From a virus, in IMG/VR virus record IMGVR_UViG_3300021477_000018, positions 1-39,368 of that record: 39,368 nucleotides of DNA; one strand, written 5' to 3'. The notes under the pieces were generated by a model. That model was not told the DNA's origin. It saw only the letters and a program-made list of their open reading frames with translations, and did no database searches. This document shows positions 1-39,368 of this stretch, piece after piece. Within the stretch, counting starts at the first letter, position 1. Each line of letters begins with the position of its first letter. The position numbers were made by a program, and so were the translations under genes.

Positions 1-13
1 AGTGTAATTCTTT

Positions 14-139
14 GGTCTTTTTTGAAATTTTTCTCATTGTTTAATAAGATTTAAATAATCTACCGTAATCGTTTAAATAATCAAACTAAATATCCAAATT
101 AATGTAATCGCAAAGTGAATGAATAACCATTTCTGGGTA
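14..139. repeat. Left copy of the 126-bp terminal direct repeat
   Basis: Bases 14-139 are identical to 39243-39368. The similarity continues to base 1 with three mismatches (bases 3, 11 and 13). This is what a circular or circularly permuted genome gives after assembly, but a true short terminal repeat cannot be excluded. The repeat runs from a terminator into the 3' end of the small membrane gene at 73-258. Confidence 0.9.
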
Positions 140-258
140 TTATTAAAATAAATTATCTTCTTAATTATCTCGTCACGATCTGTTATTGGCTTCCATGTTT
201 CTATAACCCATATGCGGTACATTATATAAATTATCAATATAAGTTGTATAAAATTCAT
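73..258 (-). CDS. Small membrane protein, two predicted helices
   Basis: 61 aa. The N-terminal 18 residues (rich in I, L and Y) and a C-terminal stretch around residues 45-61 are strongly hydrophobic, with a charged segment between them (residues 25-36), so it should be a two-pass inner-membrane protein. Its ATG overlaps the TGA of the upstream gene (ATGA), implying translational coupling as the last gene of the 1804-to-73 operon. No family recognised. A holin-like or superinfection role is possible but only inferred from size and topology. Confidence 0.55.
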   Translation of the reverse strand: MNFIQLILIIYIMYRIWVIETWKPITDRDEIIKKIIYFNNTQKWLFIHFAITLIWIFSLII

Positions 259-479
259 AAAAGTCTTTTCTTTAACTCCTGAAGTTCATTCATAATATCT
301 AATACTTGACCATCAATATGATCTATAAAATCATTATCAATATCACTTGATAGATTATTTCGACTATTCACTGCTTCAATAAATTCTCCAGCTCTCTCTA
401 AAACAGTCTTAAAGTCTCCTTGATTCATCAAAGATCTAATATTATCTACTCTCCATTGCAATGTTTCTCTAGTTTCCAT
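255..479 (-). CDS. Hypothetical small acidic helical protein
   Basis: 74 aa, not recognised. It is predicted to be largely alpha-helical, with a charged C-terminus (ELQELKKRLL) suggesting a short coiled coil. It lies 2 nt downstream of the previous gene in the same minus-strand operon and its stop overlaps the next start, which supports a real gene. Confidence 0.55.
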   Translation of the reverse strand: METRETLQWRVDNIRSLMNQGDFKTVLERAGEFIEAVNSRNNLSSDIDNDFIDHIDGQVLDIMNELQELKKRLL

Positions 480-481
480 AT

Positions 482-718
482 CTAATCCATTTTACATTTA
501 ATATAACCATGAGCTCGTAACACTTTACATATATGCAAGAAATCTTCTGTCTGAAATATAGGCAAATGCTTAATCTCATTAATGTTATATATAGCACATA
601 CAACTGGTATAAGATCTCCATATTCAGTTAATATAGTTCCAAAAGCTTTCACTTGAACAGATTGAGTCGATGTATCTTTACGTGTTCTAAACCAATTAAA
701 AACATTTAACATATTCAT
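482..718 (-). CDS. Hypothetical small protein
   Basis: 78 aa, no family recognised. A mixed alpha/beta composition with a hydrophobic centre (about residues 28-45) and two cysteine-bearing segments near the C-terminus. It is tightly packed between genes (2-nt gaps on both sides) in the leftmost minus-strand operon, so a real early phage gene is likely although its role is unknown. Confidence 0.55.
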   Translation of the reverse strand: MNMLNVFNWFRTRKDTSTQSVQVKAFGTILTEYGDLIPVVCAIYNINEIKHLPIFQTEDFLHICKVLRAHGYIKCKMD

Positions 719-720
719 AA

Positions 721-927
721 CTATTCTTTCACCGCAAACTTCATGTTCAAATATGCACCATCGTTACAATTAATATTGCCACAACAATTGTAATCAATTT
801 TGCAATTAAAAACGCTACCATCTGTAAATAAAATATCTATCCCGTCAGGTAAGTCGCCCTCCTTCCGAAATATAAAATATTCTATTGTTTTTCCATGTAT
901 AGATTCAAGAGATTTATAATCCATCAT
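721..927 (-). CDS. Hypothetical small protein with clustered cysteines
   Basis: 68 aa, not recognised. A beta-rich sequence with C-x(6)-CC-x(4)-C around residues 42-54. The start ATG overlaps the TGA of the HTH gene upstream, so the two are probably co-translated. Either of two tandem ATG codons could initiate. Confidence 0.5.
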   Translation of the reverse strand: MMDYKSLESIHGKTIEYFIFRKEGDLPDGIDILFTDGSVFNCKIDYNCCGNINCNDGAYLNMKFAVKE

Positions 928-1133
928 AATTCCAATCCAGTTACATCAATTCCCTTAGATATCGCAAAATCCAATAACAACTTCATATACTTGGGCTTAG
1001 TCATACGACGTTGTTCTTTAAACGATTGATATGTGTGGTAATGCATACCAAGATGTGCAGCGAATTCAACTGCGCCCATTCCCAATAAGAATCTCTGTAG
1101 TTCTATTTCTTTAATTAACTGTTGTAACGTCAT
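924..1133 (-). CDS. Small helix-turn-helix DNA-binding protein
   Basis: 69 aa. Residues about 19-50 (GAVEFAAHLGMHYHTYQSFK followed by a basic segment) read as a Cro/C1-like helix-turn-helix: helix AVEFAAHLG, turn, and recognition helix HYHTYQSFKEQR. Such proteins bind operators as dimers. It is the only HTH protein in this operon, whose promoter overlaps a 7-3-7 inverted repeat at 1847-1863, so autoregulation and control of the divergent plus-strand operon is a reasonable inference. Its ATG overlaps the TGA of the gene at 1130-1309. Confidence 0.6.
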   Translation of the reverse strand: MTLQQLIKEIELQRFLLGMGAVEFAAHLGMHYHTYQSFKEQRRMTKPKYMKLLLDFAISKGIDVTGLEL

Positions 1134-1309
1134 TTATTCTCCTGATATTTTTCTTTATCATGCGCGCAATCACATTTACTATCGTCCACTCCAAATCCCG
1201 CCCAAGGAACTCTCATAGCGAAAATTATTCTATTTCTCTGCTCTTCAGTCATGTCTTGCAATGATTGAGGTAATTTAATTACTTTAGTTTCCATAATTTC
1301 TTCATCCAT
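1130..1309 (-). CDS. Hypothetical 59-aa protein
   Basis: 59 aa starting at ATG 1309, with a good Shine-Dalgarno AAGGA 6 nt upstream and a stop that overlaps the ATG of the HTH gene (ATGA). The middle is helical (residues 17-32) and the C-terminus has a C-x-C-x-H cluster (CDCAH). No family recognised. Its placement in a gap-free operon and its RBS are the main evidence that it is real. Confidence 0.6.
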   Translation of the reverse strand: MDEEIMETKVIKLPQSLQDMTEEQRNRIIFAMRVPWAGFGVDDSKCDCAHDKEKYQENK

Positions 1310-1459
1310 TTATTTTCCTTTATTCAAAATCCATTCACAATTATCAACACTAAAATCTCTACTATCATATATAAGGGCAAGCTTATATCCTTCTGGTCTA
1401 GGCCCCATATCTTCGTAAAAATTTATAAAAGAATTAACCCAACGATCACAAACTTTAAT
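1310..1459 (-). pseudogene. Fragment resembling the C-terminal part of HNH/AP2-type phage nucleases, no standard start
   Basis: An open frame of 49 codons contains VCDRW, then NSF, then DMGPRPEG, then a degenerate NCEW. This order matches the conserved tail seen in many phage HNH/AP2-type proteins (RGI-x-V-C-x-R-W, DMGPRPEG, DRID, NCRW). The DRID and NCRW positions are altered (ALIY, NCEW) and the N-terminal half is missing. The only ATG is internal (residue 18). Upstream, the frame is closed by TGA TAA, which is the stop of the gene at 1466-1804, so the two lie in the same frame. Either a decayed remnant or a protein started at ATT. Confidence 0.45.
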
Positions 1460-1465
1460 TCCTTA

Positions 1466-1804
1466 TCATCTTTCTTGTAATTTTTTTACGAAACCATCAA
1501 TAACTTCTTGAGGTAAATCACTCATAGTTAATATAGGAGACTTTTTTCTATCAGATCCATATTGTTTACAAAATTCACACATCACATTTTCGTAATCTAT
1601 CTTATTACACGGATAACATAGACATTCCTCATCCTCATCCATGCACTCACACCAATATCCGCATGCAGGACATCCTGGTTGAAACATTTTATGCCATGCA
1701 TCATCATAATTAAAACAATCACCGTAATCTTTACAGCAACAATGATTCTCAATATCAGACAAATTACAATGTTCTCTTGAACCCCCTCGCATATATACTT
1801 TCAT
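1466..1804 (-). CDS. Cysteine-rich probable zinc-binding protein
   Basis: 112 aa from ATG 1804, chosen because AGGAG lies 5 nt upstream; a longer frame to 1846 has no RBS. At least 16 cysteines occur, including CCC near residue 20, C-x2-C-x3-C-x-C around residues 45-53 and C-x-C-x2-C, with acidic runs between. This suggests one or more structural zinc sites. The last part (MSDLPQEVIDGFVKKL) is a helical tail. It is the first gene of the minus-strand early operon, directly behind the promoter at 1835-1863. Function unknown. Confidence 0.6.
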   Translation of the reverse strand: MKVYMRGGSREHCNLSDIENHCCCKDYGDCFNYDDAWHKMFQPGCPACGYWCECMDEDEECLCYPCNKIDYENVMCEFCKQYGSDRKKSPILTMSDLPQEVIDGFVKKLQER

Positions 1805-1834
1805 GATGCTCCTATATAATTGATTTATAATATA

Positions 1835-1863
1835 AGTATATACCACTTGACATATAATGTCAA
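1835..1863 (-). promoter_or_regulatory. Sigma70-like promoter with overlapping palindromic operator (divergent control region)
   Basis: On the minus strand, TTGACA (1863-1858), 17 nt, TATACT (1840-1835) is a near-consensus sigma70 promoter for the 1804-to-73 operon. The -35 is embedded in TTGACATATAATGTCAA (1847-1863), an inverted repeat with 7-bp arms and a 3-bp spacer. The same palindrome offers TTGACA on the plus strand (1847-1852), with AT-rich -10 candidates around 1870-1887 for the plus-strand operon starting at 1939. One bound regulator could thus control both directions. Confidence 0.65.
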
Positions 1864-1938
1864 TTTGTTATTATTAATATAGATAATAAGTTAAACCAGC
1901 AAACAAAGAAGTATTGTAAGTAAAACAAGGGATATGAT

Positions 1939-2058
1939 ATGTCAACAGAACTAAGAACCGGCGAATCAGTAGCAGATTATTGCAGACTATGTAAATGCTT
2001 GCTGACAGTAGATGAAGAATCAACGTGTCAGTATTGCGTAATTAATATGGGGAAATAA
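1939..2058 (+). CDS. 39-aa zinc-ribbon-like mini protein
   Basis: 39 aa from ATG 1939. It contains C-x2-C-x-C and, 13 residues on, C-x2-C, then ends INMGK, a compact treble-clef or ribbon-like zinc site. It aligns with the C-terminal 30 residues of the next gene product (ADYCRLC versus ADHCRIC, STCQYCVINMG versus STCKWCIINMG), so it is a duplicated domain. The stop TAA is 1 nt before the next ATG. It is the first gene of the plus-strand early operon. Confidence 0.65.
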   Translation: MSTELRTGESVADYCRLCKCLLTVDEESTCQYCVINMGK

Positions 2059-2059
2059 T

Positions 2060-2416
2060 ATGGAATTCATATGCAGCACACACAATGTGCCTAAAAGAAG
2101 AATGTTAGTAGATAGAGAAATAAGTGAAAAAAATTCATTTTGTGTAGTATGTACTATAAATGAAAGAATAGCAGAAGATATACCAGTTTTACTTGAGAAG
2201 ATATCGCTATTAACTAACGAAGATAATGCGCAATACATACGGGATCAACTCATTGATCTTTATAATCTTACTAAATCATTGATTGCAGAAGAAAAAGAAA
2301 AAAAATATCCAATAATTAAATCATTGGCTGATCATTGTAGAATATGTAAATCATTTCTAGAACACGTAGAAGATTCAACTTGTAAATGGTGTATTATAAA
2401 TATGGGAAGAAATTAA
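2060..2416 (+). CDS. Zinc-ribbon protein with two Cys clusters
   Basis: 118 aa. An N-terminal C-x2-H plus C-x2-C cluster (FICSTH, FCVVC) is followed by a helical middle (residues 35-80) and a C-terminal C-x2-C...C-x2-C unit homologous to the whole preceding 39-aa protein. Probably two structural zinc sites joined by a helical linker. Such proteins often make protein or nucleic-acid contacts, but no target is indicated here. Part of the plus-strand operon, 1 nt behind the preceding gene and 1 nt ahead of the next. Confidence 0.6.
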   Translation: MEFICSTHNVPKRRMLVDREISEKNSFCVVCTINERIAEDIPVLLEKISLLTNEDNAQYIRDQLIDLYNLTKSLIAEEKEKKYPIIKSLADHCRICKSFLEHVEDSTCKWCIINMGRN

Positions 2417-2417
2417 C

Positions 2418-2876
2418 ATGAATCCAAATAAATTTCATAAAAGCTGTAATAGAAATATGGATCAAGATACAAAAATTATTACTGACACTTTAGAAAAGTT
2501 GTTAAAAGATAAATCTCTTTCATTATTAAGGGTGCTTAAAGAGCATATTTCAATGATGAGTGAAATGACAACTTCTAAGTCTGAAATGATGAAACAAATT
2601 CAAGATCAGGGATATATGGATAAATCACATACTCTTATGGATATTGATATCGCTACAGAAAGATTAGAATATCTAAGCGATAGAGGAATAAAATTTTTTA
2701 ATCTTCAAGAGATAGTAACATCTGACCATAAATTCATGGAACTTAGTGAAGAATTTAAACAATTAATAGATGAGATGTATCAAACTATAGTAGATGATAC
2801 ATATATAGAACTTATGATGATACTTAATGCTTTATTAGCATCAGATCCACACTATTTCAGAAAAGATAAAAACTAA
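2418..2876 (+). CDS. Hypothetical helical protein
   Basis: 152 aa, almost entirely helical and Met/Lys/Glu-rich, with likely coiled-coil stretches at about residues 12-60 and 105-145. No family recognised. It sits in the plus-strand operon between the zinc-ribbon gene and the annealing protein. An accessory role in early DNA metabolism is possible from context only. Confidence 0.6.
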   Translation: MNPNKFHKSCNRNMDQDTKIITDTLEKLLKDKSLSLLRVLKEHISMMSEMTTSKSEMMKQIQDQGYMDKSHTLMDIDIATERLEYLSDRGIKFFNLQEIVTSDHKFMELSEEFKQLIDEMYQTIVDDTYIELMMILNALLASDPHYFRKDKN

Positions 2877-2877
2877 T

Positions 2878-2937
2878 ATGGGCATTATAATGTGGATCAT
2901 AGTTATAGCTTTTATATGTGCAATATGTGATGAATGA
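2878..2937 (+). CDS. Possible 19-aa hydrophobic peptide
   Basis: ATG 2878 directly follows the preceding stop (TAATATG) and encodes 19 residues, of which 3-16 (IIMWIIVIAFICAI) are hydrophobic enough for one membrane helix. It could be a small membrane peptide or a leader. The packed arrangement with 1-nt gaps supports it, but its length makes it uncertain. Confidence 0.35.
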   Translation: MGIIMWIIVIAFICAICDE

Positions 2938-2938
2938 T

Positions 2939-3022
2939 ATGCAGTGTGCTATAGTCGCACAAATATTAGTTTTAATTATGTTTATAATTTTCATATATAT
3001 AGAAAGTTTAACTTGGAGATAG
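2939..3022 (+). CDS. Possible 27-aa single-pass membrane peptide
   Basis: ATG 2939 lies 1 nt after the stop of the preceding mini-ORF and its TAG ends 1 nt before the annealing-protein ATG. Residues 4-21 (AIVAQILVLIMFIIFIYI) form a clear membrane helix, followed by a polar ESLTWR tail. The tight spacing on both sides argues for translation. Function unknown. Confidence 0.4.
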   Translation: MQCAIVAQILVLIMFIIFIYIESLTWR

Positions 3023-3023
3023 A

Positions 3024-3674
3024 ATGATATTAGAAACAGAACAAAAAGATCAGTTATATACAGCTTTATCGCAAGCACAGGTAGAATTTCCAACCATTCG
3101 AGTTAATCGTAAAGCTTTCAAGAATGAATTTGCAGATCTTTATGCTATTTTAAAGCCAGTGTATCCGATATTAAGTAAGTATGGTTTGTCCATTCGTCCT
3201 TGGGGGGGCATAGTGGACGGTATGCAATGTATTGGAGCACGACTCATGCATAAATCTGGCCAATACGAAACGAATGTATTCTTGTTTGATCAAGATCCTT
3301 GCAAGAACCCAAACGATCAATTAACACATAAAAAACAGGGTGCATTGACTTACTTCAATCGCAATCATATGAAAGATATGCTTGGTGTTCTTATTTCTGA
3401 CAATCCAGAAGATGATGATGGGCAAGGATACCATGAAAAACAACCACAGGTAGTTGAAATTACCCCACAAAAACAACCATCATTTGATAAACCTCGACAA
3501 GAAATACAGGCTAACATATCATTTAAACCAGCTTCAGATGCTCAAATTAAAATGATTAATGACATTGCGGTTAAGAATGGATCGTTTCTTTCAGAAGTTT
3601 TAGAAAAACATGGCTTTAGGGACATTAGTGAAGTATCATCTTCGCAAGCTTCTAAAATCATAAGTGGTAAGTAA
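3024..3674 (+). CDS. erf: ERF-family single-strand annealing protein
   Basis: 216 aa. Residues about 10-125 match the ERF superfamily of phage recombinases: a DLYAILKPVYPILSKYGLSI helix-strand unit, a mid-domain with CIGARLMH and the beta strand ETNVFLF, then KKQGALTYFNRNHMKDMLGV. ERF proteins form rings that anneal complementary single strands during phage recombination and genome circularisation. A flexible linker (residues 128-170, Gln/Pro-rich) leads to a small C-terminal helical domain (SDAQIKMINDIA...). The length is usual for the family. SD GGAG lies upstream. With the RusA resolvase it forms a plausible recombination set. Confidence 0.8.
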   Translation: MILETEQKDQLYTALSQAQVEFPTIRVNRKAFKNEFADLYAILKPVYPILSKYGLSIRPWGGIVDGMQCIGARLMHKSGQYETNVFLFDQDPCKNPNDQLTHKKQGALTYFNRNHMKDMLGVLISDNPEDDDGQGYHEKQPQVVEITPQKQPSFDKPRQEIQANISFKPASDAQIKMINDIAVKNGSFLSEVLEKHGFRDISEVSSSQASKIISGK

Positions 3675-3689
3675 CTGTAAAGGAATATC

Positions 3690-3926
3690 ATGGATAATGG
3701 ATTAATGCTCACCCGTCATAGTCAGCCAAGCGAACTTGACCAACATCCATATGGCACCGCATGCAAAGTTAATATCCAAGAAACATATGATATCTATCTG
3801 CAAGTATCAGAAGATGAAGATAATCCTAACTGGGAACTATTGGGAAATTATAATCTAACTCACGAGCAAGATTTACTTTTCACAGAGATGCATGCACGTT
3901 TAAGAAAAAATATGCAATATGAATAA
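3690..3926 (+). CDS. Hypothetical small acidic protein
   Basis: 78 aa with SD AAAGGA upstream. It is acidic in the middle (SEDEDNPNWELLG) and has a helical C-terminus. Not recognised. It is the last gene of the plus-strand early operon, immediately before two terminator hairpins. Confidence 0.55.
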   Translation: MDNGLMLTRHSQPSELDQHPYGTACKVNIQETYDIYLQVSEDEDNPNWELLGNYNLTHEQDLLFTEMHARLRKNMQYE

Positions 3927-3945
3927 GTTCTGCTAACCTACTGAT

Positions 3946-4010
3946 AATACTCTCCAGTATTCTCTTTTTTTGTTCGATATACCGCACTGCTTCCCTAGTG
4001 CGGTATTTTT
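3946..4010. terminator. Tandem Rho-independent terminators between convergent genes
   Basis: Two hairpins lie between convergent operons. The first is AATACT-CTCC-AGTATT (3946-3961) followed by CTCTTTTTTT. The second is a 10-bp stem, ATACCGCACT / AGTGCGGTAT (3979-4006), followed by TTTTTAT. Both carry T-runs on the plus strand, ending the 1939-3926 operon. The second stem also overlaps the 3' end of the HU-like gene and may act in both directions. Confidence 0.85.
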
Positions 4011-4302
4011 ATTGTATAACCTGAGATTTCATAACTTGCTTAAGAGCTTGATATGCTTTGAATTTGGCTCTAAATTTCTTTGGAATAATAATTCTAGAGC
4101 CAGTATTTGGTGAAACTCCAAATCTTTCTTTTGTTTCTATTGATGATAATTTACCCAATGATCCAATCATGATTCCATTCCCTCGAGATAGTTCCTTTAA
4201 GGCAACTTCAGAGAGTGCGCTAATAAATTTATTAGCAAGCGCAGTCGAGCATACCATTTTTCTACCAATTGCTTTTGATAACTGCAATTTATTCAATGTC
4301 AT
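4009..4302 (-). CDS. HU/IHF-like DNA-bending protein
   Basis: 97 aa with the bacterial HU/IHF layout: N-terminal helices (MTLNKLQLSKAIGRKM... ALANKFISALSEVALKELSRG), the beta strand IMIGSLGKLSSIETKERFG, the arm tip SPNTGSRIIIP in place of the usual NPxTG, then KFRAKFKAYQALKQV. HU proteins bend and compact DNA as dimers and can assist replication initiation, recombination or packaging. The arm keeps the intercalating-proline region (IIIPKK). The start ATG overlaps the TGA of the upstream ribbon-helix-helix gene and follows AAGGAGA. Confidence 0.85.
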   Translation of the reverse strand: MTLNKLQLSKAIGRKMVCSTALANKFISALSEVALKELSRGNGIMIGSLGKLSSIETKERFGVSPNTGSRIIIPKKFRAKFKAYQALKQVMKSQVIQ

Positions 4303-4448
4303 CGTCTCTCCTTAATAATATAACGTAATAAAATTCTTCGTACGCATTGAGAGAATGTAATATTCCTCTTCTTTGCAATCTTTACTATTTCTTCGTGCAA
4401 TTCGCTACCTATATAAATCCCCAACCTTTTTTGACCAATTCTACTCAT
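4299..4448 (-). CDS. Ribbon-helix-helix-type small DNA-binding protein
   Basis: 49 aa from ATG 4448, with GGAGA 8 nt upstream. The pattern is a short strand (KRLGIYI), helix (SELHEEIVKIAKKRNI), turn (T), then helix (FSQCVRRILLRYIIKE), as in Arc/CopG-like ribbon-helix-helix repressors, which bind DNA as dimers through the strand. It overlaps the HU-like gene by 4 nt, so the two are co-expressed. It may autoregulate this pair or the divergent fibre operon starting at 4588; that is inferred from position. Confidence 0.65.
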   Translation of the reverse strand: MSRIGQKRLGIYIGSELHEEIVKIAKKRNITFSQCVRRILLRYIIKERR

Positions 4449-4587
4449 TATAATTCTCCAATGTTTCGACATAGGCTATCATTCCAATATATTTTGTACA
4501 CACATAAATACATTTTCTTATGGAATCACATGTAGCTACCTATTAGATTGATGGCATATTTTTATTACATTATCTCAAGGATAAAAA
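4449..4587. promoter_or_regulatory. Divergent intergenic region (RHH/HU versus fibre operon)
   Basis: 139 bp separate the minus-strand RHH/HU pair from the plus-strand structural operon, so promoters in both directions are expected here. On the plus strand TTGATG near 4549, followed 17 nt later by TATCTC, is only a weak sigma70 match. The RBS CAAGGA precedes ATG 4588. I see no strong palindrome. Confidence 0.35.
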
Positions 4588-5382
4588 ATGTCATTTCAAA
4601 CTCCAACTAATAAGACTGCGTATGGATTTAACAACCCAATTCAAACATTAAGTCCTGAACCAATTATCGCAAACAGAGCTCCAAGCACTTCAGACATTGC
4701 TGAATTCGGTCAGTTATGGGTATATGACAATATGGTATGGGTATTTACTTCGGCTCAAACTTGGACTGAATTAGCCTCAGATAGTGGTGATGCTACCTTT
4801 GATGCATTAACTGTCAATGGTACATCAACATTTAATGGCACTATTGATGCAGTTACTGGCAATGAACCTATCACCCTAGATTCTGGTACAGGTACTATTT
4901 CTATTTCAGGTGATGCTGCAGCTACTACTGTTGGAATTGCTAATGGTGCTGGTGTAAAAGGCGTCATCCTAGGTTCAACAAATGGTGCTTCTTCCACATT
5001 GATAGAATCAGGTACAGGTGGTGTCGTTGTTAATTCAAATGGTACAGGTAATATATTATTGACAGCTGTTAATACAAGTATAGCTTCACTATCATTTACC
5101 AATAATGCTCGCATTGGTTCAACGAGTATTACTGTTCCAACTAATATTATTGCAACGGGCACAGCAACTATTGTTATGACAAATAGCTATATAGCTTCAT
5201 TATCAACTCCAGTTATCTGTACTGTAACAACAAATGCTACAGGTGGTGGGTATTTACAAGTTAATGGTATGGTCAATGGTTTAAGTGGTGATACATTAAC
5301 TATCTATGTAACAAACGCTGGTTCTGCAACAATCCCTGCAAGCACAAGTAATATAATTGTATCATTCATGGTACTTGAATAA
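4588..5382 (+). CDS. Fibre-like virion protein with beta-repeat modules
   Basis: 264 aa. The N-terminus (residues 1-66) is a folded-looking domain ending in a WVFTSAQTWTEL strand pair. Residues 70-165 are low-complexity Gly/Ser/Thr/Asn beta repeats (ISGDAAATTVGIANGAGV, then GSTNGAS). The C-terminal about 90 residues look like a compact beta domain. The repeats match those of the gene at 7273-8382 (GDAAATTV and GSTNG(A/S)S motifs). Such architecture is typical of phage tail or head fibres that contact the host. No enzymatic motif. First gene of a five-gene plus-strand structural cassette. Confidence 0.65.
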   Translation: MSFQTPTNKTAYGFNNPIQTLSPEPIIANRAPSTSDIAEFGQLWVYDNMVWVFTSAQTWTELASDSGDATFDALTVNGTSTFNGTIDAVTGNEPITLDSGTGTISISGDAAATTVGIANGAGVKGVILGSTNGASSTLIESGTGGVVVNSNGTGNILLTAVNTSIASLSFTNNARIGSTSITVPTNIIATGTATIVMTNSYIASLSTPVICTVTTNATGGGYLQVNGMVNGLSGDTLTIYVTNAGSATIPASTSNIIVSFMVLE

Positions 5383-5390
5383 GGAATACT

Positions 5391-5741
5391 ATGTCATTTG
5401 CACAATCATTACGAGCTACCGCTATTCCTGTACAAACCGTGGCATTTGGATCAGTGACAAGTTCCTTTGTTGCTATGGGTGCAGCAGTTCCTGCAGCTCT
5501 ACGAGTACTTAAAATAAATAATACAACTGATTCTGATATATATATTTCCTATGATGGTGTTACGCAACATGATGTTGCTGTTGCAGGAAGTGGATTTGTA
5601 GTAGATATCACTGCAAATAAAAGCGTCCCAGAGGGATTATATCTTCCAGAAGATACAATTGTCTATATAGAATATGTCAGCTCAGCTCCAACGTATGGAA
5701 ATATATATCTGAGTGCATATTATGCGGCAACTACTTATTAA
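5391..5741 (+). CDS. Small beta-rich structural protein
   Basis: 116 aa, with almost no charged residues in the first half. It is predicted all-beta (VLKINNTTDSDIYISYDG, then VVDITANKSVPEGLYLP). The sequence resembles small accessory proteins encoded within phage fibre cassettes. SD AAGGA lies before the ATG. It is 8 nt downstream of one fibre-like gene and 11 nt upstream of another. Probably a virion decoration or fibre-associated protein; the exact role is unknown. Confidence 0.55.
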   Translation: MSFAQSLRATAIPVQTVAFGSVTSSFVAMGAAVPAALRVLKINNTTDSDIYISYDGVTQHDVAVAGSGFVVDITANKSVPEGLYLPEDTIVYIEYVSSAPTYGNIYLSAYYAATTY

Positions 5742-5752
5742 GGAGATGTTAC

Positions 5753-6094
5753 ATGTCTCAAATTACAAGTTTTGGTAAGTCAGGAAATCCACCTGGAACC
5801 CTGACATATAACTATACTGCTGTTACAACCACTCCTTATGTTGTATTACCAACTGATGAATTCCTTGGCGTAACGACAACTACTCTTGCCATCACCATTC
5901 AACTACCAAACGATCCAGCTGTTGGAAGAGTTTATATTGTAAAAGATGCTACGGGATTTGCTGCAGTTCATAATATTACGGTAACCACGGTTGGAGGAAC
6001 TGTGTTGATCGATGAATCAGCTACATTTATTATGAATAGCTCTTCAGAATCGACAAGTTTCATATTCAATGGCACTAAATATTTAGCATTCTAA
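5753..6094 (+). CDS. Small beta-rich fibre-associated protein
   Basis: 113 aa, Thr/Val-rich with repeated beta strands (TLTYNYTAVTTTPYVVLP, TTLAITIQLP) and a C-terminal FIFNGTKYLAF. This arrangement recurs in the C-terminal part of the next, larger fibre-like protein (TIVTFTLPTTASVGQVVGIQ there, ITIQLPNDPAVGRVYIVKD here), so the two domains appear homologous. Strong SD AAGGAGATG. Likely virion structural. Confidence 0.55.
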   Translation: MSQITSFGKSGNPPGTLTYNYTAVTTTPYVVLPTDEFLGVTTTTLAITIQLPNDPAVGRVYIVKDATGFAAVHNITVTTVGGTVLIDESATFIMNSSSESTSFIFNGTKYLAF

Positions 6095-6103
6095 GGAGAT
6101 ACT

Positions 6104-7264
6104 ATGGCTTTTAAACAACTGTCTCCGATAGCTATCCTAGAAGGCGGAACGAACACCCAATCATTCTTACATGCTTTTGGTGTCGCCTATTATGATGGTG
6201 GAGCTTTAAATAATATCGATCCGGGTACGGCAACCTATGTACTTACCAGTAATGGGACAAGTGCCCCAAGTTTTCAGCCTGTATCATCAAGCGGTGGTGT
6301 CACAACTATCGATGGTAATACTGGTTCAGCTACGCCTTCTACAGGCGTCGTAACTATTTCTGGAGATGGAACTATCGTTACAACTTCAGGAACAAGTTCA
6401 ACGTTAAGTATTACAACAACTGCAGTCCATACAGCAGGTACAAGTTCAGGTACTGCGACCGCATCTTCAAATTCAATTAGTTTTGTTGGTGCAAGTGGTA
6501 TATCAACTTCAGGTTCTGGTTCAACGGTCACCATTACTGGTTCTGGAGTCACACAAGGTATTGTGACATTAGATGGTGGAACTGGTTCTGCTACAGGCAC
6601 AACTGTTACAGTAACAGGAACGGGTCCAATCAGTACATCTGCTACAAGCGCAACATTAACTATTGCAACATCTGCTGCAAGTACAATTACTTCAAGTTCA
6701 GGTACAGCAACAGCAAGTTCAAATAATATCAATATTGTTGGTTCTGGTGATGTATCTACAACTGCCACGGGTGCAACATTAACTATTGCTGGATCTGGAG
6801 CAACTTCATTAATATCTGATTCTGGTACCGCAAGTGTAAGTTCCAATGCGTTTACAATTGCAGGTGGAACGGGTATTACGACAAGTGCGAGCGGATCGAC
6901 AGTAACTATTACTGCATCTGCTTCCAGTGGCTTTTATCCATACACTAATGTGACTGGATCTACGCAGACTATGGCGGTCAATACAGGATATGTATCCAAT
7001 GATGGAGCAACTATTGTGACATTCACGCTACCAACAACTGCATCAGTTGGTCAAGTTGTTGGCATTCAGGGAGCTGGTTCTGGATTATGGACAATAGCTC
7101 AAAACAGTGGGCAAACCATTGCATTTAATGGAGTTACTTCAACTTCTGGGGCAACTGGTTCTGTTTCATCGACAAGCCAATTCGATAATGTTGTGTTGAT
7201 GTGTGTCACTGCAAATAGTGGGTGGGCTGTCAATAATTCAAATGGTAACTTAAGTGTCGTCTAG
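6104..7264 (+). CDS. Repetitive Ser/Thr/Gly-rich fibre-like protein
   Basis: 386 aa. Residues about 60-275 consist of degenerate repeats of roughly 35-40 residues with the pattern SGTATASSNxIxIVGxGxxSTxxxGxTLTIxG, as in beta-solenoid or collagen-free fibre shafts. The C-terminal about 110 residues form a separate beta domain (GQVVGIQGAGSGLWTIAQN) of the type found at fibre tips. Lys, Glu and Arg are almost absent from the shaft. Inferred role: a virion fibre for host attachment. Confidence 0.6.
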   Translation: MAFKQLSPIAILEGGTNTQSFLHAFGVAYYDGGALNNIDPGTATYVLTSNGTSAPSFQPVSSSGGVTTIDGNTGSATPSTGVVTISGDGTIVTTSGTSSTLSITTTAVHTAGTSSGTATASSNSISFVGASGISTSGSGSTVTITGSGVTQGIVTLDGGTGSATGTTVTVTGTGPISTSATSATLTIATSAASTITSSSGTATASSNNINIVGSGDVSTTATGATLTIAGSGATSLISDSGTASVSSNAFTIAGGTGITTSASGSTVTITASASSGFYPYTNVTGSTQTMAVNTGYVSNDGATIVTFTLPTTASVGQVVGIQGAGSGLWTIAQNSGQTIAFNGVTSTSGATGSVSSTSQFDNVVLMCVTANSGWAVNNSNGNLSVV

Positions 7265-7272
7265 GAGACAAT

Positions 7273-8382
7273 ATGGCAACGATAACAAATAGTCTATGTA
7301 CTAATGGTGTAACTACCTCCATTTTAACTGGAACTGGTGCCCTCAACTTAGGCACGAGTGCATCTGCAAATACAACAACCATTGGTAATGTCACTGGTGC
7401 TACTGCTGTTAATATTAATACTGGAACGGCTGGTAGTACTATAACTACTACAAATGGAGTATTTACAGTCGCTACAGGAACAGGAAGTGTTTTAATTTCA
7501 AATGATGCCGCAGCAACCACAGTCAGTGTTGGAACTGGAGGAGGTGTTAAAACGTGTACTTTTGGGTCAACGAATGGTAGTTCTACTACAACAATTGCAG
7601 CAGGAAGTGGGGCGTTAAATATTGGCACAAATGCGTCTGCAAAGACTTTGACCATCGGTAATGTAACTGGTGCTACCGCTGTTAATATTAATACTGGAAC
7701 GGCTGGTAGTACTATAACTACTACAAATGGAGTATTTACAGTCGCTACAGGAACCGGACAGATTTTAATTTCAAATGATTCTGCCACTACCACCGTTAAT
7801 ATTGGAGCTGGTCCAGGAAATAAAACGTGCACTTTTGGTTCAACGAATGGTAGTTCTACTACAACAATTGCAGCAGGAACTGGGGCGTTAAATATTGGCG
7901 CAAATCCTACAGCTAATAATATTAATATAGCTACTGGCGCTGCAGTAAAAACTACTGTATTAGGTTCAACTAATAGTACATCGACCACAACTATTCAAGC
8001 TGGTAGTGGCAAAGTAAATATAACTTCACCAACTGCAACTATTCTTTCAAGTAGTATAGTAACCGCTCCAGTATCATCTGCAACAGCAACAACTGCATTT
8101 GGTACTTCATTGACCGCAGGAACAGCTCTTCAGAATACGACTGGATATAATCTATTAGTTAATGTTTCTGTTAATGTTACAGCAGCAACTACAGCAACTA
8201 TTATTATGGGCGTAGGATCTACAAGTACTCCAACTACAAGTACGGTAGTGGCTTCATTTAGTACGGCAGTTCTTGAACTTATAAGTTTTAGTGCCATAGT
8301 ACCTAATAACTACTATCTATTAGTTAATACCAGTGGAACAATAACTGTTGCTAGTATCACCACACAAGCTTGTCCTATGTAG
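7273..8382 (+). CDS. Fibre-like protein with near-identical 91-residue repeats
   Basis: 369 aa. The shaft is built from repeats of 91 residues: TIGNVTGATAVNINTGTAGS, then TTTNGVFTVATGTG, SNDxAxTTV, TCTFGSTNGSSTTTIAAGxG and ALNIG. There are two almost identical copies and a third, divergent partial copy. The C-terminal about 110 residues are a non-repetitive beta domain ending VASITTQACPM. The architecture fits a trimeric beta-helical fibre whose length can change by repeat gain or loss. It shares modules with the protein at 4588-5382. Confidence 0.6.
   Translation: MATITNSLCTNGVTTSILTGTGALNLGTSASANTTTIGNVTGATAVNINTGTAGSTITTTNGVFTVATGTGSVLISNDAAATTVSVGTGGGVKTCTFGSTNGSSTTTIAAGSGALNIGTNASAKTLTIGNVTGATAVNINTGTAGSTITTTNGVFTVATGTGQILISNDSATTTVNIGAGPGNKTCTFGSTNGSSTTTIAAGTGALNIGANPTANNINIATGAAVKTTVLGSTNSTSTTTIQAGSGKVNITSPTATILSSSIVTAPVSSATATTAFGTSLTAGTALQNTTGYNLLVNVSVNVTAATTATIIMGVGSTSTPTTSTVVASFSTAVLELISFSAIVPNNYYLLVNTSGTITVASITTQACPM
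7381..7761 (+). repeat. Two-copy, 273-bp-period DNA repeat inside the fibre gene
   Basis: Bases from 7381 and from 7654 start the same roughly 108-bp block with only a few substitutions, offset by 273 bp (91 codons, so in frame). The surrounding parts of the unit are also similar but more diverged. Near-identity at silent sites points to a recent duplication or gene conversion. Confidence 0.75.
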
Positions 8383-8391
8383 GGAGTATCA

Positions 8392-8622
8392 ATGACATCC
8401 ACACTATTGGCTATAATATTATCGGCAACATTGACAGGCACAGGAGGAATCGCTTTAAAATATTATTTAGACAGGAGGAATCCAGAAGAAATGCCAACTC
8501 ATGTTGAACATAATTTAGAACAAGTTGTGGGAACTATCATTGAAGATCATGTTAAAAGAAACTCTGAAGATTCTGATACTGAAATAGATATACATGTGCA
8601 TATTCATTCTAAGGAGAAATAA
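8392..8622 (+). CDS. Small membrane-anchored protein
   Basis: 76 aa. Residues 3-25 form one hydrophobic helix (STLLAIILSATLTGTGGIAL) followed by a basic KYYLDRR and a long acidic, His-containing tail ending IDIHVHIHSKEK. Topology: N-terminal anchor with a soluble tail. Together with the next two genes it forms a run of three small membrane proteins at the end of the fibre operon, a common place for lysis (holin or spanin) functions; that is inference. Confidence 0.55.
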   Translation: MTSTLLAIILSATLTGTGGIALKYYLDRRNPEEMPTHVEHNLEQVVGTIIEDHVKRNSEDSDTEIDIHVHIHSKEK

Positions 8623-8623
8623 T

Positions 8624-8794
8624 ATGTGGTCATTAATACATATAGCTATGATGGCAAGTTTAATGCTTGCAGGAGCGATATTTATTCCTGTATTTGTGGT
8701 AGTTGAATCGGCTGAGGTTGCCGTTACCGTTGCAGATGATATAGATACAGATGTAGATCAAGAACTAAAAGGAGATAAAGATGGAAACAAATAA
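8624..8794 (+). CDS. Small membrane protein
   Basis: 56 aa from ATG 8624, chosen because AAGGAGA lies just upstream; an in-frame ATG at 8594 is inside the previous gene and lacks an RBS. Residues 3-31 are hydrophobic (LIHIAMMASLMLAGAIFIPVFVVV), followed by an acidic tail (DDIDTDVDQELKGDKDGNK). Single membrane pass. It overlaps the next gene by 14 nt. Possible holin or pinholin-like protein by size and position only. Confidence 0.5.
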   Translation: MWSLIHIAMMASLMLAGAIFIPVFVVVESAEVAVTVADDIDTDVDQELKGDKDGNK

Positions 8795-8957
8795 TATCAT
8801 CAAGTATACCATCATTGGTTGTGCTTTATTGGTATGTATCAGCTTGAAGTTGTACTTGGGATCAAATCCGGTCGTTAATGATGTAGATACGGCTATAGAA
8901 TCTATCGTTAAAGCAGAATCTGGGTATGATATAACGCCGATTGTAGACGCGGTATAA
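8781..8957 (+). CDS. Small membrane protein
   Basis: 58 aa from ATG 8781, with the RBS AAAGGAGAT ending 6 nt upstream, inside the 3' end of the previous gene. Residues 6-26 (IKYTIIGCALLVCISLKLYL) form one membrane helix, followed by an about 30-residue soluble tail. Not recognised. Last gene of the plus-strand structural operon before a terminator hairpin. Confidence 0.5.
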   Translation: METNNIIKYTIIGCALLVCISLKLYLGSNPVVNDVDTAIESIVKAESGYDITPIVDAV

Positions 8958-9010
8958 TATTAGTTATATGCTTGTTGAGCAATTACATCATAATGATTGC
9001 GCCTTTCATT

Positions 9011-9040
9011 TTAGGGGTCCACTCCACAAGGGCCCCTAAT
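9011..9040. terminator. Terminator hairpin between convergent operons
   Basis: TTAGGGGTCC (9011-9020) pairs with GGGCCCCTAA (9030-9039), a GC-rich stem with an 8-9 nt loop, followed by TTTATAAT on the plus strand. It separates the plus-strand fibre operon from the 3' end of the minus-strand arm and may act in both directions. A weaker hairpin (GCAAT...ATTGC) lies at about 8980-9001. Confidence 0.6.
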
Positions 9041-10180
9041 TTATAATACTACTCTAAACTTACCTTTTTTAGGTTCTTTCTTCTCTTCTTTTTTATCTAC
9101 CAATTGGTTTATCTTCTTGATTTCAGGCTGAAATATTCCTGGATTTTTTTCTATACCCTTCAATATATTATCAACATAGAAATCTTTAGTCTCTTTTGGT
9201 AGATTACCCCATAAACGAGTGGGATTAATAAATCTTTTACCTGCAGCTGCTACAAATTTACCTGGCGTAAACTTCTTAAATAGCCATTTAACTATTTCAG
9301 GGCTTTTATTAAAATCACCTTCAGTTAAAATGCTATGTAGTTTATCTGCTTTACGAAGATTCTTTGACCAAGAAGGAAGTGTTAGGTTTTCTGTAGTTCG
9401 CTGACCATTTTTACCTGCAGCATCAATAACTTTATGCGTTTCTTTTTCAAGAGCTTTCAAATAATCAGGACTGTTATATTCCTTGTAAATATATTGATTA
9501 AGATCTTTCTTAATATTATGAATATCTTCAGCTTTAATTTCATTATTAGAAGCTTCTTTATTCCAATTCTTTAATCTTCTAATAAAAGGGCTTTTACCAG
9601 CAGATCTACGTTGCTCTATCTCCAAAAATTCATGTGTAAGATCTTTTATTTCACCAGCTTCAATCTTATTATGACCTTCTGCCGCAACCTTTTTATAGAG
9701 TTCTTTTTTAACTGGTTGAAAATGCTTTTGAATATTGGCATTCTTTAATGAATCAATTACACCTGGTGCTATAGCACCAGCTATAGTTTGGCCAGTTTCA
9801 CCTAGTCCTAATACTTGAGCAGCACCTCGACCTATATCACTTTTAACGATATTTTTAGCAGCAGAAATAATTCCGTTACCACCTAATGCTGCTGCAACAG
9901 GAACAGTTCCAACAAGATGCTGTCCATATTCTTCTACTTTACCCTTAGGTTTTAAATATTCTTTACCAAGGGCTTGCTCAGCGACATCTCTGACTCCAAC
10001 TGATCTTGGTTTTGATTTGAATTGATTTAAACCTAAAGGATCAGCAACACTATGAGCAACATTTTTCAATAAGCTCTCTGAATTTTCTACAAAATTGACA
10101 AGACCTCCCGTTGCGTTTCTCAGTAATTTACCGCCAAAAGACTCTTTCTCTTTTTTAGGCAATATAACTTTATATGCCAT
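9041..10180 (-). CDS. Probable internal virion (ejection) protein
   Basis: 379 aa, last gene of the long minus-strand arm. An Ala/Gly-rich amphipathic or hydrophobic zone covers about residues 90-145 (VPVAAALGGNGIISAAKNIV, later TIAGAIAPGVI), followed by a highly charged helical C-terminal half ending in a Lys-rich segment (KKEEKKEPKKGKFRVVL). It sits with two Ala/Gln-rich proteins behind the tail genes, like the ejection-protein trio of P22-type phages (gp7, gp16, gp20) that lines the channel for DNA entry. Homology is not claimed; the call rests on composition and position. Confidence 0.5.
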   Translation of the reverse strand: MAYKVILPKKEKESFGGKLLRNATGGLVNFVENSESLLKNVAHSVADPLGLNQFKSKPRSVGVRDVAEQALGKEYLKPKGKVEEYGQHLVGTVPVAAALGGNGIISAAKNIVKSDIGRGAAQVLGLGETGQTIAGAIAPGVIDSLKNANIQKHFQPVKKELYKKVAAEGHNKIEAGEIKDLTHEFLEIEQRRSAGKSPFIRRLKNWNKEASNNEIKAEDIHNIKKDLNQYIYKEYNSPDYLKALEKETHKVIDAAGKNGQRTTENLTLPSWSKNLRKADKLHSILTEGDFNKSPEIVKWLFKKFTPGKFVAAAGKRFINPTRLWGNLPKETKDFYVDNILKGIEKNPGIFQPEIKKINQLVDKKEEKKEPKKGKFRVVL

Positions 10181-10188
10181 AGTAACCC

Positions 10189-11427
10189 CTAAGCTTTAAA
10201 TTTCTTCTTAGTCTCAGTATTTTCTATAACTTTACCACCATTTTGTCGAGCAAACTCCTGAGCTTCTTCAAGTGTTTCAAATTCATGCTCACCTGATTCT
10301 CGATTACCTCGTAATATTTGTTCTTGTCGTTTTTGAATAGAAGGAAGAGCTCGACGTGAAAAATCTTCTGGAAGTTTACCCTCATTTTCTTCTAATATTC
10401 TTTCTTCTTCTTGAAATGGAACTTGAAGAACTTGCGCATGCTTTATAGCATCATTTATACTTTCTTTGCGAGCTTCATAGGTCATAGCCAAAGAAGGCTT
10501 AGCGGACTCTTTAATCTGAACTCTATATTTACTTGGTAGTCCTTTAATAGCATTCGAAGACAAATCAATGTATTGATTAGCTTTGTTCCTAAATTGCTCA
10601 GCTGCCTTACCAGCTTGTGAACGCAAATCTACAAGTCCTCTGGTAGCTCCATTAATACCTTGCACAAGACCTTCTTTTACGGGGTGCCAATCTTCACCAA
10701 TTTCTTCATTTAGAGCTGCCATTTCTTCAGCAAGGATTTGTAATTGAGTTCCTATTGTATAATCTTTTTCAAATTGTTCAGTCAACTTTGAATACTTCTT
10801 ATCAATAGCAGCTTGTTTCTTCTCCTCAAATTCCTCAATCTTTTGCTGCTTTGCAAATTCATGCTGTTCACGTTTAAGATTGTTTGATTCTTGTTTAAGC
10901 GCATTTGCTTGTTCTGCACTACCAAATACAGGAGCTTCATCTGGGCGTCTAAACCTAAATCCGGCTTTACGTAAAGGCTCTAATTCAGCAGCAGCAGCAC
11001 CTTGACCTGACAACTGTTGCATTAATCGACCAATATCTTCTTGATTATTTCTTAGGTGGTTTCGACCTTGATCTAATTCTGATTGGGGCTGACCTTGTAA
11101 ACCTTGCAGCTGACCTGTAGCGCGTTGTTGATGACCTAATTGAGCTAATCCAGCACGTTCTTGTTCACGCTGTGCATGCTGGGCTTCGTTACCTTCATCA
11201 TAAACCAACTGATTTAATATATGTTTTTGCACAGCAGGATCTGAATCATAATAAAGCTCAGCGACTTCTTTAGGTATAACACCTTCTAAACCTTTTAATC
11301 CTTGACGACGGTGCAATTGCTTTAATTTTCCATGTGCATATTGTTCAATACCATTACTTAAACCTTGGCCTAATGCTGTACCGAACTGAGCACCAAAACC
11401 ACCTTGACCTTGTATAATTTGTGCCAT
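10189..11427 (-). CDS. Probable internal virion (ejection) protein, Gln/Glu-rich
   Basis: 412 aa. The N-terminus is Gly/Gln-rich (GQGGFGAQFGTALGQGLSNG), residues 75-150 are Gln-rich helices, about 175-235 form a coiled coil with many Lys and Glu, and the C-terminal 40 residues read as a small separate domain (EFETLEEAQEFARQNGGKVI). Long helical, low-hydrophobicity proteins in this position of podovirus maps are commonly ejected with the genome. Its start is preceded by AAGGAATA. No enzymatic motif seen. Confidence 0.5.
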   Translation of the reverse strand: MAQIIQGQGGFGAQFGTALGQGLSNGIEQYAHGKLKQLHRRQGLKGLEGVIPKEVAELYYDSDPAVQKHILNQLVYDEGNEAQHAQREQERAGLAQLGHQQRATGQLQGLQGQPQSELDQGRNHLRNNQEDIGRLMQQLSGQGAAAAELEPLRKAGFRFRRPDEAPVFGSAEQANALKQESNNLKREQHEFAKQQKIEEFEEKKQAAIDKKYSKLTEQFEKDYTIGTQLQILAEEMAALNEEIGEDWHPVKEGLVQGINGATRGLVDLRSQAGKAAEQFRNKANQYIDLSSNAIKGLPSKYRVQIKESAKPSLAMTYEARKESINDAIKHAQVLQVPFQEEERILEENEGKLPEDFSRRALPSIQKRQEQILRGNRESGEHEFETLEEAQEFARQNGGKVIENTETKKKFKA

Positions 11428-11435
11428 ATTATTCC

Positions 11436-12185
11436 TTAATATTTAGCGCCTAAATAAGCTCCTGCCGCAGTCCCTAAAGCTGGAAGTACTCCATTAATCA
11501 AGTTTTGATATCCAGCTGCTTGTGGTTGATGCATAATATTTTCTACACCACCACTTAAACCACCACTTGCAAGATTATTAAAGTTATTATTTTGCATCTT
11601 TTGTTGGTTTAATCCATATTCATTAGCTTGAGCATTAAGATCAGATTGAAACCCTCGATGTGCTTGTCCTAATGCCGTTGCAAATGCAGGAGATCCTATA
11701 CGACCTCCACCAGCAGATGTAAATCGTTCAGCAAGTGATGCAACGCCATTTTGAAATCCTTCATGAGCTTGATTTGCAAATGGCGCAAACTGCTGTTGAT
11801 ATTGCTGTTGCTGCTGAGCGAGTTGTTGTGGTGTATATGTCTGACCTGGCAATTGTATATTGGGTAATGCCTGATTTAAACGAGCTAAACCAGCATTTTG
11901 ATAGGAAGCTTGTTCAGGACTCAATCTATTCAATGTTTCATTACGTCCTGGAGCTGAATCTAAAAACGTTGCTTGTTGAGGGGCATTAGCTGCGCGTGCA
12001 AGTTGTCCGCCAGCTGCCTGATCTAATTGTTTTTGTGTAGGTTTCAACCCTTTAGATTTTAACGTTTTGACCACTTTTTTAGCTTTACCTTTTTGGCGAG
12101 CTCGGCTAGCTGCTCTAGCTGCTTTAATTGTTGCAGCTGTTCCAGCCAATGCTGCAAGCGTACCTCCAACTAATCCTATAGGCAT
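11436..12185 (-). CDS. Probable internal virion (ejection) protein with membrane-like N-terminus
   Basis: 249 aa. The N-terminus has a Gly/Ala hydrophobic helix (LVGGTLAALAGTAATIKAA) followed by a strongly basic segment (RARQKGKAKKVVK). The middle is Gln-rich (QQLAQQQQQYQQQF) and the C-terminus is a Gly/Ala zipper (GVLPALGTAAGAYLGAKY). This combination of membrane-active ends and a Gln-rich helical body is typical of podovirus ejection proteins that form the trans-envelope conduit. It is followed by two more proteins of the same type. Confidence 0.55.
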   Translation of the reverse strand: MPIGLVGGTLAALAGTAATIKAARAASRARQKGKAKKVVKTLKSKGLKPTQKQLDQAAGGQLARAANAPQQATFLDSAPGRNETLNRLSPEQASYQNAGLARLNQALPNIQLPGQTYTPQQLAQQQQQYQQQFAPFANQAHEGFQNGVASLAERFTSAGGGRIGSPAFATALGQAHRGFQSDLNAQANEYGLNQQKMQNNNFNNLASGGLSGGVENIMHQPQAAGYQNLINGVLPALGTAAGAYLGAKY

Positions 12186-12199
12186 ACTATTCCTTTCTT

Positions 12200-12739
12200 T
12201 TATTCTTTAACATATTCAATAGTTACGATTGTTCGCGTATATGCAGAGTAATCTATTCCAGTTGTAATATAAAAATTAGTATCATCAATAGCCCATTCTA
12301 TATTATCAGTTGCCGATGAGGTAGAAGCATAACTAATACTTATACCAGCCATGGTTGTCGGATTAGTAGCAACTCCATATATATTAACCCATGTTGTTGC
12401 AGCTGTTACATTGATATTATGAGCCATTGATATTGTTGTAGCATTAGGAAGAGCCCCAAAGTTAAGTACGGTACGAAATATTTGGCGTCCATCTGGATTA
12501 GGATTAATCATATCTTGATTGGGGAATAGAACTTGTCCTGTCACAAATTCCTGCAAGAAATATATACCAGATTCCTTCAAATTTAACGCTACGCAAATGT
12601 TATTTATATTTTGGTACAAACGTACAAGAAGCTCTTTAAACTCGGGCTTATTGACATCTACATCTTTCACTTCGGCAACATCAAACACATAGGTTGTAGG
12701 TATAAATAAACCTGTATTATTTTGAAAGTCTGATGACAT
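12200..12739 (-). CDS. Conserved-looking virion structural protein
   Basis: 179 aa. The N-terminal half (GLFIPTTYVFDV, then NKPEFKELLVRLYQNINNI) is a mixed helical domain; the C-terminal half is all-beta (VNIYGVATN... RTIVTIEYVKE). The pattern resembles small structural proteins found next to tail genes of uncultured podoviruses, but I cannot assign a P22 or T7 equivalent. It sits between the large tail protein and the ejection-protein trio, so a tail or internal virion role is likely. Confidence 0.5.
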   Translation of the reverse strand: MSSDFQNNTGLFIPTTYVFDVAEVKDVDVNKPEFKELLVRLYQNINNICVALNLKESGIYFLQEFVTGQVLFPNQDMINPNPDGRQIFRTVLNFGALPNATTISMAHNINVTAATTWVNIYGVATNPTTMAGISISYASTSSATDNIEWAIDDTNFYITTGIDYSAYTRTIVTIEYVKE

Positions 12740-12823
12740 ATTTTATCCCCTTGAATCTCTTACATAAACATATTAGATTAAGTTCATGTTATGAGATTCT
12801 TCGCTGATAACATTCTCCTTTTT

Positions 12824-12859
12824 CATCCGATATACTCATCCTATATCGGGTGTTTTTTT
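12824..12859 (+). terminator. Plus-oriented terminator in a minus-transcribed region
   Basis: CATCCGATATA (12824-12834) pairs with TATATCGGGTG (12842-12852), an 11-bp stem with a 7-nt loop, and is followed by TTTTTTT (12853-12859). The T-run is on the plus strand, opposite to the surrounding genes, so it would stop antisense transcription. On the minus strand it lies just after the stop of the large tail gene, without a T-run. Confidence 0.6.
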
Positions 12860-15650
12860 ACTGCATTCTATTGCTTGTCGGTGTGACATAAAATATCATC
12901 GCATGCATTTGGAAGTCATTCAATGCTACATACGAAACCGATCCATCTGTATTAACTGTATATCCCGACATCTGGCTTGGGGACATCACTATTTGTAATT
13001 GTACACATTCACCTTCAGCGTAGGTATAAATCGGGTGCCATAAACGAGTCTGATATTGCTCAAAGTTAGATAATGCATAGGGACTTGTTTCAAGTGTTCC
13101 ATCTCCTGGTAATGGACCTGGTGATGCTTCAGTTCCTAAACCATCAGTCACAATCGATATATCAGCTGAAGATGTCAGATAATCAACAAATACCGCACCA
13201 TTATTAGTTCTATTAACTAAGAAATCTATGCGAGCCATATACATATTTCTATCATTTTCAGTGTAGAAATTATATTGCTTAGTAAGAATATTCATATTAG
13301 TTACGGTTGATATAACACCCCCTCCTGTATATGTTCCTGTAATAACAATAGGCAGAATACCAGTATTATCAACTGCATATATACCAAATTCATTAGGGGT
13401 ATTAGCACTCACAGGATCTGGAGTAACTCTTGCCATAAGCGAGGGTAATACATTACCTAATGAATCTGTAAAGACTAATCCATTCATATTCTCAAATAAC
13501 ACATAATCATTTAATGATAAGTTATGATTAATGCATGATATAGTTGCTGTTCCAGAAGCAGTAGTCGTAAAGTTAGTAACTTGTAATGAAGGAGCTGATG
13601 ATGGAATATTCGTTTGAAGTATCTGAACAAACCCCTCTTGGTTACCAGCAATAATTGCTTTTATGGTCGTATTGTTGGTTGTACTTGAAGTAGAATTCCA
13701 TTGATTACTATTCTCACCCCATGGCGTTGTTGCCTCACCCCATGTTATACCAACAGCTTCTGGTGGTTGGAAGAAATATCCAAACGTGGTGAAGGAATCA
13801 TCAATAGTTGCCCATGAATCATTAACGTAATTGTATGCCAATATTTGATTAGGGAAATAGAAATCAACATTGCGATCATCACTGACGACTGTCCAATAAG
13901 CCATTTCATTGTAATAGTCACGAATACCAGCAACCCGATCTTGCCCATTCATTTCATTACTGATACCAAATGGATATTGCGGTATCTTGTTATCGATACG
14001 TTCTACATTAGCTCCATTACATGCATGAATACCATTATCATCAACACCCAAGACAACTTTATCAAAAGGAATCTCAGAAAAGGTAGATATGGCGCCAAGT
14101 TCATTGTTAATTTTTTGCCATGTGAATGGAAGAGTTTGATTAGAGGTGTATACCAATTCATAAGTTGAAGATGTAAAATAAACGATTAAGCGATCTTTAA
14201 TAAATTGTACTGTAACGATAGCCTCTTGCGTTGGAGCATCAACCGCATTTCCATTTCCTGGGATATCTTGCATCCATGATGTTGCAGATAATGCACTACC
14301 AACTGCAGAATAGCGAGCTCTAAATGGATAGGTAACGGCAACACCAGCAGCAACTTCAACAGTGTTAAGTAATATTAATCTATTTTTGAATTGCACAACA
14401 ATCTGTGCAGTCTGAATATAATTATTACCTGTAAAGAAAATAGGTGTTGAAATAGTTGCACCCGTGAAGGTATAGGCACCATTTGTTGTATTAAATGTTC
14501 CTGTTCCGATTGGTCCTGCTTTCGTTGATGATACGGGAACCAATGCACCATTAGCAACTGTTACAATAAATTGGGTGAATCCAATGACAAATACTTGTCC
14601 TATAAATCCAAATCCATCGGGAACATTGCCTGAAGCAGCACCCATATCACTCGTTGTATCAATTTGAGTTCCTACCGTCCAATTAAGAACTGGCTGTACC
14701 CAAAATGTATTATCCCAGTACCGTATACCATCTGGTGGATTAAAATTGGTTGTCCATAATGTATCGAGAGCTGCAACTGCACCTTGATAATTAACAGACC
14801 AGAAGAATTCATAATCAGTTCCTGTCCATATCGAAGCAGCTGATGATGTAACTGCTGTATCAACATTAGATGCTGTAATGGTTAATGTACCAAATCCAGA
14901 TCCTGGACTTGTTGGATTAAAGAGCGCAGATCCTGTACCACCAGAGGATACCTGTAAAGCATATGGCGTAGTTAAGGTAGAAGTTATAACGGTAAATGTT
15001 GTACCTCCTACAGTTATAACCGTTCCGACAGGCATTTGATCAATAAAGAAAACACCAGAAAAATTGCCTGAGCCATCAGTTGTACCAACTACATTAGCCG
15101 TTGTTAATCGCAACCATGCATTACTGACAAGATCATATTGGTAAGCAAACTGAGTATCAAATCCAATCGTTGCAAATGCATTTGATGATTCTACAAAGTA
15201 TTGCGTTAAACCCATAACTGGCGTCGCTGGATAAAACCATATATCGAGTCCAGAACTATAGCCCGTAAAGGTAAAATTGCCTGTTGTAGTATCAAATGTG
15301 CCAGATGTGGCCACATTGGTTGATAACATAGCTGCAGGACTACCTGTTTGATATACCGTAAAGATATCATCATTGATCGTAAACATTTGCCCTACCGCAA
15401 ATACATCTCCTGGAACAGTTCCTGAATATACCGAAGTTGCATAGGTATTCGTCGTCAATAGACGTAATCTTGATTGAGTTTGATCTAATCCCATAAGAAC
15501 TGTACCAAAACGTTTTCGAACTCTTCCACGTAAAATATATGCATTATTCAATATTTGGAACGCATTGTCCGATATCAACCAAGGTTTTAGTGACGTCTGA
15601 AAACCACTTTCATTATCTGCATAACCGACGAGAAATTTATCATATGCCAT
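12858..15650 (-). CDS. Large tail protein
   Basis: 930 aa, the longest gene here. The N-terminus (LKPWLISDNAFQILNNAYIL, then RGRVRKRFGT) is a pattern I associate with large podovirus tail hub or stabilisation proteins. Internal beta modules recur, e.g. SGTFDTTTGNFTFTG and TGTFNTTNGAYTFTG about 270 residues apart, each preceded by a GxxFxI...F.V unit. The central part (VQFIKDRLIVYFTSSTYELV) looks like propeller-type strands and the C-terminus is all-beta. Directly downstream of three receptor-binding-type proteins, consistent with forming the tail body they attach to. No catalytic motif identified. Confidence 0.6.
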   Translation of the reverse strand: MAYDKFLVGYADNESGFQTSLKPWLISDNAFQILNNAYILRGRVRKRFGTVLMGLDQTQSRLRLLTTNTYATSVYSGTVPGDVFAVGQMFTINDDIFTVYQTGSPAAMLSTNVATSGTFDTTTGNFTFTGYSSGLDIWFYPATPVMGLTQYFVESSNAFATIGFDTQFAYQYDLVSNAWLRLTTANVVGTTDGSGNFSGVFFIDQMPVGTVITVGGTTFTVITSTLTTPYALQVSSGGTGSALFNPTSPGSGFGTLTITASNVDTAVTSSAASIWTGTDYEFFWSVNYQGAVAALDTLWTTNFNPPDGIRYWDNTFWVQPVLNWTVGTQIDTTSDMGAASGNVPDGFGFIGQVFVIGFTQFIVTVANGALVPVSSTKAGPIGTGTFNTTNGAYTFTGATISTPIFFTGNNYIQTAQIVVQFKNRLILLNTVEVAAGVAVTYPFRARYSAVGSALSATSWMQDIPGNGNAVDAPTQEAIVTVQFIKDRLIVYFTSSTYELVYTSNQTLPFTWQKINNELGAISTFSEIPFDKVVLGVDDNGIHACNGANVERIDNKIPQYPFGISNEMNGQDRVAGIRDYYNEMAYWTVVSDDRNVDFYFPNQILAYNYVNDSWATIDDSFTTFGYFFQPPEAVGITWGEATTPWGENSNQWNSTSSTTNNTTIKAIIAGNQEGFVQILQTNIPSSAPSLQVTNFTTTASGTATISCINHNLSLNDYVLFENMNGLVFTDSLGNVLPSLMARVTPDPVSANTPNEFGIYAVDNTGILPIVITGTYTGGGVISTVTNMNILTKQYNFYTENDRNMYMARIDFLVNRTNNGAVFVDYLTSSADISIVTDGLGTEASPGPLPGDGTLETSPYALSNFEQYQTRLWHPIYTYAEGECVQLQIVMSPSQMSGYTVNTDGSVSYVALNDFQMHAMIFYVTPTSNRMQ

Positions 15651-15651
15651 A

Positions 15652-16260
15652 TTAAACTCCTAGAGCTAACCAATAGATACTCGTAGCAAATCCACTCGTT
15701 GGAACTTCTAAAACAAATTGCGTTGTACTTGATGATGAAATGTATGAACCAATCACATATGATGATGCCACACTCGCTTGTGTGTAATAAATCTGGTAAG
15801 GAGTTGAGCTGAATGTAGGAAATCCTGAAGTTGTTGGGAATGTAATCGTATTAGCTCCTGTTGTAATACCTGTTGCCGTCCCCCACATTAAAAATACAGT
15901 TGATGATAAATATGCATAGCCTGGTGTCGATACGCCAGTTCCGCTTCCTGTTGAAGTACTACTACCACTTAATTGCACAATGGTTCCATCACTTGGATAA
16001 CGATAATATATTTCATATGGATTAGCTCCAGTTGAAGCTGCGCAATATATAGCCATTTCCGATGAACTTGTTGTAGGCGCAGAGCCTTGAGCTGGTAATG
16101 ATAAATATGTATGCATTCCATAATAGTCAGGATCGGTAAAACCAACATGATTTACCGCTATCAATTCATTAACTGCTTGGAAATTATTTTGAATCGGCAC
16201 TTGGGTAGCACTTATTTTTTGAGCTGCCTGAGGAACATTGGTTGAAAACGTATATGACAT
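15652..16260 (-). CDS. Tail fibre/receptor-binding-type protein, paralogue 1
   Basis: 202 aa. The N-terminal about 110 residues are shared with the next two upstream genes: VPQAAQKISATQ, NFQAVNELIAVNHVGF, the Pro-Thr-Thr-Ser segment before EMAIYC, and YYRYPSDGTIVQLSG. The C-terminal about 85 residues differ and end in strands with IYWLALGV, the type of hydrophobic C-terminal strand seen in trimeric fibre tips. Likely a virion attachment protein; the shared part would be the anchor and the variable part the host-contact domain. Confidence 0.6.
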   Translation of the reverse strand: MSYTFSTNVPQAAQKISATQVPIQNNFQAVNELIAVNHVGFTDPDYYGMHTYLSLPAQGSAPTTSSSEMAIYCAASTGANPYEIYYRYPSDGTIVQLSGSSTSTGSGTGVSTPGYAYLSSTVFLMWGTATGITTGANTITFPTTSGFPTFSSTPYQIYYTQASVASSYVIGSYISSSSTTQFVLEVPTSGFATSIYWLALGV

Positions 16261-16269
16261 GATATCTCC

Positions 16270-17007
16270 TTAAATTCCTATAGCGGTAACAACAACTGAT
16301 CCTTGTGCACCACCTGTTGCTGTACCCGTCCAATAAAGATTAGCATAGGTAGTATTAACAATCGTTATACCATTATTAGTTTGACTTCCGCCTGTAGAAT
16401 TACCTTGCGCTTGGGCTGCAGTTATTTGCATATTGTATATTGCCGTTGCAAATGTCGGCATTGTTGAACTACCTTTTGTTGTATAACAATTAGTTGAGTT
16501 AGGTATATATACCTTCATAGGACTTGTAGTACTATTGGAATTAGAAGCGTAATATCCATTAGCTACACTCCACGACATAAATAAAATACCATTTGCTAAA
16601 TATTGCCATGTTCCTACCGCTGGATAACCTATATCTGCTGGATATGTTGCAGTTCCAGTAAATAAACCACCTGCACTACCAGTGCTTCCCGATGAACTAT
16701 TACCTGTTAATTGCAGGACAGAACCATTATTAGGATATCTATAAAATAACTCCGCGTCATTTACATCCCCAGAAACAGCTTTGGTATATAATGCCATTTC
16801 AGCTGATGCTGTAGTTGGATCAGTTCCTTGCGTAATAAAGTTTATAAAGTTGTGCGTTCCAAATGTATCAGCTGTATTAAAACCAACATGATTTACAGCA
16901 AGTAATGCAGAAATATCCTGGAAATTATAATTAATTGGTTGTTGTGTATTGTTAATCTGTTGAGTTCCTTGAGGAACTGTAGAAGTATAATTTGAAGGTA
17001 GTGGCAT
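16270..17007 (-). CDS. Tail fibre/receptor-binding-type protein, paralogue 2
   Basis: 245 aa from ATG 17007, chosen because GGAG lies 6 nt upstream; a start at 17019 would overlap the upstream gene. The N-terminal domain matches its neighbours (VPQGTQQINNTQQPINYNFQ, AVNHVGF, EMALY, FYRYPNNGSVLQLTG). The C-terminal about 130 residues are divergent, Gly/Ser/Thr-rich and end LYWTGTATGGAQGSVVVTAIGI. Middle member of three tandem paralogues. Confidence 0.6.
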   Translation of the reverse strand: MPLPSNYTSTVPQGTQQINNTQQPINYNFQDISALLAVNHVGFNTADTFGTHNFINFITQGTDPTTASAEMALYTKAVSGDVNDAELFYRYPNNGSVLQLTGNSSSGSTGSAGGLFTGTATYPADIGYPAVGTWQYLANGILFMSWSVANGYYASNSNSTTSPMKVYIPNSTNCYTTKGSSTMPTFATAIYNMQITAAQAQGNSTGGSQTNNGITIVNTTYANLYWTGTATGGAQGSVVVTAIGI

Positions 17008-17008
17008 A

Positions 17009-17644
17009 TTACGCTCCAATCCATAAATAATTAATATCTACTTCTGTAGATGAACTTTGAGGATCTCCCCCTACATTTATAGGATTCATACTTGTAGTCG
17101 AAATATAACCATTTAACTGTAATCCCATAGGAGTTGCGGTTCCTGATGTAGTCGGACCCACTGCACCATTTAAAAATGTTGTAGTATACGCAGGTGTTCC
17201 AATAGTAAAATCTACCGTAGTATTACCTTCTCCCTTCAAAGTAGCTTGCCCCCATCGCATAACAACTCCAGATGGAAATGTACAATATCCCTGAGCAGCA
17301 TCCCCAAATGAAGTTCCTGTTCCCGTGATAGGAACAGTCTGATCACTTAATTGCTCAATCGTACTATTATCAGGATAATTATAAAATATCTCAGCTACAT
17401 TAGGCGACCCTGTTGCTTGGCAATATAAATTTAATTGACTTACTTGTACTGTAGGAATTGGATCTTGAAATTCTAAGCTGACAAAATTATGTTTGCCGAC
17501 ATCTGAACTGTTAAATCCAACATGATTTACATTAACTAATTCATTAATAGCCTGAAAATTTGATCGTATAGTCGTAGTTGTATTATTTTGAGGATTAGCA
17601 GCTTGAGGGGTATCGGGTGTATATGTATAAACAGGACCTGACAT
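17009..17644 (-). CDS. Tail fibre/receptor-binding-type protein, paralogue 3
   Basis: 211 aa. The same N-terminal domain as the two downstream paralogues but more diverged (NFQAINELVNVNHVGF, GKHNFVSLEFQ, IFYNYPDNSTIEQLS). The C-terminal domain is unrelated in sequence and ends INYLWIGA. SD AAGGAGATAAT precedes the ATG. First of the three copies in transcription order. The gradient of similarity suggests an older duplication than that between paralogues 1 and 2. Confidence 0.6.
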   Translation of the reverse strand: MSGPVYTYTPDTPQAANPQNNTTTTIRSNFQAINELVNVNHVGFNSSDVGKHNFVSLEFQDPIPTVQVSQLNLYCQATGSPNVAEIFYNYPDNSTIEQLSDQTVPITGTGTSFGDAAQGYCTFPSGVVMRWGQATLKGEGNTTVDFTIGTPAYTTTFLNGAVGPTTSGTATPMGLQLNGYISTTSMNPINVGGDPQSSSTEVDINYLWIGA

Positions 17645-17656
17645 ATTATCTCCTTT

Positions 17657-18772
17657 CTAGAATTGTGAACCACCAGTCCAAGAACTATTATTTAATGAAC
17701 CCGCACCAGCTTGATCGCTGAATATTGTAGCAACGCGTTGCGTCGTAAGCTGTTTGATAGTTCTTCTTCCAACAAGATTCTCTTGCTCACGCAAAGAAGG
17801 TAAGAATAATGCAATCGAATCATAATCCATACGATCTTCAAGAATCTTTTTAGCCGCATTAAATGCAATAAGTTGCCACCATTGATTCAAGACAGGAACA
17901 TCATCATTTAATAACAGAGCAGTTGGTTGATAGAATACTTCAATATCAATACGATATGATTGATCTGGAACAGGGCGCACAACAAAAGCATCTTCAAAGA
18001 ATAGAACTGATTGCGGTAATGCAGGATTATTCATGACAGTTTGGCTATTAATTGTAGCACCTGATGCAGGCGGAGATGAAAATGTTATATCAAATTCACC
18101 AGTCAGATAATTTATAAAGTTAGCTTGCGGGAATCCTGTTTGAGTATTATAGGGTGCATTAAGATACAACGGTGTAGGGACTGGACCACTTATTGCATTG
18201 TATAACTGCCCCCATGCAGTTGCTATACCCGTCGTAGCATCCAAAATAGGAGAATCCGCTAAAGCAACACCATTGCCATTAGAATCTATGGAACTAAATA
18301 ATACTTGGTTTTGCAGGAGGGTTATTAACTGAGTTGTTTGATTAGGTAAGAATCCTGGTTGGCTCGTATTAACATAGCCACTATAGTTAGCTAATGTCCC
18401 ATTACCCGTAACACCAATATTCTGAATCGAATTAACAATAGGATATATACCATAAAATTGTTCACGCGATTGGAAGAACTGTGATTGGAATCCAGCTATA
18501 TATAACGGCGGATTGACGGATATATATTGATTCTTAAAGTCATACATTGGGTTATTTACAAATGTCGATGTTGCATACGTATCTATAAATGGTGATGTAT
18601 AGAAGGTAAATGTAGATTTAAGATCAAATAGCCTGAGAGTTTCAGGCAAGTCATATTGTATATATGTGTTGATATAATCAGTTAGTTCAGCATCGGATAA
18701 TTGTGCAGGAGATAAACTTCTCGTTAATCGACGCACCTTATTTTTTATATTAGCTAAGGTCGAATTTGCCAT
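17657..18772 (-). CDS. Probable head-tail adaptor or tail protein
   Basis: 371 aa. The N-terminal 45 residues are helical (NSTLANIKNKVRRLTRSLSP, then AELTDYINTYIQYDLPETLRL), like small adaptor proteins that bind under the portal (P22 gp4, T7 gp11). The central beta domain (residues 60-250) and the C-terminal helices with EDRMDYDSIALFLPSLREQE follow. Position after the capsid and before the fibres supports a head-tail joining role. I see no definitive family motif. Confidence 0.5.
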   Translation of the reverse strand: MANSTLANIKNKVRRLTRSLSPAQLSDAELTDYINTYIQYDLPETLRLFDLKSTFTFYTSPFIDTYATSTFVNNPMYDFKNQYISVNPPLYIAGFQSQFFQSREQFYGIYPIVNSIQNIGVTGNGTLANYSGYVNTSQPGFLPNQTTQLITLLQNQVLFSSIDSNGNGVALADSPILDATTGIATAWGQLYNAISGPVPTPLYLNAPYNTQTGFPQANFINYLTGEFDITFSSPPASGATINSQTVMNNPALPQSVLFFEDAFVVRPVPDQSYRIDIEVFYQPTALLLNDDVPVLNQWWQLIAFNAAKKILEDRMDYDSIALFLPSLREQENLVGRRTIKQLTTQRVATIFSDQAGAGSLNNSSWTGGSQF

Positions 18773-18786
18773 TGCTACCCTCTTTT

Positions 18787-19134
18787 TTAATATGGGAGAA
18801 CATTTTGTATCGCACTGCTTAAAGTGAAGTTATCTTCTGCAAAAGGAATGACCTGTGCATATTGGTATTGCGTATCAGGAATAACAAACGGATTAAAATA
18901 TCTTGTATCAATAAATATTTCAAAGGTCGTTACTCCTGTTACTACAATGCTTCCAAATAATTGGTTAGCTTCTGTCATGCCATATTCTGGTGGTATAACC
19001 AATCGAACAATCAATCCCGTCAAATAGGTATGATCAGCGGTGGTTGTCACAACAGCTGGAAAGTCATTAGTAATACTTGCAATGATCGTGAGTGGATTGT
19101 TAAATATTGGATATGGATTTACCAGAATAGACAT
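18787..19134 (-). CDS. Small structural protein, paralogous to a domain of the 19683-20681 product
   Basis: 115 aa, all-beta. Its sequence TTADHTYLTGLIVRLVIP, then GMTEANQLFGSIV, FEIFIDTRYFNPFVIP and AQVIPFAEDNFTLSSAI lines up with residues about 195-300 of the protein at 19683-20681 (VTHGYLPGQKVKMIVP, GMIEMNNLYATIV, ITLDIDSTSFTAFVFP, AQVVPVGENSAEALTLG). It is therefore a detached or duplicated copy of that domain, probably a virion component. Confidence 0.6.
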   Translation of the reverse strand: MSILVNPYPIFNNPLTIIASITNDFPAVVTTTADHTYLTGLIVRLVIPPEYGMTEANQLFGSIVVTGVTTFEIFIDTRYFNPFVIPDTQYQYAQVIPFAEDNFTLSSAIQNVLPY

Positions 19135-19143
19135 ACAAACCTC

Positions 19144-19620
19144 TTATTTTAATGAAGAGACATATACAATATCATGAGTCTTATCAAGATTATCGTAATA
19201 CAAATCGGGACTATCAAATGCATATCTATGTCGTTTTCCTGTAACTTGTTGAACGTTTAAACCTTCACTATTCTTTCCATGTCCATATATATCAATCCAG
19301 CAATCTTTATTTAAATGATCACCAACCATGCGTGGAACGGTATAGGTATGTCCATCAACCATATCGTACCATTCAAGATCATCACCAGGGTATAATTTTA
19401 AACAGAAACGAACACCACCCCCTTGTTCTTCAAGGTTTCTAAATACACCAGTTATCTTTTCATTGTCTTTAAACTTTTTATAATCAATGCGTTTTTTAAC
19501 TGCTTCATTTGAGTTTGGATCAACAAATTTAGCAGCTTCTTCATTTAATTTTTCCAGATCTTTATCTGGGGTTGCCATACGGCGTAAATCTTTTTTTTCT
19601 GTTATTGCTGCGCTTGACAT
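19144..19620 (-). CDS. Hypothetical charged protein of the head/tail region
   Basis: 158 aa. An N-terminal highly charged helical part (residues 1-55) is followed by a beta domain (FRNLEEQGGGVRFCLKLYPG, then YDMVDGHTYTVPRMVGDHLN) and a C-terminal segment with RHRYAFDSPDLYYDN. Not recognised. Located between two proteins sharing a beta domain and downstream of the capsid gene, so a virion or assembly role is likely. Confidence 0.5.
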   Translation of the reverse strand: MSSAAITEKKDLRRMATPDKDLEKLNEEAAKFVDPNSNEAVKKRIDYKKFKDNEKITGVFRNLEEQGGGVRFCLKLYPGDDLEWYDMVDGHTYTVPRMVGDHLNKDCWIDIYGHGKNSEGLNVQQVTGKRHRYAFDSPDLYYDNLDKTHDIVYVSSLK

Positions 19621-19682
19621 AATAAATCCTTTTTTTAGAAACAGGGCTTGTAACGGTAAGTGTTACAAGCCCCACAATATAC

Positions 19683-20681
19683 TTACTGATTGTTCACGTT
19701 AAATGAAGCACCAGCAACCCAATAGATAACGTTGCCTGATTGTCCTGCTGGGCTATTAGCACCCGCTGAAAGATTCATGCCAATGTATCCTGTGTTGATA
19801 GTTGCGTCATTTAAGAAATCAACACCAAGCGTTAATGCTTCAGCACTGTTTTCACCAACTGGTACAACCTGTGCAGGTGTAAATGCTGGATATTCTCCAG
19901 AAGTTGGAAATACAAAAGCAGTAAATGATGTTGAATCAATATCAAGAGTAATCGTGTTACCACTCGTTAATGTTGTATTAACAGCAACGATAGTCGCATA
20001 TAGATTATTCATTTCGATCATGCCAAATACGTATGGCACAATCATTTTAACTTTCTGACCGGGCAAATAGCCATGAGTTACTGATAATGTCACCACAGCT
20101 TGGGTAGCCTGTGTAATATTTGTAATGTAGCGACGACGTGGATAATACAATGCATCATAGTTAATGAGCATCCATGAACCAGTAGTTGCCGCAGCAATTT
20201 CAGCCATGTAATCAAGACTAAATGTTGTTGAAGATAATGTGTTATATCCAACAGTAAAGTCCATACCACCTAATTGTTGCCCACCCGTAATATTGAACAA
20301 ACGAACAATAGAACCTGCAGTCAGACCATTTGTACCTGAATTAGTTACAACTGGAATAGAAGCATTTGAGATAGCTGTTACGGTAGCATTCACGACACCA
20401 TTTGGTGTTAATGAAGAATCTACATAGGTAAAACCACCTGATGTCAAATACTGGCTAAGATTAGCAGCATCTGCAGCATTAGATTTTAAATATTCCCAAG
20501 CGTAACCCTGTGGGAAACCATTTTGCCAGTAATACTCTACACCGATTGCTGTAGTCTGATTTGCAGCTGCAACCGTGGTATTATATACTCGCATCCAATC
20601 TACGCCTGAACGTAGTGGAATTGTGACCGAAGCACCAGTAGAAGTAAATCTACCTTGTTGAATAAGAGTGAAATCTGCCAT
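19683..20681 (-). CDS. Virion structural protein encoded next to the capsid gene
   Basis: 332 aa, beginning 12 nt after the capsid stop. The N-terminal domain (TLIQQGRFTSTGASVTIPLR, then VDWMRVYNTT and GVEYYWQNGFPQGYAWEYLK) is followed by a beta-rich middle and a domain (about residues 195-300) duplicated as the free-standing protein at 18787-19134. Genes immediately after the capsid gene in short-tailed phages often encode decoration, head-fibre or tail-joining proteins; no more specific call is possible. Confidence 0.55.
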   Translation of the reverse strand: MADFTLIQQGRFTSTGASVTIPLRSGVDWMRVYNTTVAAANQTTAIGVEYYWQNGFPQGYAWEYLKSNAADAANLSQYLTSGGFTYVDSSLTPNGVVNATVTAISNASIPVVTNSGTNGLTAGSIVRLFNITGGQQLGGMDFTVGYNTLSSTTFSLDYMAEIAAATTGSWMLINYDALYYPRRRYITNITQATQAVVTLSVTHGYLPGQKVKMIVPYVFGMIEMNNLYATIVAVNTTLTSGNTITLDIDSTSFTAFVFPTSGEYPAFTPAQVVPVGENSAEALTLGVDFLNDATINTGYIGMNLSAGANSPAGQSGNVIYWVAGASFNVNNQ

Positions 20682-20693
20682 TGTAATTCCCCT

Positions 20694-21329
20694 TTAATAA
20701 ATTGTGCAACGTAAGTTGTATAACCAGCTGTCATTACATATTCTGGGCACTTGTGCATATTTGTAACCGACACTGGCGTTCTGAGCCAATGGATCACTGA
20801 ACATTGGAGGCCGATAGATGAAGGAACTAGAATATCTGTCCTGGTCAATCACGGCATAAGCCTCTAATCCAACGCAGAAAATGTTATACACATTCTTGCC
20901 TTTTTCAGATGCTTTATACGTAATACTGCCTATGCTCGATACTAGGAACCTGAGATTCGAGATGCTTCCCCACTCTGATCTAAGCACGTTCATCTGCGAT
21001 GGGTACTGCGCTTTCGCAATAAATCCGTTCACAGAATCAAATGCTTTTGTCAGGTTGGTATGACATAAAGCAAAGTATGCATCTCTTGTAGGTGCGGTGC
21101 CGAATTTATCTTCGCCATCAATGTGATCAAGCATTGTAGCTGCGTTGTTTCCAAGCAAAGCTAAAATAACATCATCAATATCAGGACGAGTTAAGTTTGT
21201 TGGGTTATCGCCATTGATACCAGCTGTACAGTTAATGAAAGAAGCTGTTGAAGCCAACATATTACGTATCAGGGTGTCTTCAGACTGACGGAGCGAAACG
21301 CCAAGACGGCAAGTGATCTCATTCAGAAC
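20694..21329 (-). CDS. Major capsid protein, exon 2 (C-terminal 211 residues)
   Basis: Exon 2 encodes residues 105-315 of the spliced capsid protein. It starts VLNE immediately after the 3' splice site and continues in frame to TAA. The sequence (RLGVSLRQSEDTLIRNML, then PDIDDVILALLG, DKFGTAPTRDAYFALCH, NLRFLVSSIGSI and a C-terminal QNASVGYKYAQ) fits the N4-gp56/P22-like HK97-fold capsid group. Without splicing this frame stays open far into the intron, so gene callers will report a wrong, longer protein. The boundary is fixed by P10 pairing and by the terminal intron G. Confidence 0.85.
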   Translation of the reverse strand, partial: VLNEITCRLGVSLRQSEDTLIRNMLASTASFINCTAGINGDNPTNLTRPDIDDVILALLGNNAATMLDHIDGEDKFGTAPTRDAYFALCHTNLTKAFDSVNGFIAKAQYPSQMNVLRSEWGSISNLRFLVSSIGSITYKASEKGKNVYNIFCVGLEAYAVIDQDRYSSSFIYRPPMFSDPLAQNASVGYKYAQVPRICNDSWLYNLRCTIY

Positions 21330-21459
21330 CAATTCTGTTACTTTTATGACCATTTTCATGGCGGACAGGATTCTTCGATCCCATCTCTCTAGGTTTCCTC
21401 TAGAGGTCAGACTATCGCATACTCTTTTTATAGAGTCTTCCTCACTTAGTCGTTCACCC

Positions 21460-21488
21460 TGGACATCATTTATAAATTCATTTACAAT
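21460..21488 (+). promoter_or_regulatory. Candidate promoter for the antisense endonuclease gene
   Basis: On the plus strand TGGACA (21460-21465), 17 nt, TACAAT (21483-21488) is a fair sigma70 match. It would start RNA near 21495, about 30 nt before the endonuclease ATG. It lies inside the intron, just outside the P7 segment of the ribozyme on the other strand. Prediction by eye only. Confidence 0.45.
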
Positions 21489-21524
21489 CAAATAGTGCAC
21501 TTGTCTCATAAAATTAAGGAAATA

Positions 21525-22049
21525 ATGGAAAGACGAAGAAACTATTACAAACGCTCTCTTGATTATGTTGCTACCAAATATAAAGAAGTTGATCTTGCTT
21601 ATATGGCAGGAATTATCGATGGAGAAGGCTGCTTTTTCATTGGAACTGTTCCTAAAAAAGACGGTGATGGATATATCAGTCAACATTATCGAGGACTTCT
21701 TAAAGTTGATAATACTGATATTCGTCTTATTGAATGGATTGATATTACATTTAGCGGAACTTCTAGCTCTAATACTAAATGGACATCTACCAGAAGGTTT
21801 GAAAGAAAAATATTTAGTTGGATAGCAACTGGAGACAGACTCCTTGATATCGCTGAACATATTCTTCCGTATCTTGTCATCAAAAAAGAACAATGCGAGA
21901 TCATGATTGAGTTTAGAAAAACTTATACGCAAAGATTGGGAAGTACTAAAGTCTCTAAAGAGAACTTGGACATCCGTCAACAATGCTTGGAAAAAATTCG
22001 TAAACACAATTCTCGCTACCATCTACATCCTTTAAAAGGAAATTTATAA
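21525..22049 (+). CDS. LAGLIDADG homing endonuclease, antisense to its host intron
   Basis: 174 aa from ATG 21525, chosen because AAGGA lies 4 nt upstream; a GTG at 21495 is the longer alternative. Residues about 23-40 contain one LAGLIDADG helix, LAYMAGIIDGEGCFFIG, with the catalytic acidic residues at the helix end. Then follow GLLKVDNTDIRLIEWI, FSWIATGDRLLDIAEHILPYL and VIKKEQCEIMIEF, the usual order of single-motif enzymes that cut as homodimers. It would make a double-strand break in an intronless capsid gene and drive intron copying. It is encoded opposite to the intron and capsid gene, so capsid mRNA cannot express it. Confidence 0.9.
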   Translation: MERRRNYYKRSLDYVATKYKEVDLAYMAGIIDGEGCFFIGTVPKKDGDGYISQHYRGLLKVDNTDIRLIEWIDITFSGTSSSNTKWTSTRRFERKIFSWIATGDRLLDIAEHILPYLVIKKEQCEIMIEFRKTYTQRLGSTKVSKENLDIRQQCLEKIRKHNSRYHLHPLKGNL

Positions 22050-22133
22050 ACTATATCCTTGGGCCCTGTCACCTTAGCAAATGCCGTAGGCTTCCAAGTC
22101 AATCAGAGGAAGTTTATAGACCCCATTCTTTTT

Positions 22134-22445
22134 AGGGTCATTATTTTGGAGCGTTACTTGCTCGTTAATTGCCACAAAAGTGCCGTAGAAGGAAATTTTT
22201 GCGTCAATATCAACAACTGTCTGATTTTGGCCGGGAACTGGGTTACCAGTATTGCCTAATGGTACAAGTGCTGTATCCAGCGGATTGTATCTACGCATAC
22301 GAATAGTGGTCCCTGAATTAGCTTCCATCTTACGTCGCATAGCGGGTATTGCGTTAATGAAGTTAGGAACAGGTGTGGATAGCAATTTCATGCTAAACAT
22401 CTGAAGAACTGGTGATGGTAAAGTACTTGTAGTGACTACAGACAT
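22134..22445 (-). CDS. Major capsid protein, exon 1 (N-terminal 104 residues)
   Basis: Exon 1 starts at ATG 22445 (AGGAG 5 nt upstream; the ATG at 22448 is too close to it) and ends with codon CCT at the 5' splice site. The sequence (STLPSPVLQMFSMKLLSTPV, then PAMRRKMEANSGTTIRMRRY, PLGNTG, DAKISFYGTFVAINEQVTL and QNNDP) matches the start of N4-gp56-type capsid proteins. Joined to exon 2 it reads NNDP-VLNE, the expected continuation, giving 315 aa. Reading on unspliced adds 19 unrelated residues before a stop. This is the main shell protein; the scaffold is at 26375-27286 and the portal at 28982-31039. Confidence 0.88.
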
Positions 22446-22617
22446 CATTTCTCCTAAAATAAAATTAAACTATATAAGTCTTTGGCTTTTTACGGCTTGG
22501 ACTAGGTTAACTACTTTAAGTTGACGAAGCTTATTACGGTCGGTGAATTGATTGGGCGATGATCATACGGCCCGAGAATTTTTGTGAAGTTAGCGAGTCT
22601 TCGATACAGCTGCCGAT

Positions 22618-22647
22618 AGTATACAAAGAGAATGTATGAAGATTCAA
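22618..22647 (-). promoter_or_regulatory. Promoter for the capsid gene
   Basis: On the minus strand TTGAAT (22647-22642), 18 nt, TATACT (22623-22618) lies about 170 nt upstream of the capsid ATG and just after the terminator at 22656-22683. The -10 and its flank, TATACTATC, recur upstream of the small terminase gene (37411-37421). The 22449-22617 leader between promoter and capsid gene contains no gene I can support. Confidence 0.6.
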
Positions 22648-22655
22648 GAGAAAAC

Positions 22656-22683
22656 AAAAAGGACCCCCGAAGAGATCCTTTTT
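22656..22683. terminator. Bidirectional terminator between groEL/tRNA and the capsid gene
   Basis: AAAAAGGA (22656-22663) and TCCTTTTT (22676-22683) form a perfect 8-bp stem with a 12-nt loop. A- and U-tracts are built into the arms, so it could work in either direction. On the minus strand it would end transcripts from the chaperonin operon and tRNA before the capsid promoter. Confidence 0.65.
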
Positions 22684-22751
22684 GGCAAAATAAAAATAAC
22701 AACCAACTGGACACAACCAATTAATTAATATGAAGGAGCAAACGTTTTTAG

Positions 22752-22823
22752 GATACATTGAGGGAATCGAACACTCGTCCCTGCTCACTTAAGAGCAGAT
22801 TCTACCACTGAACTAAATGTATC
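22752..22823 (-). tRNA. tRNA-like gene, anticodon not assignable
   Basis: The minus strand folds as a cloverleaf: an acceptor stem of 7 bp extended to 8 (GATACATT / AATGTATC), D-arm GTTC-AGTGGTA-GAAT, anticodon stem TGCTC / GAGCA, a 5-nt variable region, and a T-arm with the standard loop TTCGATT and one mismatch in its stem. The anticodon loop is abnormal: 6 nt (TTAAGT) with a 5-bp stem, or 8 nt (CTTAAGTG) with a shifted stem. TAA (Leu) is the closest readable anticodon. No 3' CCA is encoded. The G-1/C73-type pair recalls tRNA-His but no GTG anticodon is in register. It may be degenerate. Confidence 0.55.
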
Positions 22824-22829
22824 ACTATT

Positions 22830-24698
<1,869 letters not shown>

Positions 24699-24699
<1 letters not shown>

Positions 24700-24950
24700 T
24701 ATAAAATCCCTAAGATATCTTCTTTTTGTAAAACTAAATACTTATCATCAAGAGCAGTTCCCATATACTTTTTGAAGAATACTCTATCTCCAATTTGTAA
24801 TTGAGTAGTTCTGCCAGGATTAATAACAGTACCTTTCTGAGTCTTCTCTTGAGCTTCAGTTGGAACATAGAGTCCACTAGCAGTCTTAGTTTCTTTTGGT
24901 TCTAATTCGACAAGAACATTGTCATTGATTGGCTTAAAGGTATCAAACAT
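24699..24950 (-). CDS. groES: GroES-type co-chaperonin
   Basis: 83 aa from ATG 24950, chosen for the strong AGGAGGAG upstream; the frame extends to 24971. Residues match GroES: FKPINDNVLVELEPKETK, a mobile loop with TASGLYV where E. coli has SAGGIVL, KGTVINPG, IGDRVFFKKYMG and the end EDILGIL. The roof hairpin between the PG turn and IGD is about 10 residues shorter than in E. coli GroES (83 versus 97 aa). It should cap the GroEL ring. The shorter roof and changed loop may suit a special substrate, as with T4 gp31, but that is inference. Confidence 0.92.
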
Positions 24951-25434
24951 TACACTCCTCCTCATCTTCATGATTATCTGTTATGAAAGAATTAATTACT
25001 AACTTATAAAGATTTTGCATTTCTTCAGATGCTTCGACTATAGAACCATCTTTTAAAATGTGCTTAATATTTTGATTCTCAGGATTTTTTAAATTAGGTT
25101 GATTTAAAAAATCCCTATATTTTTCTATAGCTTCAATAGCTACCTTTGAAGAAGTGAAAATATGCGATCTGTTACCATATATATCCTTATTATGATTATC
25201 ATCCCATGAATCTATCATATCTATAAGAAGATCTTCTTTATCATTTCTTTCTAAAAAATCTATAGGCAAAAAATATTGATACCCATTTCGTTTAGCTTTA
25301 TCTTTAATCCATAAACTAATCTGCTTATTTTCTTTATTGCGTTCTCTTTGTATGTTGTGTAATTTTTCAGAAAAATTATCAAAAATCTTAAACCATAAAA
25401 TCTCTTTCAATTCTTTCATTTTATAAAGACTCAT
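24943..25434 (-). CDS. Hypothetical protein upstream of groES
   Basis: 163 aa. A basic helical N-terminal half (IFDNFSEKLHNIQRERNKEN) leads to a middle with DKEDLLIDMIDSWDDNHNKD and an acidic C-terminus (DNHEDEEECNV). No family recognised. Its last codons contain the groES Shine-Dalgarno site and overlap the groES start by 8 nt, so it is the first gene of a four-gene chaperonin operon that follows a terminator. Confidence 0.55.
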   Translation of the reverse strand: MSLYKMKELKEILWFKIFDNFSEKLHNIQRERNKENKQISLWIKDKAKRNGYQYFLPIDFLERNDKEDLLIDMIDSWDDNHNKDIYGNRSHIFTSSKVAIEAIEKYRDFLNQPNLKNPENQNIKHILKDGSIVEASEEMQNLYKLVINSFITDNHEDEEECNV

Positions 25435-25477
25435 TCCATTTTATCATCATGTTATCGGTATTTTATCAGCAGAGAGT

Positions 25478-25539
25478 AAAAAATCAGGGCATCCATAACA
25501 ATAAGGAATGTGGACTTATTGCGGGGTTGTATGCCCTGA
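25478..25539 (-). terminator. Terminator with nested hairpins ahead of the chaperonin operon
   Basis: On the minus strand TCAGGGCAT (25539-25531) pairs with ATGCCCTGA (25492-25484), followed by TTTTTT. Inside it, CAATAAG (25521-25515) pairs with CTTATTG (25505-25499). It ends the scaffold/endolysin transcript before the groES-groEL operon. The loop-within-stem form could also allow regulated readthrough. Confidence 0.75.
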
Positions 25540-25575
25540 CACAGGAAGTATATAAAAATTGAAGATGAGTGTAAA

Positions 25576-25785
25576 TTATTTATCTTCTTCAGGTTCTTCA
25601 GGATCTGGTGATCCAACAACGCAATCCAAAACACTGTATTCAAATTCATCATCCCAAAAGATAACATCAACGATATCTTCAAACTCTATCTTATCAGTAT
25701 CTCTTACAATAATTAATGCGCAATTATCTTTATCAACACCATGCGCAGTAAATGCTAACATGGTCATAAATAGCAAAATCTTCAT
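25576..25785 (-). CDS. Small exported protein next to the endolysin
   Basis: 69 aa from ATG 25785, chosen because the product then starts with a signal peptide (MKILLFMTMLAFTAHGVDKD, likely cleavage after AHG); GGGG lies upstream. The mature part is acidic (DTDKIEFEDIVDVIFWDD, and a DPEEPEEDK end) with two cysteines. It is 10 nt downstream of the M15 endolysin gene, so a periplasmic role in lysis is plausible; no lipobox is seen, which speaks against a classical o-spanin. Confidence 0.55.
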   Translation of the reverse strand: MKILLFMTMLAFTAHGVDKDNCALIIVRDTDKIEFEDIVDVIFWDDEFEYSVLDCVVGSPDPEEPEEDK

Positions 25786-25795
25786 ACTTACCCCA

Positions 25796-26170
25796 TTATT
25801 TAGAAGGAGCATCATTTCTTTCCATATGGTTACCGTCGGCACGTTTAAAGTGACCACCCCATCGGTTAGCAGGCGACAATGATTCCCAGTATTTACCTAT
25901 TTCAGCATAATCTTCAGTCTTATCTAAATATACACCATCTCGAAACAGGTTAATATCAATAGCTAGACGCTTACAATGCAAACTATCTATAATACCTTTA
26001 CCTTCCTTAGCATATAAAGCAGCTTGTTCAGGTGATCTCATTGCCTCACCATACGTAAATGTATAACCAAGACCATAAATCTCTTTAAATAACTCTAAAG
26101 TATCTCGAGCAAATAGCTGTTGCAGTTCAGACAGAAGCATCCCATTCTCCTCATCATAATCAAATTGCAT
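25796..26170 (-). CDS. M15-family D-Ala/L-Ala-type peptidase, endolysin
   Basis: 124 aa from ATG 26170, which overlaps the TAA of the preceding gene (TAATG); a TTG at 26188 is possible but unnecessary. The M15C zinc-peptidase signature is present: YGEAMRSPEQAALYAKEGKG, then SLHCKRLAIDI (His65 and Asp72 as zinc ligands) and GGHFKRADGNHME (His115). Such enzymes cut peptidoglycan peptide stems (T5 and A500 endolysin group), so it would open the cell wall at lysis. No signal peptide, so release depends on a holin. Confidence 0.88.
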   Translation of the reverse strand: MQFDYDEENGMLLSELQQLFARDTLELFKEIYGLGYTFTYGEAMRSPEQAALYAKEGKGIIDSLHCKRLAIDINLFRDGVYLDKTEDYAEIGKYWESLSPANRWGGHFKRADGNHMERNDAPSK

Positions 26171-26385
26171 TATATTCTTTCTTTCCAAGCCTTAACTAAT
26201 ACTTCAATATCAATATTATATTTTTTTGATATATCTTTAAGCATAGGATCTTCAACAGTAGTGTTTTCATATCTAGCTCCACTCGTAGAACATATATGAT
26301 GTATTCCACTATCACTTTTCTTCAAAAGAAAATATCCATTAAGTCCTACTTTCAATCCATCTCTAAATAAATAATTATCTGGCAT
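26170..26385 (-). CDS. Hypothetical 71-aa protein between scaffold and endolysin
   Basis: 71 aa. The N-terminal part is beta-rich (LKVGLNGYFLLKKSDSGIHH) and the C-terminal helix reads KDISKKYNIDIEVLVKAWKE. Its ATG overlaps the end of the scaffold gene out of frame by 11 nt and its TAA overlaps the endolysin start by 1 nt, so translation is coupled on both sides. Not recognised. Confidence 0.5.
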   Translation of the reverse strand: MPDNYLFRDGLKVGLNGYFLLKKSDSGIHHICSTSGARYENTTVEDPMLKDISKKYNIDIEVLVKAWKERI

Positions 26386-27286
26386 TATTAGCAGCTCTTC
26401 TCGTTTCTAAATATAAAGATCGTGATTGATCAGGTGTCATCCCTTCAGCAAATGCATTGGCCATACCTAATGCACTGTCACCCTTCTTAGGAGATAGTGA
26501 TGCAACGCCCTTTGGTTTAGCAGCATTCATATGAGCAAGCTTCTTATCTTGCGTAAATATATCTTCTTTATAAATGCCATATTGTTTAATCATTTGATAA
26601 GCGAGCTTCTTTTGAACGTGTATATTATCATTCTTAAGAATTGTTTCAGCAAGTTCGGGATTTAATGCCTCAAGCTGGTTAAGATTTTCAGTGGTCATAA
26701 CCTTGTCAAAATCAGCATATGATGATCTCAATTGAGATTCATTCGTCTGCATAACCATTTTCTTATTGTTATCTTCTAGTTGTTCTAGCTTCTTCTCAAG
26801 ATATTTAACCTTTGCCGCAACGCTTTTGTGTTGCTTACCTTCAACAAGTTCATTATCATCAATCTTTTCATACTCATCTTGCTCTACAATTTGTTTCACA
26901 ACAGGCTGATTACCTTGTTTGTATTCAAGAAGTGCTTTCATTAATTGTGATTTCTCATACTCTGACTTGGCTAGTTCGCGATCTGACTGTTCTTTAAGTA
27001 GTCGCATTTCTCTAATATTAAGCTCTGTTGCTTGAGAGTATTTTCTCGTAACTGGTTGAGTAATCTCCGGCTCCTGCTCAACCTCTTCTTCTTCATACGT
27101 TTCTTCTTCATATGATTGTTCCTGGGGTGCACCATATTGCTCCTCTGATTCATGTAATTCTGAAGTCTCATTCCGAGATTCCATGGTAGTTTCTTCAGTT
27201 TGCACACCAAATTGCTCTTGCATCTTTTGCTCAGCAAGTGCATTCATTTCCTTAACTTGACTCTTACTTACTTGTGGTAAACTCAT
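26375..27286 (-). CDS. Capsid scaffolding protein
   Basis: 303 aa. A very acidic N-terminal third (EEETYEEEEVEQEPE near residue 60) is followed by a long coiled coil (about residues 95-200, EMRLLKEQSDRELAKSEYEK and KVKYLEKKLEQLEDNNKK) and a C-terminal part that turns basic (AAKPKGVASLSPKKG, ending LETRRAANNAR). This is the usual composition of P22-like scaffolds, which copolymerise with capsid protein through a basic C-terminal hairpin and exit before packaging. Located between the portal and the capsid gene, as expected. Confidence 0.75.
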   Translation of the reverse strand: MSLPQVSKSQVKEMNALAEQKMQEQFGVQTEETTMESRNETSELHESEEQYGAPQEQSYEEETYEEEEVEQEPEITQPVTRKYSQATELNIREMRLLKEQSDRELAKSEYEKSQLMKALLEYKQGNQPVVKQIVEQDEYEKIDDNELVEGKQHKSVAAKVKYLEKKLEQLEDNNKKMVMQTNESQLRSSYADFDKVMTTENLNQLEALNPELAETILKNDNIHVQKKLAYQMIKQYGIYKEDIFTQDKKLAHMNAAKPKGVASLSPKKGDSALGMANAFAEGMTPDQSRSLYLETRRAANNAR

Positions 27287-27300
27287 ACTATCTCCTTTAA

Positions 27301-27804
27301 TTAGATTTTTTCACTTTGTAATTTCTCACCATTAAGCTTCTTAGCTAATCGCAATAACGTACCATCACGATCTTCAAGTACAAATCGTAATAGCTCTTGT
27401 TTTTCAGTAGGAACCTCTAAAGCGTAATCTGTTAATAACTGAGCTGCTTCTTTAGAAGGTAATACCCACAAGAATTCAGGATTCTCTTTAATGTAATGGT
27501 ATTTGAATACTGTTTGATCGTAGGTAGGCGTCGGACACGATTTTCGATGAAAGAACTGGTTACGTATGACATTTTTCATATTGCGTTCTTTGCGAGTCTG
27601 AACTTCAACATAAAAATCATGACCATACGATATACGACCAGATTCAATAGTATCAGCCATAACTCTATCCCAGTCTGCAAGCATTTCACCCATTTGTTCA
27701 TCAGATGAGTGGGCGTTAAGACCTGGATCAAGTTCAGCTTTCTTTAATAGATCGGTTGCTATCTTGCCAACCTTTTCACGTTTTCCAAGAGGTGTATTCT
27801 TCAT
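27301..27804 (-). CDS. Hypothetical protein of the head module
   Basis: 167 aa. Helical, mixed charge, with RISYGHDFYVEVQTRKERNM, HRKSCPTPTYDQTVFKYHY and a C-terminal EDRDGTLLRLAKKLNGEK. Not recognised as a named family, though such a protein commonly sits between portal and scaffold genes in related phages. Possibly a head-assembly factor. An RNA hairpin precedes it. Confidence 0.5.
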   Translation of the reverse strand: MKNTPLGKREKVGKIATDLLKKAELDPGLNAHSSDEQMGEMLADWDRVMADTIESGRISYGHDFYVEVQTRKERNMKNVIRNQFFHRKSCPTPTYDQTVFKYHYIKENPEFLWVLPSKEAAQLLTDYALEVPTEKQELLRFVLEDRDGTLLRLAKKLNGEKLQSEKI

Positions 27805-27826
27805 CGATCTCCTTTAATATAAGAAC

Positions 27827-27867
27827 TCTGGATACTGCATGCATAAATCAAACATACAATATCCAGA
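27827..27867 (-). other. Inverted repeat in the 5' leader of the 27301-27804 gene
   Basis: TCTGGATA (27827-27834) and TATCCAGA (27860-27867) can form an 8-bp stem in the minus-strand RNA just upstream of the gene at 27804, with a further partial stem inside. No T-run follows, so it is more likely a processing or stabilising hairpin than a terminator. Confidence 0.4.
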
Positions 27868-27889
27868 TAGTAAGAACAGCAGTGTAATA

Positions 27890-28060
27890 CTATTTCTTTT
27901 TCTTAGATTTTCCAGCTTTTTTTGATTCAGAATAGCCAATCGCTAAAGCCTGATCTTTATCTGTTACTACTGGACCTTTTTTAGAACCACTGTGAAGTTT
28001 ACCTTCTTCGAACTCATGAATCACTTTTTTGATCTTTTTTTCAGATTTGTTCTTTGCCAT
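27890..28060 (-). CDS. Small basic protein, DUF6496-like
   Basis: 56 aa from ATG 28060 with SD AAGGAAA. It contains IKKVIHEFEEGKLHSGSKKG, then VVTDKDQALAIGYSESKKAG and a poly-Lys tail. This is the pattern K-V-x-H-E-F/Y-K-x-G-x-L-x-S-G...Q-A-I-A-I-x-x-S-E-A I know from DUF6496-type small proteins often found near phage portal genes. Function unknown. The strong positive charge suggests nucleic-acid contact. Confidence 0.65.
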   Translation of the reverse strand: MAKNKSEKKIKKVIHEFEEGKLHSGSKKGPVVTDKDQALAIGYSESKKAGKSKKKK

Positions 28061-28069
28061 AACATTTCC

Positions 28070-28321
28070 TTATTTATGTTCACAATACGAGCAATCATGC
28101 TTCTTCTTGCCTTTATGATCCATTTTTTCTAATGTTTCAGCAAGACGTGCTCTCTTACCTTCTTTTCCCTTATGCTTAGCAGCTTCTTCCAGTTTATCTT
28201 TAGGAATCTTCTTACCCATGGGAACATGTAGTTCTTTATGGAGCGCTCCTGGTTTTTTAATAGCGCCTTGAATCCATTTTTCTTTTGCTATTTCTTTTTT
28301 CCTTCTGTTTACCTTGATCAA
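28070..28321 (-). CDS. Small basic head-module protein
   Basis: 83 aa. KWIQGAIKKPGALHKELHVP, then GKKIPKDKLEEAAKHKGKEG and KRARLAETL form a motif seen in many phages beside portal or terminase genes, with a C-terminal C-x2-C-x-H (CSYCEH) here. The role is not established. It overlaps the preceding gene by 65 nt out of frame; the conserved start of the motif (KWIQGAI) requires most of that overlap. Confidence 0.6.
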   Translation of the reverse strand: MIKVNRRKKEIAKEKWIQGAIKKPGALHKELHVPMGKKIPKDKLEEAAKHKGKEGKRARLAETLEKMDHKGKKKHDCSYCEHK

Positions 28322-28511
28322 ACGTTAATCCGATATCGTTTTGACTATCACACTTTCCCAGTGAATCGACATATCTTTGAGCATCAAATATCTTACTCAT
28401 AGCCTTTTGAGGAAGATCAGCGATTGCATCAGGATAAAAAGGCATCATCTTGCTATCAGCAATACTCTGTTCGTATAGACGATCTACTTTCTTATAGTCT
28501 CTATTTTTCAT
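28257..28511 (-). CDS. Hypothetical 84-aa protein
   Basis: 84 aa. Helical N-terminus (NRDYKKVDRLYEQSIADSKM), a middle with KAMSKIFDAQRYVDSLG, and a basic C-terminus (KQKEKRNSKRKMDSRRY). Not recognised. The long overlap with the next gene is unusual for this tightly packed genome, but both frames look coding. Confidence 0.5.
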   Translation of the reverse strand: MKNRDYKKVDRLYEQSIADSKMMPFYPDAIADLPQKAMSKIFDAQRYVDSLGKCDSQNDIGLTFDQGKQKEKRNSKRKMDSRRY

Positions 28512-28530
28512 GGTATTCCTTAATATATTT

Positions 28531-28560
28531 TCTAAGTGTAAAGCGAACCCTACACTTAGA
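28531..28560 (-). other. Perfect 10-bp inverted repeat (RNA hairpin)
   Basis: TCTAAGTGTA (28531-28540) and TACACTTAGA (28551-28560) form a perfect 10-bp stem with a 10-nt loop, located between the 28566-28712 and 28257-28511 genes. On the minus strand it is followed by AAAATATA, not a T-run. It may stabilise or process the head-gene mRNA. Confidence 0.5.
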
Positions 28561-28565
28561 GTATT

Positions 28566-28712
28566 TTATCTTACCAAAGAAGCATTCTGAGAATTAATAA
28601 TCTGTTTAATCCTCGCTTCCTTTTCTGTTGGCTTTGAAGCAATGTTTGCTGGCACGCCAAGTATCTTCCATGCGATTTGGCGCGCTAACCCTTTTGGGCG
28701 CGGCATTATCAT
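28566..28712 (-). CDS. Hypothetical 48-aa basic protein
   Basis: 48 aa from ATG 28712 (or ATG 28706, MPRPKGLARQ). Basic N-terminus PRPKGLARQIAWKILGVP, then a charged helix (TEKEARIKQIINSQ). It starts 2 nt after the stop of the preceding gene. Codon use is like its neighbours and base composition is slightly richer in GC. Not recognised. Confidence 0.5.
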   Translation of the reverse strand: MIMPRPKGLARQIAWKILGVPANIASKPTEKEARIKQIINSQNASLVR

Positions 28713-28714
28713 GA

Positions 28715-28912
28715 TTAATACTTTGTAGGCTTCAGCCCTTTACGAGCCATTCTCAAATCAGCATTCATCTGCTCATTAGCACCAGCAATAGTATCATCCA
28801 TAGTATTGTTAATGCCACCATCTACTTCTGGCCATTTATCATACTTGATTTCTTGTGGCATATTAGCAGTTGCTCTTGGATCATTACTGATCATTCCACG
28901 TGACTTTGACAT
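28715..28912 (-). CDS. Hypothetical 65-aa protein after the portal gene
   Basis: 65 aa from ATG 28912, chosen for AAAGGATCC upstream; the frame opens at 28939 without an RBS. It contains SRGMISNDPRATANMPQEIK, then GGINNTMDDTIAGANEQMNA, and a basic end (RKGLKPTKY). Small Asn/Met-rich proteins of this kind occur next to portal genes; function unknown. Confidence 0.5.
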   Translation of the reverse strand: MSKSRGMISNDPRATANMPQEIKYDKWPEVDGGINNTMDDTIAGANEQMNADLRMARKGLKPTKY

Positions 28913-28981
28913 AGCGGATCCTTTTGTTTTAGATATCAACTTTCCTACATAAAACCATTCTATATAGGATCGATGATTATA

Positions 28982-31039
28982 TTACTGTTCGTTTACTGGA
29001 GATTCAACAACTTTTGATTCAGCTTCTTGTGCATATGCCTGGGTATTTTGTATCTCTTGACTCTTTAACGCATTCGTCATATTTATCAACTGCTCTATAT
29101 GAGATATATCTAATCCTTCAAGTTCTTTCATAGCCTTAATCTTGTCTAATAATGCACGCTCTTGATCAGAGTTAGCTTCACTAATTTTCTGAATAGCCAA
29201 TGCTCTATTCTCTTCAACACGTGATGAACGTTCCAGATATAGACCAAGATCTGCTTTTGCACGAGCAAGCGCCAATTCGATCTGAGCTTTCTGTAATTCC
29301 ATAGCCATTTGAGCTTGCGCTTGAGCTTGTTGTTGTTGTGCTTTCTCAGCAGCTTCAAGATTCTTAATAATTCTATCTTTGTTCTGTAAAGTAGCTGCTT
29401 CAAGTAAATCAGCAGGAGTTATAGGAACACCAAGTTCTTTAAGTTGTAACATTTGAGCAAATTGCATTTGTCGTTGCGTTGCTGTATTCAATCCATCTTC
29501 AACTTCAGCATGATATCTACCAAAAGCTTTATTATGGAACTGTTGTGTTGGCTCTTCACCCTCAAGAATCTTCTTAATCTTACCTGGTGTAAAGTTAGCT
29601 TGTATAACATCAATAATTAACTTTCCTAAAAGCTTCTGAGATCGATCCAGTTGATCGAAATATATCTGGAGAGTAGTTAGGCCAGCATTTTGACGTAACA
29701 TGCTTAATATGCCAGCTTTATCGTCCTGGCTACTGCCAAGTAATTCTTCATTCACTCCAGAAATTTGAGAAATTTCTTCACCCATAAGTTGAGAAACCTG
29801 TAACGTTGTTGGTGGTAATTGTGGTGGTATAATTTGCTGTGCGTCATTCATATCAGAATCAGCTGTCATAAACAGACCTTTACCCTGGCCAGCTTGTTGG
29901 TAAACATCGTTTGGATCAATCAATGAGCCTTCTTTTACTTTCCAGCCACCATTCAGTCCAGCTTCAAGATAATCTAACTCAATCTGCTTGCGTCTATTGA
30001 ATAAAAACTGTGGGTCCCTCAACATCCTCACCATACCCTGTACGCGCAGGTAATAGTAAGGTAATTGCGGTGTATAATGAGCAAATACCCCAATAAATGG
30101 GTATGTATCAATTCCTAAGACATTTGGACCATCGTACATGACCTTATTTTGAAGTACTATTGCCATACGAACTGTAGGTATTTGTTGTTCAATCATGGTC
30201 ACCTGAGGATACATTTCGAGAAATGCAGCAAGACCTTCATCATTTGTTGATTTCCATTCAAGCGTTTCCCCTGTTTCTGCATCGACTAACATCTTCTGAC
30301 TTCTATAGTCCTTATAGTAGTATTCATCGTATGAGAGCAGGTTTTGAATGGAGTAATTGTAGCTCTCAGGCAGGTACGTAAACTTCCCATCACGGCCATT
30401 TCCAGAGGCATATCCAGCAAGATCTATAATCTCTTCTTCTTTATCAGGAAGGATTGAAAGTGCTTCAGCTTTCGTTATAAAACTACGTTTCCAGATATAG
30501 TTACAATCAGATAAGTCATGCTTTCTAAAATATGGATCTATGAGGAAGGAATTTGGGGGCGATGTATCAAGTTTGATATTGCCTGAAACAGGATCGTTAC
30601 GGTAATCAACCCACACTTGGAGTAAATTCATACCAGTAACTAAAGCATTATGAAATGCTTCTGATATCGTATCGAGCATACATTCTTGATTCATACACCA
30701 CGTAATAACTTTTGTTAATTGATCTGCTGTCTGATTGTCAGCATTTTCTATGGGAACTGCTACGATAGATTTTCGTACTTGTCGTTGTCGACCACTGACC
30801 ATATTAATGACGCGGCGTATTCTATTAAAACTAAATACGTGTCTTCGAGCTATAGGTATAGAACCGTAAACCTCGCTCCAGATCGTCTGATCGCCACACT
30901 CAAATCTTTGGTCAATATCTGCTTCGGTCCACATTGTTTGATTCAGGGTAATACTTTCAGCGTAAGATGTTTCCATCTTAATCAGTATACCTTGGTTTTT
31001 CTCATCGTAGTATTGAGTAGAAACTGGGTATAATGGCAT
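28982..31039 (-). CDS. P22-like portal protein
   Basis: 685 aa. The core has the P22-type portal order: a helical N-terminus (about 1-80) with RRHVFSFNRIRRVINMVSGR, a wing region with PPNSFLIDPYFRKHDLSDCN, YPFIGVFAHYTPQLPYYYLR then VQGMVRMLRDPQFLFNRRKQ, and SGVNEELLGSSQDDKAGILS. The C-terminal about 130 residues are a Gln/Ala/Glu-rich long helix (KAQQQQAQAQAQMAMELQKA), equivalent to the barrel that projects into the P22 head. The dodecameric ring is the packaging and ejection channel and nucleates head assembly with the scaffold. The start follows AGGAGT. Confidence 0.88.
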   Translation of the reverse strand: MPLYPVSTQYYDEKNQGILIKMETSYAESITLNQTMWTEADIDQRFECGDQTIWSEVYGSIPIARRHVFSFNRIRRVINMVSGRQRQVRKSIVAVPIENADNQTADQLTKVITWCMNQECMLDTISEAFHNALVTGMNLLQVWVDYRNDPVSGNIKLDTSPPNSFLIDPYFRKHDLSDCNYIWKRSFITKAEALSILPDKEEEIIDLAGYASGNGRDGKFTYLPESYNYSIQNLLSYDEYYYKDYRSQKMLVDAETGETLEWKSTNDEGLAAFLEMYPQVTMIEQQIPTVRMAIVLQNKVMYDGPNVLGIDTYPFIGVFAHYTPQLPYYYLRVQGMVRMLRDPQFLFNRRKQIELDYLEAGLNGGWKVKEGSLIDPNDVYQQAGQGKGLFMTADSDMNDAQQIIPPQLPPTTLQVSQLMGEEISQISGVNEELLGSSQDDKAGILSMLRQNAGLTTLQIYFDQLDRSQKLLGKLIIDVIQANFTPGKIKKILEGEEPTQQFHNKAFGRYHAEVEDGLNTATQRQMQFAQMLQLKELGVPITPADLLEAATLQNKDRIIKNLEAAEKAQQQQAQAQAQMAMELQKAQIELALARAKADLGLYLERSSRVEENRALAIQKISEANSDQERALLDKIKAMKELEGLDISHIEQLINMTNALKSQEIQNTQAYAQEAESKVVESPVNEQ

Positions 31040-31137
31040 ACTTAACTCCTATCTTTAAATATAAATTTACATTCAAGATAGAAGATAAGTTACACTGATT
31101 CTATTAAATTATTTGAGTGTGTTACTATCAGATATTT

Positions 31138-32514
31138 CTATTGACGGAATAAGTGAGGGACTTGTTGTCCAAAACCATGATTATTTTCCCCATACATAGC
31201 TTTCATATGACGCGCTTTCAACTCTTCAGCAGTAGTTTGACCATCACGAGACTTAGATAGTGAAAGTACGAGATAACGAAATGCATCCGCAAAGTGACTG
31301 GCATCATTATGAAGAGGGTTGTCTTTGTATACTTTATGCTTTGCATCCCATTCTTTACGGTAATTCTCAAGAGCTCGTATTAAACTTGCGCATTTCTTAT
31401 CATCTATCCACATTCTAACGAACGAGGATCGAACGGCCTCTATACCATCCATAATAGAAAGATTAGGCAATGCAGACGATTGTCCGTTGTCTTTTATCTC
31501 AAATTTAATGCCGAGTTGGCGAGCCTTTTCAATTCTTGATAGTCCACTCCCAAACTCACGCACAGCAATATCATGTGGAGCCCAATGACGACCATAACTA
31601 TAAGGCTTAGATTCCAATACTTTTGCATAATGCTCCAATCCTTCTTGTGACTTTTCATATGTATCTATAACGTGGATAGCTTGACCTACACGCTGAAAAA
31701 ATATAATTGTAGTACTGTCTGAAAATCCGATGTCCCACGCTGTGTCCACCTTGTGCGAGGGAAGCCATGCCACTTCTCCCAATTGTCCTTCTCTACGCAT
31801 CTTATCGATGTACTTACCATAATATGAACCATCGATTCCAAGATCAAAATCACAAAGATACTCTTGAGCTGCCATATCTTCTGACATCTCACCAGAATCT
31901 ATCTCTTTTTGTATTTCAGACCATTGAATATGTTTTGTATCATGAATAGTTAATAACTCTGCATACCACTCACTAGGATTATCTTTTGCAATCTCATACA
32001 TATCAAAAAGGTGGTTTTTTCCACGCGGGGTCGACACCAAGATCAACGTTCCCCCGTTGGCATTAAGGATAGGACGAAAGAATGGAAGACAAGCAGGATC
32101 ACATAAAGCGAACTCACTAATCACAATCATGATCGGATTAGATCCTACAATCGTGTTATACGAGTCGCTGCCCAATAAATTTATGATACTACCATTGGTT
32201 AACTCAATCTTAAGCTCCTGACCGTTCATAGACTTAATTAATTCTTTAGGAATATAATCGATAAAACGAACCCCATCATTCGTAATCGATGACCATATCA
32301 CGAGTTTCGCTTGCCTGTAGGTAGGTAACATGTAAAAATAAACCCCTACTTTACGCAGGGCAGCACGAATCATTAAGTTCCAACACATGAGATCTTTGCC
32401 TGCACGTCTGGGGTGTATGGCTATAAGCTTTCTATATCCTTTATTTTCTAAAGCATCGCAGAAAGCATACTGAAAATCTCTTGGTTTAAACTTATCGAGT
32501 CGTATTTGATTCAT
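31138..32514 (-). CDS. terL: Terminase large subunit (packaging ATPase/nuclease)
   Basis: 458 aa. ATPase: Walker A HPRRAGKD (residues 34-41), Walker B IMIVISE (128-134, catalytic Glu134), coupling motif LILVSTPRG (157-165). Nuclease: TAWDIGFSDSTT (Asp261) and HFADAFRY (Asp410) as metal ligands of the RNase H-like fold. This matches headful-type TerL proteins of short-tailed phages (P22 group about 500 aa). It docks on the portal and cuts and pumps DNA. Preceded by GGGAGT and separated from the portal gene by about 100 nt with no further gene. Confidence 0.92.
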   Translation of the reverse strand: MNQIRLDKFKPRDFQYAFCDALENKGYRKLIAIHPRRAGKDLMCWNLMIRAALRKVGVYFYMLPTYRQAKLVIWSSITNDGVRFIDYIPKELIKSMNGQELKIELTNGSIINLLGSDSYNTIVGSNPIMIVISEFALCDPACLPFFRPILNANGGTLILVSTPRGKNHLFDMYEIAKDNPSEWYAELLTIHDTKHIQWSEIQKEIDSGEMSEDMAAQEYLCDFDLGIDGSYYGKYIDKMRREGQLGEVAWLPSHKVDTAWDIGFSDSTTIIFFQRVGQAIHVIDTYEKSQEGLEHYAKVLESKPYSYGRHWAPHDIAVREFGSGLSRIEKARQLGIKFEIKDNGQSSALPNLSIMDGIEAVRSSFVRMWIDDKKCASLIRALENYRKEWDAKHKVYKDNPLHNDASHFADAFRYLVLSLSKSRDGQTTAEELKARHMKAMYGENNHGFGQQVPHLFRQ

Positions 32515-32528
32515 TTCTACTCCCTTTT

Positions 32529-32741
32529 TTATTGAGTATTATCTTTTACTAAGTTACATGGAATGCATGTCATATATTCTAATGGTTCTGAACAGAATGT
32601 AGCATGAATAGTTAACAATGCTAAGTTACTATTCTTATTGCGTAGATCTTGCATCTCTTTTTGATCTCGTGCAGATAAATCATCATCAGGCGAATTGATT
32701 ATGTCATACAAGTATCTACGTGAGTGGATATTACTGTTCAT
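32529..32741 (-). CDS. Hypothetical 70-aa protein before terL
   Basis: 70 aa from ATG 32741, which overlaps the last codons of the zinc-finger gene; a longer frame to 32786 lies within that gene. It contains SRRYLYDIINSPDDDLSARD, then EMQDLRNKNSNLALLTIHAT and a C-terminal C-x2-C pair (TCIPC). Not recognised. Weak RBS. Confidence 0.45.
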   Translation of the reverse strand: MNSNIHSRRYLYDIINSPDDDLSARDQKEMQDLRNKNSNLALLTIHATFCSEPLEYMTCIPCNLVKDNTQ

Positions 32742-33231
32742 CGGGATTATTAGCTTTATGAACATTGGCATATAAAGTAGCCACACGTGATTGTATACCT
32801 TGCAAAATATCTATAGTAGATTTTGTTGTTTCTAATACATCTATTGAATCCATTATTAATTCATTAATAGTTGTATTGATAATTTGTAATTCATCTTCAA
32901 GTTGTTCATTGAGTAATTCTTTATGATAGGGTTCTTTATTCATATCTATTGCTTCTAGTAATTGTAATGAATCCATGGGAGAAAATTTATTATATTTACA
33001 TACGAATGATATAAGATCGCCACCAATATGACATCCAAAACAATAAAATATCGGTTTCTCAGGTGAAACAGTAAAAGAATTCTCAGGACACTTAACGTTA
33101 AAGGGACAATTTCCCCTTAAATATTTACCAGATGTTGCATGCAGTTTTACAAATCTACTTATATAATCAACGATATCAATTTTCTTTATAATTTCATTCG
33201 CTCGCACTGCCCATCTTGCACATTCACTCAT
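32731..33231 (-). CDS. Stand-alone CHC2-type (primase-like) zinc-finger protein
   Basis: 166 aa from ATG 33231, chosen because AGGAG lies 7 nt upstream; the frame extends to 33261. Residues about 18-80 match the DnaG N-terminal zinc domain: IDIVDYISRFVKLHATSGKY, RGNCPFNVKCPE, NSFTVSPEKPIFYCFGCHIG and GDLISFVCKY. Ligands Cys42, Cys64 and Cys67 are present, but the usual His is Asn45; Cys48 may substitute. No TOPRIM catalytic domain follows, only a coiled-coil tail (DELQIINTTINELIMDSIDV). It could help recruit host primase or bind initiation sites; that is inference. Confidence 0.78.
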   Translation of the reverse strand: MSECARWAVRANEIIKKIDIVDYISRFVKLHATSGKYLRGNCPFNVKCPENSFTVSPEKPIFYCFGCHIGGDLISFVCKYNKFSPMDSLQLLEAIDMNKEPYHKELLNEQLEDELQIINTTINELIMDSIDVLETTKSTIDILQGIQSRVATLYANVHKANNPDEQ

Positions 33232-33751
33232 CGTCATACTCCTCATCATTATTATACCCAAATTTTGTTGGCCAATATTCTTTAGGTATCAATACTTTCA
33301 TTATTCTTTTTATTTTACGAAGTGCCTTTACCTCTATCTGTCTAACTCTTTCACGAGTTATATGCATATCTCTTCCAACCTCTTCCAACAACAAAGGTTC
33401 AAGTCCACCAAAACCAAATCTTCTTTTTATTATTATTTCTTCTCGCCACGTTAATTCATCAAAGCATTTATGAAGAGTTATATTCATATCTCCATTTTTG
33501 ACCCATTCTTGAAATATGTCATCTTGCTGCTTCAAAACTGTAACAAAAGCTGAAATATTATGCTCGAACTCATAACCGCCTATTTGATACGATACTTCTT
33601 TTCTCTTTTCTATAGAATTCTGTATCTCTTGGCGGAATGTTATATATTCATCTCGCATTAACTCTCTATACTCTTTTCTATGTTCATGCGGCATATCCTT
33701 GGGAACAATTCTTTTACCCCCTCTTTTAGATAATTTAGAATTGTTAGCCAT
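33224..33751 (-). CDS. Sigma70-region-4-like transcription factor
   Basis: 175 aa. Residues 97-151 read as sigma region 4: FDELTWREEIIIKRRFGFGG, LEPLLLEEVGRDMHITRERV and RQIEVKALRKIKRIM, with the helix-turn-helix (LEEVGRDM-HI-TRERVRQIE) almost as in RpoD. The N-terminal 90 residues are helical, without a recognisable region 2. It should contact -35 DNA and the RNA-polymerase flap, perhaps redirecting host polymerase. It is encoded directly ahead of the zinc-finger protein, terminase and head genes, so a role in the early-to-late switch is likely. ATG overlaps the preceding stop (TAATG). Confidence 0.82.
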   Translation of the reverse strand: MANNSKLSKRGGKRIVPKDMPHEHRKEYRELMRDEYITFRQEIQNSIEKRKEVSYQIGGYEFEHNISAFVTVLKQQDDIFQEWVKNGDMNITLHKCFDELTWREEIIIKRRFGFGGLEPLLLEEVGRDMHITRERVRQIEVKALRKIKRIMKVLIPKEYWPTKFGYNNDEEYDDE

Positions 33752-34065
33752 TACCTCTCCACATTAAACTTTTTTTTCCACTGATCCCACATTTCTTTAC
33801 CTAACTTATGTTTATACTCTCTATCTTGCAATTTCTCATGCTTTATCTCTCGAGTCGCTATAAGATTTCGCCAATAATGATCAAAGCATATACTATTGAT
33901 ATTTTTAATGCAGTGTTTACACAATAACTCATGTTTAACATGGGGTTTATCTTCAATCTTAGAACATTCTGGCATTTTACCATTATTCCAACATCGTATA
34001 CATAAACAATATGGACATCCATATTTAGGATTACAACACTCAAAATCTATATCAATCGTTCTCAT
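33751..34065 (-). CDS. Cysteine-rich probable zinc protein
   Basis: 104 aa. The first 65 residues hold about 11 cysteines, including CC-x5-C-x2-C-x-C-x2-C (FECCNPKYGCPYCLCIRC) and C-x2-C (CKHC), plus His residues, implying two zinc sites. The C-terminal half is a basic helix (KHEKLQDREYKHKLGKEMWD). Function unknown. It overlaps both neighbours and is therefore co-translated with the sigma-like protein. Confidence 0.55.
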   Translation of the reverse strand: MRTIDIDFECCNPKYGCPYCLCIRCWNNGKMPECSKIEDKPHVKHELLCKHCIKNINSICFDHYWRNLIATREIKHEKLQDREYKHKLGKEMWDQWKKKFNVER

Positions 34066-34213
34066 CTCTTTTAACTACCTTCCATTGTCCATCAATGAAT
34101 TTTAATAAACAAACGATATGGCAACATATCGTCATTCGCTCAGTATCGTCATCATTCATTATTAATCGATAACAAAAATCATTGCAGTCTTTTAGTTCAA
34201 TAGGTTTATTCAT
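34052..34213 (-). CDS. Hypothetical 53-aa protein
   Basis: 53 aa from ATG 34213, which overlaps the TGA of the preceding gene (ATGA), and ending inside the start of the next gene. It contains KDCNDFCYRLIMNDDD, then a Cys/Val-rich strand (MTICCHIVCLLKFIDG) and QWKVVKRDEND. Not recognised. The overlap pattern on both sides supports translation. Confidence 0.5.
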   Translation of the reverse strand: MNKPIELKDCNDFCYRLIMNDDDTERMTICCHIVCLLKFIDGQWKVVKRDEND

Positions 34214-34479
34214 TTTCTCATTCTATTAATTAATGCAATCATCGCCTTTTTATCTTCATACACCTTTTCAGCTTCTTCCATGATACCTTGTGGACATCCA
34301 GTAACTTTTAATCGAACTTTAAGATACTCAAGTTGCCTATCTATAACATGAAGGCGCTCAGTCAGAATATGCTTCGTAACCTCACGCTCTCGTTCTATTT
34401 CTATAATTGCATGTCTATCTGCGTCTGCTTGTTGTGATGCTACTAAAGGTGTAAAAACCAATAACAATAACAGTTTCAT
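34210..34479 (-). CDS. Exported helical protein
   Basis: 89 aa. A signal peptide (MKLLLLLVFTPLVASQQ, likely cut after VAS) is followed by a charged coiled coil (IIEIEREREVTKHILTERLH, then VIDRQLEYLKVRLKV) and a single Cys. Periplasmic, probably dimeric or trimeric. Such proteins can be spanin or superinfection factors, but no lipobox is seen. Starts after a good RBS (GGAGTCTGCT). Role unknown. Confidence 0.55.
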   Translation of the reverse strand: MKLLLLLVFTPLVASQQADADRHAIIEIEREREVTKHILTERLHVIDRQLEYLKVRLKVTGCPQGIMEEAEKVYEDKKAMIALINRMRK

Positions 34480-34496
34480 AGCAGACTCCTATAGAA

Positions 34497-34901
34497 TTAA
34501 TGACCCCTAAATATTAATAAAACACTAGCAAATGGTGCATGCTTATTGTGAAATCCGAATTTCAATCTTCCCTTTATAAATCTAATTTCAGACGCAAAGG
34601 GAATTGCTATTTCATGAAACCATTTAACATCTGTATAGCTCGGCAATAAATAGACAATCGATTTGACGTTACCGACTTCAATTTCATTAAGACCTTTTTC
34701 AAGCCATCCACGAATAGCCTTACCATAAGGAGGATTAACAAAAACATTTCCTTGCCATGAGATTGATAATCCATCAACTTCTGAATGAAGAGGACATGGA
34801 TCAAAGTTAAAGTCGAACTCTTCATTCAATTTATTATAAACTTCATTAGAAGTAGATTCATGAATGTTAAATGTTTTATATTTAGATGAATTCATTCCCA
34901 T
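34497..34901 (-). CDS. Phage Dam-type N6-adenine methyltransferase
   Basis: 134 aa. The order of motifs fits the short phage Dam family: EVYNKLNEEFDFNFDPCP, GLSISWQGNVFVNPPYGKAI (catalytic NPPY at residues 56-59), WLEKGLNEI, then VYLLPSYTDVKWFHE, IRFIKGRLKFG and APFASVLLIF. These enzymes transfer methyl from S-adenosylmethionine to adenine N6, often protecting phage DNA from host restriction. It is about 20% shorter than typical members and lacks a clear N-terminal extension, but the core looks intact. GGAG lies 6 nt before the ATG. Confidence 0.85.
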   Translation of the reverse strand: MGMNSSKYKTFNIHESTSNEVYNKLNEEFDFNFDPCPLHSEVDGLSISWQGNVFVNPPYGKAIRGWLEKGLNEIEVGNVKSIVYLLPSYTDVKWFHEIAIPFASEIRFIKGRLKFGFHNKHAPFASVLLIFRGH

Positions 34902-34928
34902 ATCAAACTCCTCATCAAACTCCTCTAT

Positions 34929-35126
34929 TTATTCTTCTTTCTTTAATTCAGATGAATTATATTTAGTCATTCTTAGTACTGGAGTTCCATAATTGCGTAT
35001 ATTTTTCAATCCTTTTTTAATCTTCAATGTATGTTTATATTCTTCTTCAGTCTTCTTTATAGCAGCATCATATTTACGAAATTCTTCACTCATACCTTCA
35101 AGAAACTTTTTCAAATCATCACTCAT
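34929..35126 (-). CDS. Hypothetical helical protein
   Basis: 65 aa, Lys/Glu-rich with a likely coiled coil (KKFLEGMSEEFRKYDAAIKK then TEEEYKHTLKIKKGL) and a short C-terminal strand (GTPVLRMTKYNS). Preceded by GGAGTCTGTA. Not recognised. Confidence 0.5.
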   Translation of the reverse strand: MSDDLKKFLEGMSEEFRKYDAAIKKTEEEYKHTLKIKKGLKNIRNYGTPVLRMTKYNSSELKKEE

Positions 35127-35143
35127 TACAGACTCCTATAGAA

Positions 35144-35461
35144 CTATTCGATTATCTCATCATTAAATCTAACATAACAACAGCAAGTATGAAGAAAGAT
35201 CTTATACACTATCTTATCTCCACAATAGAAATTGATAGTTCTTGCATCAGTGCAACCACCCGTATCTTCATGAACAATAGATGTAATATTGAGATTCAAA
35301 TCATATAAGTTAGATTCTTTAATATTTTTATAATCATCTTCTATCAATTTCATTATTCCTTGTTTGGTACCTGTATCGATCCACTTATGAAATTTCTCAT
35401 TTTGTTTCCTGTTATCACATGTTGTAATTTTAATACATTCTTGAGCACTATACTTTCTCAT
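35144..35461 (-). CDS. Hypothetical Cys-containing protein
   Basis: 105 aa from ATG 35461, where GAGG lies just upstream; a start at 35491 would be deeper in the preceding gene. It contains ECIKITTCDNRKQNEKFHKW, a middle NLNITSIVHEDTGGCTD, then INFYCGDKIVYKIFLHTCCC. Mixed alpha/beta with clustered cysteines at the C-terminus. Not recognised. Confidence 0.5.
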   Translation of the reverse strand: MRKYSAQECIKITTCDNRKQNEKFHKWIDTGTKQGIMKLIEDDYKNIKESNLYDLNLNITSIVHEDTGGCTDARTINFYCGDKIVYKIFLHTCCCYVRFNDEIIE

Positions 35462-35645
35462 CAGCCTCAACCACAATCTCTTGATTTTCACTCGACAAAT
35501 CTACATCAATACACTCAACAAATGTGAGTGATTTGATCTCTTCATGTGTATTTTCTTGTGTGTTAGATAGCATGACAGGATCAGTCCATGTTTGCATTCT
35601 TTCAGTATCATCTTGAAACACTACTTTATAGATATATTTTTTCAT
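35448..35645 (-). CDS. Hypothetical 65-aa acidic protein
   Basis: 65 aa. N-terminal strands (KKYIYKVVFQDDTERMQTWT) and an acidic C-terminus (DLSSENQEIVVEADEKV). It overlaps both neighbours by a few bases (4 nt upstream, 14 nt downstream). Not recognised. Confidence 0.5.
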   Translation of the reverse strand: MKKYIYKVVFQDDTERMQTWTDPVMLSNTQENTHEEIKSLTFVECIDVDLSSENQEIVVEADEKV

Positions 35646-35887
35646 TTATTTTCCAGCTTCTTTAAACGTTTATTAGTTTTTAGTTGTTCATCGCCCAGTA
35701 TCTTTAGTTGCTTATTTAAACCGTCAATAATTTTATGATGATCTTGAGCCTTTTCATTCGCATATCTAATGTAAGCGTCTAACTTACTTTCAACTCCTGG
35801 AGCATCGCAGGTAGGTTTATATATATCAGATATCATGTATCCAACCACCGTACTTAGCATTATCAATCCAGCAACTATAAATATCAT
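35642..35887 (-). CDS. Membrane-anchored coiled-coil protein (i-spanin-like topology)
   Basis: 81 aa. An N-terminal membrane helix (IFIVAGLIMLSTVVGYMI) is followed by a short linker with one Cys and a coiled coil (AQDHHKIIDGLNKQLKILGD, then EQLKTNKRLKKLENK). This is the topology of Rz-like inner-membrane spanins, which bridge to an outer-membrane partner during lysis of Gram-negative hosts. No adjacent lipoprotein gene is seen, so the call is tentative. Overlaps both neighbours by 4 nt. Confidence 0.5.
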   Translation of the reverse strand: MIFIVAGLIMLSTVVGYMISDIYKPTCDAPGVESKLDAYIRYANEKAQDHHKIIDGLNKQLKILGDEQLKTNKRLKKLENK

Positions 35888-36297
35888 TTCACTTCCTTAA
35901 CAAGACCATCTTTAACACACATAGAACATCCACACTCTTGCGGAACCAGCTTATTGTTAATAGCTCCAATATGTGCTTTATGACAACCTTCTACAAAGAC
36001 CTTACTATCAGCAAACATAACCAATGCCTCTTCATATGCAGGGTGAATTGCATACACCAAGGCGGTTGTAACAGCAGTTAAAGTCTTTTCTGCTTGTTTA
36101 TCTTCTTCAGGAACTTGCTTGTCTTTATTCTTCTCTTTAAGAGCTTCAAGCGATCTCATAATGAAATCTATATGTGTGTAGGATATAGCTAATACTTCCT
36201 GCAGTGATTCACGATACGTATATGAAACAGCCACATCTTTCTTAAGTTTATTGATTTCTGCTAAAGCATCTTTAAATGAATAGTTCTTCTTCGCCAT
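35884..36297 (-). CDS. Hypothetical protein with C-terminal Cys cluster
   Basis: 137 aa from ATG 36297, whose A is shared with the preceding TAA (TAATG); an earlier in-frame ATG at 36309 is not needed. Helical throughout (FKDALAEINKLKKDVAVSYT, EEDKQAEKTLTAVTTALVYA), ending with C-x(25)-C-x-C-x2-C (ECGCSMC). Function unknown. Confidence 0.5.
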   Translation of the reverse strand: MAKKNYSFKDALAEINKLKKDVAVSYTYRESLQEVLAISYTHIDFIMRSLEALKEKNKDKQVPEEDKQAEKTLTAVTTALVYAIHPAYEEALVMFADSKVFVEGCHKAHIGAINNKLVPQECGCSMCVKDGLVKEVK

Positions 36298-36779
36298 TAA
36301 CTCTCCCAAATTGTTGAAACTATATCTTTCAAACCATCTATACCCGCATGACCAAGTTCTTTAACCGCATCTATTTTATAATAGCTTAAATGGAATGATG
36401 CTGAAACAGCATAGATACAGGCACAGATAATACCCACTATAAAACCAACTTGAATAACTGTCATAAAAGCATCTTGCCAATCATGCTTACGATGATATGA
36501 TTCAAGTTCACGTATCTTTTGTTTAAGTACAAAGTTTTCTTCTTTATATTCATGGTGACTCTTGCGCGTTGCAATCCATTCTTTCTTAGCAAGAATTAAT
36601 ATCTCCATAGCCGTAAGATCTATGATTTTCTTACCTCTATCATGACCTGGAATATAATGTGTGCGTAATGAGTTTACGAACGCAACCATTTCCTGCCTAT
36701 CATGGGCGAGTTCTATATACTCTTCCATATTGTTATACGTATGAGTTGCTCCATCATGATCATCATACTTAGTCTTCAT
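36297..36779 (-). CDS. Membrane protein with long cytoplasmic N-terminus
   Basis: 160 aa. Residues 1-100 are charged and helical (NNMEEYIELAHDRQEMVAFV, KEENFVLKQKIRELESYHRK coiled coil); residues about 105-128 form a membrane helix (FMTVIQVGFIVGIICACIYA), and a short tail follows. Not recognised. It overlaps the small-terminase-like gene by 4 nt. A tail-anchored protein of this shape could mark an inner-membrane site, but no role is evident. Confidence 0.5.
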   Translation of the reverse strand: MKTKYDDHDGATHTYNNMEEYIELAHDRQEMVAFVNSLRTHYIPGHDRGKKIIDLTAMEILILAKKEWIATRKSHHEYKEENFVLKQKIRELESYHRKHDWQDAFMTVIQVGFIVGIICACIYAVSASFHLSYYKIDAVKELGHAGIDGLKDIVSTIWES

Positions 36780-37384
36780 GCGTCTCTCCTTGATTTAACA
36801 TCATATTCACAAGCACCAACAAGTCTGTTATCTTCTGTTGTTCTTCTAATCGCAGTTGCTATTTCCTCAGGTGTCTTACCTTCGATAACTGGATATCGTT
36901 CTATAATAACCACTTTCTGTTCGGCAGCCTGCGCAACCTCCTCTTTCATCTTACTCAGTTTATACGTCTCTGCACCCCAAATAGGATTATAATGCCCTAA
37001 AGTTCGGTGTACCGTAGCTTCAGCGTACTTCCTGGTCATTGCGCCTTTTTCTCTTCGAGCTCCTAATTGTGATAATGCAAACTCATGAGCTTCTCTAAAC
37101 ACTTCATACTTTTCAACCCATTCATAAAATAATATTCTTCGATAGCCTTGTATATTTGAAAACTCTTGCATTAAAAGCGAGTCTTCTTCTTTAGCCCATT
37201 CTATGAGTTTACGAGCCTGTTCTTCAATAAAGCTTTCAGTAATTATATGTTTTTTGAATGTGTGGATATTGAAATACTCACCTAGAAAAATGAGCTTAAC
37301 GGGACCATTTTTACCGTTATCTAAACTAGCTTTTTGTGTAGTTAGCTTTTTTTTCCTTTTCTTCGGTTCTACAGTATGATTCAT
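36776..37384 (-). CDS. Probable terminase small subunit / DNA-packaging protein
   Basis: 202 aa. A Lys-rich N-terminus (KKRKKKLTTQKA) leads into FIEEQARKLIEWAKEEDSLL, a segment typical of an HTH-containing packaging protein (FYEWVEKYEVFREAHEFALS), then LGARREKGAMTRKYAEATVH and RTLGHYNPIWGAETYKLSKM. This order resembles small terminase-like proteins of podoviruses, which recognise packaging DNA and stimulate TerL. It is distant from terL (4 kb), which is unusual, so the call is moderate. A promoter-like motif lies 27-37 nt upstream. Confidence 0.55.
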   Translation of the reverse strand: MNHTVEPKKRKKKLTTQKASLDNGKNGPVKLIFLGEYFNIHTFKKHIITESFIEEQARKLIEWAKEEDSLLMQEFSNIQGYRRILFYEWVEKYEVFREAHEFALSQLGARREKGAMTRKYAEATVHRTLGHYNPIWGAETYKLSKMKEEVAQAAEQKVVIIERYPVIEGKTPEEIATAIRRTTEDNRLVGACEYDVKSRRDA

Positions 37385-37412
37385 AACTTATTCCTTTTTT
37401 AAAGCAGTTACG

Positions 37413-37423
37413 GATAGTATACA
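37413..37423 (-). promoter_or_regulatory. Shared TATACTATC motif upstream of the packaging gene
   Basis: GATAGTATACA (plus-strand reading, 37413-37423) is identical to 22615-22625 at the capsid promoter. On the minus strand both read TGTATACTATC, followed by a C/G-G and later CTG. The -35 side here (CTTCTC, 17 nt away) does not match sigma70, unlike the capsid promoter. It may be a -10 element used by a phage-modified polymerase. Two sites only, so the inference is weak. Confidence 0.4.
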
Positions 37424-37473
37424 CATAAAGGGCTATTAGAGAAGACGATACTAATTGTTTACATATAGAAATA

Positions 37474-37864
37474 TTATACGATATTAGTCACTGTAAATAA
37501 TGTTTTCGCATGTAATCCATATATCTTACGAGCAGAAACACTGGTAACTATATTGTCATTGGTATACAAAGCTCCTGTACATACATCAAGAATTTTCTTT
37601 AAGAGGTTATCAACATCAACTTTGCCAATATATGGTTTATTGAGAACCATTGCTTTTTTCTTAGGTGAATAGGATTTAGGTATCTCAAACACAAATGTTA
37701 CTTCAAAGTGAATGGGGTCAAAGAATAAAGATCGTTTGCCATGCTGCGATTTTATACTTAAATAATCTATAAGCATCTCAGCCTTCTGGTCGTTATATAC
37801 TTTTCCCTTGGAGAAACGGGGTCTATGAAGCGGTTTAGGGACATCCTAAAAGTTGATATTCCAT
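37474..37864 (-). CDS. rusA: RusA-type Holliday junction resolvase, +1 frameshifted near the N-terminus
   Basis: Translation should begin at ATG 37864, overlapping the previous TAA (TAATG), as MEYQLLGCP, but reaches TAA at 37837-37835. The +1 frame from 37839 continues PKPLHRPRFSKGKVYNDQ, exactly the expected N-terminus of RusA (Pro-Lys-x-Arg-Pro-Arg), and runs to the end with the catalytic core GKVDVDNLLKKILDVCTGAL followed by YTNDN (metal-binding Asp residues). The joined product is 126 aa, the usual RusA length. The shift site reads CCC-TAA-A. It is either programmed +1 frameshifting, a natural mutation or an assembly indel in CCC. RusA cuts four-way junctions, helping recombination and packaging. 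Confidence 0.8.
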
Positions 37865-38160
37865 TATGCCTCTATACAATAACTACATGTATAATCTTTA
37901 TTTTCTCTGTTTATATAAGCTTCTTTTAAACACATAGTATATGCATAACCTTCGCGAAGATCCTTTATAAATTCATCGGTTGCTTCTGCATGTGTCCATC
38001 CACTATCATATGCATCTACAATTTGTTTATCAGTTGAACTTTGATTGTCCAAAAATTTAAACCATTTGTTATCATCTCCAAGACCATTTGCGGTTCTTAT
38101 TGCTTTAGAAACATGCCATTCAATTTTTGACATATTTGTACAACACTTTTTATTTACCAT
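37864..38160 (-). CDS. Hypothetical 98-aa protein
   Basis: 98 aa. It starts inside the end of the preceding gene (ATGG overlapping TGG TAA) and its TAA overlaps the rusA ATG. It contains KIEWHVSKAIRTANGLGDDN, KWFKFLDNQSSTDKQIVDAY and SGWTHAEATDEFIKDLREGY, with a C-terminal C-x2-C (TCSYC). Not recognised. Confidence 0.5.
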   Translation of the reverse strand: MVNKKCCTNMSKIEWHVSKAIRTANGLGDDNKWFKFLDNQSSTDKQIVDAYDSGWTHAEATDEFIKDLREGYAYTMCLKEAYINRENKDYTCSYCIEA

Positions 38161-38393
38161 GTCTCTATCTTTCCACGTGTTTTGTTAATCATTAAGTTTA
38201 TATAGGGCACAGATGCTCGTTCAACTTGAGTCTTAAGTCGTTCAAACATAGCTAATCTTCGGTTTAAGTTTTCTTCCTTCATGCACATAACTAGTCGTTC
38301 TTGCATAAGTGTTGGAGATATCTTACCGACATCGTGTGATATAACTGGTTCTTGGCTAACTTCTTTGCGTGGTTTTTCCCAAGATTTGTACAT
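38154..38393 (-). CDS. Hypothetical 79-aa helical protein
   Basis: 79 aa from ATG 38393, chosen for GGGAG upstream; the open frame to 38519 lies within the preceding gene. Basic N-terminus (YKSWEKPRKEVSQEPVIS) followed by helices (LVMCMKEENLNRRLAMFERL, KTQVERASVPYINLMINK). Not recognised. It directly follows the winged-helix gene, so it may be a partner in replication (inference). Confidence 0.5.
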   Translation of the reverse strand: MYKSWEKPRKEVSQEPVISHDVGKISPTLMQERLVMCMKEENLNRRLAMFERLKTQVERASVPYINLMINKTRGKIETW

Positions 38394-38406
38394 ACTCTCC
38401 CTTTCT

Positions 38407-39078
38407 TCAAGTTTGTAATCCAAGTAATTTTGCCATGTCTGCTGCGAAATCATATTTCTTTTTCTGCTCCACCTGTTCATACTGCCGATATCGTTCAATA
38501 TCTTCCTGAGTTGGGACAAATTCTTTTGGTTTTTGCTCCCTTCTTTCTCTTGTATATATATATTTTATATCTTTATTCTTATCGTTAGATAATCGTGCCG
38601 TATCGTGTTTAAAAATAGCTGTTATAGGGGATATTAACGCACCTAAGAACTTTTTACAAATACGGGCAGCAGATTCGATAGACCAATATAGATTTGGAAT
38701 AAGATCACGAAGAGCATATTTAACTTGAGGATCATGTAAGAACTTACCGAAAGAGTAAATACAGGTCTTATTAGCGCCACGATATTTCTTCTTAATGATA
38801 CCAAGCTTATTAAACAGTTTGAGAGTGCGATAGACGGTGTCATGATGCACACCAGATTTGCGAGCTATTAACTCTTGAGATACATACGTATGTTGATTAA
38901 CACCCATATACTTCAACAAAGTAATTAATATCTTACGACTATTTTTAGTGAACTTATGTTGGACCAATAGATGCTCTGAATCTTTCAATTCAGGCATGAC
39001 GCCAAACATCCAGTTTACGGTTATATTATAATACTTAGAAAAAGCTTGATTGTTTCTAACAGAAATGTTATTATTCAT
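38407..39078 (-). CDS. Winged-helix replication/regulatory protein
   Basis: 223 aa. Residues about 45-110 form a winged helix: FTKNSRKILITLLKYMGVNQ, then TYVSQELIARKSGVHHDTVY and RTLKLFNKLGIIKKKYRGAN (recognition helix HHDTVYRTLKLF, wing KKKYRGANKTCIYSF). The C-terminal third is charged and helical (RERREQKPKEFVPTQEDIER). The layout is like phage replication initiators or replisome organisers and plasmid Rep-like regulators. It is the 5'-most gene of the long minus-strand arm and lies beside four 12-bp iterons, which it may bind. No clear Shine-Dalgarno precedes the ATG. Confidence 0.6.
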   Translation of the reverse strand: MNNNISVRNNQAFSKYYNITVNWMFGVMPELKDSEHLLVQHKFTKNSRKILITLLKYMGVNQHTYVSQELIARKSGVHHDTVYRTLKLFNKLGIIKKKYRGANKTCIYSFGKFLHDPQVKYALRDLIPNLYWSIESAARICKKFLGALISPITAIFKHDTARLSNDKNKDIKYIYTRERREQKPKEFVPTQEDIERYRQYEQVEQKKKYDFAADMAKLLGLQT

Positions 39079-39173
39079 ATAAGTAAAAAGCTGATCACAC
39101 TTTCCTCTTTATGGTTTACTTTATAGTTTAATTTATGATTTACTTTAAAGTTTACTGTATAAGTAAAAAGCTG
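39078..39173. repeat. Iteron-like cluster: four tandem 12-bp repeats flanked by 16-bp direct repeats
   Basis: Four 12-bp units follow without gaps: GTTTACTTTATA (39114), GTTTAATTTATG (39126), ATTTACTTTAAA (39138) and GTTTACTGTATA (39150-39161). They are bracketed by the perfect 16-bp direct repeat TATAAGTAAAAAGCTG at 39078-39093 and 39158-39173, period 80. The core TTTACTT also appears inverted (AAGTAAA) in the flanks. Iterons beside a winged-helix gene suggest a replication origin or an operator array; with AT-rich sequence around, melting is plausible. Confidence 0.7.
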
Positions 39174-39212
39174 CTGCATTGGTTCCTTTATTCTCCGGGA
39201 AGGGACTAGGGG

Positions 39213-39252
39213 TTAAAAAATTAAGACTCAGGGTAATTCCTGGGTCTTTTTT
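39213..39252. terminator. Bidirectional terminator near the genome junction
   Basis: AGACTCAGG (39224-39232) pairs with CCTGGGTCT (39239-39247) around a 6-nt loop, with a U-run on the plus strand (39248-39252) and, for the minus strand, TTAATTTTTT (39222-39213). After circular closure it ends the minus-strand operon 1804-to-73 and separates it from the promoter region of the 39078 gene. The right arm is present in variant form at bases 1-22. Confidence 0.75.
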
Positions 39253-39368
39253 GAAATTTTTCTCATTGTTTAATAAGATTTAAATAATCTACCGTAATCG
39301 TTTAAATAATCAAACTAAATATCCAAATTAATGTAATCGCAAAGTGAATGAATAACCATTTCTGGGTA
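39243..39368. repeat. Right copy of the 126-bp terminal direct repeat
   Basis: Exact copy of bases 14-139. Joining the two copies closes the map, so the minus-strand genes at 73-1804 run on into the terminator at 39224-39252 and then face the promoter region of the gene at 38407-39078. Confidence 0.9.

Follow-up and report, generated by a model that had tools for sequence, protein, structure and literature searches.

The major capsid gene of a phage is interrupted in the window, a 39,368-bp viral contig, by a group I intron that holds a LAGLIDADG homing endonuclease gene (HEG) on the opposite strand. Opposite the HEG, and aligned with its codons, the capsid strand carries a second open frame, hereafter the shadow frame. 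We place the whole account, in which a mobile capsid intron carries an antisense HEG driven by a promoter of its own, and the capsid strand bears a translated shield, at a probability of roughly 60%. Its most unusual component would be a pair of fully overlapping, codon-aligned frames that are both under selection, the shadow frame serving as a translation shield whose openness matters and whose sequence does not, and recurring in a double-motif family; for this part the odds appear about even.

The ORFs flanking the HEG on the minus strand (22074-22448 and 20694-22022) correspond to successive segments of a single major head protein family, phrog_1357. The sequence-only reading had placed a plus-strand LAGLIDADG gene antisense to a minus-strand group I intron in a capsid gene, an arrangement with which the ORFs, the splice and covariation all agree. 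It gave no intron boundaries, and these are set here at 22133..21330 on the minus strand (804 nt) from P1, the terminal G, the restored reading frame and covariation. Exon 1 (22134..22448, minus strand, 105 codons) ends GAC CCT, and exon 2 (20694..21329, minus strand, 211 codons and a stop) begins GTT CTG AAT, encoding VLN; both match phrog_1357. Excision of the intron, which ends in G (GAATTG, followed by GTTCTG), yields a continuous 316-aa capsid protein with no interruption. The internal guide sequence GGGGUC (22119..22124, minus strand) pairs with exon GACCCU (22134-22139) to form P1, with a U.G pair at the splice site, and this pairing shows compensatory changes across relatives.

Covariation among 43 distinct relatives, analysed with the HEG cut out, gave a minus-strand consensus fold with P1, P3, P8 and P9, in which 30 of 34 pairs are compensatory. 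The 5' strand of P3, CUUCCUC (22106..22112, minus strand), pairs with GAGGAAG (21437-21443), and all seven of its seven pairs covary. Because P3 pairs across the endonuclease gene and so brackets it, the ribozyme can be assigned to the capsid strand. The remaining core lies at 21410..21452 on the minus strand and comprises the 5' strand of P7 (21447-21452), the 3' strand of P3, P8 (21432-21436/21421-21425, with covariation) and the 3' strand of P7 (21410-21414); the P7 sequences GACUA/UAGUC are conserved, and their pseudoknot pairing was left out of the covariation count. The HEG sits in the loop of a P6/P6a stem (21461..22058, minus strand), which is assigned, P6a included, by direct complementarity. 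P6 is formed by GGAUAU (22053-22058) with AUGUCC (21461-21466), and P6a by UUUAUAAAUU (22041-22050) with AAUUUAUAAA (21469-21478), both on the minus strand. The Rfam Intron_gpI model scores 15.1 bits on the window intron with the HEG inside and 31.8 bits (E=1.3e-4) on the intron that locus L164 has at this site without a HEG, against a gathering threshold of 50 bits that is a detection cut-off and not a structural feature. On the comparative evidence the 804-nt element in the phage major capsid gene is a group I intron, and self-splicing is predicted.

Capsid genes of this family are interrupted in more than one way. Group I introns occupy many different sites across the family, and several occur per capsid gene in L007, L008, L051, L100 and L067, some genes having at least four. 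Inserts of 29-54 nt, too short for a ribozyme, are also found in the capsid frame; each follows a U that pairs with a guide-like sequence and has G as its last nucleotide. They lie at codon 90 (L009:2819-2859, L043, L047, L053, L062, L081, L090 and L141, in capsid-oriented coordinates), codon 83 (L017, L019 and L195) and codon 106 (L070), and most are followed by a full group I intron 26-66 nt downstream. Their pairing is of the kind UACGGU, the insert starting after the final U, with GCCGUA, and AUGUGGAU/GUCCACAU changes to AUGUCGAU/GUCGACAU. The codon-90 inserts are present at 23 loci and in none of the 55 uninterrupted capsid genes, and the short inserts are possibly mini-introns excised by the neighbouring ribozyme. 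Beyond the capsid gene of the window, and between it and a gene for a Cpn60/GroEL-like phage protein (22830-24485, minus strand; Pfam E=8e-78), lies a tRNA-like gene (22751-22822, minus strand) with an unusual anticodon loop, which is read by ARAGORN as anticodon TAAG and is also found in L003. A 29-nt similarity at 13346-13374 is likely to be due to chance.

The HEG (21525..22049, plus strand) encodes 174 aa. Its Pfam LAGLIDADG_1 match (E=7e-4) falls slightly short of the curated cut-off, and a profile built from the HEG alignment matches I-MsoI (E=1.5e-18) and also I-CreI, which bears out the family named from the sequence. An AlphaFold model (pLDDT 77.5) retrieves I-CreI in Foldseek (E about 2e-8), with TM-scores of 0.66-0.68 by query length and 0.74-0.79 by target length. 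The motif reads YMAGIIDGEG, and D32-G-E34-G is invariant in 19 sequences, so that the acidic catalytic residue is present. The HNH label given to this family in PHROGs is at odds with the profile, motif and structure results. From sequence and model, the HEG product is an I-CreI/I-MsoI-like single-motif LAGLIDADG protein for which cleavage activity is predicted; it shares fold and family with these endonucleases at 16-20% identity. I-CreI and I-MsoI are themselves encoded in organellar rDNA introns. The median dN/dS of the HEG is 0.15, indicating purifying selection. The best palindromy at the insertion site is 0.53 against a background of 0.52, although real targets can be weakly palindromic.

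Upstream of the HEG lie an AAGGA ribosome-binding site (21516..21520, plus strand) and a promoter-like sequence, TGGACA-17-TACAAT (21460..21488, plus strand), whose -35 element overlies the 3' strand of ribozyme P6. Both had been proposed from the sequence, and both are upheld by the relatives, in which AAGGA-like sites are conserved. Taken from the window sequence by itself the promoter is weak, being the best of eight hits in a search of the region where 6.0 are expected by chance; comparison makes the case strong. When introns are anchored on P7, 40 of 52 distinct antisense introns show a -10-like hexamer at a spacing of exactly 17 nt from the -35 position, each alternative spacing between 8 and 35 nt being found in at most 11, whereas the same anchor finds it in only one of 31 HEG-less introns. 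The promoter signal therefore belongs to the HEG and not to the ribozyme. In a hold-out set made up mostly of double-motif genes, a de novo promoter search gave a weak signal (mean z 0.83; 15/53), for which uncertain start codons are partly responsible. These comparisons support a conserved sigma-70-type promoter of the HEG's own.

IMG/VR and GTDB genomes were scanned for relatives, giving 154 distinct capsid loci, of which 55 lack any interruption. An antisense LAGLIDADG gene is present at 89 of the 154 and a sense one at eight. At or around the insertion site of the window, 82 antisense genes were found against two sense hits, both at one locus (L172); in these same capsid genes most sense copies lie at codon 88 or close to the N-terminal codons. 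In the tree the sense genes form a single clade (99/95 support), and orientation is therefore a stable lineage trait. Two sense LAGLIDADG domains occur in L172 (1690-2592), whose intron apparently occupies the capsid site that holds antisense genes elsewhere. Among the rejected matches are LAGLIDADG domains in L031-L036, which lie in frame inside DNA methyltransferase ORFs, and distant matches in Caulobacter and Streptomyces phages, which are one free-standing gene and one overlapping thyX, neither in a capsid intron. Mobility is suggested by the 55 uninterrupted capsid genes and by synonymous divergence, which is lower in the HEG than in the capsid gene for L007/L008 (dS 0.27 vs 1.81) and L004/L010 (0.36 vs 1.59); a third comparison gives 0.63 vs 2.26. 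Intron and HEG thus appear to have been shared more recently than their host capsid genes, as homing would give.

The shadow frame runs on the minus strand in the codon register of the HEG (21330..22022) from an ATG at 22022, with a candidate ribosome-binding site, AAAGGA (22028..22033, minus strand), 5 nt before it. It spans about 200 codons, from the C-terminal end of the HEG through the leader and into P7. The candidate start, an AGGA followed after about 5 nt by ATG, falls opposite the HPLK codons at that end of the HEG, and the Pro codon at this position is CCT in 22 of 31 cases against 102 of 287 elsewhere (p=1.8e-4). When codon use in the antisense HEGs is set against that of capsid exons and sense genes, CTA, TTA and TCA show the strongest depletion among 59 codons; these are exactly the reverse complements of the three stops. 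With expectations computed from capsid-exon codon use, 46 such codons are seen against 422 expected in 54 open antisense genes, and 65 against 70 in ten sense genes. Their distribution among antisense genes is bimodal, and six genes have a closed shadow frame (L012, L127, L136, L163, L171 and L089_A0; 61 seen against about 49). L012 is a case of natural shadow-frame loss: this antisense gene of the main clade has 13 antisense stops, and its shadow RBS codon is gone too (CCA). Given the six closed genes, the shadow frame is not indispensable.

Openness extends beyond the HEG. At 29 loci, the stretch from the HEG start codon to P7 contains five stops in 589 codons of the register frame, against 57/562 and 78/561 in the other frames, and ten leader lengths of 49-91 nt all share one phase, so that indels preserve that of the shadow frame. 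The pattern recurs in a hold-out of further relatives that included a double-motif family of about 300 aa: 54 new antisense genes contain 165 stop-complement codons against 671 expected, with none in several 318-codon genes, whereas the controls give 42 vs 41 (four sense genes) and 83 vs 98 (ten LAGLIDADG genes outside capsid introns). Many of the double-motif genes of about 300 aa that lie antisense in capsid introns (L262-L323) have 0-3 antisense stops over 300 or more codons. In many cases the shadow frame stays open until P7, within the ribozyme core, or until exon 2. In the window it remains open in the exon 2 frame as far as 20694; this run-on is incidental, and a role in continuity with the capsid exons was rejected, exon 1 phase being random (26/26/34) and exon 2 phase unfixed. 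As judged by codon and stop counts across relatives, these results show that an open shadow frame on the capsid strand is maintained by selection, and the frame is probably translated.

What, then, is its role? That it encodes a functional protein, in antisense overlap with the endonuclease gene, might be argued from its length, its likely ribosome-binding site and start, its openness in more than 50 divergent genes and a conserved C-terminal tail, AERLSEK. This tail is read from the ribozyme core, however, and ribozyme conservation accounts for it. The dN/dS of the shadow frame is about 1.1, against 0.15 in the HEG frame, so that its amino acids appear unconstrained; modelling with a 23-sequence alignment gave no confident fold (pTM 0.27), and six genes are closed. 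A functional shadow protein is therefore unlikely. The open frame could instead be a by-product of codon bias, if the tRNAs for TTA, CTA and TCA are scarce when the endonuclease is made; the depletion is, after all, visible in the HEG's own codons, and its promoter is independent. Yet the depleted set is exactly that of the stop complements, sense LAGLIDADG genes in the same capsid genes show normal use of these codons, and the open frame extends past the HEG start into an untranslated leader with phase-preserving indels, all of which make codon bias alone highly improbable.

Other explanations concern the orientation itself. In the switch put forward by the sequence-only reading, late capsid transcription would produce RNA complementary to the endonuclease mRNA, which could turn the HEG off late in infection. 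With a promoter for the HEG such complementarity is inevitable if both strands are transcribed, but a switch leaves unexplained why stops are avoided in one frame only of the capsid strand, and ribosomes translating that strand would be apt to remove duplexes; it is a possible reading, though on balance a doubtful one. The sequence-only reading had also suggested that ribozyme folding benefits from the antisense orientation, which would leave the intron free of ribosomes; this follows the logic of T4 introns, where structure represses translation of the intron ORF (PMC2988022). This suggestion fares poorly, since the capsid strand is kept open to translation over the whole insert and into P7 and has a likely start, which suggests ribosome entry, and we regard it as quite improbable. 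That the HEG lies backwards through an assembly error, or is a decayed relic, gains something from the metagenomic origin of the contig and from a relative (L026) whose HEG has an internal stop. Against this stand the 89 antisense loci, at which the objection of an assembly inversion fails, together with purifying selection, the conserved promoter and a second contig (L003) with an identical HEG; error or decay is scarcely credible.

We favour the account in which the capsid strand is translated for its own sake, the most likely role given that the amino acids of the shadow frame are unconstrained. The HEG, lying backwards in the P6 loop, would be transcribed from its sigma-70-type promoter apart from the late capsid transcript. 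Its product, to judge from family, horizontal spread and purifying selection, would cut intronless capsid alleles and so spread the intron. On the capsid pre-mRNA, ribosomes would enter the shadow frame irrespective of its sequence, and their cover over an otherwise untranslated 600-nt stretch may guard capsid expression against Rho termination, decay and pairing with HEG mRNA. Against this shield account, ribosomes reaching the P7 core or exon 2 should hinder ribozyme folding. If true, the shield would allow a late gene that is essential to carry a reversed gene within its transcript. The stop-free opposite strand is a clear sign that openness is selected without sequence, and it opens to direct test how a strongly expressed phage gene deals with a gene lying backwards inside it and why antisense frames may be translated.

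The sequence-only reading took antisense homing genes to be known mainly from fungal and protist rDNA introns, but the orientation is already known in phage from one isolate, the mycobacteriophage LittleE, published in 2013 (PMC3706429). Its capsid gene 13 contains an intron with a bottom-strand LAGLIDADG frame, gp14, and splicing was demonstrated by RT-PCR and N-terminal sequencing (PMC3706429). LittleE shares with the window a group I-like intron of about 820 nt in a major capsid gene and a LAGLIDADG-type frame on the opposite strand; however, it is a single high-GC case for which no promoter or opposite-strand frame was described (PMC3706429). Over 99 aa its endonuclease has about 29% identity with the nearest gene of the present set, and two stops interrupt the frame that would correspond to the shadow frame in codon register. 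With the LittleE-type arrangement of an antisense LAGLIDADG gene in a capsid-gene group I intron now found in the window and at 89 loci, antisense homing genes in phage introns emerge as an old, widespread and stable arrangement, with a promoter partly overlying ribozyme sequence, for which the literature searched gave one published case.

Other systems share parts of this organisation. Myxomycete rDNA group I introns carry antisense His-Cys homing genes, e.g., I-DsqI, for which a separate promoter has likewise been proposed, but these differ in their eukaryotic rDNA setting, nuclease family, P9.2 location, spliceosomal intron and polyadenylation (PMC9548176). The T4 introns encoding I-TevI, I-TevII and I-TevIII are, like that of the window, phage group I introns with an internal endonuclease promoter, but their genes are in sense orientation, encode GIY-YIG or HNH nucleases and use middle or late promoters, and RNA structures repress endonuclease translation from the host-gene transcript (PMC2988022). 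All T4 homing genes are sense except the free-standing segD (PMC2988022). A methylase insertion with an out-of-frame HNH gene in phage ShiLan resembles the present case in being a phage homing element overlapped by a second frame free of stops, although both frames lie on the same strand and an intron is unsupported there (PMC11855218). Within the literature searched, three features are new: how broad the lineage is, the conservation of a promoter lying over P6, and the shadow frame.
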